Source of the DNA: Fibrobacter sp.
Lineage (GTDB): Bacteria > Fibrobacterota > Chitinivibrionia > Chitinivibrionales > Chitinispirillaceae
DNA length: 38,744 nucleotides
Assembly (NCBI GenBank): GCA_012523595.1
Contig: JAAYIG010000124.1
Location: forward strand, 1-38,744
Reading direction: 5' to 3'
Part shown: positions 1 through 38,744 of the stretch, in pieces
Layout: every line of letters starts with the position of its first letter
Position numbering within the stretch: position 1 is the first letter of the stretch
Notes under the pieces: generated by a model
Databases searched by the model: none
Seen by the model: the letters and a program-made list of their open reading frames with translations, nothing else
Told to the model about the DNA's origin: nothing
Translations under genes and position numbers: made by a program

Positions 1-870
1 AGAACAAATATCCTTAAAGGTATAAACCCCAATGACGGGACATTTATTCTGCCATGCGCGGCAATTGTCACCGATGTAAACGGGAATCCGGTTGCAGACG
101 GCACAGAAGTCAATTTCAGCCTGCAGGCATCGGGATATGTAACCAGAAAAATATACCCCACCTGGGAAGAATATTCCGGAGCCTCCGGGAGCATCTGCAA
201 TTACACCATCGATACAACTTTGGTTGTACTCCCGTTTGAAGATTTCAACAACAACTTTCACCTCGATCCGGGAGAAAACCGGAACGGAGATAATTATGCA
301 AACAGAGGAGAAGATCTAAACGGAGATGGTATTTATCTGCCCGGACCTCCTTTTGAAGATATCAACGGCGATGGAATACGGCAGGGTTACGGCAGCATTC
401 CCGTGGAAGAGAGACATGAATGCAATGGTAAATTTAAATTCGCAGACCTTAACAATAATGGTTACTGGGACCCGCTGGAACCGCTGAAAGACACGCTCTA
501 TCTGGCAGCATATAACCAGCTTCTGAAAGATACTGCATTCTTGAAAAACCCCTCTGCTTACACCAGCAGAGACTCTGCAAATTTCGCTATAATCGAACAA
601 CTGGAAGCAGAGTATAAAAGCAAACCAGGCTATATTCCTGAGTACGGGTGTTTTGATGCAGATGCAGACCACAATGGTGTCGCTGACCCCAATACAGCAG
701 TCAGCATAACCAGAACAGTACAGACATCCGGCGGAAAAGCACTCAACCAGATTCTTTACGGTCAATCAGATGCCACACGCATCGAGGTCATGATCTGGGC
801 TGAATCACAGGGTGTAGTAACTGAAACACCTGAAAAACTGATACTGCCAATTATCAGCGATGGGGAATAA
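1..870 (+). CDS. 3' part of a secreted Ig-like / Asp-Asn-rich (calcium-loop) protein, partial
   Basis: The frame is open from base 1, so the gene begins before the window; about 289 codons are visible. The first ~60 residues resemble a bacterial Ig-like (Big-1/invasin-type) strand pattern, with the phrase VTDVNGNPVADGTEVNF. Several acidic Dx(N/D)xDG-like loops follow (DFNNN, DLNGDG, DINGDG, DLNNNG, DADADHNG), of the kind that bind calcium in dockerin/EF-hand-like or thrombospondin-type-3-like repeats. The C-terminus has no sorting tail. The next gene starts inside its last codons, so the two are probably translated together. Role inferred: exported structural or adhesive surface protein. The exact family is not recognised. 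Confidence 0.75.
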   Translation, partial: RTNILKGINPNDGTFILPCAAIVTDVNGNPVADGTEVNFSLQASGYVTRKIYPTWEEYSGASGSICNYTIDTTLVVLPFEDFNNNFHLDPGENRNGDNYANRGEDLNGDGIYLPGPPFEDINGDGIRQGYGSIPVEERHECNGKFKFADLNNNGYWDPLEPLKDTLYLAAYNQLLKDTAFLKNPSAYTSRDSANFAIIEQLEAEYKSKPGYIPEYGCFDADADHNGVADPNTAVSITRTVQTSGGKALNQILYGQSDATRIEVMIWAESQGVVTETPEKLILPIISDGE

Positions 871-1651
871 AGTGAAAGAGATTAAAACAATATCGATTAT
901 CTTTTGTGTCGCAGCCGCTGCTATGGCATCCAATCTGGCAAACCCGGCTGCAGCAATTCCAGAGGCAAGAGTTGCCATAGGCGCCTCATACCATCTGGGA
1001 GGATACACATTAACAAACAAAGAGATCCCTTCCATTTTTAACCGCCTGCATGCAAGAGTGCACTATGCCCCGTTGAATTTCCTCGGCATAGGTGTGGATC
1101 TGGGAGCGATGCAGCTCGATGTGGAACGATATGTATTCAAGGGAGATACGGTTCCCCTGTTCCATGGAAAATTCGGGTTCTCAGGAGGAGCTCATCTCAA
1201 AGTCTCCACCCCCCCGTTTCTCAAAGAACGCTTATCCATCGTTGGAATCGGTCAGGCAACCTACTTCTTATCTAAAAACAAATATGACGCCTCATACAGT
1301 GGCTTTGATGGGACCGGGGCGATCGGACTTCAGTTCCATATCCCCGGGTTTGGTTACATCACAGCCGGACCACTTCTATACCTGATTCAGGGTGAAAACA
1401 AAAGCTACACAGGAGAGGAGAGCTTTTTCTCAAATGCCAATAACTTAAGGGGTTGGCTGTCTATTGATTTTTTCCCGAAGTTCAAGGATGAAACCTCGAA
1501 TAAATCCTACTTATCATTAGAACTCTCCATATCACCGAAGGCAAACGCCTCAAGCCGCGTTCCTGTACAGGAGTTCAGCATCTCCATCAGCCTGGGTTCT
1601 GTAACCGGAAGACTCTACGGAGTCGAATCTGGTCTGGACTGGGAACCTTAA
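860..1651 (+). CDS. Exported beta-barrel-like outer-membrane protein
   Basis: 263 aa. An N-terminal signal peptide (hydrophobic IISIFCVAAAA-like core, small residues around 28-32) is followed by alternating polar/aromatic strands rich in Gly, Tyr and Phe, as in small outer-membrane beta-barrels. ATG 860 overlaps the previous gene by 11 bp but has no visible Shine-Dalgarno site. An in-frame GTG at 872 lies 5 bases after GGGGA and may be the true start. Coupling with the upstream secreted protein suggests a surface pair. No named family is recognised; function unknown. Confidence 0.7.
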   Translation: MGNKVKEIKTISIIFCVAAAAMASNLANPAAAIPEARVAIGASYHLGGYTLTNKEIPSIFNRLHARVHYAPLNFLGIGVDLGAMQLDVERYVFKGDTVPLFHGKFGFSGGAHLKVSTPPFLKERLSIVGIGQATYFLSKNKYDASYSGFDGTGAIGLQFHIPGFGYITAGPLLYLIQGENKSYTGEESFFSNANNLRGWLSIDFFPKFKDETSNKSYLSLELSISPKANASSRVPVQEFSISISLGSVTGRLYGVESGLDWEP

Positions 1652-1670
1652 CCACCTCCTCATCGGAATC

Positions 1671-1710
1671 GGTATCCCCCTTATTAAGGGGGGGCGCTTC
1701 CAGTGGGGTG
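1671..1710. repeat. Dispersed CCCCCTTATTAAGGGGG repeat, copy 1
   Basis: A palindromic core (CCCTTATTAAGGG) followed by GGGCGCTTCCAG lies between two convergent genes. A second copy of the core plus the GGGCGCTTCCAG extension occurs near 11105-11145. As a hairpin it could also end transcription from both sides, but there is no clear T-run. Confidence 0.5.
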
Positions 1711-1712
1711 TT

Positions 1713-3179
1713 CTACTGAAAGGCAAGGTCTTCTTCCGTTTTAGTCAAAGTAAAGTAGAAGGTAGCCCCCTGACCGGGAGATGATTCCGCCCAGATCTTA
1801 CCGCCATGACGGCGCACAATGCGTTTAACAGTGGCCAGACCTATTCCTGTACCTGGAAAATCAGTATTTAAGTGAAGACGCTGAAATGGTACAAACAATT
1901 TAGAAGAATCAGCCATATCGAACCCTGCGCCATTATCTGAAACATAAAAGACCTTCTTTCCTTCCATTGTCTTCATCCCAAACTCAATGGCAGGATAAAC
2001 TGTTTTTCCGGTAAACTTCCAGGCATTCTGAAGCAGATTTTCCAGTGCAATCTTTAGAAGCTTAGGATCACACTCTGCATTGCAATCTGGTTGAACTGTA
2101 ATTTCGATGACACGTTGAGGTTCCCTTAGTTTTAAACTTGCAATGATTTCATTTACAATTCCGCTAAGATTTACCTCAACACACTTAAGTTCAGTCTGTC
2201 CAATCCTGGAGAATGTCAGGAGATCACTAATGAGCTCATTCATGCGCCGGATGTTCCTGCGGATCATTTCCACACTCTTTAAACCAGTCGCATCGAGTTT
2301 ACCGGAATAATCCTCCTGAAGCATTACCGCCAAACCATCGATACTCAGCAACGGGGCACGGAGATCATGGGAAACTGTATGGGTGAAAGCTGAAAGTTCA
2401 CTGTTCGACTCCTGAAGTTTCTCATTTGTCCTGGAGAGTTCTGCAGTACGCTCCCTGACTTTCATTTCCAGTTCAGAGTGGGCCTGGTAAAGCTCCTTTT
2501 CTGCCTTTTCCCTTTGTTTAATCTCTTTCTGCAATGCATTAAATGAATTTGAGACTGCAATTTTTTCCTCTTTGAGCTGAGAAATCAGATCCATTTTCTC
2601 ATAGCGTAACCGAAATGATGATTCCAGCACTTTGTGGTTGCTTCGGGCAATAAATGTGACAAGGGTACCAAACAGAATCAACATCGTTGCCATAGTGATA
2701 CCAACCGGGGTAGATGAGGTGAAAAACAATACTGTTACCGGAATCAGTGCCGGAATTGTAAAAGCATAAAATGTTCTCATCAGCGCTGAGTAGGTAGCTG
2801 ATGCACCTGCCATCATACCCCCCAAAACAAATGCGATCAGTACATCATGAGGCAAAGAATCGTGAAACAATACAAAAAACGCCGCTGATCCCCAGATTGT
2901 TCCGGAAACCACCATGGACAGAATCAGAAGGTCCCTCCAGGTCGATAATTGATATTTTCCCCTGTTTTTCTGGAACAGATAGAAGAATAAGAAGCGGACT
3001 ATGACACTCAGGTAGGTTATACTCAGCCATATAATGATGAACAGATGCGGAACGAGATTCCAGTGCAGAACGGCAACCAGAGTCCCGTTGATAATTGTTG
3101 CAGCCAACCCCACAGGGATCAGCCTGTATGTCTCTTCGATCAGATCCTGACTGACTTGCTCATCTTCATTCTTTACCAA
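1713..3179 (-). CDS. Membrane-bound sensor histidine kinase
   Basis: 488 aa, TTG start (no in-frame ATG before an upstream stop). Residues ~20-185 hold about six hydrophobic segments forming a membrane sensor. A coiled coil follows (~190-260), then a HisKA domain with the phosphoacceptor His at 271 (TVSHDLRAPL). The HATPase domain carries an N box (NLLQNAWKF), a G1 box (DNGAGFD) and a G2 box (GTGIGL). It would autophosphorylate and pass phosphate to a response regulator. No intact partner with a normal phosphoacceptor Asp is adjacent, so it is an orphan kinase here. The signal sensed is unknown. Confidence 0.93.
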   Translation of the reverse strand: MVKNEDEQVSQDLIEETYRLIPVGLAATIINGTLVAVLHWNLVPHLFIIIWLSITYLSVIVRFLFFYLFQKNRGKYQLSTWRDLLILSMVVSGTIWGSAAFFVLFHDSLPHDVLIAFVLGGMMAGASATYSALMRTFYAFTIPALIPVTVLFFTSSTPVGITMATMLILFGTLVTFIARSNHKVLESSFRLRYEKMDLISQLKEEKIAVSNSFNALQKEIKQREKAEKELYQAHSELEMKVRERTAELSRTNEKLQESNSELSAFTHTVSHDLRAPLLSIDGLAVMLQEDYSGKLDATGLKSVEMIRRNIRRMNELISDLLTFSRIGQTELKCVEVNLSGIVNEIIASLKLREPQRVIEITVQPDCNAECDPKLLKIALENLLQNAWKFTGKTVYPAIEFGMKTMEGKKVFYVSDNGAGFDMADSSKLFVPFQRLHLNTDFPGTGIGLATVKRIVRRHGGKIWAESSPGQGATFYFTLTKTEEDLAFQ

Positions 3180-3393
3180 GACATCAATTCCTGATCCGAT
3201 TTGAAAACTTATTGCAATTGCACTGTTCTAACAGGTGGATAATCGATAAAGAAGCATTTACTATACCAGAGGACAGAAAGAAGAGATCAATACTAATAGC
3301 TTCTGAAACTTAACACAGGGGAATAAATATCAAGAAAAGCATTGAACACGGCCGGATGACCTGTGACCGTTGAACTCTGATATTGAAATCTGA

Positions 3394-3603
3394 TTACATG
3401 AAGAGGTCTTTTATCTTAGACCAGGTAGTGGTATTTTTACGAGTAACAAGCTGTTTGTTCAGGGGTTTGGAATCTTTTACTACAGATGAAGTAGAAATAC
3501 TGGATTGAGTAGTTGCTTTCTTATTGGATGCAGTGTCTGTTTGCTGACCAAAAGAAACTGCAGTAACCAGTAATACAGCGATTAGCAGTTTCTGAATACT
3601 CAT
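3394..3603 (-). CDS. Small exported protein, unknown function
   Basis: 69 aa. AAGGAG stands 7 bases before the ATG. Residues 1-19 form a signal peptide ending VSFGQ. The remainder is Ser/Thr/Lys-rich and probably unstructured, with a hydrophobic end (KIKDLFM). No family is recognised. It lies apart from the STAS gene behind an A/T-rich gap, so it is probably a separate transcript. Confidence 0.6.
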   Translation of the reverse strand: MSIQKLLIAVLLVTAVSFGQQTDTASNKKATTQSSISTSSVVKDSKPLNKQLVTRKNTTTWSKIKDLFM

Positions 3604-3699
3604 TCACTATCTCCTTAGCAAGTTCAACAACAGCTTTCTAATAATATAGGGCAAAAAAAAAGGAAAATCAACAGATTTTTAAAAAAAATACAAACCGGT

Positions 3700-4011
3700 T
3701 CATTTGATCAAAACCATCTCATCAAGCTGAATCGAGCGCATCAGATCCTTTATCGTATCATCTGCCCCGACAACATGTATCTCCGCTCTCATCTCCCTTG
3801 TCTCATTGTACATCGATACAATCAGAGAGATCGCCTTGGTATCCATATACTTACAATTAGAAAAATCCAAAGTCACTCTCTTTATATGAAGAGCAGGAAT
3901 CCTGTCAATAAACTCCTGTACCAAAGCAAACTGCGGTTCTGATGGGGAAAATACCATATCAAGACTGATAACAAAATGCCCACTTGTTTCCTGAGTAATT
4001 GAAAAACTCAT
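3700..4011 (-). CDS. STAS-domain protein (anti-anti-sigma-factor-like)
   Basis: 103 aa, essentially one STAS domain. The diagnostic strand-loop-helix LDFSNCKYMDTKAISLIV matches the SpoIIAA/RsbV pattern D(F/L)S...DS/TxA. The phospho-acceptor position is Thr58 rather than the commoner Ser. AGGGTGG lies upstream of the ATG. In known systems such proteins bind an RsbW-type HATPase when unphosphorylated. A receiver-HATPase fusion is encoded two genes away on the same strand, so a partner-switching role is likely but inferred. Confidence 0.85.
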   Translation of the reverse strand: MSFSITQETSGHFVISLDMVFSPSEPQFALVQEFIDRIPALHIKRVTLDFSNCKYMDTKAISLIVSMYNETREMRAEIHVVGADDTIKDLMRSIQLDEMVLIK

Positions 4012-4186
4012 TATCCACCCTTAATTTAAGAAAAAATCGAGACAGTACTCCAATGCCGACCATCAACGTTAAAACACTGGATCTCGCATAGATTCTATAA
4101 CTTAAGTGAGGACAATTCAACCTATTTGTTATGAAAGAAGTGTTTATTGGCAGGAATCATTGATTAATGCAGGAGGAGAAGAGGGA

Positions 4187-4552
4187 TTAACCCAGAATTT
4201 CGAGGACCTTATCGCGAATTTCACTGAAATTTATCGGCTTATGAATTATCTCGTGGATCCCGTCCAGCTTAAGAAGCTTTGACTCCAGTTCACCCTTCCA
4301 CCCGGTTACCAGGAAAAACTTGGTGTTGGAGCCCTGATTTTTCACAAAACGGGCAACGCAGCGCCCCCCTTTGGCTCTTACACAGAGTGAAGCAAAAACC
4401 GCGTCATATTTCTCACTACTGAGCTTATCCAGGCCTTCCTCGGAACTTTCAGCAATACTGACCTGACACCCCAAGCGGATCAAAGATCTTCTAAGAACCT
4501 CTCTTAACTCAGAATCATCTTCGACAATTAAAACCTGAAACATAGCTACCAT
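4187..4552 (-). CDS. Pseudo-receiver domain protein (phosphoacceptor Asp replaced by Ser)
   Basis: 121 aa, a single CheY-like receiver. The acidic pocket (EDD, residues 11-13), the switch Thr83 (LVTGW) and Lys105 (HKP) are present. The position that should carry the phosphorylated Asp reads Ser55 (DAVFASLCV); the DNA codon is TCA. It therefore cannot take phosphate by the usual route and may act as a constitutive binding module or through Ser chemistry. It starts at ATG 4552 or an in-frame ATG three codons later. It is located between the STAS gene and the receiver-HATPase gene on the same strand. Confidence 0.88.
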   Translation of the reverse strand: MVAMFQVLIVEDDSELREVLRRSLIRLGCQVSIAESSEEGLDKLSSEKYDAVFASLCVRAKGGRCVARFVKNQGSNTKFFLVTGWKGELESKLLKLDGIHEIIHKPINFSEIRDKVLEILG

Positions 4553-4672
4553 GGGGTGAAGGTTATAGCTATTTTTATGCCAAGCAAAGAAGCTTATTTT
4601 TTTAACCTCAGTGTAAAAATAGCCCTCTGTGGCCTCCCTAAAAAAGTAATTTTGCCCGAATCCGGAAAATTA

Positions 4673-5689
4673 TTATGACTCATGTATCATCAAAGGCTTA
4701 TTATCGCTGCTTTGACGGCTGAAATACTGAATCGCAATGCACTCTGTCCTTTTACCCGGCTTGATATCAATAATCATCCTGTCTATCAACCGCCTCACCA
4801 GTAAAAAGCCTCTTCCATGCTCCTCAACCGCAAAGCCCTCCCTGAAGGTATCAAGCCACTTCAGTACATCCGCCTTCCTCAAATTCCCCTGAAAATCAAT
4901 AACCGAAACACCCACCTTCTCCTCATCGTAAGCCCAGGTTAACCTGATAGGACAATCCGGTTTAACTTCTGAATATTTTAACCAGCACTCCCTGGGAAGT
5001 CCGGAGAGGCGAAGGGTGGCATGGAAAAAGGCATTCGAAATCAGCTCATCAAGGGCAATATCCAGAAAAATGCCTTTTTTTCCAGGACATACACCAGTGA
5101 TTGAGTTACAAGCCTCTTTTGCCTGCGCATAACTCTGTATCGACATAACCTTAAGCTTCTCTTCAGAGAAATGATATCCCAACCCGCACATGTCATCGAT
5201 AAGAATTGAACGCAGATAAGAACCGGTTTCCTCCCGCTCCTTTTCAGAACCAGCAAGCAACACGTTTCCAATATTATACCTGCGCATCAGAGGAATGAAC
5301 TGATCAACATTGCTTCCGGTAATAATTACCTGTTCTGCATAAGGAAACTTCTTCTGGAGTTTTTCGAAGGAGGTTAAGTTATCTCCTGACGGCACCCCAT
5401 TCAACTCGGAGATCACCAGGTCGGGACTCTTACCATCGATTATCCCCCCCGCTTCATCCGGACTGCCTGCACATACCACATTAAAACCATTCCCCTTCAA
5501 GGAATCCATAAGGGCACTCATACACCCCTGCATTCCAACCAGAAGTATGACTCTCTCGATGATGCTTTCCGAAAACCCAACTTTTTTGTGCAAAACCCGT
5601 AATGTCATGCGGTTAATATAAATAAGGCGCAGAAGGTAATTTACTATCCGGCGAATGGAATCAAAAAAATCAGAACCCCTCGCCTTCAC
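4673..5689 (-). CDS. Receiver (Asp to Glu)-HATPase fusion, RsbW-like
   Basis: 338 aa, GTG start with no good ribosome site; an ATG at codon 28 is an alternative. Residues ~46-165 are receiver-like, but the phosphoacceptor position is Glu95 (DLVISEL) and the N-terminal acidic pair is missing (LVGMQG), so it may mimic a permanently phosphorylated state. Residues ~185-320 form a GHKL ATPase: N box LDELISNAFFHAT, G1 around VIDFQG, G2 EHGRGFLLVRRL. There is no HisKA domain, so this resembles an anti-sigma serine kinase. The likely partners are the STAS proteins encoded on either side. Confidence 0.85.
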   Translation of the reverse strand: MKARGSDFFDSIRRIVNYLLRLIYINRMTLRVLHKKVGFSESIIERVILLVGMQGCMSALMDSLKGNGFNVVCAGSPDEAGGIIDGKSPDLVISELNGVPSGDNLTSFEKLQKKFPYAEQVIITGSNVDQFIPLMRRYNIGNVLLAGSEKEREETGSYLRSILIDDMCGLGYHFSEEKLKVMSIQSYAQAKEACNSITGVCPGKKGIFLDIALDELISNAFFHATLRLSGLPRECWLKYSEVKPDCPIRLTWAYDEEKVGVSVIDFQGNLRKADVLKWLDTFREGFAVEEHGRGFLLVRRLIDRMIIDIKPGKRTECIAIQYFSRQSSDNKPLMIHES

Positions 5690-5699
5690 TCTTAAAATA

Positions 5700-5708
5700 T
5701 GTTATAAT
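5700..5708 (+). promoter_or_regulatory. Extended -10 promoter candidate for the membrane STAS gene / tsaD
   Basis: TGTTATAAT, an extended -10 box, lies in the divergent gap 53 bases before the next ATG. The -35 region is poor, as allowed for extended -10 promoters. Confidence 0.4.
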
Positions 5709-5760
5709 GAACTTCTATGCACTGTCAGGATTCTACAGTTAATATGGAAAGAGGACTAAA

Positions 5761-6909
5761 ATGTCTTTCGCTGTTTATCTGATTATTTTTGGTATAGTCG
5801 GGTTAACCACCATACTATCTCTTGTCCAATGGGGTTATTTACTGTCATTATCCTCCAGAATAAAAGAGATAGAACAGGAAATAGAGAAAAAAGCACAGGA
5901 ATTTGATGTACTTCGAAAGAACAGAAACACAGAAGCCAGACCCGCGCCTCAAACAGAAAAGAATGAATTTCAGGATTTTAATACCCCATCGGAAAGCCCG
6001 GACAGCAATATGACCTGCTCCCCCATTCAGGTGATAAGACCAACCGATGATACCGGGGATAACGATATTATCGCTGTTCAGCCTGGAATCGCTGAAGCAC
6101 CCGCTCCCATCAGTAACGATGAAGCAGCCGGCGGGCTGGAAGATCCTGAAGGATCAATTCAGATTATGAAAAATGTTAACGGCAAATTCACAGATACAAG
6201 CATTTTCAGGATCAAGTCCCGGAAAAATGCGCCACAGGAATCTGTACCGGAAAACAACGAAAATCAAAGAGAAAGCTTCACTCCAGCTCAACATCCTGAT
6301 ACGTATGACAATCCTTTCTCCGAGGTATCCGATGACAAAGAACAGGAACCCATTCAGGTGGTGAAACCAGGCAAAGATGATCAATACGGCAGTGAAATCA
6401 TTCCAATCAGACCCTCAACCGAAGCGGATCCTTTTACGGGTACTTCCTATCCGGAGCAGAATACCTCTGAACCTGAAAATGTTGACCAGAGTTCTCTATC
6501 CGGGTCAGAACCAAACGATTCCGGAAGCAACTTATACCTGCCGCCTGAACATGTTGATTCTCCGACCGAGATCCTGCAGTCCATAAGCAGTAATAAACAT
6601 CACCACTCAAAGGAAACAGTCTCATCCACTCTGCCCCTTTACTCTGATGCTGCCCATGATGCAGATTTTCCGGGGCTCTGTAAAATGATCTCTCAGATAA
6701 TATCCACCCGGAAAAAGCCTGATATCAAGATCGATTTTTCGGGAATTCAGTTCATTTATGATAAAGAGCTTCAATATCTGGAAAAAATTCACCATATTAT
6801 AAAGGAGAGGGGCGGAAAGCTTTTGTTAATAAATTGCAGCCCTGAATTAAGCGAATTCCTGGGAAGAAATCCCGATCTGTTATCATTAATCAAAAAGACT
6901 CATACATGA
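5761..6909 (+). CDS. Membrane-anchored STAS-domain protein with long disordered linker
   Basis: 382 aa. One transmembrane helix (~5-30) is followed by a short charged coiled coil (~32-55). A ~230-residue acidic Pro/Ser/Asn-rich linker comes next. The C-terminal ~90 residues are STAS-like (IKIDFSGIQFIYDKELQYL; GGKLLLINC) but lack the usual Ser/Thr at the phosphorylation site. The linker repeats a motif three times: PIQVIRP, IQIMKN and PIQVVKP, each followed by an acidic stretch. GAGGA precedes the ATG. Its stop overlaps the tsaD start (ATGA), so the two are co-transcribed. It is divergent from the pseudo-receiver/HATPase gene. Confidence 0.75.
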   Translation: MSFAVYLIIFGIVGLTTILSLVQWGYLLSLSSRIKEIEQEIEKKAQEFDVLRKNRNTEARPAPQTEKNEFQDFNTPSESPDSNMTCSPIQVIRPTDDTGDNDIIAVQPGIAEAPAPISNDEAAGGLEDPEGSIQIMKNVNGKFTDTSIFRIKSRKNAPQESVPENNENQRESFTPAQHPDTYDNPFSEVSDDKEQEPIQVVKPGKDDQYGSEIIPIRPSTEADPFTGTSYPEQNTSEPENVDQSSLSGSEPNDSGSNLYLPPEHVDSPTEILQSISSNKHHHSKETVSSTLPLYSDAAHDADFPGLCKMISQIISTRKKPDIKIDFSGIQFIYDKELQYLEKIHHIIKERGGKLLLINCSPELSEFLGRNPDLLSLIKKTHT

Positions 6910-7889
6910 TCACTTTAGGAATAGAATCGTCCTGCGATGAAACTTCAGTCGCAATACTTGAAGACCAGAAAATAGTTGTAAACCATATCTACTCTCAGGT
7001 AGAGCACACCAGCTTTGGAGGAGTAGTACCTGAGATAGCCTCCAGGGCTCATCTGGAAAAGATCGACAGGCTGACACTTTCAGCCCTGAAAGAATCATCA
7101 CTTACCCTTCGGGATATTGACCTCATTGCAGTCACAGACAGCCCCGGTCTTGCCGGAGCGCTTCTGGTGGGGGTCAGCTTTGCCATGGGAATTCATAACG
7201 GATGGGGTATACCGATCACAGGAGTAAACCATCTCGAGGGCCATATATTCTCAGCGATGCTTGAAAACCCTCAGCTTCAGTTCCCTTTTCTCGCGCTGGT
7301 GGTTTCCGGGGGACATACGGCAATTTACAAGGTCCTTGACACTGGAGATTATACCTGCCTTGGACAGACCGTAGATGACGCTGCCGGAGAAGCATTTGAC
7401 AAAGTGGGAAAACTGCTGGGATTTGAATATCCTGCCGGACGGTCAATTGAGCAGGAAGCGGCAGTTTCACCGGAGGACACAGGGATTACCTTTCCGGTTG
7501 CAAGAGTCAGCGGAGGCCCCTTCGATTTCAGCTTTTCAGGGTTGAAAACTGCTGTCAAGTATTTTCTGGCCGGGAAAGACAGCACCTTTATAAAAGAGAA
7601 CCGCCCCGCGATATGCAAAGCTTTCCAGAAAGCAGTCATAGATTCTCTTCTTGGGCGGCTTTCGGAGACATCACGGAAAACCGGAATCAAGGAAGCAGCC
7701 CTGGTGGGAGGTGTAGCCTGTAACGGAACATTACGACAGGAGATGAAAAAAATCTTCGGGGAGAAAGCATACTTCCCCAGGCCGGGTCTCTGTACGGATA
7801 ACGCGGCGATGATCGCCATGGCAGGATACAAAAGAAAAGGAAAAAACCTGACTCATTTCCCCCGCATGGAACCATCCAGGGGTCTTTGA
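6906..7889 (+). CDS. tsaD: tRNA N6-adenosine threonylcarbamoyltransferase
   Basis: 327 aa, close to the usual ~335. It transfers the threonylcarbamoyl group from TC-AMP to A37 of tRNAs that read ANN codons, in a complex with TsaB and TsaE, in the cytoplasm. The N-terminal MITLGIESSCDETSVAIL is diagnostic. The iron-binding HLEGH motif, the VVSGGHT nucleotide loop, FDFSFSGLKTA and the C-terminal VGGVACNGTLR and CTDNAAMIA motifs are all present. It overlaps the upstream STAS gene by 4 bp and is followed 13 bp later by a small membrane protein. Confidence 0.98.
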   Translation: MITLGIESSCDETSVAILEDQKIVVNHIYSQVEHTSFGGVVPEIASRAHLEKIDRLTLSALKESSLTLRDIDLIAVTDSPGLAGALLVGVSFAMGIHNGWGIPITGVNHLEGHIFSAMLENPQLQFPFLALVVSGGHTAIYKVLDTGDYTCLGQTVDDAAGEAFDKVGKLLGFEYPAGRSIEQEAAVSPEDTGITFPVARVSGGPFDFSFSGLKTAVKYFLAGKDSTFIKENRPAICKAFQKAVIDSLLGRLSETSRKTGIKEAALVGGVACNGTLRQEMKKIFGEKAYFPRPGLCTDNAAMIAMAGYKRKGKNLTHFPRMEPSRGL

Positions 7890-7902
7890 GAGGAGAACCG
7901 AT

Positions 7903-8052
7903 ATGTCTTTTTTCATTCTTGCCTGTTTATCACTTTTTGCTGCAGCATTCCTTATAATGCTCTCGGTTCAGATCATGCGCATAGAGAAAATGATATCGGA
8001 TCTGACCGAACTTATCGAAGGGCAAGTGGAAGTTCTTTACGGGAAATATTAA
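7903..8052 (+). CDS. Small single-pass membrane protein downstream of tsaD
   Basis: 49 aa. AGGAG lies 8 bases before the ATG and the gene begins 13 bp after tsaD, so it looks translated in the same operon. Residues ~2-24 form one hydrophobic helix, followed by an amphipathic charged segment (RIEKMISDLTELIEG) that may form a coiled coil. No family is recognised and function is unknown. Confidence 0.6.
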   Translation: MSFFILACLSLFAAAFLIMLSVQIMRIEKMISDLTELIEGQVEVLYGKY

Positions 8053-8318
8053 AGACATCCGGGAAAAGCATTTTTTCAGTAAAGTTATTAGTTATTACCG
8101 GGAACTATTTCTCCTCAAATCCGTATTCTCTTTTAGTTTATAGTGTCATCAGTTATATTGATACTGTAAAAGAATAAAGTATCCCTGCCAGGAGGCAGGG
8201 ACAAGACCCGCTCTCTGATGAAATCAGCATTTGTTAACTGACCGGACTTCCGCGATCTTCTCTTCTGCTTAAAACATCTGTGACGCAGCGTGTCACCCAC
8301 CTTAATCCAAAGGATTAT
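8053..8318. other. Intergenic gap before the helicase, with one hairpin
   Basis: No gene seen. An 8-bp perfect stem (TCCCTGCC/GGCAGGGA, loop AGGA) sits at 8182-8201 without a T-run. It may be a 5' leader structure of the helicase mRNA. Confidence 0.4.
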
Positions 8319-9533
8319 ATGTCATTTTTATCATTCGGCCTGCACGAATCAATTATGCAGGGCATTTACGATTCAGGTTATGAAACCCCCACAGAGATTC
8401 AGCGGAAAGCGATCCCCCCTGCTTTACAGGGAAGAGATGTTATCGGTTGTGCCCCGACCGGCACCGGCAAGACCGCAGCCTTTGTACTTCCGATCTTGAA
8501 CAGGCTGACCCAGTGTCCTGACAGTGAAAAGTATGTTCATCCTTTTGCACTGATCCTCACTCCTACCCGTGAGCTGGCGCTTCAGATAGAGGATTCAATA
8601 AAGACTTACGGCACCTGCACTCCAGTGCGTACTGTATGTGTTTACGGAGGAGTCAGTCTGGAAAATCAGGTGCGTGCGTTAAGAAAAGGATGCGACATTG
8701 TGGTCGCAACCCCCGGACGTCTTCTGGACCATCTTAACCGAAGAAGTGTGAGCCTGAGAGCAATCGATATTCTTGTGCTTGATGAGGCGGACAGGATGTT
8801 TGACATGGGGTTTATCCATGATGTCCGCAGAATTATCAGTTATGTACCGACAGATCGTCAGACACTGCTTTTCTCAGCCACGATGTCTCCGGAGATTAAA
8901 AAACTGATTTCCGGTATTCAGAAAAAACCGGTGCTTGTTGAGATCGGTTCACCTAACACTCCGGTTTCCACTGTTGACCAGCAGTTTTATGCTGCCGCCA
9001 GGAATACAAAGCTTGACCTGCTTGTTCATATCCTTAAGAAAGAAACAATCGAGACGATGCTTGTCTTTTCCCGCACAAAACATGGCGCAGACAGAATTGC
9101 CCGCCGTCTTGCCCAGAACGGGGTCAGCTCCGCGGCTCTTCATGCAGACAGGTCCCAGTCTCAGCGCAGGAAGGCTCTTGATGGTTTTAAAAGACGCCGC
9201 TTCAAGGTTCTTGTCGCAACCGATATTGCCGCACGTGGCCTGGACATCGATAAAATTTCTCACGTAGTTAATTTTGACACCCCGGCATTTGCCGAAGACT
9301 ATATCCACCGCATCGGCCGCACCGGACGAGCGCAGGCAACAGGCACCGCGGTTACATTTGTCGATGATGAGGAGAAGAAATTTCTCAAGAGGATAGAATA
9401 TCTCACAGGAAATAAGTTTGAGGTAATAAAGTATCCTGGTTTTGACTATCCGGAACCTGAAAAAACCGAATCTGTTCCACTCCCGCGTAACTGGCAGGCT
9501 TTTCAGAGGAAAATGAGAAGGTACAGGCCATAG
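8319..9533 (+). CDS. rhlE: DEAD-box ATP-dependent RNA helicase, RhlE type
   Basis: 404 aa from ATG 8319, which has AAAGGA just upstream and gives the family-typical MSFxxxGL start; an in-frame GTG at 8280 would add 13 residues and is less likely. It unwinds structured RNA and probably acts in ribosome assembly or RNA turnover. All motifs are visible: Q motif (TPTEIQRKAIP), I (APTGTGKT), Ia (PTRELAL), TPGR, DEAD (VLDEADRMFD), SAT (LFSATM), IV (LVFSRTK), V (ATDIAARGLDID) and VI (HRIGRTGR). The C-terminal tail after ~375 is short. Confidence 0.96.
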   Translation: MSFLSFGLHESIMQGIYDSGYETPTEIQRKAIPPALQGRDVIGCAPTGTGKTAAFVLPILNRLTQCPDSEKYVHPFALILTPTRELALQIEDSIKTYGTCTPVRTVCVYGGVSLENQVRALRKGCDIVVATPGRLLDHLNRRSVSLRAIDILVLDEADRMFDMGFIHDVRRIISYVPTDRQTLLFSATMSPEIKKLISGIQKKPVLVEIGSPNTPVSTVDQQFYAAARNTKLDLLVHILKKETIETMLVFSRTKHGADRIARRLAQNGVSSAALHADRSQSQRRKALDGFKRRRFKVLVATDIAARGLDIDKISHVVNFDTPAFAEDYIHRIGRTGRAQATGTAVTFVDDEEKKFLKRIEYLTGNKFEVIKYPGFDYPEPEKTESVPLPRNWQAFQRKMRRYRP

Positions 9534-9550
9534 ATATTACGATTACCAAC

Positions 9551-9571
9551 AAGCCCGGCTCACCGGGCTTT
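9551..9571. terminator. Hairpin terminator after rhlE
   Basis: Perfect 8-bp stem AAGCCCGG/CCGGGCTT with loop CTCA, then TTC. It lies between convergent genes, so it can serve both. A second small stem (CTGTCT/AGACAG) follows at ~9578-9593. Confidence 0.65.
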
Positions 9572-9618
9572 CACTGCTGTCTGTATAGACAGACAGAAAT
9601 ACCTTTAGGCTTTCGTCA

Positions 9619-9969
9619 TCATTTATCCCGGGATATCAGTTCCAGACCGCCCTTTTCCACAAGCTGGAACAGACGGTTTACCGGTGGAGTTGGTTTGGAG
9701 TAACCCCGCTCCCATTTCTGGAGTGTCGGCAGTTTGATATTACACACTAAAGCGAACACCGATTGGCTCATGTGCAGCTTGTTTTTGCGAAGATTCACGA
9801 TCCGTTCAGGTGTGTACTCCTGTGCTTCTTCATATTTAAGCTTGTTGAACCTCCGCATGGTTTCGGCAATGTCAACTATTCCTTCAAGATCTTTGATAGA
9901 CCGCTCGACCGATTCCATAGCGGTCGGCCAGTGTTTTTTATGCTTTTTCCCGTTTTTCTTATTCGTCAT
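9619..9969 (-). CDS. XRE-family helix-turn-helix regulator (HigA/antitoxin-like)
   Basis: 116 aa. The C-terminal half is an XRE-type HTH (PERIVNLRKNKLHMSQSVFALV...LQKWERG), with a recognition helix as in HigA/MqsA C-terminal DNA-binding domains. The N-terminus is Lys-rich and helical. No toxin gene lies next to it: the 95 bp upstream is promoter and operator, and the next gene downstream is the convergent helicase. A perfect palindrome 72-94 bp upstream of its start is the likely autoregulatory site. It may be a solitary regulator or the remains of a toxin-antitoxin pair. Confidence 0.82.
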   Translation of the reverse strand: MTNKKNGKKHKKHWPTAMESVERSIKDLEGIVDIAETMRRFNKLKYEEAQEYTPERIVNLRKNKLHMSQSVFALVCNIKLPTLQKWERGYSKPTPPVNRLFQLVEKGGLELISRDK

Positions 9970-10040
9970 AGTTCCACCTCATTAATCTGGTCATATATAC
10001 AAGCATCTGGAGCCTATCTTTTCAGATTGATTACATATTT

Positions 10041-10063
10041 ATTATAGTAATTGTTACTATAAT
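10041..10063. promoter_or_regulatory. Operator palindrome of the XRE regulator
   Basis: ATTATAGTAA-TTG-TTACTATAAT: perfect 10-bp inverted arms with a 3-bp centre, just upstream of the regulator and overlapping TATA-like sequence. This is typical of HTH autoregulation. Confidence 0.6.
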
Positions 10064-10089
10064 TTGCAAGTTTTATGCCCTCGGATGAT

Positions 10090-10206
10090 GCTTTTTGAAG
10101 TCCACCTGAAAGAGTCCCTTTCACCAGATACCAGTCAACATTGAATTGCAGGACACATAACAGCCCTCTCAAAAGGCTTGCTCCGGCAAGCGTATAGCAG
10201 TATATT
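10090..10206 (+). promoter_or_regulatory. Shared leader/promoter cassette, copy A (before lipoprotein gene)
   Basis: -35 TTGCTC (10178-10183), 17-bp spacer, -10 TATATT (10201-10206), with CTCAAAA at 10168. The upstream ~80 bp (GAAAGAGTCCCTTTCACC... ACATTGAA... GGACACA) matches copy D near 19075-19126. It stands ~210 bp before the lipoprotein start. Confidence 0.55.
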
Positions 10207-10416
10207 ACTCTTACTTGTAAATAACATCATAATTCCTGTCAACTATATCCCGTCGACAATGGTAGTAGAAGATGAGAAAACCGATGGGGAAAGGTGTTTG
10301 TTTTATTCAGGGATGACAAGAGCGCACTACGGCTTTTTCTTACTTATCCAGAAACAAATGTTTTCAGAGGGCATTCTTAACTGAGCAATAATTATCCACA
10401 ATAAAAGGAGTAATCT

Positions 10417-10938
10417 TTGAATAGAATCAACATTTTTATGCTATTAGTCACATGTTTATTTTTTGGTTGTGATGATTCCGGCACTACCGGTCCGGTTAAA
10501 AACAAAATAAAGACCAGTGGCACATTCTCATATACATTGGATGGAAATTCATTTACGGTTAACGTTCCGGAAGGTGCCGGGCAATGCATCATTCTCGGCG
10601 ACAGCACTATGTGGAATATTTCAGTTAGTGGTTCAGATTCCAAAGAAAACAGTGAAGCCAAAATCTCAATGATTGTATTTTTCGGATTTACTAAAAGTAA
10701 TAAAACTGTATCAATAGCACGAGGATTTTCAGACAGTACCGTCCAGTTTGGATTTTATGACAATCAGCGTAATGCTTATAATTCACCCAGTGGAACTATT
10801 ACATTCACCAATTTTCCAAAAAAGACAGGCGATCCACTTTCTGGTACTATCAATGCAACCCTTACAAATGTAAATAATATGAAGGAAAAACAATTTTCAG
10901 CGGAATTCAGTCTGATCTGTGAAAGTATTAACGATTGA
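10417..10938 (+). CDS. Secreted lipoprotein, unknown function
   Basis: 173 aa with a TTG start 6 bases after AGGAG. The signal peptide ends in a lipobox (LFFGC, Cys at ~18) followed by Asp-Asp, so the mature protein should be lipidated. The rest is beta-rich, with a Ser/Thr-rich strand pattern ending SGTINATLTN... FSLIC. No family is recognised. Its upstream region carries the same promoter cassette as the hemicellulase genes, which hints that it belongs to that regulon. Confidence 0.75.
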   Translation: MNRINIFMLLVTCLFFGCDDSGTTGPVKNKIKTSGTFSYTLDGNSFTVNVPEGAGQCIILGDSTMWNISVSGSDSKENSEAKISMIVFFGFTKSNKTVSIARGFSDSTVQFGFYDNQRNAYNSPSGTITFTNFPKKTGDPLSGTINATLTNVNNMKEKQFSAEFSLICESIND

Positions 10939-11314
10939 TTTATCTAATGAAATCATAACAACTATCCTGTTCAAATAATCCAAAGGTGCTGAAACGCAAT
11001 AAAGAGCTTCCCATTCAGATGAAAATCAGTAAACAATAACCTTCACAATAGCTAATCCGGTCAGACACCGGTTTCCACACCTCAGATAAAGTGAGTTTTG
11101 CCCACCCCTTTATTAAGGGGGCGGGGGCGCTTCCAGCGGATGGATTTCTGCCATACAAGGGCGGGTTCGCTGATTGAAACAATAGAATACAGAAAAAGCG
11201 GTACTGAAAAAACAAATCTTGAACTTTTTATCTTCATCATGTGACAATTAAAATTGATAAGAGGCACAATCGCACCCAATCCGCTTCAGCAAATAATTTC
11301 CAAGGGGGATTATC
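10939..11314. repeat. Intergenic region holding dispersed CCCCTTTATTAAGGGGG repeat, copy 2
   Basis: No gene seen. At ~11105-11145 lies the core CCCCTTTATTAAGGGGG followed by GGGGGCGCTTCCAG, matching the repeat near 1671-1710. The remainder is A/T-rich with no recognisable element apart from AAGGGGGA before the next ATG. Confidence 0.5.
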
Positions 11315-11941
11315 ATGGTTGCAAAAACAGTGAGAAGAGGACTTTTATTAATTGTTATGCTGGTGACATCCGGCAGCGGGGGAACAATCGACTTTGATTC
11401 GATTGGAGGCGGTTTCAATCCAGGTCTTTCGCTAGTTACTGTTTTCAATGTCATCAGAAGTCTGGAAGAATTGAATGAATATTGCACTGCGGTTAACTAC
11501 GACACCGCACAGTTGGTGACTAAACCTGCTTTCGATGAAAAAACAATTCTCGCCCTGCTTTCATCACAAGGTGGTGGCGACAGGATAATATACAGGCATA
11601 TTCAACAGATAGTCGATGAAGGAGATACTGCTTTTCTGGAAATACGTTCCGATACAAATTTCTTTGATGGGGGTATAAGCGTTCAAGCAGCATACAGTTT
11701 TATCCTGATCTCCATTCCAGCAACCGATAAACCCATTTTTCTCAGGGAGATAAAGGAAAGCTTAGTGGTTAAACCGGCAGTCAGGAAGATCGAAAATCGA
11801 TTTTCCGGCCGGAAATTGCAGGGTATCTATGATGGTCAAGGGCGGCTGATAAGGCAAAGAGGAGGGAAATATCCAGGGATTTTAGTTTTCAGCAGAGATT
11901 TTTGGAAAGGAAAGAAGCTCCTCTTGGGAAACAGACTTTGA
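11315..11941 (+). CDS. Exported protein with PrcB-like domain
   Basis: 208 aa. AAGGGGGA precedes the ATG. Residues 1-23 form a signal peptide. Residues ~40-145 follow the layout of PrcB-type C-terminal domains: IRSLEELNEY, then FDEKTILALL, a Gly-rich segment, and SVQAAYSFILISIPATDKPIFL. The end (GIYDGQGRLIRQRGGKYPGILVF) resembles a worn sorting tail. Known PrcB proteins stabilise a periplasmic protease, but no protease gene is adjacent. The family call is by pattern only. Confidence 0.6.
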   Translation: MVAKTVRRGLLLIVMLVTSGSGGTIDFDSIGGGFNPGLSLVTVFNVIRSLEELNEYCTAVNYDTAQLVTKPAFDEKTILALLSSQGGGDRIIYRHIQQIVDEGDTAFLEIRSDTNFFDGGISVQAAYSFILISIPATDKPIFLREIKESLVVKPAVRKIENRFSGRKLQGIYDGQGRLIRQRGGKYPGILVFSRDFWKGKKLLLGNRL

Positions 11942-11946
11942 AAACC

Positions 11947-12117
11947 CTAACGAGGAATCATTGCGTGAGATTTGAAAGACATGTACTGCTTATTTGCCCG
12001 AATATCAAAATCTCTGGCGTCTAACATACTGTTTAGATTCTCCTCTACTGTATCCTTTACCATGGTACCCAAATGACCTTTAATGAGCTGGTCATTGATA
12101 TTAGTTATTTTACTCAT
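11947..12117 (-). pseudogene. IS256-family transposase remnant (N-terminus only)
   Basis: 56 codons. AAGGAGG precedes the ATG. The first ~34 residues (INDQLIKG, GTMVKDTVEENLNSMLDA) match the N-terminus of IS256/mutator transposases, which are normally ~400 aa. After residue ~35 the sequence is unrelated and stops. The element's outer end is probably near 12210, where the upstream sequence reads GACAGTGTAAAT on this strand, similar to IS256-type inverted repeats. Confidence 0.65.
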
Positions 12118-12210
12118 AAAAGGCCTCCTTCTGGTTTGTATATTTTGGCCTTTACATAATATACCAGATCGAGATCCTTCACTTCAATTTGCAGGTTGAT
12201 TTACACTGTC
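11947..12210 (-). mobile_element. Truncated IS256-like insertion sequence
   Basis: Holds the transposase remnant and a candidate terminal repeat (GTGTAAAT-type) at 12201-12210. The other end is lost. Another IS256-type element begins near the right edge of the window. Confidence 0.45.
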
Positions 12211-12338
12211 TTCGAAAGAAGCCCTGCTACAGGACTTCTTATTACAACAATCTTATTCCCGAGGCAACACGAGTATAAATCTCTGTTGTCTATCGAGAGC
12301 ACTACTGCATACTTTTTTTATCATTGACGGAGCTAACC

Positions 12339-12513
12339 TCTGATTATCATGAAGGCATACCAAATACTCCTTGATTTTTTTAACTGCTTCTCAACCTTTA
12401 CTGGTGGAAGAAAAAATTATAATTGCATACCGAATAAGCGTCTGAGTTGTGATTTTTGTAATTAAACTGGTTGAGGTGATTTCTGGATTCCTGCTTTTAC
12501 AGGCCCTTCAGAC
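12339..12513. repeat. ~175-bp direct repeat, left copy
   Basis: Begins TCTGATTATCATGAAGGCAT and ends with CTGCTTTTACAGG. It matches 12862-13035 in the same orientation, with roughly 70 % identity by eye and the same order of landmarks (GAAGGCATACC, CTTTACTG, GATTTTTGT, TTTTACAGG). Confidence 0.6.
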
Positions 12514-12861
12514 ATTTTCGGGTGTTTTTTCATAGCATTCCAAGCTATTTTCAACTGTAAATAATTTATTTTAAAAGATATGAACAGATGCCTTCGGCGA
12601 CCTACTTTTGTCCGGGCAACAAAAGTAGGCAAAAATGCCTTGGAGCCCCGCATTGGCTTCCTATTCGTACTTTCGCCGGGGAGGGCCATAAACTCGCAGA
12701 CTCGAACAATGGCCCCGGGAAATAAGACCGACGAAAGTACTCATAGCCAATGATCGGGACGGATCCACTAACCAGCTGTATTTTCAAGGGTGCTCACTAC
12801 CGTTCGCCCCTACTAGTATCTAATCTCAATTAAAAATCACCCGGAAATGTCCAATGCACCT
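12514..12861. repeat. Nested-hairpin element between the direct repeats
   Basis: Two structures. First, an 11-bp perfect stem CCTACTTTTGT/ACAAAAGTAGG at 12601-12629. Second, a ~100-base nested inverted repeat with three matched arms: CATTGGCT 12651-12658 with 12745-12752, GTACTTTCG 12667-12675 with 12732-12740, and GGGCCAT 12683-12689 with 12709-12715. No credible protein is encoded. It may be a non-autonomous mobile repeat or a structured RNA. Confidence 0.5.
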
Positions 12862-13035
12862 TTCTGATTATCACGAAGGCATACCAGACATTTCTTGAAT
12901 GTCTTTTATCTGGTTTCTCAGCCTTTACTGACGGAAGAAGAAAAATAAATGTATACCGGATAAGAGTCTGTACTGTGATTTTTGTGGCTATGTTGATTAA
13001 CAGAATTTCTGTATTACTGTTTTTACAGGAAAGAC
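12862..13035. repeat. ~175-bp direct repeat, right copy
   Basis: Same-orientation copy of 12339-12513, starting TCTGATTATCACGAAGGCAT and ending CTGTTTTTACAGG, immediately before the GH27 promoter region. Confidence 0.6.
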
Positions 13036-13086
13036 TTGGAAAGATAAGTGTTGTTATGATAAACATCTGTCACATAGAACAACCTG

Positions 13087-13127
13087 CTCAAATATGATTT
13101 GCACCATAGAGCTTATGGCTGTATATT
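13087..13127 (+). promoter_or_regulatory. Shared promoter cassette, copy B (before GH27)
   Basis: CTCAAAT box at 13087, -35 TTGCAC (13099-13104), 17-bp spacer ending GAGCTTATGGCTG, -10 TATATT (13122-13127). It lies ~70 bp before the GH27 ATG. Confidence 0.65.
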
Positions 13128-13196
13128 CTTGCTTGTACAAACTACTGTCAACAGGTCTGAGGGGTTGCTGGTGGCAGGCGTCAAAAGGAGTGTAAA

Positions 13197-15068
13197 ATGA
13201 ATCGCAAAGGTATTTCCAGAGTATCTTCCGGAATTATTGCATTGGGTATCTGGGCGATGGGAAGTCTTGTGAGTGCTGATGAACCGAAGACACCCCTCAT
13301 GGGATGGGCAAGCTGGAATGTGTTTTATCATGATATCAACGAAACCAAAATCAAGGCACAGGCTGATGCGCTGGTTTCAACGGGGTTGGCCGAGGCGGGG
13401 TACCGCTATGTCAACATCGACGATGGATTCTGGGACGGGCGCAACCCGGACGGGTCACTTAAAATAAATTCCAAAAAATTCCCCTCGGGGTTTAAAAGTC
13501 TGGTAGACTATATCCACTCAAAAGGTTTGAAAGCCGGTTTCTACTCTGATGCTGGGGACTGGACCTGCGGGGCCGTACATGGTGGTGAAACTACAGGTGA
13601 AGGTGTCGGGCTTTACCAGCACGAACAACAGGACATCGATCTGGCGTTTAAAACCTGGGGATTTGATTATATCAAAGTAGACTACTGTGGAGCCGCAAGA
13701 CATCTTCATCTGGATGAAAAGACTCAATATACAAAGATCAAGAATGCTATAGACGCTACGGGAATTCCGGGTATTATCTACAATATCTGCAGGTGGCAAT
13801 TCCCGGGTGCATGGGTCTGCAGTGTCGGAAACTCCTGGAGAATAGCCGATGATATCGCCGCAAACTGGAGTTCTATAATCAGGATTCTTGATCTCAACAC
13901 ATATCTTTCAGGTTTTTCAAGTCCTGGTCATTATAATGACATGGATATGCTTGAAGTCGGGCATGGACTTCCACAGGTAGAGGATCAGAGTCATTTTGCC
14001 TTGTGGTGCATTTTATCCTCCCCTCTTGTGCTTGGAAACGATCTGACAAGGATGAGTCAGCAGACACTGAATCTGCTTAAAAATGAGGAAGCCATTGCTA
14101 TCAATCAGGATACATCAGGTCTTCAGGCACATCTGATAAGCGACGATGGCAACGGGGGGCAGGTCTGGGGCAGAAGACTCCATAGTCTGACCAGTAATGA
14201 ACGGGCTGCAGTGTTGTTTAACCGCTCTTCAGCTGCCCGTACAATTAAAGTTCAATGGAAAGATCTCGATCTGGAAGGTTCTGCAACTGTCAGGGATATT
14301 CTCAACAAAAAGGATCTGGGCTCATTTCAAACCGAGTTTTCCAGCTCTGTGCCATCCCATGGGGTTGTTTTCATCAAAATAACAGGATCCGAATCACGGC
14401 TTCAGGAGATTTTTGAGGCTGAGAACTCCTGGATGAACAACTTCAATCTGACTGTCAACAACCAGATCGTGGCAAACCAGGCCAGACCTGTAAAGGATGC
14501 GAATTGTTCCGGAGGAGCCAAGGTGGGTTATCTGGGGAACAATGCAGAAAACTATCTGGAATTCAAAAAAATCTGGGCAGAAACCGAAGGAGCTTACAGA
14601 TTATCAATCAGTTACATATCAGGGGAAGATCGTTCCATGACGGTCAGTGTGAATGACCGGGACACCTTGATGCGGAACCTGAATTCGGGATCATTTACAA
14701 AAATCGATTCGGTCGTTTTTTCTGCCAATCTGAAAAAAGGTCTTAATACTGTCAGGCTCTCAAATTCATCGGGATATATGCCGGATATAGATGTATTAAG
14801 GATAAATCTGAACAGCGGTGCAACAGGCACCTTCATGTCAGGTACGGGGAAAGCGCAGAAAAGACTTGATCTGCGGATCAAAAACGGTTATCTGACAGTT
14901 TCGGGCGATGAAAAAATCCGCAGTGTGCATATATATGATGCTTCAGGAAAGTTGATACATAGTTCAAAAGAGAAAGTTATATCTATCAACGGACTCAAGC
15001 CGGGAGCCTATTTCCTGGAGGCGAATTCAACTGCCTGTAAGACAGTAAAACAATTCGTCAAGCAGTAA
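13197..15068 (+). CDS. Secreted GH27 alpha-galactosidase with CBM and sorting tail
   Basis: 623 aa. AAAGGAG precedes the ATG. Signal peptide 1-27. GH27 catalytic barrel ~30-300: MGWASWN start, nucleophile Asp162 in KVDYCG, acid/base Asp in the IADDI pair (~218-219), then NDMDML. A C-terminal beta domain follows (~300-400). Residues ~405-545 resemble a CBM35/CBM6-type carbohydrate-binding module (EAENSW... GGAKVGYLG... VRLSNSSGYMPDIDVLRI). A Por-like tail (HIYDASGKLI... GAYFLEA) ends the protein. It removes alpha-1,6-galactose from galactomannan or oligosaccharides outside the cell. The shared promoter cassette stands upstream. Confidence 0.94.
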   Translation: MNRKGISRVSSGIIALGIWAMGSLVSADEPKTPLMGWASWNVFYHDINETKIKAQADALVSTGLAEAGYRYVNIDDGFWDGRNPDGSLKINSKKFPSGFKSLVDYIHSKGLKAGFYSDAGDWTCGAVHGGETTGEGVGLYQHEQQDIDLAFKTWGFDYIKVDYCGAARHLHLDEKTQYTKIKNAIDATGIPGIIYNICRWQFPGAWVCSVGNSWRIADDIAANWSSIIRILDLNTYLSGFSSPGHYNDMDMLEVGHGLPQVEDQSHFALWCILSSPLVLGNDLTRMSQQTLNLLKNEEAIAINQDTSGLQAHLISDDGNGGQVWGRRLHSLTSNERAAVLFNRSSAARTIKVQWKDLDLEGSATVRDILNKKDLGSFQTEFSSSVPSHGVVFIKITGSESRLQEIFEAENSWMNNFNLTVNNQIVANQARPVKDANCSGGAKVGYLGNNAENYLEFKKIWAETEGAYRLSISYISGEDRSMTVSVNDRDTLMRNLNSGSFTKIDSVVFSANLKKGLNTVRLSNSSGYMPDIDVLRINLNSGATGTFMSGTGKAQKRLDLRIKNGYLTVSGDEKIRSVHIYDASGKLIHSSKEKVISINGLKPGAYFLEANSTACKTVKQFVKQ

Positions 15069-15289
15069 TTAAATGCCGGACCGGGGTGGGTATTGCACAC
15101 TCACCCCCCATCCCGGGTACCACCTCTCCTTGCCACCTTCCGAAGAACCATCACTGGTCTTGTACGACTAACGACCACCGTTCAGTACAAGGTTTTAAAA
15201 AAAATGGGTTCCAAATTTTGGAACAGCATAATTTTGTTCGAGTAAAGAGATAATTCCCTTTTTTTTCGGCCTCTTATTACACAATCATG
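15069..15289. other. Gap after GH27 with hairpins and an operator-like palindrome
   Basis: No gene seen. GGGGTG/CACCCC near 15083-15106 may form the GH27 terminator. A perfect palindrome GTTCCAAA-T-TTTGGAAC lies at 15208-15224 and may be a regulator site for the GH62 gene further on. Confidence 0.45.
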
Positions 15290-15397
15290 GCTCCACTATT
15301 GCCAAATTCAGAAAATACTCTGTTGAAGTACATTTCAACGGATACTATGCAATATTGAACCAAGACACTTGCACCAGGAAGCTTATGGCTGTATATT
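15290..15397 (+). promoter_or_regulatory. Shared leader/promoter cassette, copy C (before GH62)
   Basis: -35 TTGCAC (15369-15374), 17-bp spacer ending AAGCTTATGGCTG, -10 TATATT (15392-15397), ~90 bp before the ATG. The upstream stretch from CTCCACTATTGCCAAATTC through ATATTGAA closely matches copy D. The CTCAAAT box is absent in this copy. Confidence 0.65.
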
Positions 15398-15487
15398 ACC
15401 CGTGGTATAAAATATCTGAAAACTCCTATCAAACATTAAATAAACAGGGACAGCAACACAATCTTTCTCACGCAAAGGGGGAATGGT

Positions 15488-17101
15488 ATGAACACAAAAA
15501 AACGTGTTTGGAAAAGCCGGGCTGCGATAGTCTCTCTGGTTGCATATCTTGCAGTATTCAGTATAAACTCATACGGCTGGTCCATATCCGGAACAGTAAA
15601 AACAAAAGATGGAGCTCCATTACCAGGAGTCAATGTGACTGTAAAAGACTCCTCCCAATATTCCACTACTACCGATAATAATGGGAGATTCTCTTTTGAA
15701 TCAGCAGTTTCCTCAAAGAACATTATAAAAGAAAACAGATCCGTTTCCTATTCTGCAAAATATGAAAAGGGAGAACTACTGGTCAGGTCACCCTGGAATG
15801 GTGAGCTTAAATTATCACTGTTCGATATCAGCGGACGTAATTTGTGGACTGGCAGGACTGTTTCAACCAATGGAATCGCAAAAGTCGCAATTCCTTCCAA
15901 ATTAAACGGAGGAATCGTTTTTCTGCAAATCAATCACTCCGGCAACCAGCAATTCTTTTCTATGGGCTGGGGTCCCAATGGTTTATACATGAAACGGTCA
16001 CGTAGTATGGTCAACATTGAAAATACTAAGACAGCACAAATAAGAACCTACCCTACAATTCTGTTCAATAAAGCAGACTACCGTGATACAAGCTTCACAA
16101 TGACTTCCAGCAATATGACCGATGTTGAAGTAGTCATGCAAGAAAACGAAAAAAACTGTCCCCTGCCGACCAATATAAGATGGGAATCTTCAGGTATACT
16201 GGTAGACATCAAACCCGATAATAACCAGTACAAAATAGTTTCAGTCAAAGACCCCACAATCCAGAAATACAATGGTCAATGGCTGATCTACTGTACAGTC
16301 TATAACACCTCTAAAAATACATGGAGCATGCAGTTTATAAAGTTTACTGATTTCAATCAGGCAAAAAATGAAACCCCATTCTTTATGGATAAGGTGAATG
16401 GATTTGGCGGCTATAAATGCGCTCCGGAACTTTTCTATTACAGACCGCAGGATACCTGGTATCTTATCTGGCAGCAGCAGGACCCGGCTTATTCTACAAC
16501 CAAGACCCCGGATAACCCCAGTTCATGGTCAACCCCCAAGAAATTCTATTCCAACGGTACACCGGGTTTTCCCAGCCTTCCAATCGATTACTGGCCTATT
16601 GCAGATGATAAAAATTTTTACCTTTTCTTTACAGGCGATGATGGCAAGGTTTACCGGGTCAAAACCTCTCTCAGTAATTTCCCCAATGGTTTCGGTTCAC
16701 CTACGGTAGTAAAAACTTTAGGCAAGAACATAATTTTCGAAGGAAGTTCCCATTATAAGATTAAAGGAACAGCTAATACATACCTGCACGTTGTTGAAGG
16801 AATGGGAAGTGCAAGGTACTTCAGTGCCTGGACCTCTGAAGGTATCGAAGGTGAGTGGAAGGATTATATGGTTGGTGAGAGTAATCCCTTCGCACATCAT
16901 AACAAAAATGTAACATTCCCTCAGGGTAAATGGACTAATGATATCAGCCACGGTGAACTGCTCAGAGAAAACCCAGATCAGACACAAGAGCTGGATTTGT
17001 GCAACCTGCAATTATTATATCAGGGTAGGAATCCCAACTCCGGAGGTGCATATGAATTGCTCCCATACCGTCTGGGGCTGCTTAAAGCTGTACAACAATA
17101 A
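15488..17101 (+). CDS. Secreted GH62 alpha-L-arabinofuranosidase with N-terminal accessory domains
   Basis: 537 aa. GGGGGA precedes the ATG. A signal peptide (1-~31) is followed by a carboxypeptidase-regulatory-like beta sandwich (~32-75: SGTVKTKDGAPLPGVNV). A Por-tail-like stretch (~95-165: LSLFDISGRNLWTGR... GGIVFLQI) sits unusually in the middle. The GH62 five-blade propeller (~225-535) ends the protein: KDPTI (base Asp), FTDFNQA, DYWPIADD, SLSNFPNGFG, FEGS (acid Glu), ISHGELLR, NLQLLYQG. It cleaves arabinose side chains from arabinoxylan and fits with the GH10 xylanase and CE1 esterase nearby. Confidence 0.93.
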   Translation: MNTKKRVWKSRAAIVSLVAYLAVFSINSYGWSISGTVKTKDGAPLPGVNVTVKDSSQYSTTTDNNGRFSFESAVSSKNIIKENRSVSYSAKYEKGELLVRSPWNGELKLSLFDISGRNLWTGRTVSTNGIAKVAIPSKLNGGIVFLQINHSGNQQFFSMGWGPNGLYMKRSRSMVNIENTKTAQIRTYPTILFNKADYRDTSFTMTSSNMTDVEVVMQENEKNCPLPTNIRWESSGILVDIKPDNNQYKIVSVKDPTIQKYNGQWLIYCTVYNTSKNTWSMQFIKFTDFNQAKNETPFFMDKVNGFGGYKCAPELFYYRPQDTWYLIWQQQDPAYSTTKTPDNPSSWSTPKKFYSNGTPGFPSLPIDYWPIADDKNFYLFFTGDDGKVYRVKTSLSNFPNGFGSPTVVKTLGKNIIFEGSSHYKIKGTANTYLHVVEGMGSARYFSAWTSEGIEGEWKDYMVGESNPFAHHNKNVTFPQGKWTNDISHGELLRENPDQTQELDLCNLQLLYQGRNPNSGGAYELLPYRLGLLKAVQQ

Positions 17102-17127
17102 TTGCATCTGACTTTTTTGACATTCCC

Positions 17128-17159
17128 GGCTGCACACCTTGCGTGTGCAGCCTTTTTTT
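17128..17159 (+). terminator. Rho-independent terminator after GH62
   Basis: Perfect 10-bp stem GGCTGCACAC/GTGTGCAGCC with loop CTTGC, followed by seven T. Confidence 0.9.
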
Positions 17160-17350
17160 CCCCCACTTAAAAGTTTAGAACCGGCTGCTAAAGCGCTGTC
17201 TCGCCTACCCAGGGAGATCATTGAACATTGCCAATATCGATGGGCTAAAAAGTGATCTGTGGAATGGATTATCTGAGCGGCTGAATTACTTACCACATGC
17301 AACCGATAAGATACTGAAGTAATTGGAATGTATATCAGAGTTTGAGATGT

Positions 17351-17381
17351 GAAGGGATTCACCATCAAAGCGAATCCCTTC
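17351..17381 (-). terminator. Hairpin after the beta-eliminating lyase gene
   Basis: Perfect 10-bp stem GAAGGGATTC/GAATCCCTTC with an 11-base loop, 8 bp beyond the stop codon. It has no T-run, so it may be an mRNA-end stabiliser or a Rho-assisted terminator. Confidence 0.45.
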
Positions 17382-17388
17382 AGAGAAA

Positions 17389-18837
17389 TTACAGGCTGTC
17401 CCCGAAATCCTTTCGGAACTTTTCAACCAGCTTTGTCTGCCAGTCAGAAAGCGGTGCCAGTCTTCCGAAGAAGAAACGCAGGATCTTCGGTTCCTCAACA
17501 AATTTAAGACCGCCTACCAGTCTGCGGTTCTCATAGAGCCAGACCATACGGTCAACAGCGTAATTGATCTGAGACAGAGTAAAGACACGTCTGGGAACAG
17601 CAAGACGGAGAAGCTCCATGTGGGCCAATGGCTCGACTCCATTTTCATCACGCTGTTCACTCATTGTCCCTCTTTCCATCCCCCGCACACCACTTGCGAT
17701 ATAGAAAGCCGCAGCCAGTGCCCCGGCCGGATATTGACTCTGAGGGATGTGATCCAGAAATGCCTTCGCATCCACATGACACCCCAGACCACCTGCAGGA
17801 GTAATGACAGGAACACCTTTTCGATCAAGTTCCTTTACCATATGCTCAATAAAGATAGGCCCCTGGCTTATCATGTCCTCATCAAGAGTCTCCTCCAGAC
17901 CAACGGTTATGGCTTCCATCTCCCTCACCGACATCCCGCCATAGGTGAGAAATCCCTCATAAAGAGGAACCATCTCCCGCATTTTTATGAAGTACTCTCT
18001 GTTATTTGTACAAATCCCACCCCCGCGTCCAAAACCCAGTTTTCTGGCAGAGAAATAGATCACATCGCAAAGAGATCCGATTTTGAGTACAATCTCGTGA
18101 GGTGTCATGCCTGCGCATGCTTTTTCTCTTTTCATTATAAAGTAGAGGTTGTCCGCAAGAAGACTGGCATCATAAACAAGCGGTATCCTGTGTGAGCGGC
18201 AGATGCTGCTGACCTGACTCAGGTTCTCAAGTGAGCCCGGCTGACCGCCAACAAGATTTGTGCCTGCCTCCACCCGTACAAAAGCGACGTTATCCGCTCC
18301 CCATTTGTTTATAATAGCTTTCAGCTTATCTATATCTATATCACCCTTGAACGAACAGTCGCTCTTTATTTTAAGTCCCTCATCAACAATAATCTCTTCA
18401 ACCATACCACCATTAAGAGTGATATGCGCCTTTGAGGTGGTAAAGTGGTAGTTCATGGGAACTACAGTGCCTTTTTTAACAAATACCTGTGAGATGATAT
18501 TTTCACAGGCACGTCCCTGGTGCGCAGGGAGAAAATACTCAACCCCGAAAAACTTTTTAACCGTCTTTTCAAGCCTGGTAAAAGTCTCACTTCCGGCATA
18601 ACTGTCATCAGCCTCCATCATTGAAGCCAATTGACGATCGCTCATCGCGTTTACACCACTGTCTGTAAGCATATCCATGAATACATCCCTGTTCTTAAGC
18701 AGGAAGGTATTATTACCGGCAGCTTCCATGCATTTATGCCGCTCTTCAATGGGTATAAGGTTCAATTTCTGGATGATACGAACTTTGTGCATCTCGAGAG
18801 GAAACGATTCCCCTGCGTAAAATTTTACATTTGCCAT
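17389..18837 (-). CDS. PLP-dependent beta-eliminating lyase, tryptophanase/tyrosine phenol-lyase family
   Basis: 482 aa (family 456-471). AAAGGTC precedes the ATG. Fold type I PLP enzyme that would split an aromatic amino acid into the ring compound, pyruvate and ammonia. Family marks: NTFLL, LLTDSGVNAMSD, SYAGSETF, HQGRACEN, FKGDIDI, GGQPGS, PLP lysine 266 in SARK, and carboxylate-binding PRR near the end. Asp223, which holds the PLP nitrogen, is present, 43 residues before Lys266 as in tyrosine phenol-lyase. The Arg normally at Asp+3 is Leu226 here (YDASLL). Overall closer to tyrosine phenol-lyase than TnaA. The true substrate cannot be read from sequence. Confidence 0.88.
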   Translation of the reverse strand: MANVKFYAGESFPLEMHKVRIIQKLNLIPIEERHKCMEAAGNNTFLLKNRDVFMDMLTDSGVNAMSDRQLASMMEADDSYAGSETFTRLEKTVKKFFGVEYFLPAHQGRACENIISQVFVKKGTVVPMNYHFTTSKAHITLNGGMVEEIIVDEGLKIKSDCSFKGDIDIDKLKAIINKWGADNVAFVRVEAGTNLVGGQPGSLENLSQVSSICRSHRIPLVYDASLLADNLYFIMKREKACAGMTPHEIVLKIGSLCDVIYFSARKLGFGRGGGICTNNREYFIKMREMVPLYEGFLTYGGMSVREMEAITVGLEETLDEDMISQGPIFIEHMVKELDRKGVPVITPAGGLGCHVDAKAFLDHIPQSQYPAGALAAAFYIASGVRGMERGTMSEQRDENGVEPLAHMELLRLAVPRRVFTLSQINYAVDRMVWLYENRRLVGGLKFVEEPKILRFFFGRLAPLSDWQTKLVEKFRKDFGDSL

Positions 18838-19040
18838 ACACTGACCTTTTCTGAAAAGTATAAGGTTTTCTCTGAAATTCAGAGAACGGACTAAAATACA
18901 ATGGGAGCGCTTTGTTCAGCAATCTTGTAAAGCATGTAGACATCTGCAGAACTCCTCAACCGGAAGCACTGCTGGAAGTCAGGAAACACATGCGCCGGGG
19001 AAATACAGATGAGAAAAGAACCTGTCGGCAACCTTTAATG

Positions 19041-19174
19041 CGCTCCACTATTGCCAAATTCGGGAAATACCCTGTTGAAAGAGTACCTTTCGCCGGATAC
19101 CTGGCAACATTGAAATAAAGGACACAACAACCCGCTCAAATCGCTAGCTCCCGGAGAGCTTATGGCTGTATATG
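19041..19174 (+). promoter_or_regulatory. Shared leader/promoter cassette, copy D (before beta-propeller pseudogene)
   Basis: The longest copy. It runs from CTCCACTATTGCCAAATTC through TTGAAAGAGTACCTTTCGCC, ACATTGAA and CTCAAAT (19135-19141) to spacer GAGCTTATGGCTG and -10 TATATG (19169-19174). The -35 has decayed to TAGCTC/AGCTCC. The 5' part aligns with copies C and A. Confidence 0.55.
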
Positions 19175-19227
19175 ATTATTCTTGTTTGTATAAAACATCA
19201 AAACTCATATCACCCAGAGGGAAACAG

Positions 19228-19630
19228 ATGATGGATTTGACACATTTAAAAAACAGATACTGTTCAACTGTTGTTTTTATTGTTATCTCTCTGTTTTTCA
19301 TCAACTGGCAGAATAGTTCTGCCCAGTCACCTTCGCAAATATAGTACAAGGTGATCGTTGCCGATGAGGGGAATGGAAAAGTGCACTATATCAACCTTTC
19401 CAACCCGACTGAAAGATGGTCAGTAACAACGGCCAGCCGTGATCTTCAGCTTATCGGGTCAGACAGGCTCATGGTAAGTGTCGGTGACGAATACTCTGAA
19501 TACAATGCAAAAAACCGGAGCATTCATTAAGAAGGTTACAACAGGAAGCGGTGTACAATCAACGTTCCGGACACTTCCGGTCTCTATGTCAGCAAAAACA
19601 GAATATTGAATGTGTCCGGAATTCATTGAA
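19228..19630 (+). pseudogene. Broken secreted beta-propeller protein (N-terminal part)
   Basis: AGAGGG precedes the ATG and residues 1-~33 form a signal peptide. An in-frame TAG at 19342-19344 is followed by beta-propeller/NHL-like blades in the same frame (VIVADEGNGKVHYINLSN, RDLQLIGSDRLMVSVGD). Near 19515 the coding frame slips to the next frame (FIKKVTTGSGVQSTFR), then stops. At least one nonsense and one frameshift mutation plus loss of the 3' end, so it is inactive. It keeps the promoter cassette of the hemicellulase genes. Confidence 0.65.
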
Positions 19631-19681
19631 AAGACCAAGCCGGCTGCTTTTAACAACTGTATAGCGGTCTGCCCCTGAAAT

Positions 19682-20374
19682 TTACTCCGCAGTCTCGCTT
19701 GAAGGAGCGCTGCTTGGGGAGGCCGTTTTCCATCTTAATTCAGCGGTTGAGCTGCCGTCAGATCCAATGGGAATCTGACCCGTTGTACCTGCAATAATGT
19801 TGAATTCATCATCAAATATGATTTCATAATTTATCGGAAATGTATTGCCCTTATCGGGTGCCGGGTCTGAAATCGGACTCTTTATGACCACATCGGAACC
19901 TTGCACGTCCAATACAACCGGAATCTGAATGCTGGGATCGACCTTTAAACCCTGCTTGTCTACTATTTTGAAACTGAGATCAGGCTTATAAACAGAACAG
20001 TAAATATACATGTTCAGGTTTGTTTTACTGGCAAGATCAACCAATCCCCACATGGCAAACCGCTCTGTTGCGCTGGATTGCGTGTAAGGAGAGGCAAGTG
20101 AACCCCTTAAATATTCATAAATCATCTGAGGCGTGTACAATGTTGTAGCCAGATCATATTCACAGGAAGAGCTTCTTGAAAGTCTCAGCTCTCTTATCTC
20201 CGTTACAGGTTTCTCAACCGGTTTTTCCCTGTACCTGTGGACATCAGCCCTGAGGTGAAAGTTAATACGGGCCTCGTTAAAAACCTGGTCTCCCATCATT
20301 ACCGTGTATGTCATAACACCTTTCCATGATGTCAAAGGGACCGGATTGCTTTTATGTTTATGCGTCTCCACCAC
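19682..20374 (-). CDS. Orphan protein of unknown function, probably 5'-truncated
   Basis: 230 aa from a GTG with no ribosome site; an internal ATG (MTYTVMMGDQ) follows AAAGG. The frame stays open upstream to 20467, antisense to the xylanase fragment, without ATG, GTG or TTG, so the original 5' end may have been replaced by the duplication. The protein is mixed alpha/beta, has no signal peptide in the present form, and ends in a low-complexity Ser/Ala/Pro tail. No family is recognised. It is surrounded by pseudogenes, so expression is doubtful. Confidence 0.45.
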   Translation of the reverse strand: MVETHKHKSNPVPLTSWKGVMTYTVMMGDQVFNEARINFHLRADVHRYREKPVEKPVTEIRELRLSRSSSCEYDLATTLYTPQMIYEYLRGSLASPYTQSSATERFAMWGLVDLASKTNLNMYIYCSVYKPDLSFKIVDKQGLKVDPSIQIPVVLDVQGSDVVIKSPISDPAPDKGNTFPINYEIIFDDEFNIIAGTTGQIPIGSDGSSTAELRWKTASPSSAPSSETAE

Positions 20375-20410
20375 GACATCACCATAATCTTCAAGACCAA
20401 GCTGGCATCT

Positions 20411-20965
20411 GAAGTCGTTTTCACCGAAACAGATGTCAGAATCACCACTCCACAGATCAAAGTGAGCTTATCGATCAGGCAAGGATGTATAAAGCGATGC
20501 TTGAGGCCACTTTAGAGAGTGAAGGTGCCACAACTTTTATGCTCTGGGGATTTACCGATAAACATTCATGGATTCCGGGAACCTTCCCCGGAACTGGTGA
20601 TGCACTGATTTTTGACAAAATTATAAAAAGAAACCGGCCAACGACTCACTTGCTGCAGTTCTTAAAAGAGCACAAAGTACGGCTGTAAATCAACCGGTTA
20701 AAAATGAAACTTTATCATCGATGACCATGAGCTGTAACGGTTCCATTTTAAAAGTCAATTTTTAACGCATTGAATACAGGCAATGCATCGCTAAAGCTTT
20801 ACACTATGAACAGTAATCTTGTTAAGGAATCCGTTATACAGACAGTTGCCGGGCAGAACTACTCACATAATTTTGATATATCAGACATTGCAAACGGTTT
20901 TTTATTGCAAAGGTTATTGACAGTAAAAACCGTGTTTACCAGTCAAAATTAGTGGTTTCAAAATA
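20411..20965 (+). pseudogene. GH10 xylanase 3' fragment (duplicate of 30566-31123)
   Basis: Nucleotide-level copy of the last ~40 % of the intact xylanase at 29792-31123, starting at the VVFTETDVRI nucleophile region. Compared with the intact gene it has a 1-base loss near 20449, a 1-base loss near 20615 (GACAAAATTAT against GACAGCAATTAT), an extra T near 20760 and a shortened T-run near 20900. The catalytic N-terminal part is missing. Confidence 0.85.
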
Positions 20966-20999
20966 ATAACTTCTGGTATTTCAGCATCTGTAGTTTTTG

Positions 21000-21035
21000 T
21001 GGCATGCGCCTTCGGGGCATGCCATTTTTTTTTAT
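21000..21035 (+). terminator. Rho-independent terminator with UUCG loop, left copy
   Basis: GGCATG...TTCG...CATGCC stem followed by nine T. It stands between the convergent xylanase fragment and GT4 gene. Confidence 0.85.
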
Positions 21036-21048
21036 GAGAAAGTTCGGT

Positions 21049-22137
21049 TCACTTACCAGTATCAATTAAACGCCTGAAAAAGTTTTCATAATTATCAATT
21101 GTCCGTTCAATCGAAAAATCTTCAAGCGCACGTTTGTAACCGTTACGGATAAGCTTCTCCCGGAGTGTTTTATCTTTAATACACCTCTCAATACTTGCAG
21201 CCAGTTGCTCGTGGTTATTATCTGAAAAGAGCAGTCCGCACTCTTCATGCCGGATTACATCTGATATCCCGCCGAAATCAGTCCCCACGACAGGTACTCC
21301 ATTTGCCATTGCCTCGATCAGTACAAGACCGAATCCATCGGTAGTAGACGGGAGAACATCAACGTTCATGAGCTTATAATAGTCAAGGACTTCATCGGTG
21401 CCAACCTTACCGGCATAGATGATTTTCTGTTTTACACCAAGACTTTGCGCTAAATCATCGAGACAGTTCTTCTCAATACCGACAAAAAGGACCTTATATG
21501 AAGGGTCAAGGTGTGTCAGTGCGTGAATCAACTGAGCCTGCTTTTTCAAGCGTGACACACATCCGATGACGACATCATCGGGTGCAATACCCAGTCTGTT
21601 TCTTAATTGTTCAACATGGCTGCTGTCACTGTTTTTGTATCTGCTGACAGGAGTACCATTATAAATAACCTCAAGGTGTGATGCAGGATAGCCCTTATCG
21701 ATGAATATCCTTTTCAATGTGTCACTTACAACTACTATTTTGTCCGTTCCCCTGATATAGAATTGCCGCTGAATAAAACCGCCATCACTGCGTGGCGGTT
21801 GACGCCGGGTATGGACAATTTTGCAATTGAGCCGGTGAAACCATCGGGCTAATATGGCTGTGTACCGGTCGTAACTCGATTGTGCATTGATAAGTTCAAT
21901 AGAATACTTTTTTGCTACATCTGCAATATGTCGTATGTTGTTAAGATCTAATCGTCCATTGAATACCATCGGTATGACATTTACAGGTGTCCCGCTGAGC
22001 ATGGAAAATAAAAGGCTCTCCTTACGACATCCGACTACTACGGTATGTCCGCGCTGCACCAATCCCAGAGCAAGAAATGATATCGAATTTGTCGAACCAG
22101 CCATGTCTCCCTGATAGGTCAATAGCATGATATTCAT
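21049..22137 (-). CDS. GT4-family glycosyltransferase, copy 1
   Basis: 362 aa, GT-B fold. The N-terminal acceptor domain starts MNIMLLTYQGDMAGSTNS. The C-terminal donor domain has VIGCVSRLKKQ, LPSTTDGFGLVLIEAMANGVPVVGTD (EX7E-type site) and GGI.DV, as in PF00534/PF13439 enzymes that move sugars from nucleotide donors to glycans or lipids. It is about 94 % identical (about 22 differences counted by eye) to the GT4 at 31205-32293. Both copies are full length. It is convergent with the xylanase fragment, separated by a strong terminator. The acceptor is unknown. Confidence 0.9.
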   Translation of the reverse strand: MNIMLLTYQGDMAGSTNSISFLALGLVQRGHTVVVGCRKESLLFSMLSGTPVNVIPMVFNGRLDLNNIRHIADVAKKYSIELINAQSSYDRYTAILARWFHRLNCKIVHTRRQPPRSDGGFIQRQFYIRGTDKIVVVSDTLKRIFIDKGYPASHLEVIYNGTPVSRYKNSDSSHVEQLRNRLGIAPDDVVIGCVSRLKKQAQLIHALTHLDPSYKVLFVGIEKNCLDDLAQSLGVKQKIIYAGKVGTDEVLDYYKLMNVDVLPSTTDGFGLVLIEAMANGVPVVGTDFGGISDVIRHEECGLLFSDNNHEQLAASIERCIKDKTLREKLIRNGYKRALEDFSIERTIDNYENFFRRLIDTGK

Positions 22138-22164
22138 AATTCAGACTTTCTCAAATTGATGTTT

Positions 22165-22345
22165 TCACGATTCAATATAACAAACCGCGGGACCGCTGTA
22201 TGCAATAAGTTCCTCATGGGTGCCGGTCTCAACCAGCTTTTCTGTTATATCAGGCGAACCGTCCCACCCGGATCGTAACCCATAGCACCAGTTAAGATAA
22301 TAGTTGCGCCGGAACAGGTATACCCCCACTGCCAGGGCTGTTCCG
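22165..22345 (-). pseudogene. Short coding remnant upstream of GT4 copy 1
   Basis: A ~58-codon frame without a start codon, reading VYLFRRNYYLNW and later VETGTHEELIA. A degraded counterpart (LFRRNYYLKW) lies at the same place beside GT4 copy 2. It is probably the 3' end of a gene once in operon with the GT4. No family can be assigned. Confidence 0.35.
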
Positions 22346-22403
22346 TCTTTTTACGAGTACAATTCCAGACTTTATCTCCTTTACCTTTCGACATCATTTC
22401 AAC

Positions 22404-22422
22404 CGCTTCAAAAAATGAAGCG
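22404..22422. other. Small hairpin
   Basis: CGCTTCA-AAAAA-TGAAGCG, a 7-bp perfect stem followed by CTTTCT. Possible weak terminator in the decayed region. Confidence 0.35.
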
Positions 22423-22588
22423 CTTTCTGATGCGACGGCTTGGGGGCACAGAATATCCCGAGTATTTTAGAATCAGCAGGAAAAATTTGAGTCGACTCCC
22501 ATTGCTTTTTGGTACAATCTTTCCGCGCCTGATCAGCGCAGGATGAAGATCACAGCAGAGAGCAAACACCCTATGAAAGGAGATCTTT

Positions 22589-22831
22589 ATGATGCCGAGA
22601 ACATCCCGTACCGTTTCATCTCTGGCACTGGCTTTGGGTTTGTTGACCATGCCGGTAAGCACAAGCGCATCACTTTCGCCGATCAAGGTTACTCCCCAGG
22701 CGGGGCAGATACGGATGCAGGACCTGAGGAGCTATTTCTGGTATATTTGTACTTATTCTAACACATTGCATTGTCTGACTACCCGGAGTAAAAAGAGTAT
22801 CCAGGAAGTCCACTCATTTTTATCCGGGTAG
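22589..22831 (+). CDS. Short exported ORF, possibly truncated gene
   Basis: 80 aa. AAAGGAG lies 6 bases before tandem ATGs. Residues 1-27 form a clear signal peptide (LALALGLLTMPVSTSA). Only ~50 residues remain after it, with no known motif. The stop lies in the second arm of the following terminator, suggesting that the original gene is truncated. It may be a remnant of a secreted enzyme. Confidence 0.4.
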   Translation: MMPRTSRTVSSLALALGLLTMPVSTSASLSPIKVTPQAGQIRMQDLRSYFWYICTYSNTLHCLTTRSKKSIQEVHSFLSG

Positions 22832-22838
22832 GTTTTTT
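22779..22838 (+). terminator. Long-loop terminator
   Basis: Perfect 9-bp arms CTACCCGGA (22779-22787) and TCCGGGTAG (22823-22831), 35-base loop, then six T. It would end rightward transcripts before the convergent purC. Confidence 0.55.
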
Positions 22839-22853
22839 CTGAACTCTTCCGAC

Positions 22854-23540
22854 TTAGTCTTCAAGCATCATCTTTTCCAGTGTTAACGGTTCAATATATT
22901 CACCGTCTTTATAAACCCTCATATTTCCACCGGAAATTTCATCAATCAAGACGATACTATTGTCCGGCTTAACCCGTCCGAACTCAAGTTTTATATCATA
23001 AAGCTCGAGACCTTTTTTAGCCAGCTCCGATTTGATAATTCCGGATACACGTCTGGTAAGATCCTTAAGAGTAGCATATTCTTCTTTGGTAAGAATTCCA
23101 AGCACCTCAAGCCCGTCATCTGTAATCGGAGGATCATTTCTTGCGTCATCTTTGAGCGTAACCTCAACAAATGCATCAAGCGGATCTCCATCCTTTGCAT
23201 ACATTCCATAACGGCGTATGAAACTACCAACAGCTCTGTACCTGCAGATAACTTCAATACCCTTTCCGAACACCTCAGCAGGTTTCACTGTCATACTGGC
23301 TTCATCGATTTTTGCATCAATATAGTGAGTAGGGATACCCTGATCTCGCAGTATTTCAAAGAACCGTTTAGTCAAGCTAAGCCCTGCTCTTCCTGCGCCC
23401 TCAATGGTAAGCCCAACAGTATTTGCACCCGGATCGAATTTCCCATCCTGCCCGGTAACATCATCCTTGAATTTTAAAAGGTAATTCCCATCTTCAAGCT
23501 CATATACATCCTTCGTTTTACCTTTTTTTACAAGTTTCAT
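22854..23540 (-). CDS. purC: Phosphoribosylaminoimidazole-succinocarboxamide synthase
   Basis: 228 aa from ATG 23540 (AAAGG upstream); a TTG three codons earlier is also possible. It joins aspartate to CAIR using ATP in purine synthesis, in the cytoplasm. Marks: KLVKKGKTKDVYE start, LKFKDDVTG, GIPTHYI, EVICRYRAVGSFIRRYG, DDARNDPPI, LYDIKLEFG and LIDEISGGNMR. Length is normal. It stands alone, without other pur genes nearby. Confidence 0.97.
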   Translation of the reverse strand: MKLVKKGKTKDVYELEDGNYLLKFKDDVTGQDGKFDPGANTVGLTIEGAGRAGLSLTKRFFEILRDQGIPTHYIDAKIDEASMTVKPAEVFGKGIEVICRYRAVGSFIRRYGMYAKDGDPLDAFVEVTLKDDARNDPPITDDGLEVLGILTKEEYATLKDLTRRVSGIIKSELAKKGLELYDIKLEFGRVKPDNSIVLIDEISGGNMRVYKDGEYIEPLTLEKMMLED

Positions 23541-23895
23541 AAGTGGCAATACCTTTCGGATAAAATGTGAGATTGAAAGATAATAAAAATAATTACAGGG
23601 TCTGATGGCATTCAGAGTTAAATATAAATTGCCACAGCAGAAATTCCTCAGTACCTGATGCGTGCCCAGGCGTTACGAAATATTTAAACGATAATTGAAG
23701 TCAAATTAATACTGTCGAGAGACGATAGTTTCTATCAGGCGCTGTTCCTGTAAAGTTGAGATCAGCCTTCCGGTCCTCTCCGATCATCGATTCTGTTTCC
23801 TGCGAATGAACTGAATTTTTTCGTAACGTTACTATATATATGATCACACCACATAACACCGTTTCCTTTTATTTCATTCTGCGAGGATTACGGTA
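23541..23895. promoter_or_regulatory. purC/GH9 divergent gap with GTAACGTTAC palindrome
   Basis: No gene seen. A perfect palindrome GTAACGTTAC (23823-23832), LacI-operator-like, lies ~65 bp before the GH9 start and next to TATATATA. GAGGA at 23882 serves the GH9 ATG. The hemicellulase promoter cassette is not present here. Confidence 0.45.
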
Positions 23896-26220
23896 ATGAT
23901 TAATTTCTCAAGGTACATCTTCTGTTTATTTATCCTGTCATGTTTTTCATTCTCCCTGGCACAGGATTTCAATTACGCTGAGGTTCTGCAGAAATCCATG
24001 TGGTTTTATGAAGTGCAGCGTTCCGGTAAACTTCCGGAAAATAACCGTGTTGAGTGGCGCGGATCATCCGCTGTAAACGACTGCGGTGAGGGTGGGGTTG
24101 ATTTAAGCGGGGGATGGTACGATGCGGGGGATAATATGAAATTCAACTTCCCCATGGCTTCATCCCTGACCCTTCTTGCCTGGGGCGGGCTTGAGTATCC
24201 GGAGGGTTATCAGAGATACGGGCAATGGGGATGGTTTCTGGAGAATATCAAGTGGGTAACTGATTATCTGGTAAAGTGCCACAGTGCAAAAAATGAATTC
24301 TACGGCCAGATAGGAATTGGAATGGTAGATCACAAGTGGTGGGGTTCTCCAGAAGTTTACCCTCTTGAGAGGCCGGCGTTTAAAATAGATGCCAATAATC
24401 CCGGAAGTGATCTGGCAGCCGAGGCTGCCGCAGCGCTTGCATCTTCCTCGATGCTTTTCAGGGGAACAGATCCTGCTTACGCGGATCTTCTTCTTGAGCA
24501 CGCAAAAGAGCTTTTTACTTTTGCGGATACCTACAGGGGACTGTACCATGAAGCGATCCCCGATGTGGTTGATTTTTACAAATCATGGAGCGGATATTAC
24601 GATGAGCTGGTATGGGGGGCTGTATGGCTTTACATCGCGACCGGGGATTCGTATTACCTGTCAAAAGCCGAGGAGCTCTATCCTGAGTTATCCAAAGAGC
24701 CTCAGAGTACCACTCCGAAGTTCAAGGAGGCGCTCTCCTGGGATGACAAGACATACGGCTGCTACGTTTTGCTCGCTAAAATCACAAACAAAGAGAAATA
24801 CCATGCGGATGCCCGGCGATGGCTTGACTGGTGGAGCCACGGATATGCAGTACGTCAAGCGGGCGGCAGCAGTTGGAGCAGTGAGGAAGGTATATCGTAT
24901 ACGCCTGGAGGTCTCGCCTGGGTTCGTCAATGGGGACCAATCCGTTATGCGGCAAATACGGCATTTGCAGCCTTTGTCTATAGTGATCTGAAAGATGTTC
25001 CGACCAAGAAAAAAGAACTCTACTACAACTGGGCAAAGAGTCAGATCGATTATGCCCTGGGAAAAAATGAACATAACAGAAGCTTCGTATGCGGTTTTGG
25101 TGTAAATCCTCCCACAAAACCCCACCATCGAAGCATGCACGGGCCTTACCTCGATGACAACGGCCGCACTCCTGTAGAATCCCGTCATGTACTCTATGGT
25201 GCACTGGTAGGGGGACCAGGTCTTGACGGGTCCTACGAAGATGCGCGGCTGGATGCCGTAAAAAACGAGGTTGCCACAGATTACAACGCAGGTTTCAGTT
25301 CCGCGGTAGCAAGGCTGGCAAGAGATTTTAACGGTGCCGCGCTTCCCGACTTCCCTTCTCCTGCTGTACGGGATACTGAATACGTGGTAGTTGCAAAAAT
25401 CAACACTCCGGGAGACCGATTCACAGAGATTGCCGCTACAGTGCTGAATAAAACCACCTGGCCGGCACGCTATGCCGAAAATTTCAAGATAAGGTACTTT
25501 GTTAATCTCTCCGAGGTTTTTGAGGCCGGATTCAGTTTATCTGATGTAATTGTAGAATTCAGGAATTGTCATTTATGCAGCAGTGACACACTTGATATAA
25601 GTCCCCTCACCCCGTATAACGGAGATACTGCCGTTTATTATATAGAAATCTCTTTTGACGGAGAGTCAATCTATCCGGGAGGACAGTCAGCATACAGAAG
25701 AGAGGTACAGTTCAGGATCGGACTTCCTGAAACCGCGCCTCAGAATATATGGGACCCCGCAAACGATCCGTCTTTCGTCAACCTGACATCGCAAGTTGAC
25801 ACTACCGGATGCATGGAGATTCCGGCTTACGAGAACGGAGTGCTGGTGTGGGGAAAGGAACCTGATGGCACCCATTTTGTAATCCCCACGTGGCAGAAGC
25901 CGGATTTAAGCGAACCACAGTACAACCCGTCAGGATGGAACAGATCCTTTTTTCAAGGAGTTCCTGTAATAAAAGGGCCAACGCCTGTATCGGCAAGACC
26001 GGGTATTTCATCAGTACAAAAGGGAAATTCCCTCGAGATAAAATCCGACATGGAATTGACGTTCAGGATATTTACACTTGATGGCAAAAATGTCCTTTCA
26101 GGAAAAATTGTCAGAGGCGAATCCAGATTAATCGACCTGAAAAAATACAGAGGATCTGCATTGGTTATGAGGGCTACTGCAGTGGGTAAAGAATTCTCGC
26201 GACGGATAGTGATTCCATGA
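23896..26220 (+). CDS. Secreted GH9 endoglucanase with CBM3c-like module
   Basis: 774 aa. Signal peptide 1-22. GH9 (alpha/alpha)6 barrel ~24-480: YDAGDN with Asp76 and Asp79 (nucleophile/base pair), HHRSMHGP, and acid Glu458 in KNEVATDYNAG. Residues ~490-640 resemble family 3c cellulose-binding modules (FTEIAATVLNKTTWPAR... KIRYFVNLSEVFEAG), which in known enzymes feed chains to the GH9 site and favour processivity. A linker and Por-like tail (FRIFTLDGKNVLSGK) end it. It cuts beta-1,4-glucan in cellulose. It lacks the shared hemicellulase promoter, so it is probably under a different control. Confidence 0.96.
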   Translation: MINFSRYIFCLFILSCFSFSLAQDFNYAEVLQKSMWFYEVQRSGKLPENNRVEWRGSSAVNDCGEGGVDLSGGWYDAGDNMKFNFPMASSLTLLAWGGLEYPEGYQRYGQWGWFLENIKWVTDYLVKCHSAKNEFYGQIGIGMVDHKWWGSPEVYPLERPAFKIDANNPGSDLAAEAAAALASSSMLFRGTDPAYADLLLEHAKELFTFADTYRGLYHEAIPDVVDFYKSWSGYYDELVWGAVWLYIATGDSYYLSKAEELYPELSKEPQSTTPKFKEALSWDDKTYGCYVLLAKITNKEKYHADARRWLDWWSHGYAVRQAGGSSWSSEEGISYTPGGLAWVRQWGPIRYAANTAFAAFVYSDLKDVPTKKKELYYNWAKSQIDYALGKNEHNRSFVCGFGVNPPTKPHHRSMHGPYLDDNGRTPVESRHVLYGALVGGPGLDGSYEDARLDAVKNEVATDYNAGFSSAVARLARDFNGAALPDFPSPAVRDTEYVVVAKINTPGDRFTEIAATVLNKTTWPARYAENFKIRYFVNLSEVFEAGFSLSDVIVEFRNCHLCSSDTLDISPLTPYNGDTAVYYIEISFDGESIYPGGQSAYRREVQFRIGLPETAPQNIWDPANDPSFVNLTSQVDTTGCMEIPAYENGVLVWGKEPDGTHFVIPTWQKPDLSEPQYNPSGWNRSFFQGVPVIKGPTPVSARPGISSVQKGNSLEIKSDMELTFRIFTLDGKNVLSGKIVRGESRLIDLKKYRGSALVMRATAVGKEFSRRIVIP

Positions 26221-26585
26221 TCACGGGCGAACCACCTTTTATCGTTTTATGCAGTGACTCAGGAACTCAATTTTGAGAGAAAAAGCAGTTCGACAACTTA
26301 TTACAGACTTTTTATTCACTTACAGGTTTTTTAAGATTTATGGTTTGGCCGGAGGCCCTTTATTGGTGAGCTTACAGCCGCCGTTACTTTCGGTGGAATG
26401 CCAGCAGTTGTGACTTCGACAAATTCAAAACAAGCCTGCCGGCAGCGGAATAGACACGTGACTTGGGACTATCTTCATATATATAAGCCTATACCTTAGA
26501 AGCTATAAATATGTTTTAATTTACCGCCAGTTCAGCTGCAAAGAGGTTTTTAAATGATATAAATCGTAGGAGAACAGATACTTTT
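26221..26585. other. Gap after GH9
   Basis: Nothing recognised: no gene, strong hairpin or repeat. A/T-rich towards the right. Confidence 0.4.
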
Positions 26586-27200
26586 TTAAAATTTTCTATA
26601 CCGGTATCTTTTTAACTTCCACTTGTGGAGGATCTTTTCCATCAGCTCCAGATCTTTCACTTTGTATTTCAGAAGATCAATATCACTTTTATTTTTCTCA
26701 ATCTCCCGGTCCTGAGAAACCTGCAGGCCGCCGTTTGCCACAAATGTTCTTACCTTTTCCAGTTCCCCTGCATCGAACCATGCACCGTGATCCCCGCAAA
26801 TATCAATAATTACCCCTGATATCCTGCCGAAATTACTTCTTACCATGGGCTTTCTGCATACCGGGCATTTTACATAATTTCCTCTTTTCTCAAGGGGCCC
26901 TCTGACATATTTCCGTGGCAGCGAGTCATCGCTGAATACGCTTCTCTCTGAAGTTAATATTTGCAGTTCATCGTTACTCAACCAGAGCCCATTACATTTC
27001 CCGCAGATACTGACAGTTTCTGTCTTGTATACATGTTCCTGCAGCCTGCATTCACAAACCGGGCAAAGATACTCCTGCCCATCATGATTCAGTACCCTTT
27101 CTGCTCCGCAGAACGGGCAGTTTTTCATCCTGCTGTTAAACTGATGTCCGCATGAACACTGGATTCTTATGTTTTGCATGGTTAAATGCTTTTTTATCAT
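26586..27200 (-). CDS. zf-TFIIB zinc-finger protein
   Basis: 204 aa. Several zinc knuckles: CSCGH...CPFCG, then CPVCECRL...CGKCNGLWLSNDEL and CPVCRKPM...IDICGDHGAWFDAGEL. The last two match the zf-TFIIB (PF13453) pattern CPxC...C..C.G.W.D..EL. The C-terminus is a charged helix (~165-204). Bacterial members have no settled function; a role in nucleic-acid or protein binding is assumed. It starts at ATG 27200 with a GAG-rich ribosome site. Confidence 0.82.
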   Translation of the reverse strand: MIKKHLTMQNIRIQCSCGHQFNSRMKNCPFCGAERVLNHDGQEYLCPVCECRLQEHVYKTETVSICGKCNGLWLSNDELQILTSERSVFSDDSLPRKYVRGPLEKRGNYVKCPVCRKPMVRSNFGRISGVIIDICGDHGAWFDAGELEKVRTFVANGGLQVSQDREIEKNKSDIDLLKYKVKDLELMEKILHKWKLKRYRYRKF

Positions 27201-27370
27201 TTCATCTCAATTCCCACGGTGTGCGGGTTTACCCTGAACAGATATTTAAACTATACCAATATGCCGGGGGGAATGTAAAGTAGATTGTGGATCGGGATTG
27301 TTTAATTTGAACTCTGGCTTATTGGCAATCAAGATTGAAAACTACGCAGAGAACACAAAGGTTGCATAAA

Positions 27371-27389
27371 TTAATCGCCTTGCGATTAA
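27371..27389. other. Hairpin at the end of the membrane-protein remnant
   Basis: TTAATCGC-CTT-GCGATTAA, an 8-bp perfect stem overlapping the remnant's stop codon. Possible terminator. Confidence 0.35.
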
Positions 27390-27657
27390 AAGAGTTCAAT
27401 TCGATATACGACTAAGAAATCAGACCAATTCGATTTGTTTCCTTCTATTTTATACAGTGTCAGGGCTGTTATAAAAAGCAAAACAAATGGCAGGCAAGAA
27501 ACAAACAGATAGGCCGGTAGAAATTGAATACCTTTATCCAGTAATATTGGAATGCCTTTATAAAGACCTGCATAGATTAAAACTGAACTTATAATAATTG
27601 TACTCAGAGTTTGTATCTATTTTTTGTGTACTTTATGGTTTTTTCATCAATTATCAT
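27386..27657 (-). pseudogene. Remnant of an integral membrane protein, possibly CPBP/CAAX-protease N-terminus
   Basis: A hydrophobic frame (VLIYAGLYKGIPILL, YLFVSCLPFVLLFITAL, YKIEGNKSNWSDFL) lacks its own start. An ATG at 27657 opens a peptide that breaks by frameshift near 27605 and could join it. The layout, two helices then an arginine/glutamate-rich turn, recalls the first part of CPBP intramembrane proteases. No protease motif remains. Confidence 0.35.
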
Positions 27658-27796
27658 TTCTATTGCAGCCCCTGTTTATAATGCCCTGTAACGGGTTTGC
27701 AAACCGCAGGAAGATTTTCGGAACGATAGTGGAGTAAATTTATGCTCTGCCTGTTATGTGTCTGTTGACAATTCTGTTCTTGATTCCCGCCACTTA

Positions 27797-28495
27797 TTAC
27801 CACAAAAAAGGAATTAAACAATATTTTACCTTTTGACTATACTCCTTATAACCGCCTAATTCATTTTGTAAGGTTTTATCTTCATAAAATGTTCTCATAA
27901 ATATGAGGAAGATCATTATACTGACAGGAATAAAACTGTAAATTGAACCAAATGCAAAAGGTAAAGGCAATGAACCGAAAAGCATACCTAAATATCCCGG
28001 ATGTCGCACAATACGATAAGGACCAGTATCAACTACTTTATGATTTTTATCTTTTTGTATACGGACAGTTCCCTCAAAAAACGGGTTATGCAACATTGGC
28101 CAAAGTGAAAATACTAATGACAGGAAATAAAGCCCCATTCCAATAAAAGTATAATAAAATGGTAATGAAGATATTTTAAATCTTGAATCTAATCCTGCGA
28201 CTAAAGGGGTTATAATAATTGCAAAAAGAAAATATGTTAAAATTACTGTTTTATCCCATTTTTTTGTACCTTCCTGTATTTTGCCTCTTTGATTTAACAG
28301 TTCAGGAGTTTTTTTGATTAATAAAAAACTGCCAACTAATGAACCAATGATATGGAACCCGATATACAGCCAGGCTCGGATTGTTTCGATTGTACCGGAT
28401 GCGATGAAATAAACAATTCCAATTAAAATTATCCATCGAAAAGGTGATATAATGGCATTAATTCCAGTTTTTGTCAGTTTGGTTTTTTCAGTCAT
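27797..28495 (-). CDS. Membrane methyltransferase of the isoprenylcysteine carboxyl-methyltransferase (ICMT/NnrU-like) family
   Basis: 232 aa from ATG 28495, chosen because GGAGG lies 5 bases upstream; an ATG four codons earlier has a poorer site. Five to six transmembrane segments. The C-terminal region carries the family signature GPYRIVRHPGYLG, then a conserved Glu (FYEDKTL), EYSQKVKYCLIPFLW. These enzymes methylate membrane substrates with S-adenosylmethionine; the substrate here is unknown. Isolated, with no operon partner. Confidence 0.85.
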   Translation of the reverse strand: MTEKTKLTKTGINAIISPFRWIILIGIVYFIASGTIETIRAWLYIGFHIIGSLVGSFLLIKKTPELLNQRGKIQEGTKKWDKTVILTYFLFAIIITPLVAGLDSRFKISSLPFYYTFIGMGLYFLSLVFSLWPMLHNPFFEGTVRIQKDKNHKVVDTGPYRIVRHPGYLGMLFGSLPLPFAFGSIYSFIPVSIMIFLIFMRTFYEDKTLQNELGGYKEYSQKVKYCLIPFLW

Positions 28496-28791
28496 GGCTT
28501 CCTCCATTTACTCCAGGTGGGGACGAGGCGATGCCTTAAACTATCAATTGAACGGTTGACCCAGTATTAGCTCCAGCTCCTGTGCGGAAGATGATGGTTT
28601 ACAGCAACCGATGATGAGGTGTTTGACGCCATGAATAGAATATCGGTTCCGTTTTTTAACTAAGTCAAGGAAAACGATCTAAACACGAACCGAAACTGTG
28701 CCAAAGTAATTTCATTATCTGTAAGGGTTGACTTTCAGAATCAACCTTTGTTATACTCTTTTTTAGTACATTTATCAAAAGGGGGCTTATT
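28496..28791. other. Divergent gap, ICMT-like / DinB-like
   Basis: No gene seen. GTAAGGGTTGACTTTCAGAATCAACC near 28721-28746 includes GGTTGA/TCAACC inverted arms around a TTGACT -35-like box, followed by TATACT ~17 bp on, a plausible promoter for the DinB-like gene. Confidence 0.45.
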
Positions 28792-29277
28792 TTGCATGCG
28801 ATAACCGAAAAACTGCAGCTTCATCTGTCCCTTTCATTTCAGATGCTGGAGAATGTCATTGAATCATGTCCTGATATATTCTGGGTAGCACAGGAAGAAA
28901 ACGAGTCTATCTGGAAACGGGTACTGCACACTCTGGAGAGTATCGATCACTGGATGGTTGATTTCTCCGACTATCATTTCAAATCTCTTTTTGATACATA
29001 TACAGCAGACATGGATCAGACCTGCTCATCTCCACCTCTTTCAAAAAAAGAATTACTGTCGTATAAAAATCTCATAAAGCTGAAAATTGATCGTTTCTTC
29101 TCTGAAATGGATGACGAGCGATTGACAACACACAGTTCAGTTCATCCTGCAACCACATTCCTCGATATTATTCTCAGCCAGATCAGACACATTCAGATGA
29201 ATATCGGATATTTCAATCAGATTCTAAACAGCAGTGACCTGAAAAGCCCCATGTGGCTTGGGTACAACGAGAATTGA
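28792..29277 (+). CDS. DinB-like four-helix protein
   Basis: 161 aa with a TTG start 6-7 bases after GGGGG. Helical throughout. The HTLESIDHWMVDF and QIRHIQMNIGYFNQIL helices match DinB/YfiT-type metal-binding four-helix bundles, with His in the expected places. Such proteins bind a divalent metal and often act as thiol-dependent transferases. No thiol-pathway gene is nearby. Confidence 0.75.
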   Translation: MHAITEKLQLHLSLSFQMLENVIESCPDIFWVAQEENESIWKRVLHTLESIDHWMVDFSDYHFKSLFDTYTADMDQTCSSPPLSKKELLSYKNLIKLKIDRFFSEMDDERLTTHSSVHPATTFLDIILSQIRHIQMNIGYFNQILNSSDLKSPMWLGYNEN

Positions 29278-29403
29278 TAGTCGAGGCCTGGCTGCGTCCT
29301 CAAGAAAATTTTCACTGGCGATAACGAGCGTAAAAAAAAACAGACACTGTGTTAAATCAAATTTAACCCCGTGTCCGGTTATCTGGTTATTTACTGTTTT
29401 GCG

Positions 29404-29640
29404 TTACTTTACGATCAGTACTTCTTTACTGCGTATAAATCCCTGCCCTTCCATCCGGATGATTCTCATACCGGTACCCCTTAATTTCCATGGCATCTAA
29501 TAATGGCCAAGGCTTAAGCACCTCGTCAACTATAGTCATAATCTGTCTGCCGGCCAGATCAAATGCACGAATCAAAACCCGTCCAGTGGGACTGCAAAGC
29601 TTATCATCGCTGTCGCAACAGGACCACTGAGCATATTTAC
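29404..29640 (-). pseudogene. Decayed C-terminal sorting tail of a lost secreted protein
   Basis: In two frames this strand reads the typical tail: VLIRAFDLAGRQIMTIVDEV, then GYRYENHPDG, then GMRIIRMEGQGFIRSKEVLIVK and a stop at 29404. The frame changes and the absence of any catalytic part mark it as a remnant. The gap also carries the GH10 promoter at its right end. Confidence 0.6.
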
Positions 29641-29700
29641 CCGCGGATCATACGACAACGGCACAATAACACAGCATTGAACTATACATATAAAACCCCC

Positions 29701-29740
29701 CTCAAATGGCTTGCTCCCGGAGGTATATGGCAGTTATATT
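29701..29740 (+). promoter_or_regulatory. Shared promoter cassette, copy E (before GH10)
   Basis: CTCAAAT (29701-29707), -35 TTGCTC (29711-29716), 18-bp spacer CCGGAGGTATATGGCAGT, -10 TATATT (29735-29740), ~52 bp before the xylanase ATG. Confidence 0.6.
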
Positions 29741-29791
29741 AAAGCTTAAGCGGTTAATTATTAATAATAAACTTTTTCAAGGGGAGGCAAA

Positions 29792-31123
29792 ATGGGGAAA
29801 AAGGGAAAAGTTTTTCTTTGTATTATCAGTCTCGTTGCAGTTTCCAGCGCACAGGAGACACTGAAAAGCCTTGCAGCCAAAATCAACTTCAATATTGGAA
29901 CGTGCGTCTCCGGCATCTGGTATCGCAATTCTGATCAGCAATACAATGAAGTAATGGCCCGTGAATTCAACACCTTCGTCTGCGAAAACGAGATGAAACC
30001 GGATGCGCTTCACGGTACCCGTGGTTCTCCTAATTTCTCGACTGCAGATAGACTGGTCAACTGGGCTATGCAGAATAACTACAAAGTCCGCGGTCATACG
30101 CTCTGCTGGCATGCTCAGAATCCTACATGGATCAGAAACAATAATTGGAACCGTCAGCAGGCTCTTGAAGCTTTAAAAGAACACATAACTCTTATCGTGA
30201 CCCACTTTAAAGGTAAAGTCTATCAATGGGACGTTATCAATGAACTATGGGATGATAACGGGGCCAACCCCCAGATGAGAACTACTAATCCCTGGTTTAA
30301 TAAGATCGGAGAAGATTTTGTTGATTCAGCATTTACTTTTGCTCACAGGGCTGATCCTGACGCCAGACTGTTCTACAACGATTACAATAACAGCACCATA
30401 AATAACAAATCCACAGCCATGTACAACAAAATCAAGAAGATGGTTGAGAATGGCGTACCAATCCATGGTATTGGCTTTCAGGCACACCACACAGAACCTG
30501 AGTGGAGCGACAATTTTAAAAACAGCCTCAAGCAGAATATCAAACGTTTTAACGAACTTGGACTGGAGGTTGTTTTTACCGAAACAGATGTCAGAATTAC
30601 CACCCCCACAGATCAAAGTGAGCTTATCGATCAGGCAAGAATGTATAAAGCGATGCTTGAGGCCACTTTGGAGAGTGAAGGTGCCACAACTTTTATGCTC
30701 TGGGGATTTACCGATAAACATTCATGGATTCCGGGAACCTTCCCTGGAACTGGTGATGCACTGATTTTTGACAGCAATTATAAAAAGAAACCGGCCTACG
30801 ACTCACTTGCTGCAGTTCTTAAAAGAGCACAAAGCACGGCTGTAAAACAACCGGTTAAAAATGAAACTTTATCATCGATGACCATGAGCTGCAACGGTTC
30901 CATTTTGAAAGTCAATTTTAACGCTTTGAATACAGGCAAAGCATCACTTAAGCTTTACACTATGAACGGCAATCTTGTTAAGGAATCCGTTATACAGACA
31001 GTTGCCGGGCAGAACTACTCACATAATTTTGATATATCAGACATTGCAAACGTTTTTTTTATTGCAAAGGTTATCGACAGTAAAAACCGTGTTTACCAGT
31101 CAAAATTAGTGGCTTCAAAATAA
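29792..31123 (+). CDS. Secreted GH10 endo-beta-1,4-xylanase
   Basis: 443 aa. GGGGAGG precedes the ATG; signal peptide 1-20. GH10 barrel ~22-345: NTFVCENEMKPD, RGHTLCWH, acid/base Glu151 in DVINEL, nucleophile Glu264 in VFTETDVRI, and LWGFTDKHSW. The Por-like tail (~365-443: LKLYTMNGNLVKES... YSHNFDISDIAN) ends it. No separate CBM. It cuts the xylan backbone outside the cell. With GH62 and CE1 encoded here it can strip arabinoxylan. It carries the shared promoter cassette. A 3' duplicate lies at 20411-20965. Confidence 0.97.
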   Translation: MGKKGKVFLCIISLVAVSSAQETLKSLAAKINFNIGTCVSGIWYRNSDQQYNEVMAREFNTFVCENEMKPDALHGTRGSPNFSTADRLVNWAMQNNYKVRGHTLCWHAQNPTWIRNNNWNRQQALEALKEHITLIVTHFKGKVYQWDVINELWDDNGANPQMRTTNPWFNKIGEDFVDSAFTFAHRADPDARLFYNDYNNSTINNKSTAMYNKIKKMVENGVPIHGIGFQAHHTEPEWSDNFKNSLKQNIKRFNELGLEVVFTETDVRITTPTDQSELIDQARMYKAMLEATLESEGATTFMLWGFTDKHSWIPGTFPGTGDALIFDSNYKKKPAYDSLAAVLKRAQSTAVKQPVKNETLSSMTMSCNGSILKVNFNALNTGKASLKLYTMNGNLVKESVIQTVAGQNYSHNFDISDIANVFFIAKVIDSKNRVYQSKLVASK

Positions 31124-31154
31124 GAACTTCCGGAATTAAAGTATCTGCAGTTTT

Positions 31155-31193
31155 TGTGGCATGCTCCTTCGGGGCATGCCACTTTTTTTTTAT
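31155..31193 (+). terminator. Rho-independent terminator with UUCG loop, right copy
   Basis: GGCATG...TTCG...CATGCC stem, then C and eight T, between convergent GH10 and GT4 copy 2. Duplicate of 21000-21035. Confidence 0.87.
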
Positions 31194-31204
31194 GAAGGTT
31201 CGGT

Positions 31205-32293
31205 TCACTTACCAGTATCAATTAAACGCCTGAAAAAGCTTTCATAATTATCAATCGTCCGTTCTATCGAAAAATCCTCAAGTGCACGTTTGTAACCGTT
31301 ACGGATAAGCTTCTCCCTGAGTGTCTTATCTTTAATACACCTCTCAATACTTGCAGCCAGTTGCTCATGGTTATTATCTGCAAAGAGCAGTCCGCACTCC
31401 TCATGCCGGATTACATCTCTTATTCCACCAAAATCAGTCCCCACGACAGGCACTCCATTTGCCATTGCCTCGATCAGTACAAGTCCGAATCCATCGGTAG
31501 TAGACGGGAGGACATTGACACTCATGAGCTTATAATAGTCAAGGACTTCATCAGTGCCAACCATACCGGCATAAATAATCTTCTGCTGTACACCAAGACT
31601 ACGCGCCAAATCATCAAAACAGTTCTTCTCGATACCGACAAAAAGAACCTTATATGAAGGGTCAAGGTGTGTCAGTGCGTGAATCAACTGATACTGTTTT
31701 TTCAGGCGTGATACGCATCCGATAACAATATCATCGGGTGCAATACCAAGTCTGTTTCTCAATTGTTCAATACGGCGGCTGTCACTGTTTTTGTATCTGC
31801 TGACAGGAGTACCATTATAAATAGCTTCAAGGTGTGACGCAGGATAGCCCTTATCGATGAATATCTTTTTTAATGTATCACTTACAACGACTATCTTATC
31901 TGTTCCCCTGATATAGAATTGCCGCTGAATAAAACCGCCATCACTGCGCGGTGGCTGACGCCGGGTATGAACAATTTTGCAGTTGAGCCGGTGAAACCAT
32001 CGGGCTAATATGGCTGTGTAACGGTCGTAACTCGATTGTGCATTGATAAGTTCAATGGAATACTTTTTAACAACATCTGCAATATGACGTACGTTGTTGA
32101 AATCTAAGCGTCCATTGAATACCATTGGTATGACATTTACAGGTGTCCCGCTGAGCATGGTAAACAAAAGGCTCTCCTTACGACATCCCACTACTACGGT
32201 ATGTCCGCGCTGTGCCAGGCCCTCCGCGAGAAAAGATATCGAATTTGTCGAACCAGCCATGTCTCCCTGATAGGTCAATAGCATGATATTCAT
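31205..32293 (-). CDS. GT4-family glycosyltransferase, copy 2
   Basis: 362 aa from ATG 32293, which matches the start of copy 1; an upstream TTG would add 11 residues. It has the same GT-B domains and EX7E-type region (IEAMANGVPVVG). Differences from copy 1 cluster around residues ~170-245 (SRRIEQ for SSHVEQ, FDDLARSLGVQQ for LDDLAQSLGVKQ). Both copies keep an intact frame while the linked xylanase copy decayed, suggesting both are under selection or the duplication is recent. Acceptor unknown. Confidence 0.9.
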   Translation of the reverse strand: MNIMLLTYQGDMAGSTNSISFLAEGLAQRGHTVVVGCRKESLLFTMLSGTPVNVIPMVFNGRLDFNNVRHIADVVKKYSIELINAQSSYDRYTAILARWFHRLNCKIVHTRRQPPRSDGGFIQRQFYIRGTDKIVVVSDTLKKIFIDKGYPASHLEAIYNGTPVSRYKNSDSRRIEQLRNRLGIAPDDIVIGCVSRLKKQYQLIHALTHLDPSYKVLFVGIEKNCFDDLARSLGVQQKIIYAGMVGTDEVLDYYKLMSVNVLPSTTDGFGLVLIEAMANGVPVVGTDFGGIRDVIRHEECGLLFADNNHEQLAASIERCIKDKTLREKLIRNGYKRALEDFSIERTIDNYESFFRRLIDTGK

Positions 32294-32439
32294 AATTAAG
32301 GCTTTCTCAAACTGAAGATTACACAATCCATTATAACATCCGTTATAACAATAAGTCCCTCATGGATGCCCATACCAGGCAAACTGCCCGACCGTAACCC
32401 GTCCCGTGCCACTTAAGATAATAGTTGCGCCGGAACAGT

Positions 32440-32650
32440 CTGAACGCATTCCATGTCTACGCCGAATATGCCGGCAGTAACAAACCCGGTGGATACAATG
32501 TCACAAAGGTCGACGAGGTTGTTGATCTGGCAGATCAGAATGATTTAATACGTGGTATTGACAATCAGTTACGGCGGTGCCAACGGAAGTTTCAACCAGA
32601 CACTGGTAGAGGTGCCTATCCGGACGCCTCTACGGATTTGTCTTAATCAG
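32440..32650 (+). pseudogene. Frameshifted fragment of a secreted protein
   Basis: FHVYAEYAGSNKPGGYNV is followed in-frame by TKVDEVVDLADQND, and after a slip near 32550 by LTISYGGANGSFNQTLVEV in another frame. It looks like part of a beta-rich extracellular domain. It starts exactly at the end of the duplicated block. No start codon or complete domain. Confidence 0.4.
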
Positions 32651-32685
32651 AATACAGCAATACTTTCCTTCTTCACGCAACACTG

Positions 32686-33912
32686 CTATTTTACTTCTGC
32701 AGGCTGTTTTCTGGTTAACACTGCAGGCCGGAAAATGAATTTCTGACCTCCTATTGCAGCCTCTATTAACAGTCCGCCCTGCGAAAACAGGTAAACTTTA
32801 TCGGCCTTATACTTTGTGGTAGCTTCAGCACCTGCTTTTACGATTACTGCTCCGGCATTTGCCGCAAATCCAATTTTTCCCTTTTTAAATCTCTCCAGAC
32901 CTTCCTTATCTGCAAACAGCACCACAGCATCAAATGTCTCTCCCCCGATCTGTACACCGATGGTCAATTGCACTATCCCTGCATAGCCAATAAGTTTTTT
33001 CTGTTCAAACACTTCTCCCTTTCCGTATGCTCCGCCCACTACAAGCCCGGCTCTTCCCACCGAAGGGAAAATTGCATAACCATAAGCCTGATCCATGGAA
33101 TGCTTAAACTGAGGATGAGCCTCCTCTATCATTTTTAAAACCGCTTCTACCTCCTGCCTTAATACCCGATTAGTGGAAAGTTCCTTTTTAGCGCCGGTCA
33201 CCATACCAGCAATCGCATCGACTGGTGATTTTCTATGCTTCCCATTATGAGGCAGGATTTTTCCCAATACAGGTACTTTTGTCATCTGCTTTGCAGCCCA
33301 CTGCCCCACACCATTTTTTATTGATGATCCCAGGCCGGGATCTTCACGCTTGTCATCAGAACTCTTTTCTTTTGGTTTTTCTGATGCTGGTTGCTCTGTT
33401 TTTTCCGGTTCAGGTTCTTTTGGAGCAGGTTTGTTCTGTGGTATTTTCTCCAGTGGTGGAATAAACATGAATTTTGAACCACCCAGTGAGAGCTCTAATA
33501 ACATCCCTCCCATTGAATAAGCACTGGCCTCCACATCAGAAACATTATTGGTGGCGGTTGCAGCAGCTTTAACCATTACAGCCGAAGCGTTGGCAGTAAA
33601 ACCTAATTTTCCCCGTTTTTTAAATCTTTCAAATGACTTTTTATTGCTGAAAGTAAGTATCTGGGTAAAAGTCTGTCCTCCTACCTGAACACCAACTGTT
33701 ATCTGACTCATGGTTGCAAAACCTACAGGTTTACCTCCTTCAAAAACTTCACCCTGTCCATAAGCCCCACCCAAAACAACTCCAGCTCTTCCCACCGAAG
33801 GGAAAACTGCATAACCGTATGCTTTTTGCAACTTTTCTTTGAGGTCTTTATGTTTTTCCTGTAATCGATTGAGTGCTGCTGCGACTTCTTCATGAATCGT
33901 AGCTTCAAGCAT
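32686..33912 (-). CDS. Tandem SYLF-domain (DUF500/Ysc84-like) protein
   Basis: 408 aa from ATG 33912, chosen for the GAGGGGG site 5 bases before it; a TTG 12 codons earlier is less likely. Two SYLF domains, ~1-160 and ~245-405. Each has AYGYAVFPSVGRAG or AYGYAIFPSVGRAG, GGAYGxGEVFE, GVQ(V/I)GG and xxFANA-like GFTANASA/GFAANAGA segments. A Pro/Glu/Lys-rich linker joins them. In eukaryotes the domain binds phosphoinositides and actin. Bacterial roles are unproven, and most bacterial members have one domain and a signal peptide, which this lacks. Confidence 0.88.
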   Translation of the reverse strand: MLEATIHEEVAAALNRLQEKHKDLKEKLQKAYGYAVFPSVGRAGVVLGGAYGQGEVFEGGKPVGFATMSQITVGVQVGGQTFTQILTFSNKKSFERFKKRGKLGFTANASAVMVKAAATATNNVSDVEASAYSMGGMLLELSLGGSKFMFIPPLEKIPQNKPAPKEPEPEKTEQPASEKPKEKSSDDKREDPGLGSSIKNGVGQWAAKQMTKVPVLGKILPHNGKHRKSPVDAIAGMVTGAKKELSTNRVLRQEVEAVLKMIEEAHPQFKHSMDQAYGYAIFPSVGRAGLVVGGAYGKGEVFEQKKLIGYAGIVQLTIGVQIGGETFDAVVLFADKEGLERFKKGKIGFAANAGAVIVKAGAEATTKYKADKVYLFSQGGLLIEAAIGGQKFIFRPAVLTRKQPAEVK

Positions 33913-34165
33913 GTCTACCCCCTCTCCCCCCTGGGATTCTCCGGCCAATCGGCTCAGTTCAGCATTGAGCAGCGCATTTGCGATTTTTTAATAAGCAATA
34001 GATATACCTGAAGACCGAAAAGACGGGAATCAGTCCGGATTTATATTGAAGATAGGGGGCAAAAAAATTGATCTGCAAAAAAGCAAAATGTTTATTATAA
34101 TATGTAGTTGAATAATCTTTACATTTTTAGATTCAGATATTCCGTGTTAAGGAGGGTTAAACCAG
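33913..34165. other. Divergent gap SYLF / CE1
   Basis: No gene. TATAAT at ~34096 and AAGGAGG at 34149 serve the esterase gene. The shared promoter cassette is not present. Confidence 0.4.
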
Positions 34166-35236
34166 ATGAAAACTTTAAAATATCTCCCTTTCTTTCTCTT
34201 GCTGCTCAATATCAGTGTTTTTTCGCAACTGACCAATATAAAAGTGGGTTCATCAACACGGAATATGATTGTTTACGCACCAAGCGGATTATCCAATCCT
34301 GCCCTGATAATCCAGATGCATGGCATGAACCAGGACGCTGCATATCAGAAGAATGCATCAAAATGGGAAAGTATCGCTGATCAGCATAAATTTGTTGTGG
34401 TGTTTCCCAATGGAAACAATAAATCCTGGGACATATCAGGTGATAACGATATCAATTTCCTGAAAACGATAATCGATTCGATGTACAGCAAGTATAAAAT
34501 TGATCGCAACCGTGTGTATGTTTCGGGTTTCTCGATGGGTGGCATGATGAGCTATCATGCTGCAAACAAGATGGCAGACAAGATTGCTGCTATTGCACCG
34601 TGTTCAGGATATCTGTTTAATAATACTGCAGCCAGTTCAAGAGCGATGCCAATTATCCATATCCATGGAGATGCTGACGATGTGGTAGGATACGGCGGGG
34701 TGGCGGGTGTGATGGAAGCCTGGCGCAAACATAATGGATGTCCTGCGACACCACAGGTTACCAAGCCCTATCCGGCAAATAAAGCTAATTCTTTGACAAC
34801 TAAAACGTATTGGGGCCCCGGAAGAGACAATGTTGCTGTTGTTTTACTTACCAATGCGGGAAAAGGGCACTGGTATTCTCTTGATGCTGCAGCCGGAACT
34901 AATTCGAGTGAGGAGATCTGGAATTTTTGCAAACAATACTCACTGGGACAAACCAGTTCCATACCTTTTCAGGGAAACAACCTGAGAGTTACTGATGTGA
35001 GGTTTTTAGTGGAGAAATCCATACTGAGAATTGATTTTCCTGGATCGCACTCCAACGTAAATACGCTGAATATATTCGACCTGAAAGGACAACTTGTCAG
35101 GAAATTGACATTTGGCGTTGATGACAGTTATAAAAACGTGGATCTTTCCGGAATAGCGGCTGGCGAATATTTTCTGAAGCTTCAAAGCGGGAGTTCCAGG
35201 GCTTACATCTCACAAATAATGCTGACGAGACAATAG
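34166..35236 (+). CDS. Secreted CE1-type esterase (feruloyl esterase/PHB-depolymerase-like)
   Basis: 356 aa. Signal peptide 1-21. Alpha/beta hydrolase ~22-270: oxyanion QMHGMNQ, nucleophile Ser123 in GFSMGG, acid Asp in HGDADDVV (~173-176), and His235 in GKGHWYS. A Por-like tail (~280-356: LNIFDLKGQLVRKL... GEYFLKL) follows. Related LpqC/CE1 enzymes release ferulic or acetic acid from arabinoxylan, which fits the xylanase and arabinofuranosidase nearby. Short-chain polyester cleavage is the other possibility. Confidence 0.87.
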   Translation: MKTLKYLPFFLLLLNISVFSQLTNIKVGSSTRNMIVYAPSGLSNPALIIQMHGMNQDAAYQKNASKWESIADQHKFVVVFPNGNNKSWDISGDNDINFLKTIIDSMYSKYKIDRNRVYVSGFSMGGMMSYHAANKMADKIAAIAPCSGYLFNNTAASSRAMPIIHIHGDADDVVGYGGVAGVMEAWRKHNGCPATPQVTKPYPANKANSLTTKTYWGPGRDNVAVVLLTNAGKGHWYSLDAAAGTNSSEEIWNFCKQYSLGQTSSIPFQGNNLRVTDVRFLVEKSILRIDFPGSHSNVNTLNIFDLKGQLVRKLTFGVDDSYKNVDLSGIAAGEYFLKLQSGSSRAYISQIMLTRQ

Positions 35237-35280
35237 GAAAGTCACAAGTTGCAAGTTACAACCTTGCCAACAACTGTAAC

Positions 35281-35318
35281 GCAACTGTAATACACTGTAC
35301 TCACTGTTTTACAGTTGC
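35281..35318. terminator. Stem-loop after the CE1 gene
   Basis: GCAACTGTAA (35281-35290) pairs perfectly with TTACAGTTGC (35309-35318). CAACTGTAA also occurs as a direct repeat at 35271. No T-run. It may end or protect the esterase mRNA. Confidence 0.4.
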
Positions 35319-35499
35319 ATTGGGGCCCGGGGATATTGATGGTGTGCCCTCGCTGCTATTGTACCACGACGTCCGCAATTCTCTATATAATGGGAAAGAA
35401 CTTATCTAACTGATAGCTACTTGCGATCAGCAACTCAAAAAACCCCTACCCTGCTTCTCCTGTTTTCTTTTGCTCTGTAAATTGGTTTATCCGCTTATA

Positions 35500-37023
35500 T
35501 CAATGTCCATACATGCTTGCACGTTCGATCACTCTTCCGCTCAACCTTATTACCGGCTTATTTCCGGAAAACAGTGAATTATCCGGGTATAAAAGATGGC
35601 TGATCATGTTTTGTATTTCACCCTGTGTGTTAAATTCATACGAACTGATCTGCCTCTGAAAAGATCCAAACGAGTTGTCAAAGCCTATGATTGCAGGACG
35701 TTTACTAAACGGAACCTGATTATAGTTCCAGTAATCAGTGATTAAACACGCGACAAGATCATTGACACAAACAATGGCAGTAATTGACGGGTCTGAATTT
35801 ATCTGATCGACAGCACGTTTTATGTTTGTAAATATCGCGTTATCCCTCAGCAGTGTATCATGCTCATACTTTATTACCGAAATGCGTGGCGCGAGGAAAT
35901 CATGTAATTGATTTTCAATATTATCTGTAATGTATTTATGATTGAAAGCATCTTTCTCAAGAACAGATTCCAGATAGAAATAATCGTTACTGTATTCCGA
36001 AACAGTGAATTGATATACGCTTGCCTCCGGATAGGAGGATAAAGCTTTTTTTAATCCTTTCAGCCGGTTCTGCGACCATGGACTGCCATGAAAAGGAGAT
36101 ATAAAAGCTATATGCCGATGTCCCTTCTCAAGCAGATACCGGCCGACATCATTTCCCGGTATAGTCGAGTAACTTGAATCGAAGAATGTCAACTTTTTAT
36201 AATGTTTTCCAAACCTTTCCACAGTACCAAGTATTCTGCTGTCCTCGATCCAGGCGGAAACCGGAATATTATATGTTAATAATTGGGAAAGACACGCTGC
36301 GGAATTATTCATATGATATGACGATAAAATGATTCCACAGATTCCTGATCTTTTCAGATAGTGATCGAAAGGCATATCTCCGGGTGTAAAAAAACGGGGA
36401 TTTTCCAGGTAGTCATTATAACAGATAATTTCAATATCTACATTGAACCGCTCCGCTGATGATACTAACATGCGATAAAACGCACGTTCACGTTCAGTTT
36501 CAATTTTGACCATATCCCTGCTCAACCCAAACGCTACAATTACAATCCGCTGATTTGTCTTACGCCGGTCGGTGAAAAAACAGTATCGCGCCCCATTGAG
36601 CTTAAGTATTCCTTCATCAAGCAAAGTTGAAAGAACTTTTTTTATTGTCGGATAACTTACGTTGTAAGTTGCTTTCAATTGATTTATAGAAGGAAGCGGA
36701 AGGTATGTTTTATACGTTCCCTTAAGAATATCTTCTTTGAACTTTCTGAGTGTTTTCTGATATTTCCCGTACTCGAGGATCTTGACATCATTTTTAGAAG
36801 CAGTTTTTTCCCCTGCTTTAAAATGACCTCTTCCCCACCTGCTTGATATCAGCCCTTCTCCTTTGAGTACATCGACAGCACGTATCACTGTGACCGGTGA
36901 AACATCAAGATATTTTGCCAGTGAGCGAATTGATGGCAGGACACTCTTGTCTGAAGATTTTTCAATTAAAGTCCGGATCTTTGCAATTGCATCCTGCAAA
37001 ACAGGCGATCTTTTTCTTGCCAT
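35500..37023 (-). CDS. Transcriptional regulator with two GntR winged helices and a LacI-type sensor domain
   Basis: 507 aa from ATG 37023; a TTG 13 codons upstream is less likely. Residues ~10-70 form a GntR wHTH (LPSIRSLAKYLDVSPVTVIRAVDVLKGEGLI is its core). Residues ~90-150 form a second wHTH (LPLPSINQLKATYNVSYPTIKKVL). Residues ~160-500 are a periplasmic-binding-protein-like ligand domain of the LacI/AraR type (GHRHIAFISPFHGSPWSQNRLKGL, VCVNDLVA, IIGFDNS). It probably senses a sugar and controls the divergent GH26 gene and perhaps the other hydrolases. AraR-like proteins normally have one wHTH. Confidence 0.9.
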   Translation of the reverse strand: MARKRSPVLQDAIAKIRTLIEKSSDKSVLPSIRSLAKYLDVSPVTVIRAVDVLKGEGLISSRWGRGHFKAGEKTASKNDVKILEYGKYQKTLRKFKEDILKGTYKTYLPLPSINQLKATYNVSYPTIKKVLSTLLDEGILKLNGARYCFFTDRRKTNQRIVIVAFGLSRDMVKIETERERAFYRMLVSSAERFNVDIEIICYNDYLENPRFFTPGDMPFDHYLKRSGICGIILSSYHMNNSAACLSQLLTYNIPVSAWIEDSRILGTVERFGKHYKKLTFFDSSYSTIPGNDVGRYLLEKGHRHIAFISPFHGSPWSQNRLKGLKKALSSYPEASVYQFTVSEYSNDYFYLESVLEKDAFNHKYITDNIENQLHDFLAPRISVIKYEHDTLLRDNAIFTNIKRAVDQINSDPSITAIVCVNDLVACLITDYWNYNQVPFSKRPAIIGFDNSFGSFQRQISSYEFNTQGEIQNMISHLLYPDNSLFSGNKPVIRLSGRVIERASMYGH

Positions 37024-37225
37024 AGGATACCAGGCCTCATATTTAATATAACAGTATAACAAAAAATTAATAAATGTATTTATGCTTCTGCCAAACTGCC
37101 CTATTGACTACTATATTTTAAACGATTGGCAATATTTCATGGATAGTAACAAGTAAGAATTGAATTGATCAGTGACAGCAATAATTGATTTAAACCGTAA
37201 ATTCCAATACAGAATGGGGTATACT
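37024..37225. promoter_or_regulatory. Divergent regulator/GH26 control region
   Basis: A/T-rich, with TTGACT at ~37103 and TATATT nearby, but at poor spacing. TTGCCA/TGGCAA-like half-sites (TGCCAAAC near 37088, TTGGCAA near 37126) form a loose inverted pair that may be an operator. The GH26 ribosome site is GGGG at 37216. Confidence 0.4.
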
Positions 37226-38338
37226 ATGAAATGCAAACTATTAATTGAATGTGTTATGGCAGGGCTCATGATGGTGTCAGTATCTTCTGCAGAACTTAAG
37301 CAAATCGGGGCATGGGTTGGAGGCCCCGGAACATATCCTCAACCTACAAAGAGCAATGTTGAGGCATTTCAGACTATGCAGGATCGTCATGTAGACATCA
37401 TAAGCCTGTTTGTCCTCTGGGATATGAATGACTGGGCCTGGTCAAAACCTTATGCTGATGTCGCTGCTGCCAACAATTCCATACTTCTTATAACATGGAT
37501 GGCAAACGGGTATACGACAAAAGAGATAATCGACGGCAAAGCGGATGGATATCTGAAAGCTTATGCTGAAGGCATAAAGTCTTACGGTAAAGAAATCTGG
37601 CTCCGTCCATTTCATGAGGCAAATGGGGACTGGTATGATTGGGGAATAGCCAAAAGCGGCGCGGGAAATACAAATCAGACACTTATTGATGCATGGAAAC
37701 ATGTTGTAACGATATTCAGAGACGCCGGTGTAACAAATGTTAAATGGGTATGGACTACCAATGCCACCAACAGCGGTTCAGCCACTTTTACCGGATGGTT
37801 TCCGGGAGATGACTGGGTTGACATGGTATCAATCGATGGTTATAACTGGGGTACAACACAAAGCTGGTCCAGATGGCAGAGTTTCACCGAGGTTTTTACA
37901 CCCGCGTACAACGCACTTTCAATCTCATCAAAACCTCTTTTCATCGCCGAATTCTCCTCTTCAGAGCATGGCGGCAATAAAGCCCAATGGATTACCGACA
38001 TGTTTAATGACATCCCTTCCAAATTCCCCAGAATCTTTGCATTGATGTGGTTCAACCAGAGTAAAAGCGCAGAAGCTGACTGGGCAGTAAATACCAGTGA
38101 TGCTGCATTAAATGCATGGAAAACCGGTATAGCAAAAATCGGCAATACAAAGACTGCAGGTGATTTTCGCGCTGTAAACAGACAATCCGTTTGGGGAAAC
38201 CGAAGCGCTCTCTCACTTGGTTTGTCAAATTCGAACAGTACTGTTTACGATTTACGGGGACGGATCATACACAATACAAAAACGCCGGTACTCCCATCTG
38301 GGATCTATATGAAGACGATGCCCATGCATTCTCATTGA
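37226..38338 (+). CDS. Secreted GH26 beta-mannanase-like hydrolase with damaged C-terminal tail
   Basis: 370 aa from ATG 37226 (GGGG upstream, then a clear signal peptide ending VSSAE); a GTG 18 codons earlier is unlikely. GH26 barrel ~25-315: acid/base Glu131 in RPFHEANGDWYDWG, nucleophile Glu242 in FIAEFSSSEHG, and WMANGY. GH26 enzymes cut beta-1,4-mannan, some mixed-linkage glucan or beta-1,3-xylan. The sorting tail begins (VYDLRGRI... LPSGIYM) but ends abruptly in KTMPMHSH, where sequence of a restriction-enzyme gene takes over. The catalytic part looks complete, but export or anchoring by the tail may be lost. Confidence 0.9.
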   Translation: MKCKLLIECVMAGLMMVSVSSAELKQIGAWVGGPGTYPQPTKSNVEAFQTMQDRHVDIISLFVLWDMNDWAWSKPYADVAAANNSILLITWMANGYTTKEIIDGKADGYLKAYAEGIKSYGKEIWLRPFHEANGDWYDWGIAKSGAGNTNQTLIDAWKHVVTIFRDAGVTNVKWVWTTNATNSGSATFTGWFPGDDWVDMVSIDGYNWGTTQSWSRWQSFTEVFTPAYNALSISSKPLFIAEFSSSEHGGNKAQWITDMFNDIPSKFPRIFALMWFNQSKSAEADWAVNTSDAALNAWKTGIAKIGNTKTAGDFRAVNRQSVWGNRSALSLGLSNSNSTVYDLRGRIIHNTKTPVLPSGIYMKTMPMHSH

Positions 38339-38595
38339 AGCAAAAGCATACGGAGCTACAGGTAGTAAACAGACCGATGTTCTTGGGGATTTCCGAAGGA
38401 TAATTGAGGAAAAAAGGACATGATACTACATTGCTCCTTGTAACGGATGGTGTAACCTGGCGTGCACGCGCAAATGACTTGAGGAAACTGGTAGCATTAC
38501 AGAACCAGGGAGCAATTGCCAGAATCTATACACTCACGATGAAAGATGAACTGATACAAGATCTGGAGCAGTTGAAGATGGATTATAAAATATAG
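38283..38595 (+). pseudogene. C-terminal fragment of a DpnII/MboI-like type II restriction endonuclease
   Basis: The fragment is fused to the GH26 3' end. One frame reads LIEAKAYGATGSKQTDVLGDF, holding the ExK part of a PD-(D/E)XK nuclease site. Near 38410 a frameshift in an A-run moves it to another frame (DTTLLLVTDGVTWR, LRKLVALQNQGAIARIYT) and it ends at TAG 38593. There is no N-terminal part and no methyltransferase, so it is inactive. Family recognised from the C-terminal pattern only. Confidence 0.6.
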
Positions 38596-38619
38596 AAGCT
38601 TCATTTTTCATTTCTGCAG

Positions 38620-38744
38620 AGAGTGCTGAAAAATTTGTGTAAACCTCAGAATAGTTGGTGTATGGATTATTTTAACCATTTAACACCAATGGAGGTTTAC
38701 AGTTATGGCCAGAAAAGAACATGGTAATCCGTTACTGAAACAGC
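38620..38744 (+). mobile_element. Left end of an IS256-family insertion sequence, partial
   Basis: GAGAGTGCTGAAAAATTTGT, continuing GTAAACC, resembles the terminal inverted repeat of IS256-type elements (AATTTGTGTAAA core). A transposase start lies ~85 bp inside. Confidence 0.65.
38705..38744 (+). CDS. IS256-family (mutator) transposase, N-terminus only
   Basis: GGAGG lies 9 bases before the ATG. The 13 visible residues (MARKEHGNPLLKQ) agree with IS256-type starts. The gene runs off the window. It moves the element by cut-and-copy through a DDE catalytic domain not visible here. Confidence 0.6.
   Translation, partial: MARKEHGNPLLKQ

Follow-up and report, generated by a model that had tools for sequence, protein, structure and literature searches.

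Response regulators that join an N-terminal REC domain to an RsbW-like domain are among the closest known counterparts of the locus analyzed here. TciR of Vogesella indigofera has this architecture, which is widespread and has no assigned target; its cognate sensor kinase is TciK, and an RsbV homologue is reportedly missing from V. indigofera (PMC12826045). LvrC of Leptospira is a response regulator composed of a receiver and a Bergerat anti-sigma-type domain (PDB 9qih), its canonical receiver is phosphorylated by LvrB, and no pseudo-receiver, STAS or peptide partner has been described for it (PMC13269768). In Vibrio fischeri, SypE likewise joins a REC to an RsbW-like kinase domain and has a STAS-only partner, SypA. 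Bacterial pseudo-receivers and other atypical response regulators, such as FrzS and CmrT, form a further point of comparison, and how such receivers switch without Asp phosphorylation has been called an open question (PMC12632262). Within the literature covered, no system combining a peptide, a pseudo-receiver and a membrane STAS protein has been described.

We followed up an earlier note on a 38,744-nucleotide stretch of Fibrobacter sp. DNA (the window), which had proposed a partner-switching cassette of four genes free of aspartyl phosphate. The four clustered open reading frames are present, Pfam and predicted structure back their domains, and alignments agree that Thr58 of the soluble STAS protein, Ser55 of RecS and Glu95 of RecH occupy the aligned switch or acceptor positions (Table 1). 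The constant part of the locus, however, is not this set of four but RecS opposite tsaD together with a small secreted peptide. We tentatively favor a reading in which this Chitinispirillia (Fibrobacterota) locus beside tsaD pairs an Asp-independent adaptor, RecS, with the peptide, takes mSTAS and RecH as optional members, and would be envelope linked and partner-switch-like.

Table 1. Features of the locus, with positions in the window
Feature	Positions	Strand	Description or support
Flanking gene	860..1651	+	Signal-peptide-like start, no family match; flanks most loci, at most a candidate member
Small secreted peptide	3394..3603	-	69 aa; start resembles a signal peptide, linker varies, C-terminus TTWSKIKDLFM conserved
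Soluble STAS-only protein	3700..4011	-	Pfam STAS 1.3e-9; Thr58 at switch position
RecS, single-domain Asp-less receiver	4187..4552	-	Pfam Response_reg 1.3e-12; Ser55 at acceptor position
RecH, degenerate receiver fused to RsbW/SpoIIAB-like HATPase	4673..5689	-	HATPase_c_2, AlphaFold2 model
mSTAS, membrane-anchored STAS protein	5761..6909	+	Alignments, predicted structure, profile match
STAS domain of mSTAS	6619..6906	+	Alignment and predicted structure
tsaD (tRNA t6A threonylcarbamoyltransferase)	6906..7889	+	Pfam TsaD 2.4e-82

RecH orthologues were collected from 16 genomes, the window counted, and the surroundings of each were compared; RecS and mSTAS were sought more widely, in 168 Fibrobacterota genomes. 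RecS was found in 22 of these 168 genomes, mSTAS in 19 and both in 18, one of which (G035) carries RecS only as diverged, Asp-bearing copies away from tsaD. The nearest named records with RecS are metagenome assemblies of Fibrobacter sp., Chitinispirillaceae and Chitinivibrionales. The same order of RecS, RecH and opposite-strand mSTAS-tsaD recurs in 15 related loci, with identities of 45 to 77% for RecS and 35 to 54% for RecH, and given this recurrence the cluster is far from chance. Among the 21 loci that carry an Asp-less RecS, a divergent tsaD lies close by in all 21 and a peptide gene lies downstream on the same strand in 20, while 17 have mSTAS, 15 have RecH and 5 have the soluble STAS gene (the window, L037, L041, L044 and L123). 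Six loci have RecS without RecH (L118 to L123; L119 and L122 also lack mSTAS) and four have RecS without mSTAS, so neither RecH nor mSTAS is an obligate partner of RecS; one locus (L045) has RecH and no RecS. The neighborhood that was sought in relatives is thus conserved, though not as four genes, and we rejected an obligate four-gene cassette given that some loci lack RecH, STAS or mSTAS.

The linkage of RecS to tsaD might be explained by slow rearrangement alone, tsaD being a housekeeping gene. We also considered that RecS, the peptide and mSTAS could regulate or assist either the synthesis of t6A by TsaD or a linked cell-envelope process. The invariable tsaD linkage of the Asp-less RecS and the 4 bases that the mSTAS gene shares with tsaD (6906-6909) would suit this idea, as would a diverged RecS that adjoins a TrmFO-like gene (L124) and, in two genomes, RecH paralogues immediately next to a gene for an RluA-like pseudouridine synthase, but RecS is missing from most of the Fibrobacterota genomes searched, whereas tsaD is near-universal. 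Neither receivers nor STAS domains are known to act in t6A synthesis, and we regard this explanation as very improbable.

RecS is matched as a receiver by Pfam and lacks the residue needed for phosphotransfer. In the 21 tsaD-linked copies the acceptor position holds Ala (17 copies), Ser (3) or Pro (1), and Ser55 was rejected as a new phosphoacceptor given that most relatives have Ala there. Two further copies, bringing the total to 23, carry Asp; these are diverged paralogues (L124 and L125) located off tsaD in one genome. The receiver Thr (Thr83 in the window) and a Trp at T+2 (Trp85) are invariant, the Lys (Lys105) is kept in 22/23 copies, Thr and Lys are together kept in all 21 tsaD-linked copies, and the acidic pair is kept in the window and in most others. 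The D+4 position holds Arg, Lys or Tyr rather than Pro, and K-3 holds Val or Ile rather than Tyr or Phe. Lack of the acceptor Asp, lack of Pro at D+4 and Val/Ile in place of Tyr/Phe at K-3 are traits that RecS has in common with pseudo-receivers, among which its mostly kept acidic pair is atypical (PMC12632262). RecS further differs from pseudo-receivers such as FrzS and CmrT in that Thr and Lys are kept, in that it is a single domain, and in its position beside tsaD and a secreted peptide. A sequence search of solved structures at 1e-12, a cutoff below which generic receivers score, returned no match for RecS.

The absence of Asp is common to all tsaD-linked RecS copies and is held under strong constraint. 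In the window genus pair, dN was 0.15 for RecS and 0.14 for tsaD, compared with 0.26 for the HATPase half of RecH and 0.56 for the RecH receiver, placing RecS lowest within the locus and level with tsaD. In one pair RecS is 96% identical where RecH is approximately 70% and STAS 52% identical. We relied on dN and identity because synonymous sites are saturated in the window genus pair; in a closer pair (L040-L041), the dN/dS of RecS was 0.07. Judged from its residues, every tsaD-linked RecS is unable to use aspartyl phosphate at the usual site, and RecS would most likely serve as a protein-binding adaptor, not as a phosphorylation switch. Against an adaptor, the Thr, the Lys and mostly the acidic pair are kept, for which a pure binding domain would have no obvious need, and Asp is present in the diverged copies L124 and L125. 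RecS offers a clean natural series in which a single-domain receiver is Asp-less throughout an order, is as constrained as tsaD and has few recurring neighbors, some of which are missing from identified lineages; from its sequence, it appears well suited as a natural example of a receiver working without phosphorylation, in anaerobic fiber- and chitin-degrading bacteria.

RecH resembles LvrC in domain order and fold and TciR in architecture. In the AlphaFold2 model of RecH (pLDDT 82), the N terminus adopts a receiver fold, matching known receivers across fragment residues 1-120 (Z 9-10), and the model matched SpoIIAB at Z 13.8 and LvrC at Z 12.8, with 9qih ranked first in Foldseek. Pfam matched Response_reg in 14/16 RecH proteins and HATPase_c_2 in 16/16, the latter at 8.6e-6 in the window copy, slightly short of the curated cutoff. 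D168, Glu169, Asn173 and an HGxG motif are invariant in all 16, and by alignment we take the invariant Glu and Asn to be the catalytic Glu and the Mg-binding Asn of SpoIIAB. The C-terminal half is thus a SpoIIAB/RsbW-like Bergerat domain with its ATP-site residues, which bears out the RsbW-like assignment. The GTG start of RecH at 5689 is probably placed too far upstream, because homology begins near 5551; the true start probably lies near 5551-5605.

The receiver of the window RecH has fared differently from that of RecS. Its five site residues read V, G, E, T and A, such that the acidic pair has become Val and Gly, the Asp is Glu95, the Lys is Ala, and Thr alone is kept; with four of the five residues gone, it is not a phosphorylatable receiver. 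The loss of the RecH Asp noted earlier is correct for the window, with Glu95 in its place, but is one part of the loss of nearly the whole site. All five residues are intact in 11/16 orthologues, and the degenerate receivers are those of the window, its genus mate, L051, and L047 and L050, which come from two genomes of a different genus. The genus mate has Gly at the position of Glu95, and with the rest of the site gone we disfavor Glu95 as a selected phosphomimic. Within the window genus, the RecH receiver is 37% identical compared to 65% for the rest of the protein, while the ratio of receiver to rest similarity is 1.00 in RecH pairs with intact sites. These values fit relaxed constraint after loss of a phosphorylation input better than they fit a new conserved function, and the erosion appears recent and lineage specific. 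The two Asp losses therefore do not form one design, as had been suggested: the loss in RecS is common to all tsaD-linked copies and constrained, and RecH serves as its contrast, having the same fold, a site lost in few lineages and a fast-diverging receiver. Freedom from aspartyl phosphate holds for RecS in all tsaD-linked copies and probably for the window lineage, but not for the RecH proteins with intact sites. RecH homologues with an intact Asp therefore exist, and the neighborhood is conserved nonetheless.

The window RecH is a degenerate homologue of TciR/LvrC-type response regulators and not a working member, given that four of five site residues are lost where LvrC has a canonical receiver. 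Unlike TciR, it combines a degenerate receiver with adjacent STAS genes. We considered that RecH could be simply an ordinary Rec-regulated anti-factor of this type that is degrading here after loss of its sensor kinase, with RecS and mSTAS as mere neighbors. The decay is specific to the receiver, and the RecS-tsaD-peptide linkage survives without RecH, as this account would have it; yet RecH lies directly upstream of RecS at nearly constant spacing in 15/16 RecH loci from several families, and its HATPase half is still constrained, which makes the account possible but somewhat unlikely. A histidine kinase at 1713-3179 was rejected as the cognate sensor because the gene is not kept across related loci. 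Under the adaptor reading that we favor, aspartyl phosphate on the intact RecH receiver could still gate the output of RecH in most relatives, while in the window genus RecH may have become constitutive or partner controlled, because this input has decayed there. The window genome also encodes two RecH paralogues with intact receivers.

The mSTAS protein consists of an N-terminal membrane helix, a short coiled coil, a linker of variable length and a C-terminal STAS fold. Its STAS match by Pfam alone is weak (E=0.015); the C-terminal domain was nevertheless predicted as a STAS fold at pLDDT 91, matched the structures of SpoIIAA, RsbV and TM1442 at Z 9.4-10.4, and matched the soluble STAS protein by profile-profile comparison at E 3.6e-7, in agreement with the divergent membrane STAS protein first described. 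The switch position holds Asp or Glu in 15/18 copies (Asp334 in the window, thus neither Ser nor Thr), Thr, Pro and Lys occur once each, and Ser never does. The position of SpoIIAA Gly60 is Glu in all copies (Glu336 in the window). By these residues mSTAS cannot act as the usual Ser-switched partner, and the proposed serine/threonine switching at the membrane was not upheld. Lacking a phosphorylatable switch residue, mSTAS may instead dock the system at the inner membrane; an IQIVRNVRG-like stretch conserved inside its linker is a likely candidate binding motif. The soluble STAS protein, whose best solved matches are TM1442 and SpoIIAA, has Thr at the switch in the window and Ser in other genera. 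RecH may bind, and perhaps phosphorylate, STAS partners, for example the soluble protein at Thr58. Given that the targets of Rec-RsbW proteins are unknown (PMC12826045, PMC13269768), the adjacent STAS proteins are candidate partners.

These features recall the SpoIIAA/RsbV-SpoIIAB/RsbW switch, both in a soluble STAS protein with Thr/Ser and in the HATPase fold of RecH with its conserved Glu and Asn. We asked how far the four genes could form a closed partner switch, with RecH phosphorylating the two STAS proteins and a pair of Asp-less receivers tuning RecH by binding. All four genes lie side by side both in the window and in its genus mate, kinase-type residues are kept in the RecH HATPase, Thr/Ser is kept in the soluble STAS, and a paralogous pair of STAS and Rec-HATPase genes overlaps head to tail in L124. 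A closed switch is unlikely, however, given that the soluble STAS gene belongs to a minority of loci, that six loci do without RecH, that mSTAS lacks Ser/Thr at the switch, and that the RecH receiver is intact in most orthologues. The locus also differs from the SpoIIA/Rsb switch in that it contains no sigma factor or phosphatase, and no cognate PP2C phosphatase was found among the locus genes examined. SypE differs from RecH in its extra PP2C domain and other domain order, and SypE/SypA has no pseudo-receiver or membrane STAS protein. Outside the locus, the window genome encodes six SpoIIE-type phosphatases and several RsbW-like HATPases and gives two dozen STAS matches, which leaves room for cross-talk.

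The small secreted peptide was absent from the gene list of the earlier note. Among 14 copies, conservation is confined to the C-terminal motif, and a degenerate DNA pattern of this motif gave exactly one match in each of 25 of 61 related genomes, whereas the reversed-pattern control gave none. The peptide family had no Pfam match above chance; NCBIfam names were not trusted, as they rested on weak matches (E 0.015-0.03). It is conceivable, though distinctly improbable, that this is a phosphorylation-independent signaling locus, such that mSTAS and a secreted or periplasmic peptide, whose C-terminal WSKIKDLF-type motif is invariant, would be read by RecS, alone or via the RsbW-like protein, to give a STAS-dependent output. 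A few genomes that lack RecS carry the peptide gene beside other neighbors, twice a SurA/PpiD-like isomerase gene (named from reading the open reading frame), which suggests that the peptide predates the other parts of the locus or depends less on its setting than they do.

RNA-modification genes (TrmFO-like and RluA-like) were recurrent neighbors of regulators of the RecS (single-domain receiver) and Rec-HATPase (receiver fused to an RsbW-like HATPase) types. At locus L124, a TrmFO-like tRNA methyltransferase gene was directly followed by the gene for a RecS copy that has diverged in sequence and carries Asp, and in two genomes (L002 and L124), Rec-HATPase paralogues overlapped an RluA-like pseudouridine synthase gene.

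In the window, the linker of the membrane protein mSTAS contains several IQVIRP/IQIMKN/IQVVKP-like stretches, which look like a repeated, putative short binding motif. Most mSTAS orthologues have a single such stretch, IQIVRNVRG.

A conserved small peptide, predicted to be secreted and ending in TTWSKIKDLFM at its C terminus, is encoded once per genome. The outgroup versions (L115 and L116) are shorter, at just 40-41 aa, and their genes come after a SurA/PpiD-like isomerase gene. The flanking gene product starts like a signal peptide and had no match in NCBIfam; a homologue (48-72% identity) flanks the locus in most relatives. Elsewhere, two glycosyltransferase-like genes ~10 kb apart are almost identical, and another product is made of two like halves that both carry either YGYAVFPSVGRAG or YGYAIFPSVGRAG and that appear to resemble Ysc84-like lipid-binding domains.

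Coordinates of the features discussed
Feature	Location	Positions	Strand
Flanking gene	Window	860-1651	+
Small peptide	Window	3394-3603	-
mSTAS	Window	5761-6909	+
Glycosyltransferase-like pair	Window	21049-22137; 31205-32326	-
Two-halved product	Window	32686-33948	-
Regulator plus RNA-modification gene	L124	1718-3639; 4956-7194	
Regulator plus RNA-modification gene	L002	566-2436
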